Position numbers and translations under genes: made by a program. A stretch of DNA of 38,664 nucleotides from Spirulina sp. SIO3F2. Its GTDB lineage: Bacteria > Cyanobacteriota > Cyanobacteriia > Cyanobacteriales > Spirulinaceae. The stretch is from assembly GCA_010672165.1 (NCBI GenBank), contig JAAHHN010000040.1:1-38664 (forward strand), given 5' to 3'. Below are positions 1-38,664 of the stretch, in pieces (position 1 is the first letter of the stretch; the number at the start of each line of letters is the position of its first letter). The notes under the pieces are model-generated. The model saw nothing but the letters and a program-made list of their open reading frames with translations. It made no database searches and was not told where the DNA came from.

Positions 1-250
1 TGAGCTTTTCAAGTAATGTGCCTTTGTTACCGGTGTCGTTGCCAGCGTTGGTACTGCAAGCAGCGTAGGAGAAGATATCATGGCTAACCGAACCCGTGGT
101 GCAGTCGGTGTTGATATCAAAGCCCCCGCCCCCCCGATTATTGTTCCCGCCATTACCTCGGATTTGAGCTTGGGCATCGTTGCCAGCAACGGTGATGAGA
201 GTGGCAGCAACAAGGGTAGAGGCGATCGCTTTTGAGAAAAGTCCTTTCAT
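1..250 (-). CDS. Secreted Gly/Asn-rich protein, 3' end outside window
   Basis: The frame opens with ATG at 248-250 and stays open for 83 codons to the left edge, so only the N-terminal part is visible. Residues 1-28 form a signal peptide: lysines at 2 and 7, an Ala/Val/Leu/Thr core, and an AQA-Q cleavage site after about residue 28. The mature start is rich in Gly and Asn (residues 32-43) and carries cysteines at about 50 and 65, which could form a disulphide outside the cytoplasm. A GGGAGGG ribosome-binding site lies at 265-271 (reverse strand), rather far (14 nt) from the start. I do not recognise the family. It is probably a small secreted or surface protein. Confidence 0.7.
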   Translation of the reverse strand, partial: MKGLFSKAIASTLVAATLITVAGNDAQAQIRGNGGNNNRGGGGFDINTDCTTGSVSHDIFSYAACSTNAGNDTGNKGTLLEKL

Positions 251-613
251 GGTGTGTTTAAAATCCCTCCCAAGGGACAAATGACGAGTTTTCTAGAGTT
301 GGATAGAGCCTGTGACAGCCGATGTGTTTTGTGCTCTTGAATACAAGATATCGGATTGCCATGGGACTGTGGGTGAAGTTTCTGTGGAGATTGCTCGGTT
401 TTCTGTAAAGTTTCGGTGAATTGGCGGAGGACGGTGGGACTGTGGAGTTAGAGAAATCGCTGTGATTGCTGTGGAGTAAGGATTTTAGCGATCATGCTAC
501 GCTTGCTCAAATGCGATCGCTACTGCTGGATTTTGCTAGTCAAGAAACAGGGCTTAAATAAGTTTTAAACATACCTGACTACTTTTTTAATACAAAAAAA
601 CTTAAAAATTAGT
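251..613. other. Intergenic region, upstream of the secreted-protein gene
   Basis: About 360 bases without a convincing gene. It must hold the promoter of the minus-strand secreted-protein gene, but I cannot place clear -10 and -35 boxes. One HIP1 octamer lies near 512-519 and an AT-rich stretch at 551-612. I see no RNA gene or strong hairpin. Confidence 0.4.
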
Positions 614-725
614 CTAGTACTCGACGGCGGAAGTAAGCCACCTATTCAAAATCCACCCGATATCTGTCATACAGACACTTTGAACTTTGAACTCTGCACT
701 TTGAACTTCCGCCCTGCGGTACTAG
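614..725 (-). repeat. 112-bp repeat with inverted ends, family A copy 1
   Basis: A 112-bp unit with inverted ends. CTAGTAC at 614-620 pairs exactly with GTACTAG at 719-725, and the terminal 19 bp (616-634 against 705-723) match at 14 positions. Read on the minus strand, the centre carries repeated GTTCAAAGT words. A second copy at 18479-18589 matches at roughly three quarters of positions by eye, including GTTCAAAGTTCAAAGTG and TTTTGAAT. Size, inverted ends and lack of coding content suggest a non-autonomous MITE-like element. Here it overlaps the coding end of the ankyrin gene. Confidence 0.75.
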
Positions 726-1220
726 TTTTGCCCCTGCCTCCTTCAATAACTGAGCAATTTCATCCTCCTCCCCTCGCCGCAGAGCATAATCAAGCGCCGT
801 ACGATTCCACTGATCGCGCACCGACACATCTGCACCGTGCTCCAGGAGCAATTGCGTCAGAGCCACATGACCCTTAAACGAACTCAAGATCAGTGGTGTA
901 ACGCCCTCACCATCAATCCAATTCACATTCGCCCCCTGCTTGATTAAAAGCTGAGCGATCGCCAAATGGCCATCTCGTGCCGCATAGGTTAGCGCTGTAT
1001 TCGTATGCACCACACTGTTGGGGTCAACGCCTCGATTGAGCAATGCCTGCACCCGCTCCAGATCGTCTACTTTCGTGGCTTCAATCAGCTCAACACCCAA
1101 AGGTGCAGGTGCATGCTCAGTCGGTGGTTGAGATTGTCCACAACTTATATTGATGCTGACGGTAAGAATCCCAACTATTAGCAGCCTGACGATTTTCAAA
1201 AGAGCGCGTTGGGCTACCAC
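642..1220 (-). CDS. Small ankyrin-repeat lipoprotein or exported protein
   Basis: About 190 residues. The N-terminus (RALLKIVRLLIVGILTVSINISCG) has basic residues, a hydrophobic core and a Cys in a weak lipobox (NIS-C), so export or lipid anchoring is likely. It is followed by about four ankyrin repeats with typical cores (TALTYAARDGHLAIAQLL, TPLILSSFKGHVALTQLL). There is no good ATG. Possible starts are TTG at 1250, GTG at 1220 and TTG at 1199. I chose GTG 1220 because it overlaps the stop of the upstream adhesin/CHAT gene by 7 nt, suggesting translational coupling. The last 27 residues are encoded by repeat family A and are not ankyrin. Ankyrin repeats bind proteins, and the coupling suggests a partner or inhibitor of the CHAT protein, which is inference. 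Confidence 0.75.
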   Translation of the reverse strand: MVAQRALLKIVRLLIVGILTVSINISCGQSQPPTEHAPAPLGVELIEATKVDDLERVQALLNRGVDPNSVVHTNTALTYAARDGHLAIAQLLIKQGANVNWIDGEGVTPLILSSFKGHVALTQLLLEHGADVSVRDQWNRTALDYALRRGEEDEIAQLLKEAGAKLVPQGGSSKCRVQSSKCLYDRYRVDFE

Positions 1221-4200
1221 GGTGTTCCAATCATCGTAAAGGCACTCCAATAGTAGGGATGTGTAAGGTCGATTTCATCCCTGAACTGAAGTTCTGACGG
1301 CAGAGGAATTGTGCGATCGCCCACGCGCAGTCCATCAGTTTCCACCTGAACCTGAGCATGCAAAAAGCTCAATTGCGCCCGTTGTAGTGCAGAAGCCTTA
1401 ATAGGCGCTTCCCGAAGCTGACTATAAAAACTACTCATGAAGCCCAGCGTCCCCAAATCATCAATTTGCCACAGGCTGCCCATCGCGGTCTTGACGCCTG
1501 CAAGTACTGCCAAGCCTGCAAAGCCCAGCTCTGCTTCCGTATCGCCTAAGGCCGTTTGGCAAGCACTCAACACCATCAGCTCAATTGCTGGACTGTGTAG
1601 CCCCAGTTGTCGTAGCTCATTTAAACCCAGACGCTCATTGCCCATCTGGATATAAGAATCCTGGGGTGTGCCAGCTTGGAAGTTACTGTGGGTTGCCAGG
1701 TGGAGCATTCCGTAGGGGGTTTGCGATCGCGATTCTTTAAGCTGCTTGGCACTAAAGTTGTCATCTTGCAGCGATTCGCCCTCCCATAGCTCCTGGGTTA
1801 ATAGCTCGACTTCCACGCCAGCGGCAGGTAGGGGCTCATGCTCATCAAACGTACTGGTTCCCATCGCCAATAGATCCATATGGGTGATGGGCCGATAGCT
1901 CAAATCACTCAAGCCCATACTGGGCATCAAGCTTAAGCTATATTGCTCTACTAAAAACTCCTCACCACTATGGAGGGCCGCAATGGGGAGCGATCGCAAC
2001 CCAGAATCGAGCAAGAACGTCAGATGCTCAATCCCTGCCGCCTCAATATCTGCCAGCATGGGTTCAATTAACCATTGATATAGCTTTTGGGCAGGGGGTA
2101 AATAGTCCTGGCGCTGGCTACTCGTCACCCGACGGCGAAAACTCCGGGCTTGACGCATGACCATTTGCCGATTAGCGGGCACAGCTTGCATAATCGGGTC
2201 GCCATTAGGCGGCACGAGGATCAGGAAGAGTTGATCGGTAGGCTGGGGCTCAGTGCTCATCCCCAAGGGTGGCGCAAAGATCCCATAGAGCAGTGCGGGA
2301 CTAACCCCTGTAATCGCTTCAATATCCCGCAAGCTCGCTTGGGCATCTGCCACTGAGACAACAGATCCGCCCCCTGAACCCTCTCCACCCGAACCGGAAG
2401 CGCTACTGTCTGAATCACTGCTGCTGTTATTCGTTGCGGCCGCATCTGAGCTTGAAGCTGAATCCGCACTGTCGCTGCTACTGCTGCCCTCACCTGAGGC
2501 TGATCCACCCGAATCGCCCCCAGTTGCCGTTTCCCCTGCCGCAGCACTCCCCCCACCTGAGGCACTCGAACCATTGTCACTGGAGCCACTGCTCCCAGAT
2601 GAGTTAGAGCCTGCTGAGCCATTATCGCCAGACATTCCTGAGGCGCTGCCGGAAGTGCCTGCACTATTGCTCGCTCCCCCGGAACCGGAACTCGCACTAT
2701 TCCCAGCCGCATGGGTTGCACTGCTACCCCCAGATAAGCTGGAACTGCCTGAGCCACTACCACCGGATGTTCCTGAGGCGCTGCCAGAAGCACCTGTGCT
2801 ACTGCTAGCCCCCCCGGAATCAGAACTAGCACTAGCACTACTGCCACCGGACGCCCCTGCACTACTACTTGCCCCTCCTGCTGAGCCAGACCCCGCAGCA
2901 CCACTGCTCCCCGCAGTTCCGGCGCTGCCATTGCTTGCTACAGAACCAGTAGAGCCCCCACTGGTAGCACTCGCGCTCCCTCCAGACGCTGCCGAACCTG
3001 CTGTACCGCTACCGCTTACTGCACTACTATTTCCTGCATTGAAGCCAACCGAAGCCGCCCCAGCCGCCCCTCCAGTTCCGCCACTGCCGCTAGCAGATCC
3101 AGAACTGCTTCCTGTGCTACCCGCAGCCCCAGCCGACCCTGCTGCACCGACACCACCAGCCGCAACATCACCGCCCGCACCGCTGGCAGCAGCCGACCCA
3201 CTAGCTCCAGCGCTTGCGCCTGCATCTCCACTACCGGAAGCAAAGTAGGCATTAAACGCGCTGCCAAATGACTGTTCTGCATGGGCAAAAGCGGCGGCAG
3301 CGCTCCCAAAGCTACCCCCACCACCACTGCCGCTGAAACTGGCAGCATCACTACTGCTACTGTCACTGCTGCTACTGGTTGTTTGAGCGAGATCAACAAC
3401 ATTCAAACCCTCTAGTTCTTCTAGAGATTCAAGAGGCTCAGGGAGCGGGTCTGGCGTAACATCACCCGAGGGACTGGTTGCGATCTCACCAAAAAAGGGA
3501 CTGGGGCTGAAGGGGGGGATGACAGGCTCATCCGGATCGAGAATCGGATCAACCGAACCCAGAATCTTGAGTGTGCCCAAATCACGGCTGGAGAAAGATT
3601 GAGTGGGCTGAAGGGTTTGGCTCCGATTGGTGATTGCCCCAACAGTGCCGCTGGTGTTAAAGCTGGCCGCCAGATCAAACCGGGGGCTGGGGTTACGGGT
3701 GGCATAGTCAATCACAATATTGGCGGTGGGGCTACCTATACCACCGACGTTGGAAATACTGGCGATCGAACCATCATGGGCAAGAAAGGAACCTGTAACC
3801 CGAAAGTCGCGTTTGGTGGTGATGTTAATCGCGCCGCCTGTACCGGAGTTGCTGTTGCCTTGGGCGTTAATCAAAGCCAAGAGCACCGCCCCACGGGAGT
3901 CGATAGCGATCGCGCCCCCATTCCCGGCCGTCGAAGAACTATCCAGACGACCCCCTTGCAAGACCCGATTGCGGAGAATGTCGAGGTCAATTGCACCGCC
4001 CTGAGTCGTTATATGGCCAAAGTTGGTCGTGTTGCGACTAGCGATCGCCACCTGACCGCCTTGAGTGGTGATGTTTTGAGCGTTAATGCCAATACTGGCA
4101 TCCCGATTCACGCTTGAAGTGAGGGTGACGTTGCCGCTAGTCGTGGTGATATTCCCTAAATTCAGGTTATTACGCCCGTCAACGCTGATATTGCCTGCTC

Positions 4201-6856
4201 CTGAATTCAAGGTTCCGGTGGTGAGAACTTTATTGTTGGCGCTGACTAGATCAATTTGCCCGCCGCTGGTTGAAAGATTCCCCAAGGTCGTGGTGATTAA
4301 GGTTTTGAGATTGACTGCTCCACCATTGGTTGTGATGTCTTGGGTAGTGATCGCAAAGGGGTCGACTCGACCGACAGGGTTGGCTAGGTTCACCGCGCCC
4401 CCATTGGTTTGGATTCTGCCAACATTTAAGTTGTTGCGACTGCTCAGGGTAATAGACCCGGTATCCGTAGTGATGGTTTGGGCATGAATCCCCACATCGG
4501 TTTCTGAGCGGGCTACAGCAGAATTGAGGCTAACGCTGCCACTGGTGGTGGTTATTGCGCTCACGGTCACGCTATTGCGCCCTTCAATATCAATATTCCC
4601 CGCACCCGAAGCGATCGTTCCCGTCGTGATCGTGCGATTAGCCAACAACGAAATATCCACCGCTCCACCCGCCGTATTGATGTTCCCGAGTTCGGTGGTG
4701 CTGCGGGTATTAACATTGACTGCCCCACCATTAGTCGTGATGTTCTGGGTATTAATGGCAAAGGGGGCTTCTCGACTCGCCGCGTTGTTGAGATTGACTG
4801 CTCCCCCATTAGTTTGGATCGTGCCGACATTCAAATTGTTGTGACTGCTGAGGGTAACGGAACCCGTATCGGTCGTGATGGTTTGGGCATGAATCCCCAC
4901 ATCGGTTGCAGTGCGACCCACTGATGAGTTGAGGTTGACGTTGCCGCTGGTGGTGGCGATCGCTCCCACGGTCAGATTACTGCGACTTTCTAACTCAATA
5001 TTGCCCACCCCCGAATCAATCATTCCAGTGGTGAGGGCGTTATTGCCTGTTATCGCAATATCTACTAGCCCCCCAGCCGTGGCAATATTCCCGAACTGGG
5101 TGATATTGGAGTTCGTCACCTGTACTGCACCGCCGTTGGTCGTGATCTGGCCCAGATGGATTTGATTGCGCCCTTGAATGGTTAATGCACCACCATTGGT
5201 ATAGAGATGGCTGGTGCTGGGATCTTGCGCCAACACTTGGCTATCGCTTTGATTCGCAATCAACCTTAGGTTCAGGGCGTTGCCGCCCGCCAAAATCGGT
5301 GTCGCTTCATTAAAGACAATATTGTCGCTCGCTTGCAGCGTTAGGGTGCGATCGGCGGCAAAGCCTGTGGTATCTAGTTGTGCTCCCGCTGACCAGGTAA
5401 TGTTTTTATTCGCTTCAAGGGTGAGATCGTTTGTGCTCAGAAGCGATCGCAGATCCGCCACCCCAATCGTCTGATCCCCACCATTTTCAGCATTATCCCA
5501 GAAGTGATCGCTCAAACCGCTGGGCAATGTCCCTACTGAGCCAGTCGTGATTGTGATGTTGCGGGGGTCAAGCAACAGTTGCCCAATTTCACCAAATGCA
5601 GCGTAGGTGCTAGCTGTGCCTGTGAATGCCAGGGTTTCCTTACCACTGACTTCAATAAAGCCACCATCTCCGCCAAACAGCCCCCCCTCCGCCGAGACCT
5701 GCCCGCCAAAGCGGGTGTTCTGATCTGCCCAGACAATGACCCGTCCCCCATCACCGAAGATCCCAGCATCGGCATATAGGCTGCTAGCGGCATCCACCAC
5801 CGTATAGGTGGCATTCGGCAACCCGCCCTGACCGTGATATTCACCCCCCACCCGAATGGTGCCGCCGTCTGTTGCACCAGACGCATCCAGCATTGCCTCC
5901 ACCAGGCCGACATTTTGACCCAGCACAGCAATTTCGCCGCCCTGAGCACCCGAAACATCGACGCTCCCGGTCACAAGACTGGTCTGGGTTTCTAGCGGAA
6001 TTTCCGTTCCGGTTGCGGTTAAGGTGACGGTATTCGCATCCGCAGCCAGACCCAAGTTGCTTAAACCTGCGTTGTCTGCTCCGGTCAGTAAGGCAGGGAG
6101 TGTCAGGGGATTGATGGATAGCACATTGCCCTGAAGATCTCGGGGCGCTTCGATTTCCAAGCTCAACAACTGACCCGACTGAGAAATATTCACCAAGCTG
6201 CTGTTGGGCACGGCCGCGATCGTGATTTGCCCAGCTGACGCAGTCAGTTCTCCAGTGTTGATGACGATATCCGCCACCAAGCCCAAATGTTGGCCAGTGC
6301 TGACAGCGAGATCTCCCGCATTGACGATCGCCCCGCCTTGAGCCAAGTCAAAAGCAAACTGATTGGGGTTGCCCACCAAAGCGGTGTAGTCTGCACTCCC
6401 CACCGCTTCAAACCATTGCCCATTACCAAAGCCGATCCCGGTGGCGGTGGTGGCGACAAAGTCGGCGGGTACATTGAGGCTGGCGTTGGGGCCAAAGACC
6501 AGCCCCGCCGGGTTCATCAGATACAAGTTGGAATGACCACCCAAAACCTGAATCAAACCGTCGATTTGGGAGGGATTACCGCCGATCACACGCCCCAAAA
6601 TATTCTGCACTTGGGGTTGACTCAGAAAATTGGCAATTTCTCCAGATGTCAGGCCAAAGTCTTGGAAACTATGGAACAGGTTTGCGCCATCGCTAGAGAA
6701 GCTGCCCCCTTCAATGAGATAGGTGCCGTTGTTTGTTGTAATTAGAGTTCCTGTGCCGTCGGCGGCTGGGGTGATAGATTGCCCAACGGCGATAGGTGTT
6801 GTGGCAGCCCAGACGATAAGCGCTGTTGTGGTTGGTAGAATGCGATCGCGCATCAT
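1214..6856 (-). CDS. Two-partner-secretion adhesin fused to C-terminal CHAT protease domain
   Basis: 1880 residues. A signal peptide (about 1-25) is followed by a filamentous-haemagglutinin-type TPS secretion domain (about 26-150) with the MNPAGLVFGPNASL signature at 114-127. TPS domains direct export through a TpsB/FhaC outer-membrane pore, which is not in this window. Residues of about 590-990 are near-identical repeat modules rich in Gly, Asn and Thr, probably a beta-helix stalk. Residues of about 1155-1497 are a Ser/Gly/Ala linker. The C-terminus is a CHAT (caspase-like) domain with both members of the catalytic dyad visible: His about 1723 in HLATH and Cys1766 in LSACQTALG. A GGGAGAG ribosome-binding site precedes ATG 6856. 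Such fusions are known in cyanobacteria. The substrate is unknown. A surface-displayed or released protease is the natural reading. Confidence 0.9.
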   Translation of the reverse strand: MMRDRILPTTTALIVWAATTPIAVGQSITPAADGTGTLITTNNGTYLIEGGSFSSDGANLFHSFQDFGLTSGEIANFLSQPQVQNILGRVIGGNPSQIDGLIQVLGGHSNLYLMNPAGLVFGPNASLNVPADFVATTATGIGFGNGQWFEAVGSADYTALVGNPNQFAFDLAQGGAIVNAGDLAVSTGQHLGLVADIVINTGELTASAGQITIAAVPNSSLVNISQSGQLLSLEIEAPRDLQGNVLSINPLTLPALLTGADNAGLSNLGLAADANTVTLTATGTEIPLETQTSLVTGSVDVSGAQGGEIAVLGQNVGLVEAMLDASGATDGGTIRVGGEYHGQGGLPNATYTVVDAASSLYADAGIFGDGGRVIVWADQNTRFGGQVSAEGGLFGGDGGFIEVSGKETLAFTGTASTYAAFGEIGQLLLDPRNITITTGSVGTLPSGLSDHFWDNAENGGDQTIGVADLRSLLSTNDLTLEANKNITWSAGAQLDTTGFAADRTLTLQASDNIVFNEATPILAGGNALNLRLIANQSDSQVLAQDPSTSHLYTNGGALTIQGRNQIHLGQITTNGGAVQVTNSNITQFGNIATAGGLVDIAITGNNALTTGMIDSGVGNIELESRSNLTVGAIATTSGNVNLNSSVGRTATDVGIHAQTITTDTGSVTLSSHNNLNVGTIQTNGGAVNLNNAASREAPFAINTQNITTNGGAVNVNTRSTTELGNINTAGGAVDISLLANRTITTGTIASGAGNIDIEGRNSVTVSAITTTSGSVSLNSAVARSETDVGIHAQTITTDTGSITLSSRNNLNVGRIQTNGGAVNLANPVGRVDPFAITTQDITTNGGAVNLKTLITTTLGNLSTSGGQIDLVSANNKVLTTGTLNSGAGNISVDGRNNLNLGNITTTSGNVTLTSSVNRDASIGINAQNITTQGGQVAIASRNTTNFGHITTQGGAIDLDILRNRVLQGGRLDSSSTAGNGGAIAIDSRGAVLLALINAQGNSNSGTGGAINITTKRDFRVTGSFLAHDGSIASISNVGGIGSPTANIVIDYATRNPSPRFDLAASFNTSGTVGAITNRSQTLQPTQSFSSRDLGTLKILGSVDPILDPDEPVIPPFSPSPFFGEIATSPSGDVTPDPLPEPLESLEELEGLNVVDLAQTTSSSSDSSSSDAASFSGSGGGGSFGSAAAAFAHAEQSFGSAFNAYFASGSGDAGASAGASGSAAASGAGGDVAAGGVGAAGSAGAAGSTGSSSGSASGSGGTGGAAGAASVGFNAGNSSAVSGSGTAGSAASGGSASATSGGSTGSVASNGSAGTAGSSGAAGSGSAGGASSSAGASGGSSASASSDSGGASSSTGASGSASGTSGGSGSGSSSLSGGSSATHAAGNSASSGSGGASNSAGTSGSASGMSGDNGSAGSNSSGSSGSSDNGSSASGGGSAAAGETATGGDSGGSASGEGSSSSDSADSASSSDAAATNNSSSDSDSSASGSGGEGSGGGSVVSVADAQASLRDIEAITGVSPALLYGIFAPPLGMSTEPQPTDQLFLILVPPNGDPIMQAVPANRQMVMRQARSFRRRVTSSQRQDYLPPAQKLYQWLIEPMLADIEAAGIEHLTFLLDSGLRSLPIAALHSGEEFLVEQYSLSLMPSMGLSDLSYRPITHMDLLAMGTSTFDEHEPLPAAGVEVELLTQELWEGESLQDDNFSAKQLKESRSQTPYGMLHLATHSNFQAGTPQDSYIQMGNERLGLNELRQLGLHSPAIELMVLSACQTALGDTEAELGFAGLAVLAGVKTAMGSLWQIDDLGTLGFMSSFYSQLREAPIKASALQRAQLSFLHAQVQVETDGLRVGDRTIPLPSELQFRDEIDLTHPYYWSAFTMIGTPW
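2350..3392 (-). repeat. Ser/Gly/Ala low-complexity linker within the adhesin/CHAT gene
   Basis: About 1 kb encodes roughly 340 residues made almost only of Ser, Gly, Ala, with some Asn, Asp and Thr. It separates the repeat stalk from the CHAT domain. The low-complexity code leaves long open frames on the opposite strand and in other frames, which I treat as shadows. Confidence 0.8.
4090..5000 (-). repeat. Direct repeats of about 405 bp inside the adhesin gene
   Basis: The segment around 4476 recurs around 4881, exactly 405 bp (135 codons) apart, with long identical runs. Flanking units are more diverged copies. Each unit encodes the same order of short strands (for example GIHAQTITTDTGS, then SRNNLNVG or SHNNLNVG, then IQTNGGAVNL), as expected for beta-helix rungs expanded by unequal exchange. 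Confidence 0.75.
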
Positions 6857-6926
6857 GAAGCTCTCCCTAACTCAAGCCCTGTCTGCTATAGATGCATCAA
6901 CAGTCACTTTGACTGCTGGCCCAATC

Positions 6927-6947
6927 GCACCCGAATAACACGGGTGC
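6927..6947. promoter_or_regulatory. GC-rich hairpin upstream of adhesin/CHAT gene
   Basis: GCACCCG at 6927-6933 pairs perfectly with CGGGTGC at 6941-6947 around a 7-nt loop, 70-90 nt upstream of the adhesin start. There is no T-run on the minus strand, so it is more likely a leader structure or operator than a terminator. Confidence 0.4.
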
Positions 6948-6956
6948 TCTCAAAAA

Positions 6957-6973
6957 ATGTTCATTATGAACAT
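6957..6973. promoter_or_regulatory. Perfect 17-bp palindrome, candidate operator
   Basis: ATGTTCAT and ATGAACAT flank a single central T. The perfect dyad lies about 100 nt upstream of the adhesin/CHAT start. Size and symmetry fit a dimeric regulator site, but I cannot assign the regulator. Confidence 0.4.
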
Positions 6974-7262
6974 GTCAGCAATACCCCTATTGTAAGGGGA
7001 ATACTGTGAATTTCCTGTGAAAGGTAGCAATTTTGCCTATAATATTAATCCATTCGCAATAACTCTCTTCAGAGAAAAAAAGAGAATTTTTTTCTCCCGT
7101 GAGCGAATATTTTAGTGATGATTGATGGGATGCATAAGCAAAATATGACCACGGCATTTCAGGAGCAGCGATCGCATGGCAATTAGACCTCACTTCCAGT
7201 TACGAATACTTAGACTTTTCGGGGTGTTCAAACAGCATAAAAAAACGGTATTGGGAAAATGC
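6974..7262. other. Intergenic region between rbgA and the adhesin gene
   Basis: AT-rich spacer of about 290 bases. A perfect 10-bp inverted repeat (GAGAAAAAAA at 7072-7081, TTTTTTTCTC at 7087-7096, 5-nt loop) lies downstream of rbgA and could act as a weak AT-rich terminator. A smaller hairpin, CCCCT/AGGGG, lies near 6983-6998. The short open frame at 6987-7193 has no family resemblance and I do not call it a gene. Confidence 0.35.
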
Positions 7263-8108
7263 TTAAGTCGGTGGTAGTTCGAGAGCGATCGCGCCTAAAT
7301 CGCCTCGCCGAAAATCATTCAGCATAAAGACCGCCACCCGCTCCGTATCGCCCCGATAACGCTTTTGGGCCAAGTCGTAGATATATTCTTCGCCAGTATC
7401 GTAATCTAGCGGATCAAGTTTGTAGCGATCGCGCAGCCAACCTTCTGAACCTAAATTTACCAACTGCTCCACCATCGCCGCCGCCACCCGCTGATTATCA
7501 TAAGCCGCCTCACCAATATCTTCACAGATGGCTAACTTTACGGCATCTGCCTGATCTTCCAGCCGCCAGGGAATAACTCCCGGTGCATCCAATAGCTCGA
7601 TCGCCTCTGAAATCCGCACCCATTGCAACTGCCGCGTTACCCCTGCCCGCCGCGCACTCTTAACCGCCTTGCGCTTGACCATCCGATTGATTAGCGCTGA
7701 CTTACCCACATTCGGCAGCCCCATCACCAACGCCCGCACAGCTCGGGGTCGCATCCCTCGATTTTTGCGTCGCTCATTTACCTTCTCGCCCACCGCTTGA
7801 GCCGCTTTCAAGATCGGTTTTAATCCCTTACCATTCTTGGCATTTGTCCAATGGGCATATTCCCCTTGCTGAGCAAACCAGGCCTGCCAAGGCGATCGCA
7901 ACTCATCTGGAATCATATCCATACGATTAACCACCAATACCCGAGGTTTTTCCCCCAGCCAATCCCGCACATTAGGATGCTGTGAAGCGATGGGAATGCG
8001 GGCATCGAGCACTTCAAAGACCACATCTACACGGCTGAGATGGTCTTTGAGTTGACGTTCGGCTTTGGCGATGTGGCCGGGATACCACTGAATCGGCGGT
8101 GAGGTCAT
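7263..8108 (-). CDS. rbgA: Ribosome biogenesis GTPase, RbgA/YlqF family
   Basis: 281 residues, the usual family length. The GTPase motifs occur in the circularly permuted order that defines the family: NRMD (G4, 61-64) comes before GLPNVGKS (G1, 130-137) and DAPG (G3, 174-177). DARIP at 35-39 is also typical. The C-terminal 100 residues form the small RNA-binding helical domain. RbgA acts in a late step of 50S ribosomal subunit assembly in the cytoplasm, helping proteins such as uL16 to join. The start is ATG at 8108, with no strong ribosome-binding site. It is probably transcribed alone. Confidence 0.93.
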   Translation of the reverse strand: MTSPPIQWYPGHIAKAERQLKDHLSRVDVVFEVLDARIPIASQHPNVRDWLGEKPRVLVVNRMDMIPDELRSPWQAWFAQQGEYAHWTNAKNGKGLKPILKAAQAVGEKVNERRKNRGMRPRAVRALVMGLPNVGKSALINRMVKRKAVKSARRAGVTRQLQWVRISEAIELLDAPGVIPWRLEDQADAVKLAICEDIGEAAYDNQRVAAAMVEQLVNLGSEGWLRDRYKLDPLDYDTGEEYIYDLAQKRYRGDTERVAVFMLNDFRRGDLGAIALELPPT

Positions 8109-8153
8109 AACAAGCAGCTTGGCGTACTGCTGTATTTTAGGGTGCGTCGTCCG

Positions 8154-8197
8154 TTAACGCCAGAAGTCTGATGGGATAAGGGATAGAGCGCCCGACC
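8154..8197 (-). repeat. Dispersed 44-bp repeat, family B copy 1
   Basis: On the minus strand this segment reads TATCCCTTATC..., AGACTTCTG and CGTTAA with the same spacing as at 18599-18642. About 34 of 44 positions match. The copy sits just upstream of rbgA. It is a short non-coding dispersed repeat of unknown origin. Confidence 0.6.
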
Positions 8198-8386
8198 CCC
8201 CAAAACAGGACAAGGGGCTGTAAGTCAGTTATAGCAAGCGTTTAAAGTCTAACTGGCGACAGCTCCTAATGGGTTGGGGCGAGGGGAAGATCAGGTTGAG
8301 TTCTCTAATCGGCCACTTTTTACCCCTGACAACCGCAATGGGGCTACCTAGGATGAAAGAAGTTCAAGCCACCGCCCTTATTCGTG

Positions 8387-9100
8387 ATGTCAACAATTCA
8401 AGCTCAACCGATTCAAAATCGTTCTTATTCTGCTGTTGGATGTCAACCTCAAAACCCAGTCAAACTGCCCAAAAAATTGTCTCGGAATTTCAAGTTACTC
8501 GTCACTTATCTCTATGCTTCACCCTGGATGCGATCGCAGCGAAATATTAGTGAACTGAAGTTATCTGATATTGTCGATTTCAATGCAGTAGGCGGCAATA
8601 TTTCGATTATTGATCGAGAGCTTTTTAAAGCATTGTCTTGGTTCTGTGCTCAAGAGTTTGCCACCAAGAATTTAAATGCAGTTTTACTGATCAGAGCGGT
8701 GGATATTAGTAATCTCAACCAAGTGATGGCTGTGGTAGAACGTTTACATAATCGTATTGGTCAGTATCGTTATCAAGCACATCTACCCCATATTGACTAT
8801 TATCAGGGTTCAATGCCAGAGTCTTTAGCCCTATCGCGGGAGGTGAGTGAGCTGTTATTGATTAACTATAAATTAATTCATCATGCCCTGCATCATCAGC
8901 AAGGGCAACGTAAAGCCAAGCATGAGTTGGATGCAGAATATATTATGGATTTGCAGTTGAATTTATTAACTAATTTTGAGCAGCTCAAACAACAATTGGC
9001 TGTTAGCTTACAAGATACGCTGGAGCGATTTAAGCATAACTTAACCTTTAAGGCAGCAGAAGTGGAAGCACAGAAGTTGCTTCAATCTAAAGGTCTCTAG
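8387..9100 (+). CDS. Hypothetical protein, mixed alpha/beta then helical
   Basis: About 237 residues that I do not recognise. The start could be GTG 8384 or ATG 8387. I took ATG, and no clear ribosome-binding site is visible. After a polar, basic N-terminus (to about 35), residues 36-150 look like a compact alpha/beta domain (NISIIDRELFKALSWF, NAVLLIRAVDISNLNQVMAVV). Residues 150-237 are strongly helical and charged, ending in a probable coiled coil (about 185-237). There is no signal peptide or membrane segment, so it is probably cytoplasmic. The overlapping frame that starts at 8269 is a shadow. Confidence 0.65.
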   Translation: MSTIQAQPIQNRSYSAVGCQPQNPVKLPKKLSRNFKLLVTYLYASPWMRSQRNISELKLSDIVDFNAVGGNISIIDRELFKALSWFCAQEFATKNLNAVLLIRAVDISNLNQVMAVVERLHNRIGQYRYQAHLPHIDYYQGSMPESLALSREVSELLLINYKLIHHALHHQQGQRKAKHELDAEYIMDLQLNLLTNFEQLKQQLAVSLQDTLERFKHNLTFKAAEVEAQKLLQSKGL

Positions 9101-9193
9101 GGGCTCGTCTTGCCATTGGCTGTAGATGGCGATTTCCTCAGACATGATATTTTGAGGTCAGGCCGTTACAACAATCAGTAAGGAATAAAATCT

Positions 9194-9535
9194 ATGAACC
9201 TCTTCATCGTCATTGGCTTACTTGTGCTGGCTATCGTGATTTTTGTGGCGTATCTCTGGTTTGCCTCTGATTCGGGTTCTGGTTCAGCTCCGTCTTTTCC
9301 GCCGGGAACTGTGGGTTTTGAGGCACAGTTAGAACTGCCGTTGTTGGCCCAGGCGATCGCGGCACGGGAGGCGAAGCTACAAGAGCAACTGGAACCGGCC
9401 CGTCGTCAGGAGTTGGAGGCGGAGTTGGCGCAATTGCAGGATAAGCAGCGGCGAGCTGAGGCGGCGATCGCCAACCGAGACACCTCGCCGGGTAAGGGCT
9501 ATATTGGCATTGATATGGGGATCTCAGTGGATTAA
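9194..9535 (+). CDS. Small single-pass membrane protein with coiled coil
   Basis: 113 residues. The N-terminal segment 3-24 is a clear transmembrane helix (LFIVIGLLVLAIVIFVAYLW), followed by a Ser/Gly/Pro linker (26-38). A charged coiled coil rich in Glu, Ala and Gln covers about 54-94, and the tail contains GKGYIGIDMG. An AAGGAA ribosome-binding site precedes the ATG. It is convergent with the ankyrin gene at 9553, 17 nt away. Function unknown. The architecture suggests a membrane-tethered scaffold. Confidence 0.7.
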   Translation: MNLFIVIGLLVLAIVIFVAYLWFASDSGSGSAPSFPPGTVGFEAQLELPLLAQAIAAREAKLQEQLEPARRQELEAELAQLQDKQRRAEAAIANRDTSPGKGYIGIDMGISVD

Positions 9536-9552
9536 TTAGTCGTGTTCCTCTA

Positions 9553-11619
9553 TTATTCGCTCTCTTCTTCCGGCAGTTCAATATCCTGTTCGAGTTCAGC
9601 AGCGCGATCGCCTGCATATTCCCGCAGAAGTTCCAAAACATCTTGTCGTCCATACAATTTGGCTGAACCTAGAGCGGTTCGACCTTCCTGATCACGCACA
9701 TCCAGCCGAACGCCTGCATCTAGAAAACGTTTAATAACGGGTAGAGATGCATCATAAACAACTTGCATTAATGCCGTTTCCCCCTCTTCATTTGCCAGAT
9801 TAGGATCAGCACCAGCGTTTAACAATGCATCGACAATGGGCAGAATTTGTGAATCGGGTAGTGCAATCCACGCTGTATTTCCTTCTTTTCTGTATTCAAC
9901 TCGACGTGCAGCAGCAGGTTCTGAACCACGCTCAAACTGGACACAGCGATCGGCTCTAGCAGCGCAGATTAAGGGGGTTCGTGAGTAAGAAATCAACACA
10001 TTCACTTCAGCTTGCTGCGCTAATAGCTGTTGCACCAGTGGTAGATTGCAATTGAGAGCTGCATAGATCAAGCAAGTGTAGCCAACCTGGTTCTTGCCAT
10101 GAATATCAGCTCCTGCATCCAGTAGAAACTGAGCTAATTCTTGGTGATCTCTATGAATCGCGATCATGACTGGAGTACTTCCACTGCGATCTTTCTGTTC
10201 AATATCTGCACCTTGATCGAGCAGATACTGAACAATAGCTAGATGTCCCCGTTCAGATGCAAGTATGAGGGCGGTATACCCTAATTCATCCATTAAACAA
10301 ATATCTGCACCACCTTTAATTAGCACTTTTACTATGGTGAGATGATTTTCAATCGCTGCCAGCATCAAGCTTGTGCGTCCAAGTTGATACCCTATCTCCT
10401 CAATGTGATCTAGCCGTCGTTCCTTGACCCATTCAGGCATAGGTTCAATGACATCACTTAAGTTGGGATCAGCTCCAATTTGGAGTAGATGCTCAACAAT
10501 TGCCACGTGGCCATTCATTGCAGCTAGCATCAGGGGCGTTTTATTCTTCGTTGTTTTACGAAAATCACGGGCATTAAGATCTGCTTTCTGAGCCAAAGCT
10601 TGTTTGACCCGTTCTAGATCCCCCACTTCAGCCGCGTTAAGCAAGCGTTCTTCTGATGAAACATGTGGAGTATCAATGCCAAACTGCGCTAGAACCGCCA
10701 ACATCGTTTGGTCATTATTCTGAACTGCCCAGTCATAGGCAGAAAAGCCCTCTGCATCTTTACGGAGTGGATCTGCCCCTGCATCAAGAAGTAATGTGAG
10801 TTCTGCCGCACGACCAAACTGAGCAGCGATTAGTACAGAAGTTTTATAGAAGAGTGGAATTGGCTCAAGCCCCTTGGTCTGAGTGATACAATCCAATGCT
10901 TTCTTGACCCCGGTTTCATCTCCTGACTCGGTAGCTTTGGCAAGTGCCTCGTAGGCAGCATTGATTGTGTGTAGGGCATCCGCCCCCTGCTGCGTCGTTC
11001 GTCCAGAATCTAATTCGATCACCTTTACTTCCACATTGGCATCAGCGCCTGCGGCAAGAAGTGCCTGTACGATTTGGGTTTCACCGTACGCTGTAGCAAA
11101 AGCAATGGGAGGAGTCGGTATATTGTAAGGATGATTTTCAGCATTTGGGTTTGCACCAGCCGCCAAAAATTGCAAGGCGATTTCAGGCTGACTCTCCTCA
11201 ATGGCTCGAAACAGAGGTTTAGCATGTCCTGCTCTTAAATTAGGATCAGCGCCTGCTTCCAATAGAAGTTGAATAAGTGATGTGTCTCCTGTGACAACTG
11301 CATCGTAGAGCGGAGATATATCAGTTGCATTTACGTCTGCGCCCTTAGCCAGTAATAGCGGCACAAGATGCAGTGCTTCTTCATTGATCACAGCTCTTAA
11401 CTCATCATGCAAATCACTGATTTCAGCACCTGCCTCAATCAAGGCATGTTTCATCAGAGGTAGGCTATATCTCTTAGCAACTTGGAATAAACTTCGTTCT
11501 CCCTCAACTGTCATAACAATAAGGTTTGGGTTTGCACCAGCAGCTAATGCTGCTTTGAACGCTTCCAGATCTTGGGCTTCAAAGGCGTCAATAAGCTGAT
11601 AATCGCACTCTTGAGACAT
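9553..11619 (-). CDS. Long ankyrin-repeat protein
   Basis: About 688 residues made almost entirely of ankyrin repeats, at least a dozen, with cores such as TPLMLAAMNGHVAIVEHLL and TALILASERGHLAIVQYLL. Two repeat loops are enlarged: one with PMPEWVKERRLDHIEE, another with a charged stretch near FERGSEPAAARRVEYRKE. There is no signal peptide or catalytic domain. I chose ATG 11619 over the upstream ATG 11649 because GCGAGG lies 7 nt before it. Ankyrin stacks act as protein-binding scaffolds, and the partner cannot be told. The C-terminus is acidic (DIELPEEESE). Confidence 0.88.
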   Translation of the reverse strand: MSQECDYQLIDAFEAQDLEAFKAALAAGANPNLIVMTVEGERSLFQVAKRYSLPLMKHALIEAGAEISDLHDELRAVINEEALHLVPLLLAKGADVNATDISPLYDAVVTGDTSLIQLLLEAGADPNLRAGHAKPLFRAIEESQPEIALQFLAAGANPNAENHPYNIPTPPIAFATAYGETQIVQALLAAGADANVEVKVIELDSGRTTQQGADALHTINAAYEALAKATESGDETGVKKALDCITQTKGLEPIPLFYKTSVLIAAQFGRAAELTLLLDAGADPLRKDAEGFSAYDWAVQNNDQTMLAVLAQFGIDTPHVSSEERLLNAAEVGDLERVKQALAQKADLNARDFRKTTKNKTPLMLAAMNGHVAIVEHLLQIGADPNLSDVIEPMPEWVKERRLDHIEEIGYQLGRTSLMLAAIENHLTIVKVLIKGGADICLMDELGYTALILASERGHLAIVQYLLDQGADIEQKDRSGSTPVMIAIHRDHQELAQFLLDAGADIHGKNQVGYTCLIYAALNCNLPLVQQLLAQQAEVNVLISYSRTPLICAARADRCVQFERGSEPAAARRVEYRKEGNTAWIALPDSQILPIVDALLNAGADPNLANEEGETALMQVVYDASLPVIKRFLDAGVRLDVRDQEGRTALGSAKLYGRQDVLELLREYAGDRAAELEQDIELPEEESE

Positions 11620-11727
11620 CACAAACCTCGCACTGAAAAGACACATCAAACTAATTCACGCGAACCACAATAGCATAGACAGATCTTAGAATGACCGAAA
11701 GATCAACAAAAGCTTAAGGTTTGGCTC

Positions 11728-11759
11728 GGTTGTGACCGGGCGATCGCCCGGTCACAACC
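11728..11759. repeat. Perfect 32-bp palindrome centred on a HIP1 site
   Basis: GGTTGTGACCGGGCGA at 11728-11743 is followed directly by its exact reverse complement to 11759, so the HIP1 octamer sits at the dyad centre. The palindrome overlaps the last codons and stop of the HNH gene and lies about 110 nt upstream of the ankyrin gene. A GC-rich stem at a gene end suggests a terminator or a 3' mRNA-stabilising structure. No long T-run follows immediately. Confidence 0.7.
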
Positions 11760-12810
11760 CATCACCCCCACTCACCCCCGGCAAATACCGACTCAACTTC
11801 TCCAACAACACCTCACGACGCTGCAACAACTCCACCACAATCACTGACTTTTCATCCGCATAAAACGCCTCAACAAACTGAATAAAATCATCAACCGTGC
11901 AAGACTTGCCCTTGCCCCCCAACCACTGATGAAACTCCTCATGTAGCTCGTCACTGATCGTGATCAAATTCATTGGCTCATCCGCCAACACCGGGTATGT
12001 ATTCTGATCAAACAGGTGATGCGCTGCCAACTTCAGCCGATTGAACTTGTTCGGCTCCTCCCCCGTAATCTGACAAGTTTGCTTATCTCGCTTTTTGGCA
12101 AACCGCTTTGCTGACTCGATCGCTTGACGAGAAGGCGCGGGGGCTAGAGCCAGATATTCCACCACAGGCGGGGCAACCTTCGGAATGCGTCCACAATAGC
12201 GCTGGCGATCGGGGGACTTGAGGCTGCGCTTGAGTTCCAAGCTCAACATCACTAAACCAGCCAAGGAAAAATATTGGATTCCCTCAAACTCAGCCATATG
12301 CCGCCCAACCAACATCGCCTCTCCAGAGAACTCAATTGCGCCTTGTGCTTCAGCCAATCGAGAGGATGTTGTTTTGAGGATTTTTGTGGTGTCAGTCGTA
12401 CTCAGCCAATGGAGATCATTATGATGTCTTAATGATGAGCTGTTCTGAAGAATGGTGCGGCGAATTGAGGCATCAATTTTTCTGATTTCTTGTTGCTCTA
12501 ATAACGCTAAGACCGTTCTGACTGCTGTTTCAGGCAAGCTAAAGGTTGCCAGCGTATCTAGATAACTGGCGATCGCCAAGACCCCTGCTTGAGAAAACAA
12601 GCGGATTTGTTTGCGGCGATCGTGATAGATGAAATGCTGCTCTTCAACCAACACGATAACAGCCCCAGATGCTTGAAATAAAGGCTCAATCATCTGGTCA
12701 AATGTGCGCCATTCCAGCTCCAAGGCAATTGCGAGATCTTGCTCTTTGATTAAAAAATCATGACGCTGAACAGGATTATCCTTATGTGCGCGGCGACGAA
12801 ACCGAGACAT
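11752..12810 (-). CDS. HNH-type nuclease-like protein
   Basis: 352 residues. The C-terminal part (about 235-300) shows an HNH-like core: TCQITG (Cys246), then LAAHHLFD (His264-His265), then MNLITISDELHEEFH (Asn281, His290, His294). HNH domains cut DNA with a bound metal. Only one Cys is present where many members have CxxC pairs. The N-terminal 230 residues are an unassigned helical region, possibly for DNA or partner recognition. The start lies 2 nt after the stop of the J-domain gene, so the two form one operon. It could be a homing-type nuclease, a defence nuclease or a DNA-repair factor, and nothing here decides. Confidence 0.75.
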   Translation of the reverse strand: MSRFRRRAHKDNPVQRHDFLIKEQDLAIALELEWRTFDQMIEPLFQASGAVIVLVEEQHFIYHDRRKQIRLFSQAGVLAIASYLDTLATFSLPETAVRTVLALLEQQEIRKIDASIRRTILQNSSSLRHHNDLHWLSTTDTTKILKTTSSRLAEAQGAIEFSGEAMLVGRHMAEFEGIQYFSLAGLVMLSLELKRSLKSPDRQRYCGRIPKVAPPVVEYLALAPAPSRQAIESAKRFAKKRDKQTCQITGEEPNKFNRLKLAAHHLFDQNTYPVLADEPMNLITISDELHEEFHQWLGGKGKSCTVDDFIQFVEAFYADEKSVIVVELLQRREVLLEKLSRYLPGVSGGDGL

Positions 12811-12812
12811 CT

Positions 12813-13367
12813 CTACTTTTTCCCCTTTCTGCGAAAAGTAATGCTGCGATACATAATCTCAATACGCTCAAACATCTCCCTGTCTCCTGTTTCAGGGTTG
12901 TCCGGGTGATATATCTTGGCAAGGCGATGGTATGCATGACGAATCTCTGCCAGAGTCGTTGTTTTTGGATCAATCTCAAACACTTGCCAAGGTCGGAAGT
13001 AATTGAAAATATTGATCCCATTGATGCAGCCATAACCCTGCTGGTTGTATTCATCTGGCAGAATACCGACCAATTCTCGATACAGGGTCTTCCAGGTTGC
13101 CTTAAACCGGAAGTCGAACTTGCCCAAACCGTGGCTTAAGCCACGGAAGCAGCCATCTTTTCGCAACTCGACCGTGTTGGTCACGTCAAACTTTTGATAC
13201 AGTGCCTGCTTGAGTTCTTTCAGGGAAAGCGGGCGAGCCTGCGGACGTGCAGGAGCATCTGTGGGGATGCTCGTAAACACCGGGCGCGATCGCCCATCAT
13301 CTTTGCCTCCACTTTTAGGGCGCTGCGTCTTGTTTTTGACTTTCGGTTTAAGAACAGTCGTAACCAT
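12813..13367 (-). CDS. Protein with C-terminal J domain (DnaJ-like)
   Basis: 184 residues. Residues 138-178 contain a J domain: helix II (LAEIRHAYHRLAKIY), the invariant HPD at 154-156, and helix III (REMFERIEIMYRSI). J domains stimulate the ATPase of Hsp70 (DnaK). Residues 1-46 are basic and Pro-rich, probably disordered. Residues 47-135 are an unassigned domain. The protein lacks the Gly/Phe region and zinc fingers of DnaJ, so it is a specialised co-chaperone. Its stop is 2 nt from the HNH start, which suggests that it guides folding or recruitment of the HNH protein (inference). Confidence 0.82.
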   Translation of the reverse strand: MVTTVLKPKVKNKTQRPKSGGKDDGRSRPVFTSIPTDAPARPQARPLSLKELKQALYQKFDVTNTVELRKDGCFRGLSHGLGKFDFRFKATWKTLYRELVGILPDEYNQQGYGCINGINIFNYFRPWQVFEIDPKTTTLAEIRHAYHRLAKIYHPDNPETGDREMFERIEIMYRSITFRRKGKK

Positions 13368-13564
13368 CAGAACTCAGAGAATGGCAATACTGGCATTGTA
13401 ACGGGAGGACAGTTGAAAGTAAATTCAAGATAACAGTTTGTACTGATTATCATGGAGCGCAACAAATTAAGCCGCGATCGCCCCCATCAATCCCCGTGGT
13501 AGTCTGGCCTCACCAATGAGCGCTTGTGTTCCACTCAACTCAACTGCAATTGCTGGTCTTTAAA

Positions 13565-15544
13565 ATGGTGCTTTCCCCCCTCACCAAGCTTTACCTCGGC
13601 TGGTTCACCCTCCTCCTCAGCTGGCTGCTCACCACTGCCCCCGCCCCCGCCGCCGAACTCCCCACCCTCACCGTTGAGGAACTGCGCGATCGCTTCACCG
13701 CCATCCAAACCCAAACCTCACCCGAAACCGTCGATCTGCAAGGCTTCGTCATCGACCTACAAAACCCCGACCTGCGCCAAGCCTTCACCACCGAAATTCG
13801 TAGTCACTTCACCCTCGCCCACCCCAATCGCCGCCTAAATATCTCCCATTCCGTGATCCAAGGCGACTGGCCCACCGCAGCCCTTAGCACTCCCATCCGC
13901 CTCGTTCCTGAACTCCTGCAAACCCAACTCACTCCCACCGAATGGCAACACCTCCAAGCCCACCCAGACCTGCTTACCACTGTGAGCCTCACTGCTGAAA
14001 CCGAAGAACTAGAGAGCGGTCACGGCGCTGACTTCGCCAACCTGCCCACCTGGAACCTGCTGCGCCTCAACCTTCGCTGCGAACAAACCCAATTCTTGGG
14101 CAAATTTGACAGCGCACACAGTTTAATTTTGCAACCCTGGCAGGCGCAGGGCGCGACCTTTTGGTCTGAATTCCAGGCTAACCAGAGTATTTGGCTGGCG
14201 GATCTGGATTTTTCAGGGGTACGTTTTGCCCAAATGCCCCAATTTGAGCAATCCCGATTTTGGGGCGCAAGCCATTGGCAGCAAAGTCACTTCGAGCAAG
14301 GGGCAGCATTTGCCTTTAGCCAGTTTGAACAAACCCCAGATTTTAGCCAAACCACCTTTGACGGCGTTGCCAACTGGCGCGGTAGCCAATGGCCAGCGGG
14401 AGGCAACTGGAACCAAAGCCAATGGCGCGATCGCGCTCTCTGGAACTATAGCCAAGTGGGGGGTGTGCTGGATTTAAGTGAAGCGGTTTTTAAGCAGACT
14501 GCCGCCTGGCGCGATACCCAGTTTGGCCCCAAGGGTCAGCTCAACCTCGACCAAGCCACCTTTATGGCGCAGTTGGATCTTAGCAATAGCCACTTTGCAC
14601 CCGCCGCCAGTCTCCGAGCTAACGGCCTGGTTTTCGGTTCTCCCCAAGCTCAAATCCTGGGCGATCGCGGTCAGGTTGGCAGCATTATTCAGCTTTCCAC
14701 CCTAGAGGGCAACGAAACCACCCTCGCCAACTTGATCCGTAACTTCCGGCGTCAAGAACAAGTTGCCGATGCCAACCGTTTGGACTTGTTACGGGAACGG
14801 CTACGACTCCGACAAGTGCAACAACACCTCAGAGGAACCCCTTGGTGGCAATGGGCACAAGAACCTGACACAGTCCTAGCGGGTTTGGGGATGGGGCTGC
14901 TTCTGAGTCTGAGCGAATACGGTACGAATGTTGGTTTGGTGTTGCTTGTGGGTGTTGTGGGGGTAACAATTTTTGCGCTGCTATTTTGGCTGCTCGATCG
15001 CGGCCTCCGCCCCCCAGAACACCAGACCCTGCCACGCTGGGAATGGGGCGTCATGCTCGGCAGTAGCGGTGGCCTAGTGGCGATCGCCACTCTCGCCCTC
15101 TGGTACGTTGCCCCCACGCCGCTCTCCACAATTTTGGGGTGGAGTCTGTGGGTCATTCCTTTGCCCGTTTGGATTGTCTGGCGATTCTGCCAGACCCCTC
15201 AACCAGATCGCACAACTTATTTGGTGGAAGAAGGGACTTTGCGACAGTTTCGCTTGCTGATTATCCGGTTGCCGATCATGCCCAAATACCCGCTGTTCCG
15301 AGAGCGTTATGTGCCAATTTTGGGCGATCGGCGTTGGAGTTGGCTGAATTATTATGATTTTAGTTTGAATAATTTGTTTAAGTTCGGCTTTAACGATTTG
15401 CGTCTACGAGATAAAGCCGTGCCCGGTTGGGTTTCGTTTTTGGTGTGGTATGAATGGGCGTTGGGGATTGGTTATATAGCGTTGTTGTTGTGGACGTTAG
15501 CTCGGACGATTCCAGGGTTGAATTTGCTAATTTATTTGAGTTAG
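13565..15544 (+). CDS. Exported pentapeptide-like repeat protein with C-terminal membrane segments
   Basis: About 659 residues from ATG 13565. An earlier GTG at 13526 is possible, but the ATG gives a clean signal peptide (KLYLGWFTLLLSWLLTTAPAPAAE). Residues of about 40-180 are an unassigned domain. Residues of about 185-370 are irregular pentapeptide-like repeats with recurring Trp/Phe (FAQMPQFEQSRFWGASHW), predicted to fold as a right-handed beta helix. From about residue 435 there are four or more hydrophobic helices (GLGMGLLLSLSEYG, VGLVLLVGVVGVTIFALLFW, IPLPVWIVWRF, GIGYIALLLW). The repeats probably face the periplasm. Codon use is strongly C-rich at the 5' end. The function is unknown. 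Confidence 0.8.
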   Translation: MVLSPLTKLYLGWFTLLLSWLLTTAPAPAAELPTLTVEELRDRFTAIQTQTSPETVDLQGFVIDLQNPDLRQAFTTEIRSHFTLAHPNRRLNISHSVIQGDWPTAALSTPIRLVPELLQTQLTPTEWQHLQAHPDLLTTVSLTAETEELESGHGADFANLPTWNLLRLNLRCEQTQFLGKFDSAHSLILQPWQAQGATFWSEFQANQSIWLADLDFSGVRFAQMPQFEQSRFWGASHWQQSHFEQGAAFAFSQFEQTPDFSQTTFDGVANWRGSQWPAGGNWNQSQWRDRALWNYSQVGGVLDLSEAVFKQTAAWRDTQFGPKGQLNLDQATFMAQLDLSNSHFAPAASLRANGLVFGSPQAQILGDRGQVGSIIQLSTLEGNETTLANLIRNFRRQEQVADANRLDLLRERLRLRQVQQHLRGTPWWQWAQEPDTVLAGLGMGLLLSLSEYGTNVGLVLLVGVVGVTIFALLFWLLDRGLRPPEHQTLPRWEWGVMLGSSGGLVAIATLALWYVAPTPLSTILGWSLWVIPLPVWIVWRFCQTPQPDRTTYLVEEGTLRQFRLLIIRLPIMPKYPLFRERYVPILGDRRWSWLNYYDFSLNNLFKFGFNDLRLRDKAVPGWVSFLVWYEWALGIGYIALLLWTLARTIPGLNLLIYLS

Positions 15545-15600
15545 ACTAAGGCTAAATTGAGAACTATGGTTTGCCAAGTCATGAATAATCACAAACCAAA

Positions 15601-15972
15601 ATGAACAAATTCATTCTTGAGCCAACTGATGAAAATTTAGAACGGCTGAAAAGATCTGAAGCCGGAAAAGTCTACTGGCATACTAAAGATTTCTTTTGGT
15701 TTGACCCTGCTATAGAAAATGAATTAGCAACTCTTCTTGAGACTTATATGGATGTAGTGATGGAATCTGAAGAGGATGATGATAAAGTCGATAGAAGACT
15801 GGTAATTGTGATCGGCAGAATGCTTGTGGAATTAGCCAGAAAGGTAGGGACATCTGCTCAGGACTGCCGTAACCAATTTGACAACTTCATAGCAGTAATT
15901 TGGACTCCTATTTGTATCTGGCATAAAGATGAATCGGGTAAAATACGCTACTCATTAAAAAGTAAATTGTAG
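15601..15972 (+). CDS. Hypothetical acidic small protein
   Basis: 123 residues with no recognised family. It has mixed charge with an acidic patch (ESEEDDDKVD, about 57-66), a helix LVIVIGRMLVELARKVG, and a Trp/Ile-rich C-terminal part (IAVIWTPICIWHKDE). No signal peptide or membrane segment is evident. No ribosome-binding site precedes the ATG. It is convergent with the GHL10 gene, 22 nt away. Its A+T content is higher than that of its neighbours. Confidence 0.6.
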   Translation: MNKFILEPTDENLERLKRSEAGKVYWHTKDFFWFDPAIENELATLLETYMDVVMESEEDDDKVDRRLVIVIGRMLVELARKVGTSAQDCRNQFDNFIAVIWTPICIWHKDESGKIRYSLKSKL

Positions 15973-15994
15973 TCAAGTTTTTCTGATTGGCTTT

Positions 15995-17227
15995 CTACCA
16001 CAATGCTGTTCGATCGCTCGCTTCTGGAAAAAGCTGCTGCCAACCCATAACGCGATCGCGCTCCGTTTCACCCGGCGCTTCATACCACAACGTTTCATAG
16101 AAGAAAAACGACACTCCTGCTAGCTCAAAATCCCTTGTCGCCTGAACCTGTTCTCGAATCCGAGATATTGGCACTGGGCGATTTTTTAACCCACTCAAAA
16201 TACCCACTCCCGTCGGAATATGGGTTTGTGCTTCCTGGATGGTGGGTTCACGCAACTCCTCCCGAAACCGCGACAGATCCGAGCGATAAACCTGTACGAT
16301 CAACTCTTCAATAAAACCCATCTGACGCCAGCGTGGCCAATCTTGGAGATGGCGATCGTAAGCCCACTCGGCAGGATTGGGCGAAACCGAGAGCACCGCT
16401 TGGGGGCGTCTGGCCTTCACCACCTGAAAAACGCGCTCGACCAACTGCGTAATCTTGTCCGCTCGCCACTGCATCCATTCCGCATCCTCAGGATCAGCCG
16501 GAGGCGATTGACCCTGATGTTCCTGTTGATAGAGGCTGATGGTGTAGGGGTCATAACCAAATTCCACGGGCAAACTGAAGTGATCATCCAGTTGCAGCCC
16601 ATCGACTGGGTAGTTGTCCATCAGTTCAGCAACCAAATCCAGAATGAATTGCTGCACCTCAGGGTGAACTGGATTCAGCCACACTCGCGGATGCCGCCCC
16701 TCCAGATGTAATTGGACATCTGGCAACTCGCCCTGCTTCTGGGTCAACCATTCGGGATGGCGCTGGGCTAGAGGCGAATTCGCAGGGGCCATCAAGCCAA
16801 ACTCAAACCAGGGAATAACCGCCAAATCCAGCTTATGGGCTGTATCAACCACTTCGAGCAACATATCACGATCGCCCTGAGCTTCTTCTAGCGCTTCATT
16901 GCGTCCCTGCTCTTCTAAATCAGGATATAACCCTTGCTGGTAGCCTGTTTCCCGAGCACAGACTTGGCTGGGATAGAGCGTATAGCCCCAACTCCAAGCC
17001 GCTGGATAAATGGTGTTGAAATGATGATCAGCCAAGCGTTGGAGCCCCGTTTTAACGGCTGCCTCAGAAAACAGAATGTCACTATCCACATTGGTCAGCC
17101 AAACGCCGCGAATTTCGGTGGGTTCTAGCTGCTGAGCTTGTCCCGGTAACGCCCAATCTCTGCCTTGGGTAAGCAGAATTAGCACTGTGGTCATCATCAC
17201 AACAGTCAGATAAATCAGTCGTTTCAT
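15995..17227 (-). CDS. Glycoside-hydrolase-like protein, GHL10 family, exported
   Basis: 410 residues. A signal peptide (MKRLIYLTVVMMTTVLILLTQG) precedes a barrel that opens with EIRGVWLTNVDSDILFS (38-54), the GHL10 (PF02638) signature. Further conserved elements are FNTIYPAAWSWGYTLYPS, IPWFEFGLM and the acidic loop DGLQLDDHFSLP. The family resembles alpha-amylase-type barrels and is thought to cleave envelope or extracellular polysaccharide, although substrates are mostly unproven. It probably acts in the periplasm. Length is normal for the family and nothing looks truncated. Confidence 0.88.
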   Translation of the reverse strand: MKRLIYLTVVMMTTVLILLTQGRDWALPGQAQQLEPTEIRGVWLTNVDSDILFSEAAVKTGLQRLADHHFNTIYPAAWSWGYTLYPSQVCARETGYQQGLYPDLEEQGRNEALEEAQGDRDMLLEVVDTAHKLDLAVIPWFEFGLMAPANSPLAQRHPEWLTQKQGELPDVQLHLEGRHPRVWLNPVHPEVQQFILDLVAELMDNYPVDGLQLDDHFSLPVEFGYDPYTISLYQQEHQGQSPPADPEDAEWMQWRADKITQLVERVFQVVKARRPQAVLSVSPNPAEWAYDRHLQDWPRWRQMGFIEELIVQVYRSDLSRFREELREPTIQEAQTHIPTGVGILSGLKNRPVPISRIREQVQATRDFELAGVSFFFYETLWYEAPGETERDRVMGWQQLFPEASDRTALW

Positions 17228-17380
17228 AGACTTTTGATGAATAAGATTGGGGTTTGTCTAGCGAATGAGCACGGTGGTGAATGAACCAATATTCATGACT
17301 ATAGAGCGACACAGGGATGGCAACCCCTTTGCACCTTAACGTGACCTTTAGTTAACGCTATACCCCGAAAAACCAACCTA

Positions 17381-17410
17381 GAATTCAAAAAATAGCAAAT
17401 TTTTAAATTC
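17381..17410. promoter_or_regulatory. AT-rich imperfect hairpin before a ribosome-binding site
   Basis: GAATTCAAAAAAT at 17381-17393 pairs imperfectly with AAATTTTTAAATTC at 17397-17410. It lies directly before the AAGGGAAAA ribosome-binding site (17411-17419) of the next gene. A leader hairpin that masks or positions the site is possible but unproven. Confidence 0.3.
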
Positions 17411-17423
17411 AAGGGAAAAGTTG

Positions 17424-18098
17424 ATGAAGAAGTCCCATGGGTTATTGGCGGGCCTAGGTGCGATCGCCATCGTGGGCGCGATCGCCCCCAACGCCTTCCT
17501 CCAACCTGCACCACCACCCAAACCGGGCACAGCCCCTGAGCCCCCCACACCCTCAACTCCGTCGCAGCCCAGCGCACCGGAACTGCCTAGCAATCAACAG
17601 CCCCCCTCAATTCCCAACCCTGGTGTAGCCCCCGAACCATCTGCCCCCTCAACTCCCGCATTCCCCAGCACACCAGAACTGCCCTCTGGCCCACCGTCCG
17701 TTCAGCAGCCCCAGCCCCCTTCAATCCCCAATCCTGGTGCAGCCCCTGAACCACCAAGCTTGCCAACCACCCCAAATCCTCCCGCAATTCCTAATCCAGG
17801 GAATGGCCAGTTTCCTGAATTACCGATTGATCCTGGACAACTGCCGAATCAGGAACAAGTGGTTGAAGCGATCGCAGGTGTGGTAATTGCAAAATTCCAA
17901 ACTGCATCCTGTGAGGAGCTATCCCAAATGCAGCCGACAACGGCCAGTACTGCTGCATCAGATTCAGACCCCCAAGCGGCGCTCAAAGAAAAAGCGATCA
18001 CACTCTTAAAAGCCAACCCTGAAGTCCGGGAGCAATTTCTCAATCAAGTTGCACCAGTTATTGCCAACAAAATGTTTGACTGTAACTTTATTCCCTAA
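17424..18098 (+). CDS. Secreted Pro-rich protein with two-cysteine C-terminal domain
   Basis: 224 residues from ATG 17424 (an in-frame TTG precedes it), with AAGGGAAAA as ribosome-binding site. Residues 1-25 form a signal peptide or anchor (LLAGLGAIAIVGAIAPNAF). Residues 28-140 are a proline-rich spacer with internal repeats (PPSIPNPG and APEP each recur). Residues 145-224 are a small helical domain with Cys163 (QTASCEE) and Cys220 (MFDC). The same domain recurs in the next gene, so the two are paralogues. The Pro-rich segment could span peptidoglycan or hold the domain off the membrane. I do not recognise the domain. A disulphide between the two Cys is an inference. Confidence 0.75.
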   Translation: MKKSHGLLAGLGAIAIVGAIAPNAFLQPAPPPKPGTAPEPPTPSTPSQPSAPELPSNQQPPSIPNPGVAPEPSAPSTPAFPSTPELPSGPPSVQQPQPPSIPNPGAAPEPPSLPTTPNPPAIPNPGNGQFPELPIDPGQLPNQEQVVEAIAGVVIAKFQTASCEELSQMQPTTASTAASDSDPQAALKEKAITLLKANPEVREQFLNQVAPVIANKMFDCNFIP

Positions 18099-18099
18099 C

Positions 18100-18127
18100 G
18101 TAGGGAGGATTTCCAAACCTCTCCTAC
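18100..18127. terminator. Hairpin between the paired two-cysteine genes
   Basis: GTAGGGAGG at 18100-18108 pairs with CCTCTCCTAC at 18118-18127 with one bulge. It fills most of the 57-bp gap between the paralogous genes. It could be an intercistronic terminator or attenuator setting their ratio. The following bases are not a strong T-run. Confidence 0.35.
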
Positions 18128-18155
18128 TGATATTTCCAGACCCTAAACTCAGTCC

Positions 18156-18482
18156 ATGAAAAAGATTCATTTATTCCTTATTGGTATTGTGCCAATGACC
18201 CTGACTTTGAATGGTTGTCATCTTTTCCTGAGTCAAGACAAGCTTGTGGAATTGGCAGCTAATCTTGTGATTGAAAAATATCAAACTGCCTCTTGTGAGG
18301 AAGTTGCCCAAATGCAACCTACCTCTGGTGATACAATCCAAGGCGGTGATGAAAAAGAAGCTGCACTCAAAAAGAAAGCGATCGAGTTATTAAAAAACAA
18401 TCCTGAGCTGCGCGAACAGTTTATTAATCGGGTTGCTGGGCCGATGGCGAACAAGATGTTTGAATGTGATCTTGTGCCCTAG
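18156..18482 (+). CDS. Lipoprotein with the same two-cysteine domain
   Basis: 108 residues. The signal peptide ends in the lipobox LNG-C (Cys21). Residues of about 28-108 match the C-terminal domain of the preceding gene: QTASCEE, MQPT, a KKAIELLKNNPELREQFI helix and ANKMFEC, with Cys47 and Cys104 equivalent to Cys163 and Cys220. It is the short, lipid-anchored member of a tandem pair, without the Pro-rich spacer. The stop codon TAG lies in the first four bases of repeat family A, so insertion of that repeat may have set the present C-terminus. Function unknown. Confidence 0.8.
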   Translation: MKKIHLFLIGIVPMTLTLNGCHLFLSQDKLVELAANLVIEKYQTASCEEVAQMQPTSGDTIQGGDEKEAALKKKAIELLKNNPELREQFINRVAGPMANKMFECDLVP

Positions 18483-18589
18483 TATCACGAGGCGGAGTTC
18501 AAAGTTCAGAGTTCAAAGTTCAAAGTGCTTGTACAACAGACATTCTGTGGGTTTTGAATGGATGGCTTATTTCTGCCGTTCTGTACTAT
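18479..18589 (+). repeat. 111-bp repeat, family A copy 2
   Basis: Second copy of the element at 614-725, in the same orientation relative to the upstream gene. Shared words in order are CTAGTA, GGCGG, GTTCAAAGTTCAAAGTG, ACAGA, TTTTGAAT, TGGCTTA, GCCGT and GTACTA. It begins exactly at the stop codon of the lipoprotein gene. Confidence 0.75.
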
Positions 18590-18598
18590 AAAGGCTGG

Positions 18599-18642
18599 GG
18601 CTGGGTGCTTTATCCCTTATCTCACAAGACTTCTGACGTTAA
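18599..18642 (+). repeat. Dispersed 44-bp repeat, family B copy 2
   Basis: Matches 8154-8197 (reverse strand) at about 34 of 44 positions, including TATCCCTTATC, AGACTTCTG and CGTTAA. It lies 9 bp after repeat family A copy 2. Confidence 0.6.
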
Positions 18643-18677
18643 TTAATAACATGCTCTAAAGCGATCTATTGAGCTTT

Positions 18678-20516
18678 TTAAGACAAAACTGTTGAAGGCA
18701 TGGAATTGTGGGGAAGCGTAATCGTAAACTGAGCTTGACCGAGCTCCTGTTCGGTCACGGGCGCACTCCAGACCCTGATTGTACCGTTGAGATGTTTAAG
18801 GAGAGCCCTCACAATTGCTAGCCCCAGACCTGTGCCCGCGATCGCTCGCTGGGTCACGCCTTTTGCCCGAAAAAACTTCTCAAAAATCCGACTCTGAATC
18901 TCTGGGCTAATGCCCTGGCCCCAATTATGAACTACAATCTCAACTGTATTGTCTTTGGGTATTACAGTCAGGCGAACCGTGGTTTGAGGTTGTGCATATT
19001 TCCCGGCATTAACCAACAGCTCATTGATAATCCGTTCGAGGCTATCTGCATGGGAGTAAAGCGTTAAATTGGCTGGGACATGAATCTCAAGATTGAGACC
19101 CTGAGGCTGCCAACGTTGCTCAAAGGGTTCAATCAGGCGTTCAATAAACACTGAAGCCGAAAATTCTGCTAAGGGGAGTAAACTCGCAGAAGATTCAAGT
19201 TTTTGTAACTGAAGTAGATTCTCAATCAAGTCGTATTCCCGCTGCCATTCTGTTTCTAAAAGCTCAAAATATTTAGTTTGTCGCTCAGGTGGTAGATTAT
19301 CTTGACGCAGCATCCGCATCGCAACCTTCATACTGGTCAATGGCGTACGCAACTCATGACTCACGGAATCCAGGAACTCATTTTTGAGTGTGAGATGTTC
19401 CTGAAGTTGCTCCACTTGCTGTCGTGTTTTTTCATAAAGCCGCGCTTGCACTTCCAAACTACCGTGAAGTTGAGCTGTGCGGGCATCCACTAAACTATGA
19501 ACCTGCTCTAGCGTATTGCGATGGATCAGCACTGTGCTAATTTGGCTGCTCATCCAATCCAGTAGGGTTTGCTCGTGATCAGACCAGGGTAAGGGCGTTT
19601 GGCGTTGAAACCCCATAAACCCGAGAATAAGGGGTTTGGGTTCTGAAGGCTGCTGTGCAGAGCCGAGTAAGGGAATTAAGAGGAGTTGCGGCAAATTGAC
19701 CCAATCTAACCAGCGATCGCAGACATTGTTTGAATCAGACACAGACTGGAATTGAACCATTTCCAAAGGTTTGGGAACTTGATCCCAAGCTCGCAAACAG
19801 ATCGGTGATTCTGTCAGTAAAAAAACAAGATTCTCTGTCGTCTCTTCAGATCGGTGCTGGTTTTTATGCCACTGTTGCACAACCTGAAAACGGGTTTGAG
19901 TTAGCAACGATTGTCCCATAGGCTTCGGATATTTTGCTAAGAGGATAAAACTACGGTCAATCGCTAAAACAGATCCGAGTTGTTCTAAGGTGGCTGAAAA
20001 CAACTCCTCTAGGTTGGATGTTGATTTAAGGGTTTGATTAAAGTCCGTAAAAATATCGTGAATGGACTGTTGATATTGAAGTTGTTGGCTCAATTGAAGT
20101 TGGCTGTAGACGACCGCAGCGGTATTGAGGAGCAAATGGAGTTTTTCCAGCGGAATAGTCGGCTGCCAATCAAAATCGCTGTGGGCCAGATTCACGATTG
20201 TATCGTTGGCACAGGTAAATGTTTTGATGCCAGCTAGCGTCGGATAGGGAGAGGGGGTGTAGGATGACCAAATCACTCTACTCGTTTCGCCCCAATCTGG
20301 CTCAATCGGTAATGCCGACCAGAAGCACCGTTGCTCGGGTCGAGTCGGACTCGTGCCTTGAATCCAACAGGCCTGAGCACCCAAGGCCTTACCCAAGCGC
20401 TTTGCCAAAGCAACGAGACGGCGCTTGACCGTACTGGAGCTACCACTTGTCAATTGCAACAGCTTGTCACTCAGACTTGAAATATTGATTTGAGTATGAG
20501 TAGGGGTTTGAGTCAT
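18678..20516 (-). CDS. Cytoplasmic GAF-type sensor histidine kinase
   Basis: 612 residues without membrane segments. Residues of about 30-140 resemble a degenerate GAF domain and about 150-335 a second one (IHDIFTDFNQTLKSTSNLEEL onset). A coiled linker leads to the HisKA box SVSHELRTPLTS with phospho-acceptor His387, and an HATPase domain follows (ELLVNAGKYA, GTGLGLAIV). In the G1 box the usual Asp is Asn (HNWGQGI), a variant found in other active cyanobacterial kinases. No response regulator gene is adjacent, so it is an orphan kinase. It is divergent from the glycosyltransferase genes. The signal is unknown. Confidence 0.9.
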   Translation of the reverse strand: MTQTPTHTQINISSLSDKLLQLTSGSSSTVKRRLVALAKRLGKALGAQACWIQGTSPTRPEQRCFWSALPIEPDWGETSRVIWSSYTPSPYPTLAGIKTFTCANDTIVNLAHSDFDWQPTIPLEKLHLLLNTAAVVYSQLQLSQQLQYQQSIHDIFTDFNQTLKSTSNLEELFSATLEQLGSVLAIDRSFILLAKYPKPMGQSLLTQTRFQVVQQWHKNQHRSEETTENLVFLLTESPICLRAWDQVPKPLEMVQFQSVSDSNNVCDRWLDWVNLPQLLLIPLLGSAQQPSEPKPLILGFMGFQRQTPLPWSDHEQTLLDWMSSQISTVLIHRNTLEQVHSLVDARTAQLHGSLEVQARLYEKTRQQVEQLQEHLTLKNEFLDSVSHELRTPLTSMKVAMRMLRQDNLPPERQTKYFELLETEWQREYDLIENLLQLQKLESSASLLPLAEFSASVFIERLIEPFEQRWQPQGLNLEIHVPANLTLYSHADSLERIINELLVNAGKYAQPQTTVRLTVIPKDNTVEIVVHNWGQGISPEIQSRIFEKFFRAKGVTQRAIAGTGLGLAIVRALLKHLNGTIRVWSAPVTEQELGQAQFTITLPHNSMPSTVLS

Positions 20517-20577
20517 TACTAAACAAGCAATTTAGACGGAGTAAAGCTCAGCTCTAGAAGGCACATCCCATCACATT

Positions 20578-20606
20578 TTGTACAATTTCTATCTGTAGTA
20601 AAGTAT
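20578..20606 (+). promoter_or_regulatory. Weak sigma70-like promoter candidate for the GT4 gene
   Basis: TTGTAC at 20578-20583 is a fair -35 box. A poor -10 match (AAGTAT) lies at 20601-20606 after a 17-bp spacer, about 45 bp before the GT4 start. The intergenic region between the divergent genes is only 135 bp. Confidence 0.25.
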
Positions 20607-20651
20607 CGCAGGTATCCGCCCACTGTGGCAGCATACCCGTAAATTCAGACC

Positions 20652-21824
20652 ATGTCATCACTCCGAATTTTGATTATGCTCCACATGCCGCTCAAGCCAG
20701 AGTTGGGCGGTGCTAGAGTTCAGCTTGAGTTAGCTCAACAATGGCAAGCCCAAGGGCATCAGATTGAAACGTTCGATTTTAACCAGGCATTTCCAGAACC
20801 CTCTCCTCAAATTTACCCGCTAGCGGCAACTTTGATGCGGCCAGCCTTTGCCCAACAGGCTCGGACATTTGTCCGCGCCCAGGGACACCGTTTTGATGTG
20901 ATTGATGCCCACCAGGGCAACTTGCCCTTTCGCAAACAAACCTTGGGCTTCAACGGATTGTTGGTCGCTCGCTCGGTTGGTTTACACGCCTTTTACGCGC
21001 TGTTCAATCGTCATTACGCTGTTGAGCAGCCGCTCAAAACCCGATTTCTACAAAAGTTGCTCAACTGGCGCGATCGCCATGAGTCCCAGCGGTGTTGGCG
21101 CAGCTACCAAACCAGCGATCTGCTCAACCTGCCCAATCCGGACGAAAAAGCCTACCTCGATCGCCACCTACAGACCCAAGCCAAGAGCCATGTTTTTCCC
21201 TTTGGTTTAAGCCCTGAACGTTCGACTCAGCTAGCCCAGGCGATGGCCAACCCCGAGATGCGGCGATCGCCTCCCACAGTTGTTTTTATCGGCACTTGGA
21301 GTTTGCGCAAAGGGGCTCGGGATTGGCCCCAAATTATCACCACCATCCGGCGACAACGGCCGGAGACCCAGTTTCTACTGCTGGGCACAGGGGTTGCGCC
21401 TGCGATTGTCTATCGAGATCTGCAAACGGAGGACTGTCCAGCCACTGGTATTGAAGTGATTCCTCAGTACAAAAGTGAAGAGCTTCCCCAATTGCTGACC
21501 AATGCCACAGTGGGTGTTTTCCCCACCTATGTGGAAGGCTTTGGCTTTGGCATTTTGGAAAAGCTTGCTGCGGGAATCCCCACCGTTTCCTATGCGGCCG
21601 GGGGTCCAAAAACCCTGTTGCAGGGGTTTAATCCTGCTTGTCTGGTGCCCATCGGCCAGCCCCAAGTCCTGGCTCAACAGATCCTGAAAATTTTGCACCT
21701 ACCCCCCGCAGACTATACTCAACTCTGCCACCAAGCCCAAACGGTGGCCCAACGCTTTAACTGGAAGACGATCGCAGCCCAAACCCTAGACACATACCAA
21801 GCTGCCTTGGCTCGATTACGATGA
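20652..21824 (+). CDS. Glycosyltransferase family 4
   Basis: 390 residues with the two-domain GT-B plan. The N-terminal domain has a Gly-rich acceptor-side loop (LGGARVQLELAQQWQAQGH). The C-terminal nucleotide-sugar domain begins near VVFIGTWSLRKG. It contains the GT4 E-x7-E motif, EGFGFGILE (Glu295, Glu303), followed by AAGIPTVSYAAGGP. It is a retaining transferase that would add a sugar from a nucleotide-sugar donor, probably in exopolysaccharide or cell-surface glycan synthesis. The next gene, a GT2, follows after 42 bp on the same strand, so the two are probably cotranscribed. Donor and acceptor cannot be told. Confidence 0.88.
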   Translation: MSSLRILIMLHMPLKPELGGARVQLELAQQWQAQGHQIETFDFNQAFPEPSPQIYPLAATLMRPAFAQQARTFVRAQGHRFDVIDAHQGNLPFRKQTLGFNGLLVARSVGLHAFYALFNRHYAVEQPLKTRFLQKLLNWRDRHESQRCWRSYQTSDLLNLPNPDEKAYLDRHLQTQAKSHVFPFGLSPERSTQLAQAMANPEMRRSPPTVVFIGTWSLRKGARDWPQIITTIRRQRPETQFLLLGTGVAPAIVYRDLQTEDCPATGIEVIPQYKSEELPQLLTNATVGVFPTYVEGFGFGILEKLAAGIPTVSYAAGGPKTLLQGFNPACLVPIGQPQVLAQQILKILHLPPADYTQLCHQAQTVAQRFNWKTIAAQTLDTYQAALARLR

Positions 21825-21866
21825 TGTACGGATAGCCTCCCTATCATTGTGTAACTCTTTTCTATC

Positions 21867-22694
21867 GTGCCCCTCAAACTTAGCGTTGCCCTGATCACAC
21901 GCAATCGCCCGGAATCGCTCAATCGTGCCCTAGCGAGCATCCGAGCCCAGAGCCACCAGCCTGATGAAGTGCTGATTTCTGATAACTCTGATCCGGACTA
22001 TGCCGGAGCGATCGCAGATCTTGCCCACCGCTGGGACTGCCGCTATCTACTCGCTCCTGTGCGAGGCATGTATCCCAATCGGAACTTTGCCGCCACCCAA
22101 TGCACCGGCACCCATATTCACACGATGGATGATGATCATATCTGGCCAGCGGGGCATCTGGAGAAATGCTGGACAGCTCTGGAGCAGGAACCCCAAGCGA
22201 TTTGGACAACAGGCGAACGGGGCTTTATTGATGGTGAATTCTATGCTCATGTGGAGCGGGCCAATCAACTGAGTCCCTCAGGGGTGGGGGTGGGCATCAC
22301 CAACCCGGATGACAATTGGGGCATTGCTGATGGCTCGACAATCTATCCTCGGGACGTGTTCGATCGCGGTTTTCGACTCCTAGAAGATTTTGGCGACTAT
22401 AATGCTAGCTATCTAGAATTTGGTGCCTACCTATATCAACAGGGTTTTAAAAGCCGCTCAATCCCTGGTGCGTATGTGGAGCATTATGCTGATTGCACAA
22501 TTCTGACCCGCCGTCCAGTCAGCATGTATCGCAGCCGTCTCTACGCCAGTATCGCCTACAACCGTTATTTTCGACCCCATCCAGGCCGCCTTGGGCGCTA
22601 TCTGCTCACCTATAGCTGGCATCTCCGCCAAGTTCACAACCCGATCACCTATTTGCCTCAAGTGTTTGAGCAGGTGCAACAGCGCTGGGGCTAA
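21867..22694 (+). CDS. Glycosyltransferase family 2
   Basis: 275 residues starting at GTG 21867; no suitable ATG is nearby. The N-terminus LSVALITRNRPESLNRALASI is the classic GT2 nucleotide-binding start. VLISDNSDPD follows, and the metal-binding acidic motif TMDDDH lies at 87-91 (Asp88-90). GT2 enzymes are inverting transferases with a GT-A fold. No membrane segment is seen, so it is cytoplasmic or peripheral. With the upstream GT4 it probably forms a two-gene surface-glycan unit. The C-terminal third is basic and rich in Tyr and Arg. Confidence 0.88.
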   Translation: MPLKLSVALITRNRPESLNRALASIRAQSHQPDEVLISDNSDPDYAGAIADLAHRWDCRYLLAPVRGMYPNRNFAATQCTGTHIHTMDDDHIWPAGHLEKCWTALEQEPQAIWTTGERGFIDGEFYAHVERANQLSPSGVGVGITNPDDNWGIADGSTIYPRDVFDRGFRLLEDFGDYNASYLEFGAYLYQQGFKSRSIPGAYVEHYADCTILTRRPVSMYRSRLYASIAYNRYFRPHPGRLGRYLLTYSWHLRQVHNPITYLPQVFEQVQQRWG

Positions 22695-22777
22695 GGGAGT
22701 CAGCCCATACCTATATCCCTCCTGCTACAAACCTAATCATCAGGAGCCTTCAGATTAAACCAAATTGATGCTAGCAA

Positions 22778-24106
22778 TCATGAGAGTGGTAAGCCTAATG
22801 TAAATTCTGTGCCTTGGCCAGCTTCGGATGTACAGGTCAATGTTCCTTTGTGTGCTTCTGTGATGATTTGATGTGCAATTGATAAGCCCAAACCTGTTCC
22901 TTTACCAACGGCTTTCGTTGTAAATGCAGCATCAAAGATCTTTTGCTTAATATCTTCTGTCATGCCAGTTCCATTATCAGCAATACGGATCATGACTCGC
23001 TCACCCTTCTGATCTAATTCAGTTTGGATAATAATACGATTCGGATTCTGTTGAATTTCTTGAAAGGAGTATTTTCTGCTCTGCTCATCTAAGGCATCAA
23101 TTGCATTAGCAATGATATTCATGAAAACTTGGTTGAGTTGTCCGGGAAAGCAATGGATTGATGGGATTTGACCATATACTTTAGAAACCTCAATGGCAGG
23201 GCGTTGATCGTTACCTTTAAGTTTATACTTGAGGATAACAAGTGTACTGTCGATTCCTTCGTGAATATTAAAACCCACCTTGGTGACAGTATCCGAACGG
23301 GAGAAAACACGGAGAGAGGTACTCAGAGTACGTATTCTTTGAATACCAGCCTCCATCGATTCAAAGAGTTCAGGGATATCCTCAAAGAGGAATTCAAGAC
23401 CTAATTCTTCGGTTTTCTGCTTGAATTCGACAGTAGAATCAGGATATTCTTCTTGATAAAGTCGAAGGGCTTGAAATAACGTTTCAAGATATTCTTGAAG
23501 AATATTGACATTGCCATCAATAAAACCCAGCGGATTATTGATTTCGTGAGCAATGCCAGACAGCATCTGACCAAGTGTTGCCATCTTTTCATTTTGAACC
23601 AACTGGAGTTGAGTTTTTTGGAGTTCCTGAAGAGAAACTTCTAATTCTTCAGTCCGGCTTTTAACCTTTTGATCGAGTTGCTGATTTTGTAACTCCAATT
23701 GATGTGTCAATGTTCTAACTTTATAATGAATATTTAACCGTGCCAGAACTTCCTCCATCTGAAAGGGCTTTGTAATATAGTCAACTGCACCTAGCGATAA
23801 TCCCTTTACTTTATCAACTGTCTCAGCAAGCGCGGTCATAAAAATGATCGGAATATCCATCGTTTTTGGATTGGCTTTGAGTGCTTGACACGTTTCAAAA
23901 CCATCCATTTCTGGCATCATGACATCTAATAGGATTAAAGAGGGTGGCGTATGTTGAACTTGTTTAAGGGCAATTTCACCATTCTTGGCTATAGAAACTT
24001 TCCAACCTTCACTGCGTAAGGCTTGAGAGAGAACTTTGAGATTATTGGGATTATCATCAACAACAAGAATGGGATCGGCAGTCAGTTTGTGGGCTTGAGC
24101 TTCCAT
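22778..24106 (-). CDS. Response regulator fused to histidine kinase (REC-HisKA-HATPase)
   Basis: 442 residues. An N-terminal REC domain has acceptor Asp61 (LILLDVMMPEMDG), Thr91 and Lys113 (TKPF). A coiled linker (130-175) leads to a HisKA box of the form GIAHEINNPLG with His187, then an HATPase domain (NIIANAIDAL, ADNGTGM, GKGTGLGLSI). There are no membrane segments. The REC domain at the front would let an upstream kinase control this one in a phosphorelay. It lies 68 bp downstream of the hybrid kinase gene on the same strand, so that kinase is the natural donor. No DNA-binding output is present. The final output must be elsewhere. Confidence 0.92.
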   Translation of the reverse strand: MEAQAHKLTADPILVVDDNPNNLKVLSQALRSEGWKVSIAKNGEIALKQVQHTPPSLILLDVMMPEMDGFETCQALKANPKTMDIPIIFMTALAETVDKVKGLSLGAVDYITKPFQMEEVLARLNIHYKVRTLTHQLELQNQQLDQKVKSRTEELEVSLQELQKTQLQLVQNEKMATLGQMLSGIAHEINNPLGFIDGNVNILQEYLETLFQALRLYQEEYPDSTVEFKQKTEELGLEFLFEDIPELFESMEAGIQRIRTLSTSLRVFSRSDTVTKVGFNIHEGIDSTLVILKYKLKGNDQRPAIEVSKVYGQIPSIHCFPGQLNQVFMNIIANAIDALDEQSRKYSFQEIQQNPNRIIIQTELDQKGERVMIRIADNGTGMTEDIKQKIFDAAFTTKAVGKGTGLGLSIAHQIITEAHKGTLTCTSEAGQGTEFTLGLPLS

Positions 24107-24174
24107 AATTATTTTGGATTTTCAAAAAATATTGACTTGCAAAAGTATAAAAAAATGCATCCATTAGATTGGAT

Positions 24175-26454
24175 TCAGAAATATTGATTTGCCAAATAAG
24201 GGGCGATAAATTCTTGCAACTTCTCGCCCTCAAACTCCTGAGTAAGATGTAGAACTTGACGACTGAAAGGACGAAGCTGTTCATCATTAGCGACAAGCCG
24301 GGCCATCTGTTCCTCAATCTCAAAAAATAACCCGCCACTTGCTAGCTCGTAGAGTTCAGCTAAAGCTTTTTGAGATGGCAAGATCAGTGTAGATTGTTTT
24401 TGAAGTTTTTCTGATGGGATGACGAACGTTTCACTATTCGTTTTAGCTGAAGATGTATCACTATCAGTGTGTTCGTGAATCCATTCTAAATCCAGTAGAG
24501 CCTGGAGCTTATCAAGCAGTTCTTGGGTTTCGATCGGCTTGGAAAGAAAATCATTACAACCCGCTTTTACACTCTTCTTTTGATCTGTCTCGTAGGCACT
24601 CGCAGAGCAAGCAATGATTTTCATGCTTTCAACTTGAGGCTGAGGGTATGCTCGCACCCGACGGATCATTTCAAAGCCATCCATGATTGGCATCACTAAA
24701 TCAGCAATCATCGCATTAGGCTGGCATTCAATCGCCCGTTCTAAACCTTCTTGTCCATTGCTGGCTTCAGAAATATTAAAGCCCAAAGATGAGAGGAACT
24801 CACGAATAATAGCGCGGGATTGCTCATTATCGTCAACGACGAGGATTTTTTGTTGTATGCCAGAATAACCCACAATATTGCTTTTGCAATTGTCCAGCTT
24901 AAGGATACGATCGCTAGCGGAAACAACGGGTACAGTGAGTTCAAAACTAAAAGTGCTGCCAACATTCACTTCGCTGATGATGTTTATTGTTGAATCCATC
25001 ATTTCCAGAATCTTCTTGGTAATCGCCAGCCCGAGGCCTGTTCCCTGGGCACGCTGGGCTTCACTACCACTTTGCTCAAAAGGCAGAAAAATCATTTCAA
25101 GGTGTTCTGGACTAATACCAACACCAGTATCCTGAATATGAAAACCCAACGTTTGGGTAGGCAAGCTTTCCACCTGCTGATTAGACTGTTCCAACACCTC
25201 TACTCTGAAAATCACCCCTCCTTTCTCAGTAAACGCAATGGCATTGCCCAAAAGATTAATCAAGATTTGGCGTAACCGTTTTTCGTCAGCATAGATGCCC
25301 ACTGGAAGCTGGTTTGAAGCTTGATAGGTAAAGGAAATCCCTTTTTGTTCCGCACGAATGCCACACATCTCATTGATTCCTTGTAAGAATGTAGGCAAGT
25401 GGATATCGTTAGGTGCAAGTTCCATTCTCTGAGCTTCAATTTTGCTCAGGTCGAGAATATCATTAATTAGAGTGAGGAGGTGTTGCCCACATTGATGAAT
25501 AACATTAATCCCATCTTTCTGCTGAGAGTTGAGATGCTTATCTCGTTGAAAAATTTGAGCATAACCCAGAATTCCATTGAGAGGCGTGCGTAGTTCATGA
25601 CTCATATTAGCCAAAAACTCACTTTTGGCTTTGTTGGCAGCATCCGCGCTCTCTTTAGCCTGTTCGAGTTGACAGAACGCACTTTCTAAGGTGTCAGCTA
25701 AAAAACCAATTTCTTGGGTAGAGAGTGCTGGAACTGTAAATAGCTCACCAGTTCTTTGGCTATGTTCAACTGCATCGTTCAACTGCTGAAGTGGACGCAA
25801 CACAATTGAGCGAATCAACCCTGCCATAATCAGGAGCATGACTGCATTTCCCAACAATAATGTCGCGGTTGAAGTCGAAAGCGATCGCCAAGCTTCCTGC
25901 TTCATTTCCGCTAAGTCCAGAATAGCCACCACCAGACCACGACGTTCGGCACGCTCAAACAAAGAATCACTAAAGGGAATCACTTCAACAACCACTGGCT
26001 TCTTCTCATGAACCGTCTGAAGGCTTGTTTCGATGCCAGTATTTGCTGTTTGTTCCAATGCTGCTGCCAGAGCTGGATAGGCGCTGAGATAGGACTGACC
26101 TTCTAATTTCTTGCTGCCATTGGTATGCACTAGGGCAATTCCTTCTGGATCAATGATGGCAATTTCGACAACAGCAGGTAAAGTGGCATAGTTCTGGATG
26201 ACTCGTCGCAGCAGGGCTGGATTTTGTTGCTCAATTAACCCTTCTGTGCTGTAGAGTAAACTTTCAGCGATGGCTTGAGCGCGATTTTGCACCTGTGCTT
26301 TCAAACTGCCACGAACTAGCTTGTAGTTGATGCCCAGCGTCGCTACCCCCACAGTTATTAAAGCCAAGCCTAAACCGAGTAGCAGTTGCTTAGATAGCCG
26401 ATGACGGCGCGATCGCTTTAATTGGCTTGACTCTGAGCAAGTTAGGGTTTCCAT
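24175..26454 (-). CDS. Membrane hybrid sensor histidine kinase
   Basis: 759 residues. TM1 (about 23-43), a periplasmic sensor domain (about 44-195) and TM2 (about 198-216) are followed by a HAMP-like region, HisKA (NMSHELRTPLNG, His286), HATPase (LINLLGNAIAF, QDTGVGI, GTGLGLAI), a REC domain (LVVDDNE, Asp585 in IADLVMP, Lys639 in SKP) and a 70-residue helical tail (690-759). The tail is not an obvious Hpt. The ATG lies inside the last codons of the binding-protein gene (13-nt overlap), so the two are translationally coupled. The periplasmic domain is a plausible docking site for that binding protein, which is inference. Confidence 0.92.
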   Translation of the reverse strand: METLTCSESSQLKRSRRHRLSKQLLLGLGLALITVGVATLGINYKLVRGSLKAQVQNRAQAIAESLLYSTEGLIEQQNPALLRRVIQNYATLPAVVEIAIIDPEGIALVHTNGSKKLEGQSYLSAYPALAAALEQTANTGIETSLQTVHEKKPVVVEVIPFSDSLFERAERRGLVVAILDLAEMKQEAWRSLSTSTATLLLGNAVMLLIMAGLIRSIVLRPLQQLNDAVEHSQRTGELFTVPALSTQEIGFLADTLESAFCQLEQAKESADAANKAKSEFLANMSHELRTPLNGILGYAQIFQRDKHLNSQQKDGINVIHQCGQHLLTLINDILDLSKIEAQRMELAPNDIHLPTFLQGINEMCGIRAEQKGISFTYQASNQLPVGIYADEKRLRQILINLLGNAIAFTEKGGVIFRVEVLEQSNQQVESLPTQTLGFHIQDTGVGISPEHLEMIFLPFEQSGSEAQRAQGTGLGLAITKKILEMMDSTINIISEVNVGSTFSFELTVPVVSASDRILKLDNCKSNIVGYSGIQQKILVVDDNEQSRAIIREFLSSLGFNISEASNGQEGLERAIECQPNAMIADLVMPIMDGFEMIRRVRAYPQPQVESMKIIACSASAYETDQKKSVKAGCNDFLSKPIETQELLDKLQALLDLEWIHEHTDSDTSSAKTNSETFVIPSEKLQKQSTLILPSQKALAELYELASGGLFFEIEEQMARLVANDEQLRPFSRQVLHLTQEFEGEKLQEFIAPYLANQYF

Positions 26455-27512
26455 ATTTCAATAGCCTGATTGACAGCTTCTGCATTAATTTGAATATCGT
26501 CTCGAATCACCCGTCCATGTCGTGGATCAGCCTCAAAGAGTTCACCCATAGAGAGCATTGCTTCTGGCAAACGACCGTCCGCTTGGAACATTGCCCGGTT
26601 CATTTCAATGTCCCCTTTTTCAAGTCCCGCATAGTCATTGGCAAAATCCTCTGGGCTAATATCGAGTTGTTGACCCACCAGTTCAAAGACTGGTTTAGGA
26701 TCAACCTCTAACAGATGCATTAAATCAAACCAAGCTAAAACAAATTGTTTGAATTCCGCTTGTTTAGCCTGCACCGTTGAGACGCTTGAGATCAAACCAT
26801 CAATGACCAAACTGTCGAGATCCTTAGTTGTGTAGGGAATGTTGCCCTGGATTTCTTCTGCTATTTCTCCCAATAGTGGTTCCCATAACACTGCTCCATC
26901 CAGCTTGCCTTCACTCATCATTTGAGCAGCAATTTCATTGGAGACATCTTGAATTTCAATCGTCTGGGGATCAATTTGATATTTATCCAACGCTTCAAGC
27001 CAGATCAAATGGTTGACTGTTCCGAGCTTGACACCCACTTGCTTATCTTTAAGGGCTTCAAGAGATTTAAACTCTGGTTGTGTAACAATCCCATCTGCTC
27101 CCGCTGAAACATTGGTCACCATAATAAAGGCCGGTTGATCTTCGCCAGGCGTGGATTGCAGAATATCCCAGAGGGCGGTAAAGGCTGCATCCAGTCGCCC
27201 ACGTAGAACTGCACGAGAAGAATCTTGCTGATTGTCGAAACGGACAAATTCCACATCTAAGCCGCGTTTCTCAAATAAGCCAGCCTCCTTTGCATAGATG
27301 GCTACATCGAATCCTGGCCATTGGGTAATACCGATTTGCAAGGTTTTAGTGGGAGCGTTCTGCCCAATGCAACCGGGGAGGGAAAGCGTCAATAGCAGCA
27401 CCATGACAAATAAGCTCGCCAAAAGCCTTACCGACTGGGACTTAAGTGAAGAACTGAGGCGAGACTGCACCCCCCTGAGCATCATCAATTTGGGCAGTTT
27501 GGGGAGGTTCAT
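26442..27512 (-). CDS. Lipoprotein solute-binding protein, NMT1/SsuA/ThiY-like
   Basis: About 356 residues. I chose ATG 27512, preceded by AGGA, over the upstream TTG 27536. A signal peptide ends in the lipobox LPG-C (about Cys48). The mature protein opens with LQIGITQWPGFDVAIYAKEAGLFEKRGLDVEFV, the hallmark of the NMT1/THI5-like periplasmic binding family (sulfonate, taurine, nitrate, thiamine precursors). GRLDAAFTALWDIL and QVGVKLGT are further family features. No permease or ATPase gene is nearby. Instead the gene overlaps that of a membrane kinase, which suggests that it presents its ligand to the kinase. The ligand is unknown. Confidence 0.87.
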   Translation of the reverse strand: MNLPKLPKLMMLRGVQSRLSSSLKSQSVRLLASLFVMVLLLTLSLPGCIGQNAPTKTLQIGITQWPGFDVAIYAKEAGLFEKRGLDVEFVRFDNQQDSSRAVLRGRLDAAFTALWDILQSTPGEDQPAFIMVTNVSAGADGIVTQPEFKSLEALKDKQVGVKLGTVNHLIWLEALDKYQIDPQTIEIQDVSNEIAAQMMSEGKLDGAVLWEPLLGEIAEEIQGNIPYTTKDLDSLVIDGLISSVSTVQAKQAEFKQFVLAWFDLMHLLEVDPKPVFELVGQQLDISPEDFANDYAGLEKGDIEMNRAMFQADGRLPEAMLSMGELFEADPRHGRVIRDDIQINAEAVNQAIEIWKP

Positions 27513-27772
27513 ATTCCTGGCTTTGTTGGATATCAAATGGTCTGCATTTCTGTTGGGCTATTCTTTTTCAATGAATTTGAGCGATATTCAGGACAATCAG
27601 AGAAGAAGCTAATGCTAAAGAATAGTGGTACTTGGGTATTCTTCTGTATTGGTATTTGTCTATACAAATTATCATAATTTTCATTAAAGATCACTTTTAT
27701 GAGTGTAAGTAATGTTTAATTGCTATTGCGGCCATTTCGATCTTCTCTATGCTAATTCAGTAATGCTTGGAG
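27513..27772. other. Spacer upstream of the binding-protein operon
   Basis: AT-rich, no gene. AAGAATA at 27618-27624 pairs perfectly with TATTCTT at 27637-27643 (12-nt loop), about 105 nt upstream of the binding-protein start. It could be an operator or leader hairpin. The operon promoter must lie here, but no convincing boxes stand out. Confidence 0.35.
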
Positions 27773-28086
27773 CTATTCACCTTCAAATTCTTTAGTCAAG
27801 GATAAGACTTGATGAATAAAGAGTAAAAATTGGGGTTCTTCAGTCTGAAGTTGAGCCAGTCGCTCTGCGATATCAAGAAATAGACCTCCAACACCTGAAT
27901 CAGCGATCTCAGCTAAAATCCCTTGAGAAAAAATTGAAATGATAGCTGTGATTTGATAAATATCAGGACTTGCTAGTGAATAAGTACCAGAATAAGAAAA
28001 ACTGAAGTTCGATTTTTGATATAACTGTTCCGAATTCAAAAGCAATTGTAGTTCACCTAGAGGATCTCGATGAATTGAGATCCTCT
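27773..28086 (-). pseudogene. Remnant of a hybrid histidine kinase C-terminus
   Basis: The minus-strand frame, open from just after a stop at 28087-28089 and ending at 27773, resembles residues of about 648-745 of the hybrid kinase encoded at 24175-26454. GELQLLLNSEQ matches DKLQALLDLEW. AEIADSGVGGLFLDIAERLAQL matches AELYELASGGLFFEIEEQMARL. HQVLSLTKEFEGE matches RQVLHLTQEFEGE. The upstream kinase domains are missing and the frame stops directly after EFEGE, about 14 residues short. It is best read as the decayed end of a duplicated kinase gene. A short expressed protein starting at TTG 28045 cannot be excluded. Confidence 0.65.
28059..28086. repeat. Perfect 10-bp stem hairpin
   Basis: AGAGGATCTC at 28059-28068 pairs exactly with GAGATCCTCT at 28077-28086 across an 8-nt loop. 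It lies at the upstream edge of the kinase remnant and may mark the end of an inserted or rearranged segment. There is no T-run, so a terminator is unlikely. Confidence 0.5.
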
Positions 28087-28787
28087 AATGACATAAGCTC
28101 TAAAATTGAGATGTGACGCAAATATTTTGTTTGAGTTGATTGCAAAAAATGTAGTTTTTGATACAAAAAACATTGAACCTGATTGCCAAAATCATTGCAG
28201 TTCTGCTTACGTGAGCATAACTGTGTATTTAGGAAAAGCGAGTCAATCTATTAAGACTGTGCTACTTGAGGCAACTAACCTCCAAAAAGAAATGATATGT
28301 TTTAGGACGTATCATTAAATGAGACTAAACTCTTTAAGGAATAGGCGATAGCGATGACCTGAACGATCTCACGATCTAAAAAGTGAGTTAGGGCGATGAA
28401 TCCCGCGACAGCAATATGCAGAGATTCAATTGATGGCAGTCTCTAGTGCTAGATTTTCCTATCCGAAATCTCCTGAAATTCTGCTTAAAGCTGCGTTGAT
28501 AGATTTGCTTGGAGAAGATTTATGCTCAGTCCATGTGCATTGTCAAAAAATATCAGTACAATTTAATTAGACTGCATCTATTTTGAAACCTGGGGTTTTG
28601 GGCAGGGAAATAACCCAGCGGGGTTTAGAGTAACCACAAGGGGATGGCCTTTACCGTATTCCAAAACGACACATCTCAATCTGTTTGGGCTTAGAACCGC
28701 ACAAAACCGTGCTCTCCTCGATCCAGATGTTGGTTGTGCCTCTTCTTCAAGGATTTTCCTTTTACGCTTCAGACCCTCTTCAATTCC
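28087..28787. other. Gene-poor spacer with decayed sequence
   Basis: About 700 bases without a convincing gene. Two short open stretches stand out: minus strand about 28306-28445 (contains HIAVAGFIALTHFLDREIV) and plus strand 28433-28570 (45 codons from ATG, contains YPKSPEILLKAALIDLLGED). I recognise neither and both may be fragments of decayed genes. The promoter of the UrtA-like kinase gene should lie near the right end. Confidence 0.35.
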
Positions 28788-30986
28788 ATGATCCCTCTCC
28801 GCCCCCACAATCAGAAAATCCGGGTTGGCATCCTTCATTCTTTGACAGGCACCATGGCCTTAAGCGAAACACCACTGGTGGATGTAACGCTAATGGCGAT
28901 CGCCGAAATCAATCAGGCAGGGGGGGTGCTTGGCTGTGAACTCGAACCGATTTTGCAAGATGGAGCCTCTAATCCAGAACAGTTCCACCGCATGGCCCAA
29001 CAGCTCGTTGAAATGGATCAAGTCGCCACGGTCTTTGGCTGTTGGACATCCCTTTGCCGTAAGGCTGTTTTGCCTGTTTTTGAAGCCCGTAATATCCTCC
29101 TCTGGTATCCGGTGCAGTATGAAGGTTTAGAAGGGTCGCCCTGTGTGTTTTACACGGGCTCTTGCCCCAACCAACAGGTTGAACCTGCCCTCAATTGGCT
29201 GTTGGCTCAGGGTCGGCGGCGGATTTATCTGGTCGGGTCAGATTATGTCTTCCCACGTGTAGCCAACAAAATCATCAAGGGTCAACTCAAGCAAACGCAA
29301 GGGGTTTGCGCAGGCGAAGACTATGTACCGCTTGGCTCAAACGCATTCGAGACCATTGTCAAACAAATCCAAAGCGTTCAGCCAGAGGCCATTTTCAGCA
29401 CCCTCAATGGCGATAGCAATCTGGCGTTTTATGAGCATTGTCAAAGGGCTGGAATTACCCCTACTCAAATGCCGATTATGGCGGTGAGTGTGGCTGAAGC
29501 GGAACTCAAACGCATTGGCGCATCAGCAGTGGGGCATTATGCCTGTTGGAGCTATTTCCAGAGTTTGGAAATGCCCCAAAACCAACAGTTTGTCCAACGG
29601 TTTCAGCAGCGCTACGGAGCCGATCGCGTCACCAGTGACCCCATTGAAGCGGCCTATACACAGGTTTATCTCTGGAAACAAGCGGTTGAGGCTGCGGGTA
29701 CAATTAGCACCGATGCTGTACGCCAGGCAGCCTACCATCAGCGATGGGATGCACCCGGTGGGCCCGTGACCTGTGAAACAAACCATCACCTCCAGAAAGA
29801 ATGTCGCATTGGCCAAGTCCAAGCCGATGGCCAATTCCGGATTGTTTATACCAGTCCGGGGCTACTCAAACCCCTGCCCTGGTTAGGAGTGGAGGAATAT
29901 TTTTCGGGGTCTCAGCAGGTGGTGATTGAGCTACTGCGGGAGGTGTCTCAAGGGGTGCAATATAGCTGGGAACTAGAGCAGCGATCGCACCTTCTGAAGC
30001 AAACTACCCGCCAGTTGCGCCATGAAATTCGCCAGCGTCAGCAGGCGGAACAGGCCCTGCATGCCGCGAATACAGAAATCATGGCGCTAAATGAATCCCT
30101 CCGGGCTGATAAAACCACCTTAGAGCAGCATGTCCGCTCCCGAACCCGCGATCTTGAGACTGCCCTCCGTCAGCTTCAGGACACCCAAGCTCAGCTGATC
30201 CAAACCGAGAAGATGTCAAGCCTGGGGCAAATGGTGGCGGGGATCGCCCATGAAATCAATAATCCCATCAACTTTGTTTATGGAAATCTCTTCCATCTCC
30301 AGCAATATTTGCAAGACCTCTGCGACCTTATACAACTCTATGAGCAAAGCTATGAGCCCACACCAGAAATTGCGGCGAAGGCGGAGGATATGGAGTTGGA
30401 GTTTGTTTTGGGGGATATTAATAAACTCCTAGAATCCATGGGGGTGGGAGTTGTCCGAGTGCGGGATATTGTCAGTGCGATGCGGAATTTTTCCCGGTTG
30501 GATGAGGCGGCGATTAAAGCCGTGGATCTCCATGAAGGTTTGGAGAGCACGCTGCTAATCTTAGGTAATCGCCTTAAAAGTGGTTGTGCGATCGTTAGGG
30601 ATTACGGTTCATTGCCCCCAGTTCAATGCTATCCTGCCCAGATCAATCAGGTGTTTACCAACATTATTGTTAATGCGCTCGATGCCATGGAAGAGGCCAA
30701 TTCACCCACACAACGGCTGACCATTACGACGCGGGCGATCGCAGATGAGCAAGTGCAAATTTCTTTCCAAGACACAGGGCCAGGAATTCCGCCTGAGCTT
30801 CAAGCCAAGATCTTTGATCCGTTTTTCACCACTAAGCCTGTGGGCAAAGGTACAGGTCTCGGTTTAGGAATTTGCTATCAAATTATCCAAAAGCATGATG
30901 GGCAGCTTGAGGTCTTTTCAGAATTGAATCAGGGCACAGAATTCCGGATTACATTGCCGATTGATCTGCTACTGCCCTTGACTTAA
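28788..30986 (+). CDS. Cytoplasmic histidine kinase with UrtA/AmiC-like ligand-binding domain
   Basis: About 732 residues from ATG 28788; a TTG at 28734 is possible but adds no signal peptide. Residues of about 8-375 are a complete type-1 periplasmic-binding fold of the urea/amide branch (UrtA, FmdD, AmiC): RVGILHSLTGTMALSE, then VFGCWTSLCRKAVLPVFE, then YPVQYEGLEGSPCVFYTG. A coiled linker follows, then HisKA (GIAHEINNPINF, His488) and HATPase (NIIVNALDAM, QDTGPGI, GKGTGLGLGI). No membrane helix exists anywhere, so ligand is sensed in the cytoplasm, as AmiC does. Urea or a short amide is the likely class of ligand. No regulator gene is adjacent on this strand. Confidence 0.9.
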   Translation: MIPLRPHNQKIRVGILHSLTGTMALSETPLVDVTLMAIAEINQAGGVLGCELEPILQDGASNPEQFHRMAQQLVEMDQVATVFGCWTSLCRKAVLPVFEARNILLWYPVQYEGLEGSPCVFYTGSCPNQQVEPALNWLLAQGRRRIYLVGSDYVFPRVANKIIKGQLKQTQGVCAGEDYVPLGSNAFETIVKQIQSVQPEAIFSTLNGDSNLAFYEHCQRAGITPTQMPIMAVSVAEAELKRIGASAVGHYACWSYFQSLEMPQNQQFVQRFQQRYGADRVTSDPIEAAYTQVYLWKQAVEAAGTISTDAVRQAAYHQRWDAPGGPVTCETNHHLQKECRIGQVQADGQFRIVYTSPGLLKPLPWLGVEEYFSGSQQVVIELLREVSQGVQYSWELEQRSHLLKQTTRQLRHEIRQRQQAEQALHAANTEIMALNESLRADKTTLEQHVRSRTRDLETALRQLQDTQAQLIQTEKMSSLGQMVAGIAHEINNPINFVYGNLFHLQQYLQDLCDLIQLYEQSYEPTPEIAAKAEDMELEFVLGDINKLLESMGVGVVRVRDIVSAMRNFSRLDEAAIKAVDLHEGLESTLLILGNRLKSGCAIVRDYGSLPPVQCYPAQINQVFTNIIVNALDAMEEANSPTQRLTITTRAIADEQVQISFQDTGPGIPPELQAKIFDPFFTTKPVGKGTGLGLGICYQIIQKHDGQLEVFSELNQGTEFRITLPIDLLLPLT

Positions 30987-31025
30987 GGGGGATCGCTTGA
31001 TGACTCAAATCAGTTCTCTATATTT

Positions 31026-31859
31026 ATGACCCCCAGTGTATTGATCTCATTTTGGCAAATCCTACCCGGTTGGACACAACTCCTCGCCTTTGTCACCACT
31101 TGGCTCCTCGCCTGGCTGCCCATTGCTGCCCTGATCGCCCTTGCCCTAGGCTGGCGACCCGGCCAAGCTTTGATGACGCCATATAAACTGTCTCTGCTGG
31201 CCAGCCTCTATCTCCTCATCCCCCCACTGATCTGGGGTGTGATGCAGTTTGGCAGTTACACTTTGCCAGAACTAGGCTTGCGCTGGCATAGCACGTTTAT
31301 TGGTGCAATAAGTTTAGGCTTGGGTCTGGGCGTGCTGGGATTAGCGATCGTCTTTGCTCTAGAGACGCGTTTGGGATGGGTGCAATGGCATCCTGAACAG
31401 CGATCGCCTCTGCTGCAACTCCTCCCCACCATCTTGCTTCTAGCCCTCTGGATCAGCCTCACCGAAGAAGTCCTCTTTCGCGGTCTATTTGTCACCCTGC
31501 TCCAGAAGGATGCACCCTTTGGCACAGTGACAATTCTCACCAGTGCTCTATTTGCCGCTTCGCACCTACTTTGGGAGCGCGACCAAACCCAAAGTCAACT
31601 TGCTGGCCTCTGGCTGATGGGTATGGTGTTAGTGCTCGCACGACTAGCAGCCGGGGGAGATTTATCCTTAGCAATCGGTCTCCACGCGGGCTGGATTTGG
31701 GGGTTGACTTGCTTAGATGAAGCGAAGATCATGACCTATAGCGATCGCGCTCCCGTCTGGTGGGTGGGGCGAGGGCAGCAACCCTTGGCTGGAGCGGCAG
31801 GGATTTTTTGTTTATGGGGGACAGCGTTGGTGTTGGTTTTGATAGGGTTTAGGGTGTAG
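31026..31859 (+). CDS. CPBP family intramembrane metalloprotease
   Basis: 277 residues with about eight hydrophobic helices. The CPBP (Abi, PF02517) catalytic motifs are in order: EEVLFRG (Glu147, Glu148, Arg152), AASHLLWE (His180) and GLHAGWIWG (His220). These residues form the active site of CAAX-type and bacteriocin-immunity-type proteases in the membrane. No ribosome-binding site stands out before ATG 31026. The stop codon lies inside a G-rich run. The substrate is unknown. Cyanobacteria carry many such paralogues. Confidence 0.9.
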   Translation: MTPSVLISFWQILPGWTQLLAFVTTWLLAWLPIAALIALALGWRPGQALMTPYKLSLLASLYLLIPPLIWGVMQFGSYTLPELGLRWHSTFIGAISLGLGLGVLGLAIVFALETRLGWVQWHPEQRSPLLQLLPTILLLALWISLTEEVLFRGLFVTLLQKDAPFGTVTILTSALFAASHLLWERDQTQSQLAGLWLMGMVLVLARLAAGGDLSLAIGLHAGWIWGLTCLDEAKIMTYSDRAPVWWVGRGQQPLAGAAGIFCLWGTALVLVLIGFRV

Positions 31860-31909
31860 GGGGTGGGGTGTAGAACGAAACCCAATACCCAGCACCCAAC
31901 ACCCAGCTG
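31845..31909. repeat. G-rich run with quadruplex potential and imperfect hairpin
   Basis: Four G-tracts of three or more, with loops of 1-4 nt, at 31845-31868 meet the standard G-quadruplex pattern on the plus strand. The first tracts encode the C-terminus of the CPBP protease. Downstream, C-tracts (ACCCAGC, ACCCAACACCC, about 31880-31909) can pair with the G-run in a long imperfect hairpin. It could act as terminator or insulator before the amidase gene. Confidence 0.5.
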
Positions 31910-31925
31910 CTTCGGAGTTCAGTAT

Positions 31926-33332
31926 ATGGATAAAACCGCGATCGCTTTTGCCTCGGCCATCGAGCAAGCCCAATGGATTCGCCAAGGTGAGCTGTCGCCG
32001 CTGGAACTCACGCAACTATGCCTAGAGCGGATCGCGGCGCAGGATGGCGCGATCGGGAGTTTTTTTACGGTGTTGGCAGAGGCAGCGATCGCTGAAGCCC
32101 AAACTAAAACTGAACAACTCGCCCAAAAACCCGAGCATCTGCCTCCGTTCTTTGGTGTTCCTACTGCCATCAAAGACCTCAACGCCATGGCTGGTGTGCC
32201 TTTTTCGCTGGGTGTGGCAGCTTTACGGGAGAATCCAGGGCCGGTAGACGATGGTATGGTGCAACGACTACGGGCGGCGGGCTTTACCCTTCTAGGCAAA
32301 ACAGCCACCTGTGAGTTGGGACTGTTCCCCACCACTGAAGCACCGGGTTTCCCGCCCACTCGTAACCCGTGGAACCGGGCTTATACCTCCGGTGGCTCTA
32401 GTGGTGGTGCGGCGGCGGCGGTGGCGGCGGGCTTTTGTGCGGTGGCTCAAGGCTCCGATGGGGGCGGCTCGATTCGGACACCCGCCTCCTGTTGTGGGTT
32501 GGTGGGCTTAAAGCCTGCTCGGGGTCGCGTGACCCATGCGCCGCTGGGCTACCATCCCGGCAGTATTTCTACAAATGGCATGCTTACCCGCACGGTGGCG
32601 GATGCGGCAGCGCTGTTGGATATCATTTCAGGCTATGTCACGGGCGATCCATTTTGGTTACCCTCGCCAGAACAGCCTTATGCCCAGTTGCGTGGGGAAG
32701 AGCTGCGGCCGTTGAAAATTGCTTGGAGTGACACAATTTCTCCCATTGGCCAAGCCGCTCCCATTTGCCAGGCAGCAGTGGCTCAAACAGTTCAGCAACT
32801 TGAATCCTTGGGTCATCACCTCGAACCCAGCGCTCTGGATGTTGCTGCTTTGCAAGACCCCTTTAAAGTCATCTGGCAAGCCAGCGTTTGTGCCTCTGGT
32901 TTACCATTAGAAATCCTGAGTCCGATCGCCCAATGGTTGGGTCAGCAGGCGGGGTCATTGCAACGTTACTTTGGTGCGATCCAACAGATGCAGATCGCGG
33001 CCCGGCAGCTAGTGGGCTTTTTTGAGCAATATGATGCGCTGTTGCTCCCTGTGCATCTCCACAGCCCCCTTAAGATTGGGGCGTTGGAAAATCTGCCGTT
33101 TGAGGAGACCTTAGAGCAGATTATTCATTGGATTGCGCCTTGTCCGTTAGCCAATGCCACAGGACTACCCGCGATCGCACTCCCAGCATTGCAAGATGAA
33201 CAGGGCTTACCCATTGGCATCCAAATTGTGGGCAAGCCAGCCGATGAGGCGACATTGATTCAGTTGGCACTACAGCTTGAAGCCGTGAATAATTGGCCGA
33301 CAATCCAATCACTTAAAACTTACCGCCATTAA
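31926..33332 (+). CDS. Amidase, amidase-signature family
   Basis: 468 residues from ATG 31926; the earlier frame from 31863 reads through the G/C repeat and is less likely. The Ser-cisSer-Lys triad is visible: Lys83 (TAIKDLN), Ser158 in SGGSSGG and nucleophile Ser182 in GSDGGGSIRTPAS. The family hydrolyses amides to acid and ammonia, and includes GatA, AtzF and fatty-acid amidases. Length fits a stand-alone amidase rather than GatA with GatBC partners, which are absent here. Its closeness to the UrtA/AmiC-like kinase is suggestive for amide or urea metabolism, but unproven. Confidence 0.9.
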   Translation: MDKTAIAFASAIEQAQWIRQGELSPLELTQLCLERIAAQDGAIGSFFTVLAEAAIAEAQTKTEQLAQKPEHLPPFFGVPTAIKDLNAMAGVPFSLGVAALRENPGPVDDGMVQRLRAAGFTLLGKTATCELGLFPTTEAPGFPPTRNPWNRAYTSGGSSGGAAAAVAAGFCAVAQGSDGGGSIRTPASCCGLVGLKPARGRVTHAPLGYHPGSISTNGMLTRTVADAAALLDIISGYVTGDPFWLPSPEQPYAQLRGEELRPLKIAWSDTISPIGQAAPICQAAVAQTVQQLESLGHHLEPSALDVAALQDPFKVIWQASVCASGLPLEILSPIAQWLGQQAGSLQRYFGAIQQMQIAARQLVGFFEQYDALLLPVHLHSPLKIGALENLPFEETLEQIIHWIAPCPLANATGLPAIALPALQDEQGLPIGIQIVGKPADEATLIQLALQLEAVNNWPTIQSLKTYRH

Positions 33333-33339
33333 CCCATTT

Positions 33340-33477
33340 TTATTTGGGTGGCACAACTTCTTGGCTAATCCATAGCGCTGGAATCTTGCCATTCTGTAAT
33401 CGAAAGAGATCAAAGCGTGCAAATTCTGTTTCCTCGTGGATAACACGACTGCATAAGTATCCTAGATAAGGTGTCAC
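33340..33477 (-). pseudogene. C-terminal remnant of an NTF2/SnoaL-like protein
   Basis: On the minus strand a frame ending at TAA 33340-33342 reads SRVIHEETEFARFDLFRLQNGKI and then WISQEVVPPK. This pattern (xFDLFRxxNGKI...W...Qxxpp) is the usual C-terminus of SnoaL/NTF2-like small proteins. The first two thirds of such a protein (about 130 residues) are missing, and the frame runs into the start of the next plus-strand gene. It is probably a relic left after rearrangement. Confidence 0.55.
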
Positions 33478-33492
33478 AAGTGATGTAAAGAC

Positions 33493-34383
33493 ATGATAGA
33501 GCAGAAGAATTTAGAGTCACTGCGCTGTGGAGATAAGTCCCTCCAACATGCAGACCTCAAACAGGCAGATCTTAGAGGGAGCGATCTCAGTGGTGCTGAC
33601 TTGAGCCGAGCTGACTTGAGTCAGGCTGACTTAACGGGAGCTAATTTAGCAGGCGCAATTTTGACTCGGGTAAATTTTAAGCAGACGAATTTATGCTATG
33701 CCAATCTTCAAGATGCTGAGCTATTGTGGGCGAACTTTGCAGATGCTGATTTGAGAGGGGCGAATTTACAAACTGCAAACTTACGCTTAGTTTCTTTCAA
33801 AAGAACGCTGATTGATGATAAGACACAGATGGATGATAAGTGGCGCTTAGTTTGGCGATTAATCAATAAGGGAGGGGAAGCACTTGATTTACGCGGCGTA
33901 GATTTGAGCCATACAGACCTTGATGGCGTCAAACTCCCCAAAGCTGATTTGAGCAAAGCTAATTTATTCGCTGCGGATATCAACCATGCAGACCTTAATG
34001 ACGCGAACTTTGAGCGGGCCTATCTAGAAGGGTGTAATTTTGTGTGTTCAAATTTGCAGGGCGCAAGTCTGAAAGGGAGTTATCTAGAAGATAGCCATCT
34101 TATTGAATCTGACTTAACTGGAGCAAGTTTTGATGACGCTGATCTGAGTAATGCGTTGATCTTAAATGTAAAGCTCTTGGGGGCAACATTGCAGAGAACA
34201 ACCTTGACGGGCGCTACAATTCAGCCAGCCGATTGGGCCATGAATGCCACAGAACAGTTAAAGGATATTGTGTGTGATTTTGTGTATGTCAATAAACAGC
34301 GCAGACCCTGCGATCCAAGTCTCAATTTTGACGAGGGAGAACTAGCACTGCGATTAAGTTTGGGGATATTGGGAGAAGCGTAG
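33493..34383 (+). CDS. Pentapeptide-repeat protein
   Basis: 296 residues. Two blocks of A(D/N)LxX pentapeptides (about 19-110 and 132-250) fold as right-handed quadrilateral beta helices. The first block is very regular (ADLSRADLSQADLTGANLAG). A 20-residue break (RTLIDDKTQMDDKWRLVWRL) separates them, a break found in many cyanobacterial members. The C-terminal 45 residues are not repeats and end in an amphipathic helix. There is no signal peptide or membrane segment. Pentapeptide proteins act as scaffolds or DNA mimics, but the role of this one is unknown. It is convergent with the GIDE gene, 13 nt away. Confidence 0.9.
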   Translation: MIEQKNLESLRCGDKSLQHADLKQADLRGSDLSGADLSRADLSQADLTGANLAGAILTRVNFKQTNLCYANLQDAELLWANFADADLRGANLQTANLRLVSFKRTLIDDKTQMDDKWRLVWRLINKGGEALDLRGVDLSHTDLDGVKLPKADLSKANLFAADINHADLNDANFERAYLEGCNFVCSNLQGASLKGSYLEDSHLIESDLTGASFDDADLSNALILNVKLLGATLQRTTLTGATIQPADWAMNATEQLKDIVCDFVYVNKQRRPCDPSLNFDEGELALRLSLGILGEA

Positions 34384-34396
34384 GGCTACAATCGCG

Positions 34397-35182
34397 CTAA
34401 TTCAACCCACCGATCGCGCCATATCCTAAACACAACAATCCAGCCCCCCCCAACACAATCGCGCCCAAGAACGAGAACGATGCTTGACTGCTGAGACTTG
34501 AGACGGCCTCATCCCGCGATCGCATTGAAATCAACAACTCCGGATTTTTGGATGACTGGGCTCGCAACTCCAGCTCATCTTGTTCAGGCTGTCGGAGTTG
34601 GACTTGCCCCACCACAAAGATCGTGCGCTCCGGTGGCAGGATTATCTCTTTGTAGCGGTAGCCAGTAATCTTCCCTTCTGATGACCAATCTGTATGAGGG
34701 TCAGAACGCGTTTTGACCCGCGCCAAATGCTCCGACTGCTTCAGCGGCTCATATTGATCCAACGTCACCACCAGCTTATCCATATCCGCATGACGCGGAT
34801 TCACCCGAATGCTACCCGTGGCATCTTCAAGCCGAAATGGCACGGTGTCCACCGCATGCACCACCCGCCGTTGCTCCTTCACTTCCCCTGGATTCTCATC
34901 ATCATCATCCCAAACCCAAGCCTCTTGCCACACTGTTAGATCACAGTAAAGGCAAGGTCGCCCCGAGGCTTTCGCCCTCAAGGACGCATCGGCCTCGCTG
35001 TGGGCAATGCCCCGCACCGCTACCAGACCCGTTGGCGCTTTCAAGGCTTCCGCGATCGTCACTAATGGTGCATTCCGAATCAGCGAGACTTCTTGATTTT
35101 TGTGTTGTGCACCAAAGAGCAGCGCTACGGCTAAAACCAACAGAATAAAGCCCAAGCTGAGGCTAGAACCACTGCCTTTCAT
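34397..35182 (-). CDS. GIDE-domain membrane protein (MUL1/MAPL-like fold)
   Basis: 261 residues. TM1 (about 9-27) and TM2 (about 236-257) enclose a GIDE domain (PF12483): VAVRGIAHSEADASLRAKASG is followed by RPCLYCDLTVWQE and later GYRYKEIILPPERTIFVVGQ. The eukaryotic relatives carry a RING finger after this domain. Here there is none, so no ligase activity is implied. The ATG overlaps the stop of the HlyD gene by 4 nt (ATGA), so the two are translationally coupled. The domain probably lies outside the cytoplasmic membrane next to the HlyD stalk. A role in secretion is inference. Confidence 0.85.
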   Translation of the reverse strand: MKGSGSSLSLGFILLVLAVALLFGAQHKNQEVSLIRNAPLVTIAEALKAPTGLVAVRGIAHSEADASLRAKASGRPCLYCDLTVWQEAWVWDDDDENPGEVKEQRRVVHAVDTVPFRLEDATGSIRVNPRHADMDKLVVTLDQYEPLKQSEHLARVKTRSDPHTDWSSEGKITGYRYKEIILPPERTIFVVGQVQLRQPEQDELELRAQSSKNPELLISMRSRDEAVSSLSSQASFSFLGAIVLGGAGLLCLGYGAIGGLN

Positions 35183-37029
35183 CGCACTTTCTTCAGGTTA
35201 TCCACTTGTTTATCAAACATCTCAATAAAGAGACTAATCACTTTCCGATCCTCACGGATTTTGATATTTACGCTGACCGACATGCCCGATTGCAATTCGA
35301 TCGCGCGATTTTCATGCTCTAAAAACTGTTTATCAAGACTCACTTTGACCGGAAAACGGAAATATTGATACACCTCATCCGGGGGCAAGGCATCAGAGCT
35401 AACCGAAAGAACCTGACCTTTCACATCACTAAACTCGCTAAACGGGAAGGAATCAATCCGCACATCAGCCCGCTGATCCGGCGCTACAAAACCAATATCT
35501 TGGTTTGTCACAAAGACCTCCGCCACCAGATCATCGTTGGGCACAATTGAGAGCAAGGCTTCACTGGGTCGCGCCACAAAGCCGTTATAGGCTTGAAGGT
35601 CAAATACTGTCCCATCCACCGCAGCCCGCACCTCTTGATATTGCAGGGTTTGGCGCAGTTGACTGATTTGGCTATCGAGTTCTTTGATCCGCTTTTCATT
35701 ATCCACAATCACTTTCAGAACCGCTTGACCAAGCTGACTATCAATCTCTGCGAGGCGTTTGGTGTTGCTGGCGATCGCATCCCGCACCTCCTTCGCCGTG
35801 CCGGAGGTGGTATTGGCAAGCTCCGCCTGGCCTTGAGCCATATCAATTTTCAGGCGATTCATCTCCTGCTGAAATCGAGCCATCTCGGAGTTATGGGTGG
35901 CAATGGTCTGGATTTGCTCCGCTTCTTCAATGCGGGCATTCCGTTCGAGTTCATCCAAGGCCGCCGCTGCTTCATTGGTGGCCTGACGTTGTCGGGCGTA
36001 TTGAACTTGGGCGATCGCCCCTTCTTTTGCGATCGGCTTCATTTTCGCTAACACCTCTTCTTCAAGCATCAGCGTTTCATGGGCACTGGCGATCGAATTA
36101 CTATTTCTAGCCCGCATCTGGGTCAGATTCCGCTCAGCCGTGGCTTTGGCATTCTGCTCATTCTTGAGTTGCAACTCAGTTTGCCGCAGTTGCTTTTCAA
36201 GTTGGTCAATCTCCAGTTGAGCAGCCCGTTGCCGAGAGCGTAACTCAGCATTAGCTGCCCTCAAACGAGCCTGCGCTAACGTATCCAGATTGTCAGTGCC
36301 TTGACCGCTAAGCTGAGCTTGGTAATATTGATTCTCTGCTAAGATTTCTTGGCGATTTTGGGTCAGACGGAGAATATCAGGCGGTAATTTGAGTTCAACG
36401 ATCGCCGATCGCAGGGCTTGGGGATCGCCAGAACTAAGCAAACTACGATAAAGCTGGGTCTCTTCCGTCAGGGCCTTTTTCACAGCCAAGGCAGACTTTA
36501 ACTCTGCCCCTGCATTGGTCGAGTCAAACTTCATCAAGACCTGACCAGCAGCGACAGCATCTCCTTCTTCAACCAAAACTTCTTGCACTACCCCATCAAC
36601 TGGCGCCTGCACTTCCTTAACGGTGGCTTGGGGTTTGAGCTGACCCGTTGCTTCAGCCACCTGTTCAATCTCCGCAATGCAGGCCCAGCCGACACCGAAC
36701 GTGACCACCCCCACCACTGTCCAGAGAATCCAACGCGACCAACGGGGGGATTGGCGCAACACCACTGATTGATCTGACTCTGGATACACTAAAGCTGACG
36801 CTTTGGGATCAGGCGATCGCACAGCCAGAGGTGCTTCAGTCGCCTGCACAGCAGCTTGGGTAGAGCCGCCATTGGGGAGCGGGGGCAGGGCTAGGGGTTG
36901 GGAGAGAATCTTACGTTCAGCAGGTTGTCGCTTCGCCCCGTTGCCGTTGCCATTACCATTACGTTTACCGTTACCGTTACCGTTGCCGTTACCATTGCCA
37001 TTCCCGTTTCCGTTACCATTGCCATACAT
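35179..37029 (-). CDS. HlyD-type membrane-fusion (adaptor) protein with Asn-Gly repeat head
   Basis: 616 residues from ATG 37029, chosen over TTG 37065 because GGGAGGG lies 9 nt before it. Residues 3-31 are an (Asn-Gly)n tract, then a Pro/Ala-rich cytoplasmic tail, one TM (about 98-118), a biotinyl-lipoyl half (VKEVQAPVDGVVQEVLVEEGDAV), a long coiled coil (about 200-460) and the second lipoyl half and beta-barrel (VRAAVDGTVFDLQ...). This is the HlyD plan: it links an inner-membrane ABC exporter to an outer-membrane channel in type I secretion. The exporter is not in this window. It is coupled to the GIDE gene downstream. Confidence 0.92.
   Translation of the reverse strand: MYGNGNGNGNGNGNGNGNGNGKRNGNGNGNGAKRQPAERKILSQPLALPPLPNGGSTQAAVQATEAPLAVRSPDPKASALVYPESDQSVVLRQSPRWSRWILWTVVGVVTFGVGWACIAEIEQVAEATGQLKPQATVKEVQAPVDGVVQEVLVEEGDAVAAGQVLMKFDSTNAGAELKSALAVKKALTEETQLYRSLLSSGDPQALRSAIVELKLPPDILRLTQNRQEILAENQYYQAQLSGQGTDNLDTLAQARLRAANAELRSRQRAAQLEIDQLEKQLRQTELQLKNEQNAKATAERNLTQMRARNSNSIASAHETLMLEEEVLAKMKPIAKEGAIAQVQYARQRQATNEAAAALDELERNARIEEAEQIQTIATHNSEMARFQQEMNRLKIDMAQGQAELANTTSGTAKEVRDAIASNTKRLAEIDSQLGQAVLKVIVDNEKRIKELDSQISQLRQTLQYQEVRAAVDGTVFDLQAYNGFVARPSEALLSIVPNDDLVAEVFVTNQDIGFVAPDQRADVRIDSFPFSEFSDVKGQVLSVSSDALPPDEVYQYFRFPVKVSLDKQFLEHENRAIELQSGMSVSVNIKIREDRKVISLFIEMFDKQVDNLKKVR
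36937..37023 (-). repeat. Hexanucleotide microsatellite encoding Asn-Gly repeats
   Basis: About 14 copies of a six-base unit (GGTAAC and close variants on the minus strand), interrupted once by Lys-Arg codons. Third-base differences between units show that the tract is not freshly expanded, but slippage in steps of six would keep the frame. Confidence 0.8.
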
Positions 37030-37116
37030 TGCTGATGCCCTCCCAACTTGAATGCGCTGAGTCAATAAAGCCCAGCCTTACACCTTTCAAACTGCTTACG
37101 CTACATCCAAACTCTC

Positions 37117-37238
37117 GATCCCCCCTTCCCCCCTTAGTAAGGGGGGTGACGCCGCTAGCGGCTGGGATAACGCTTAGTGAAAAAATTTGTGAGGTCTGAA
37201 ACCCCCTTATAAAGGGGGTCGGCGCAGCCGGGGGGATC
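37117..37238. repeat. Compound palindromic element, MITE-like
   Basis: The 122-bp unit ends in perfect 9-bp inverted arms (GATCCCCCC at 37117-37125, GGGGGGATC at 37230-37238). Inside are three more perfect dyads: 37128-37146 (CCCCCCTTA, G, TAAGGGGGG), 37151-37162 (GCCGCTAGCGGC) and 37202-37218 (CCCCCTT, ATA, AAGGGGG). C/G-rich nested hairpins of this type are common mobile repeats in cyanobacteria. It lies between the divergent hlyD-like and foldase genes. The open frame across it is an artefact. Confidence 0.75.
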
Positions 37239-37284
37239 TCGTCAGCTATGCTCATCTTCAGTGCAAACGCGTAAGTGCTCTCAA

Positions 37285-37311
37285 AGTGCAGATTCTGCTT
37301 AATTCTGCACT
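37285..37311. promoter_or_regulatory. Inverted repeat upstream of the foldase gene
   Basis: AGTGCAGA at 37285-37292 pairs perfectly with TCTGCACT at 37304-37311 across 11 nt, about 150 nt upstream of the foldase start. The half-site spacing (about two helical turns between centres) suits a dimeric regulator. A TAGAAT -10-like box at 37408-37413 lies 45 nt before the ATG without a good -35. Confidence 0.35.
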
Positions 37312-37458
37312 GTTATGCTAACTGTTTTTAGCGCTGTCGTCTGTAGAACTTCAAGCTGGAAACGGAGTCCCCGCAAAATGACCAAAGCGTTTTCGGGAAA
37401 GAGGGCCTAGAATAGTTAGCAAATCTCGCCTTCCCCACCCTTAGCCCCCCAATTAGCC

Positions 37459-38664
37459 ATGAGTGCCGTCCTCCAGGTTGCGGATCAACGTTTAGGTGCA
37501 GAAGATATCTGTGCGCTGTTGACCTCACCTCAAGTTCTTCCCCATCTTTTGCGGGAATTAATCGTCGAACAAATCACGGCGACCGTGGATTGCACAACTG
37601 AAGAGTTGGAGAGCGCCTTCCGGGAAATGTCTCAACTTCCGCAGTATCGGAGCTTACCGCCAGCCCAAGTCGAGCGGCTGATTCCCCGCCATCTCAAACT
37701 CGAAAAGTTTAAAACTGCCAACTGGTCTGATCAGGTTGAGGCTGAGTTTTTACAACACCAAGAGCGCTACGATCAGGTGTTGTTTTCATTGATTCAAACT
37801 GACAATCTAGAGATTATCCAGGAACTGTATTTCCGGCTGCGGGAGGGTGAGACTAACTTTGGGGAAGTTGCAACTCAATATTCCCAAGGCCCAGAAGCTC
37901 GCACTAATGGATTGGTCGGGCCCCTGGAACTCTACAACCTGCACCCTAAGCTCTCTCATATGCTGCGGATCAGCCAACCGGGCCAGGTGTCCCCTCCGTT
38001 CCGAGTGGATCAATGGGTGGTGATTGTGCGCCTGGAGCGCTATTTGCCCGCTCAATTTGATGCGAAGCTCCGCCAGCGGCTGATTGATGAGAAGTATGAG
38101 ACTTGGATGCAGCAAGCGATCGCGCAACATGCTAACAGTGTTCGCGTGCCAGAAGTCCTAGATTTGCCCACGATCGATCTCCAAGATCAAGCGGATCTCA
38201 AGCTTAAAACCAGTGAGAACCGCCCTCGCTTAGCGCCTGCCTCCACTAAAATCGCGCCCGCCAAACCCCCTGCCCCTAAAGCCTCTGCTCCACAAGCCAA
38301 GGTGAAATCCACAGAATTGGAATCGCCTTTTGCCGATGAAACGCTCCTGGACGCAGAGTTAGCAACAGAAACAACTCCAACTCCAGCAAACGAGACGATC
38401 GCGTTTAAGCCTCCTAGCAAAACGGGCTTGAGTCTCAACAAAATCCCAATGCCCCAGTTTAAGGGGTCATTGTGGTTAGCGATTTTGCCACTGCTCTTGG
38501 TGCTAGGCGCATTGGCTGCCTTGTTGGGTTGGGATACTCAATTGCAAACCTTTACCCAAACCTTCTGGGCTCCCTCCTCAGCAACTAAGGATATGGCTAA
38601 GGATGAGGTGGTTGAAAACAAGGTTGAGGGGAATGGCGTTGAGACCGCGATCGATGCAACCCCG
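37459..38664 (+). CDS. Parvulin-type (PpiC) peptidyl-prolyl isomerase, 3' end outside window
   Basis: 402 codons are visible with no stop before the right edge. Residues 1-100 resemble the helical SurA/PrsA-like N-domain of such foldases. Residues of about 110-200 form a parvulin domain (NFGEVATQYSQGPEARTNGLVGP, then ISQPGQVSPPFRVDQWVVIVRLE). A Pro/Ala-rich linker (about 245-325) precedes one hydrophobic helix (SLWLAILPLLLVLGALAALLG, about 335-355). There is no N-terminal signal peptide, so the parvulin domain would be cytoplasmic if that helix is the first TM. It is divergent from the HlyD gene, and a link to type I secretion is likely. An ABC-exporter part may follow in the unseen C-terminus or in the next gene. 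Confidence 0.82.
   Translation, partial: MSAVLQVADQRLGAEDICALLTSPQVLPHLLRELIVEQITATVDCTTEELESAFREMSQLPQYRSLPPAQVERLIPRHLKLEKFKTANWSDQVEAEFLQHQERYDQVLFSLIQTDNLEIIQELYFRLREGETNFGEVATQYSQGPEARTNGLVGPLELYNLHPKLSHMLRISQPGQVSPPFRVDQWVVIVRLERYLPAQFDAKLRQRLIDEKYETWMQQAIAQHANSVRVPEVLDLPTIDLQDQADLKLKTSENRPRLAPASTKIAPAKPPAPKASAPQAKVKSTELESPFADETLLDAELATETTPTPANETIAFKPPSKTGLSLNKIPMPQFKGSLWLAILPLLLVLGALAALLGWDTQLQTFTQTFWAPSSATKDMAKDEVVENKVEGNGVETAIDATP

Follow-up and report, generated by a model that had tools for sequence, protein, structure and literature searches.

A probable cytosolic urea-responsive sensor histidine kinase with a UrtA-type binding domain in Spirulina sp. SIO3F2 and its fusion relatives in cyanobacteria

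A receptor with a binding fold of the transporter type may also work inside the cell. AmiC of the Pseudomonas amidase operon does so and is a precedent for a cytosolic receptor of this fold; there, receptor and antiterminator are two proteins, with AmiC holding AmiR. In NasS-NasT, a cytosolic nitrate-binding protein acts together with an antiterminator, so that a transporter-type binding protein is reused inside the cell, and the urea-responsive AraC-type activator UreR would likewise answer to intracellular urea. The protein described here differs from both, since NasS-NasT uses another binding-protein family and separate proteins without a kinase, and UreR is a DNA-binding regulator with an unrelated fold.

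The study of UrtA from Prochlorococcus (PMC10392092) names nine residues near urea: W120, S122, Y141, Q144, E146, Y190, F192, N246, and S274. In that study, urea binding was reduced or lost in mutants of S122, Q144, Y190, or N246, the W120A variant bound no urea, and F192 was of little importance. In the crystal, UrtA had closed on its urea ligand, in a simulation without urea it opened, and its Kd for urea was about 141 nM (PMC10392092).

The window, which is the whole stretch of 38,664 nucleotides of Spirulina sp. SIO3F2 DNA analyzed here, contains a gene that encodes a UrtA-like domain fused to a histidine kinase (Table 1). A sequence-only reading of the window had proposed a complete UrtA/AmiC-type fold and a HisKA-HATPase kinase in one open reading frame, and the Pfam and NCBIfam scores together with the kinase motifs confirmed this fusion as real and far beyond chance. 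An alternative start at TTG 28734 would extend the product from 732 to 750 residues, and pocket positions in the longer form are those of the shorter form plus 18. In the 750-residue numbering, PF13433 (Peripla_BP_5) matched residues 29 to 386 with 492.8 bits (cutoff, 27), HisKA residues 497 to 590 slightly below its cutoff, and HATPase_c residues 635 to 743 above its cutoff of 26.4. The binding fold could be aligned to UrtA and AmiC chains, and the cutoff of the NCBIfam UrtA model TIGR03407 (492.75) was exceeded by a narrow margin with 494.4 bits. The kinase half possesses the H, N, and G motifs of histidine kinases, namely, AHEINNP (487), NIIVNALDAM (625), DTGPGIPP (662), and GTGLGLGI (688) in the 732-residue numbering. 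It resembles the kinases of model NF038348 (T2SS_HK) with 271.6 bits at residues 419 to 743 (750-residue numbering), but the protein stays below the cutoff of 450 for this model and has an unlike input domain. A weak AlphaFold2 model of the whole protein, derived from a 19-row alignment (mean pLDDT, 61.4; pTM, 0.35), predicted a single helix from residue 376 to 473 running into the DHp helices; its Foldseek matches, 8tg1, UrtA, and AmiC, had an rmsd of about 12 and served for chain titles only.

Table 1. Positions of the fusion gene, its parts, and further features
Feature	Sequence	Position	Strand	Size or basis
UrtA-like domain/histidine kinase fusion gene	Window	28788..30986	+	732 aa, ATG 28788
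Peripla_BP_5/UrtA-like type-1 periplasmic-binding fold, export signal absent	Window	28818..29891	+	495.3 bits, profile 1-360/363
Nine-residue urea pocket, W86 S88 Y107 Q110 E112 Y153 F155 N207 S234 (732-aa numbering)	Window	29043..29489	+	Alignment
Linker PLPWLGVE...QYSWELEQ and long helix, sensor-kinase junction	Window	29901..30206	+	Alignments; low-confidence AlphaFold2 secondary structure
HisKA/DHp region	Window	30219..30494	+	HisKA 25.3 bits (cutoff 26.9), motif, predicted helices
Candidate phospho-accepting His488 in AHEINNP	Window	30249-30251	+	Motif position
HATPase_c catalytic domain	Window	30636..30962	+	90.9 bits, motifs
Amidase gene, downstream neighbor	Window	31863-33332		PF01425 (amidase signature)
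CheY-like regulator	L052	9696-10253		
CheY-like regulator	L054	10569-11114		
CheY-like regulator	L059	9139-9690		
CheY-like regulator	L062	675-1313		

A search of the window for urtE and urease genes gave no match, which places the gene outside a urtBCDE cluster as judged by these two. Four NtcA boxes (GTAN8TAC) were present in the window compared to 2.7 expected, a number reached by 30 of 100 shuffles and therefore uninformative. Promoter and terminator scans revealed no excess, and an Rfam search of the window gave no match at gathering scores.

The kinase had been described as soluble, without signal peptide or membrane helix, and this was borne out. An in-frame stop at positions 28692 to 28694 leaves room for at most 31 codons upstream of the ATG, which encode a mildly hydrophobic stretch (WLCLFFKDFPFTLQTLF) interrupted by K and D, so that a longer start, which could have brought in a signal peptide, does not provide one. 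The peak hydropathy over 19 residues of the 750-residue form was 1.31, and no segment reached 1.6; the verdict on the export signal combines this hydropathy test with a reading of the N terminus. Three homologues (L025, L026, and L027) start one residue inside the start at ATG 28788. In the longest reading of 40 further fusions, the aligned binding domain starts between residues 4 and 46; in 10 of the 40 it starts at residue 4, too early for an export signal to precede it. In two of the 40, L138 and L145, the N terminus read from the most distant upstream in-frame start contains a hydrophobic stretch; both have a Met directly before the binding domain. Two predicted membrane helices separate the binding domain from the HAMP-kinase-receiver part in L063 to L065, and two membrane crossings would bring the binding domain to the side where the kinase lies. 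Apart from this HAMP type, L052, L138, and L156 each have one internal segment just above 1.6, away from the N terminus. The upstream stop, the hydropathy, the starts of the homologues, and the topology of the HAMP type make the predicted cytosolic location of the window protein well supported at the level of sequence.

Comparison of the pocket with UrtA and AmiC revealed that all nine residues listed in Table 1 are identical to those of UrtA 8hic in the alignment. AmiC departs at five of the nine positions (W to Y, Q to P, F to Y, N to V, and S to T), all of which have the UrtA residue in the window protein. A loss of pocket residues, which would speak against a urea-type sensor, was thus not found; given the weak structural model, retention was judged from the alignment. 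The best-matching solved chains by sequence were 8tg1 with 424 bits and 7s6f, 7s6e, and 8hic with 343 to 358 bits, all of them urea-binding proteins by title, and the AmiC chains reached 189 to 190 bits, about half of the top scores or less. Judged by alignment, the pocket is of the UrtA type and not of the AmiC type, and the agreement at nine of nine positions with UrtA versus four of nine with AmiC indicates that urea would fit better than acetamide. The window protein shares with UrtA of the UrtABCDE system the whole binding domain, the TIGR03407 score, albeit narrowly, and the nine pocket residues, but UrtA is exported and feeds a transporter, whereas the domain in the window has no recognizable export signal and is fused to a kinase. 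The fold and, from sequence only, the cytosolic location are as in AmiC, but the pocket differs and a kinase within the same polypeptide provides the output. The proposal of a cytoplasmic sensor of the UrtA/AmiC type therefore holds for the location and has to be narrowed to UrtA with respect to the pocket.

The fusion is not confined to Spirulina. Sensor plus linker, used as query at an E value of ≤1e-138 against 388 genomes of the order, matched in 51 genomes from 26 of 149 genera, at 60 places with open frames of 493 to 1463 aa, the shortest of which (G567) is cut by a contig end; 6 of the 60 places (in G477, one of two in G551, and in G448, G591, G519, and G504) are not among the collected fusions. 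A phylum-wide sample at 1e-136 gave matches in 11 of 386 genomes, 4 of these by free UrtA only. With the binding domain as query, plasmids gave 1588 records, and the best of these was checked for a fusion. The outputs of 69 fusion proteins, assigned by a local search with domains taken from Pfam, were GAF-kinases (26), cyclases of the guanylate/adenylate type (16), GGDEF domains (9), SpoIIE phosphatases (7), kinases without GAF (5), HAMP-receiver hybrids (3), and unassigned (3); this set leaves out the pieces of broken fusions in L030/L066, which are one contig, and in L095. The kinases without GAF comprise the window protein, L024, L061, L122, and L051, the last one also with PAS domains. A linker resembling PLPWLGVE...LLxEVSxGIQYSWELEQ is common to the fusions, weaker in some and unseen in the HAMP type.

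The tree of 42 binding domains contained the free UrtA proteins as one group, with an uncertain root and uncertain deep forks. One change suffices when only fused and free rows are counted. The periplasmic protein 8tg1, which this count leaves out, clustered with the HAMP-type fusions (100/99), and this grouping suggests more than one origin of the fusions. The domain of the window protein was sister to SpoIIE-linked domains of the Nodosilinea type (100/99) and not to that of L024, which indicates that outputs have been exchanged. Several outputs on one sensor are as expected of a sensory module.

A number of observations concern the surroundings of these fusions. All nine GGDEF loci, which are close relatives (L088, L089, L090, L126, L128, L129, L132, L135, and L141), have a Ser/Thr-kinase gene immediately upstream of their fusion. 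Regulators of the slr1658 and slr1659 families precede a UrtA-SpoIIE fusion split into two frames (L030, 4738-8048), and a relative of slr1659 is positioned ahead of the fusion in L121 (70-393). The UrtA-GAF-kinase fusion on plasmid pA of Kovacikia minuta (L095, 5968-8650) is also split into two frames and adjoins, by eye, an apparent ABC transporter with a binding protein. A CheY-like regulator adjoins the fusion in 4 of 26 GAF-kinase loci (Table 1); these regulators are 58 to 76% identical to that of L052 and are candidate partners in the respective four genomes. Another one is about 4 kb away in the cyclase locus L154, and none was found next to the fusion gene in the window.

The most direct evidence for urea as the ligand is a single case, the gene cluster in L024, a metagenome-assembled Pseudanabaenaceae cyanobacterium (MP8IB2.15). 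Its fusion protein is the closest full-length relative found, with 51% identity over residues 11 to 725, although other sensor domains are closer to that of the window protein in the tree. On the plus strand, urtE (TIGR03410, 327.2 bits; cutoff, 285.8) is followed by the fusion gene, ureD (PF01774, 215.6 bits), ureA, a small gene pair, ureB, and the start of ureC, and the gaps flanking the fusion gene are 37 and 0 bases. The small pair between ureA and ureB (5748-6208) is a ParE-like toxin gene with its likely partner. Two loci of one genus with GGDEF output, L132 and L141, have ureB at distances of 3.7 and 4.5 kb and ureB plus ureC within about 7 kb; L132 has unrelated genes and one on the opposite strand between the fusion and ureB. 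Under the assumption of 2 to 4 urea gene clusters per 6.5-Mb genome, two or more such cases of ureB nearness in the 952 kb of 68 fusion loci have a probability of about 0.04 to 0.12, so that such nearness is only marginally above chance, and no urea gene was near the kinase gene in 14 control loci (164 kb).

A urease alpha match was present in 48 of 51 fusion-bearing genomes of the order-wide sample. Limited to genomes with at least 90% completeness and at most 5% contamination, it occurred in 42 of 42 genomes with and in 264 of 296 without the fusion (one-sided P of 0.011, with relatedness ignored). The match in G017 was weak, and the fusion genomes without urease alpha, G522 and G534 (no match) and G560 (absent from the matched rows), are of lower completeness. 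The Spirulina genome itself encodes a free UrtA (contig C174), UrtE, and urease alpha, all outside the window.

The nearby amidase gene had been taken as a clue to an amide or urea ligand, and this did not hold. The amidase is not a member of the AmiE family, which is of the nitrilase type (PF00795). With tblastn, no homologue of the amidase was found in 66 related loci (26 plus 40, with limited flanks and some short contigs), which include one without binding domain (L031) and one contig counted as both L030 and L066; L088 to L092 and L095 lay outside this search. Of 18 other related genomes, 14 have the amidase, and 6 of these 14 also have the fusion (G003, G007, G008, G013, G016, and G017), in all six on separate contigs. 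Because it is unlinked in relatives and on other contigs, the amidase is no guide to the ligand, and it was rejected as a functional partner. A conserved pair of CAAX protease and amidase was also rejected, with a CPBP match in 0 of 14 amidase loci of relatives (about 3.1 to 4.4 kb). Neither ANTAR nor a nitrilase-type amidase was found in 10 window proteins around the gene at an E value of ≤0.001. On the other side, on the minus strand, an NMT1/SsuA-type lipoprotein-like binding protein gene (26442-27536) overlaps the start of the gene for a membrane hybrid kinase-receiver (24175-26454), which is followed by that for a receiver-kinase (22778-24106). The region 22778-27536 is likely a binding-protein/kinase operon divergent from the fusion gene. 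Between them, 27767-28060 (minus strand) resembles the C terminus of the neighboring hybrid kinase (36.6% identity; E value, 1.3e-11) and seems to be a decayed duplicate of it.

At the sequence level, the domains, the lack of a recognizable export signal, the urea pocket, the kinase motifs, and the relative in a urt-ure cluster come together, and the window protein is probably a cytosolic urea-responsive sensor histidine kinase. The N-terminal UrtA-like domain, which lacks an export signal, would close on intracellular urea, and this closure may be relayed through the long helix to the DHp/HATPase core, so that the change in the helix alters autophosphorylation of His488. The phosphorylated kinase would signal to a response regulator, and the use of urea or nitrogen would be adjusted. 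We infer the cytosolic location, urea binding, and its coupling to kinase activity, as well as the partner regulator and the target genes. A cytosolic sensor as tight as UrtA could be saturated whenever urea enters the cell. Answering to traces, it may rather read whether urease keeps internal urea very low.

Alternatively, the kinase could sense another small amide or amidine in the cytosol, such as formamide, acetamide, or guanidine. AmiC as an amide receptor of the same fold matches significantly (190 bits), UrtA-like pockets could admit short amides, and in Bradyrhizobium a UrtBC-like transporter cluster is located beside amidase genes (PMC3098086). The pocket also varies among the 69 fusions, which include close relatives and are not independent: all nine residues are kept in 41, including the window protein, and other differences occur in 9. 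The remaining 19 have a change of Q to E at the position of Q144 as the sole difference, which was confined to the GAF-kinase class (L057, L123, L125, and L137 among the carriers), and the ligand may have changed in this sub-branch. Guanidine as its ligand found no support, since no guanidine riboswitch was detected in 10 of the 19 loci and no arginase-family gene near the fusion in 18 of the genomes; such genes exist in 13 of these 18 (G016, the 19th, was outside the search), the closest on the same contig at about 36 kb (G529). A c-di-AMP riboswitch (59.7 bits) is present near the UrtA-GAF-kinase gene of L123 (12164-12328). None of the five substitutions of AmiC occurs in the window protein, the amidase neighboring its gene is unlinked elsewhere, and L024 is placed among urease genes, which makes another amide or amidine an unlikely ligand here.

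The domain might instead be ligand-free and serve as a scaffold or dimerization platform for the kinase, and the pocket has indeed been lost in a few relatives, such as L060 with ESYFECLTN instead of WSYQEYFNS. A scaffold would need none of these residues, but they are intact in 41 of the 69 fusions and, except for the Q-to-E change, in 19 more, so that this possibility appears very unlikely. Export of the binding domain by an unrecognized route for sensing of periplasmic urea would agree with the free UrtA proteins of related genomes, which bear export signals (an RRKFL-type signal in 10 of 11 printed N termini, the 11th being without it in the printed part; L020 is outside this set because the search pattern missed it), and with the hydrophobic N termini of L138 and L145 in the longest reading. 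Each of these two has a Met right before the domain, however, and the at most 31 upstream codons in the window, the fold start at residue 4 in 10 homologues, and the three HAMP-type proteins with the domain on the kinase side leave export hardly credible. An intracellular urea sensor thus stays the preferred reading, and because the urea pocket has been mapped by published mutants, this idea is testable at once.

The families of both halves are already known. In the open-access literature covered, with subscription journals mostly excluded, no description was found of a fusion between a urea-type binding domain and a cytosolic kinase, nor of the cytosolic urea-type pocket or the range of outputs. 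With respect to the family, the balance tips slightly toward a cyanobacterial class of intracellular urea receptors in which the UrtA domain minus its export signal is a portable cytosolic sensor with many outputs: histidine kinases, GAF-kinases, guanylate/adenylate and diguanylate cyclases, SpoIIE-type phosphatases, and membrane-tethered hybrid kinases. Should urea binding hold, this would be of wider interest. It would show clearly how the binding protein of a transporter can become a portable sensor inside the cell. Urea is for cyanobacteria a nitrogen source as well as an internal breakdown product. With a direct cytosolic receptor and general outputs, cells would measure internal urea as a signal, read via two-component, cyclic-nucleotide, c-di-GMP, and partner-switching pathways.
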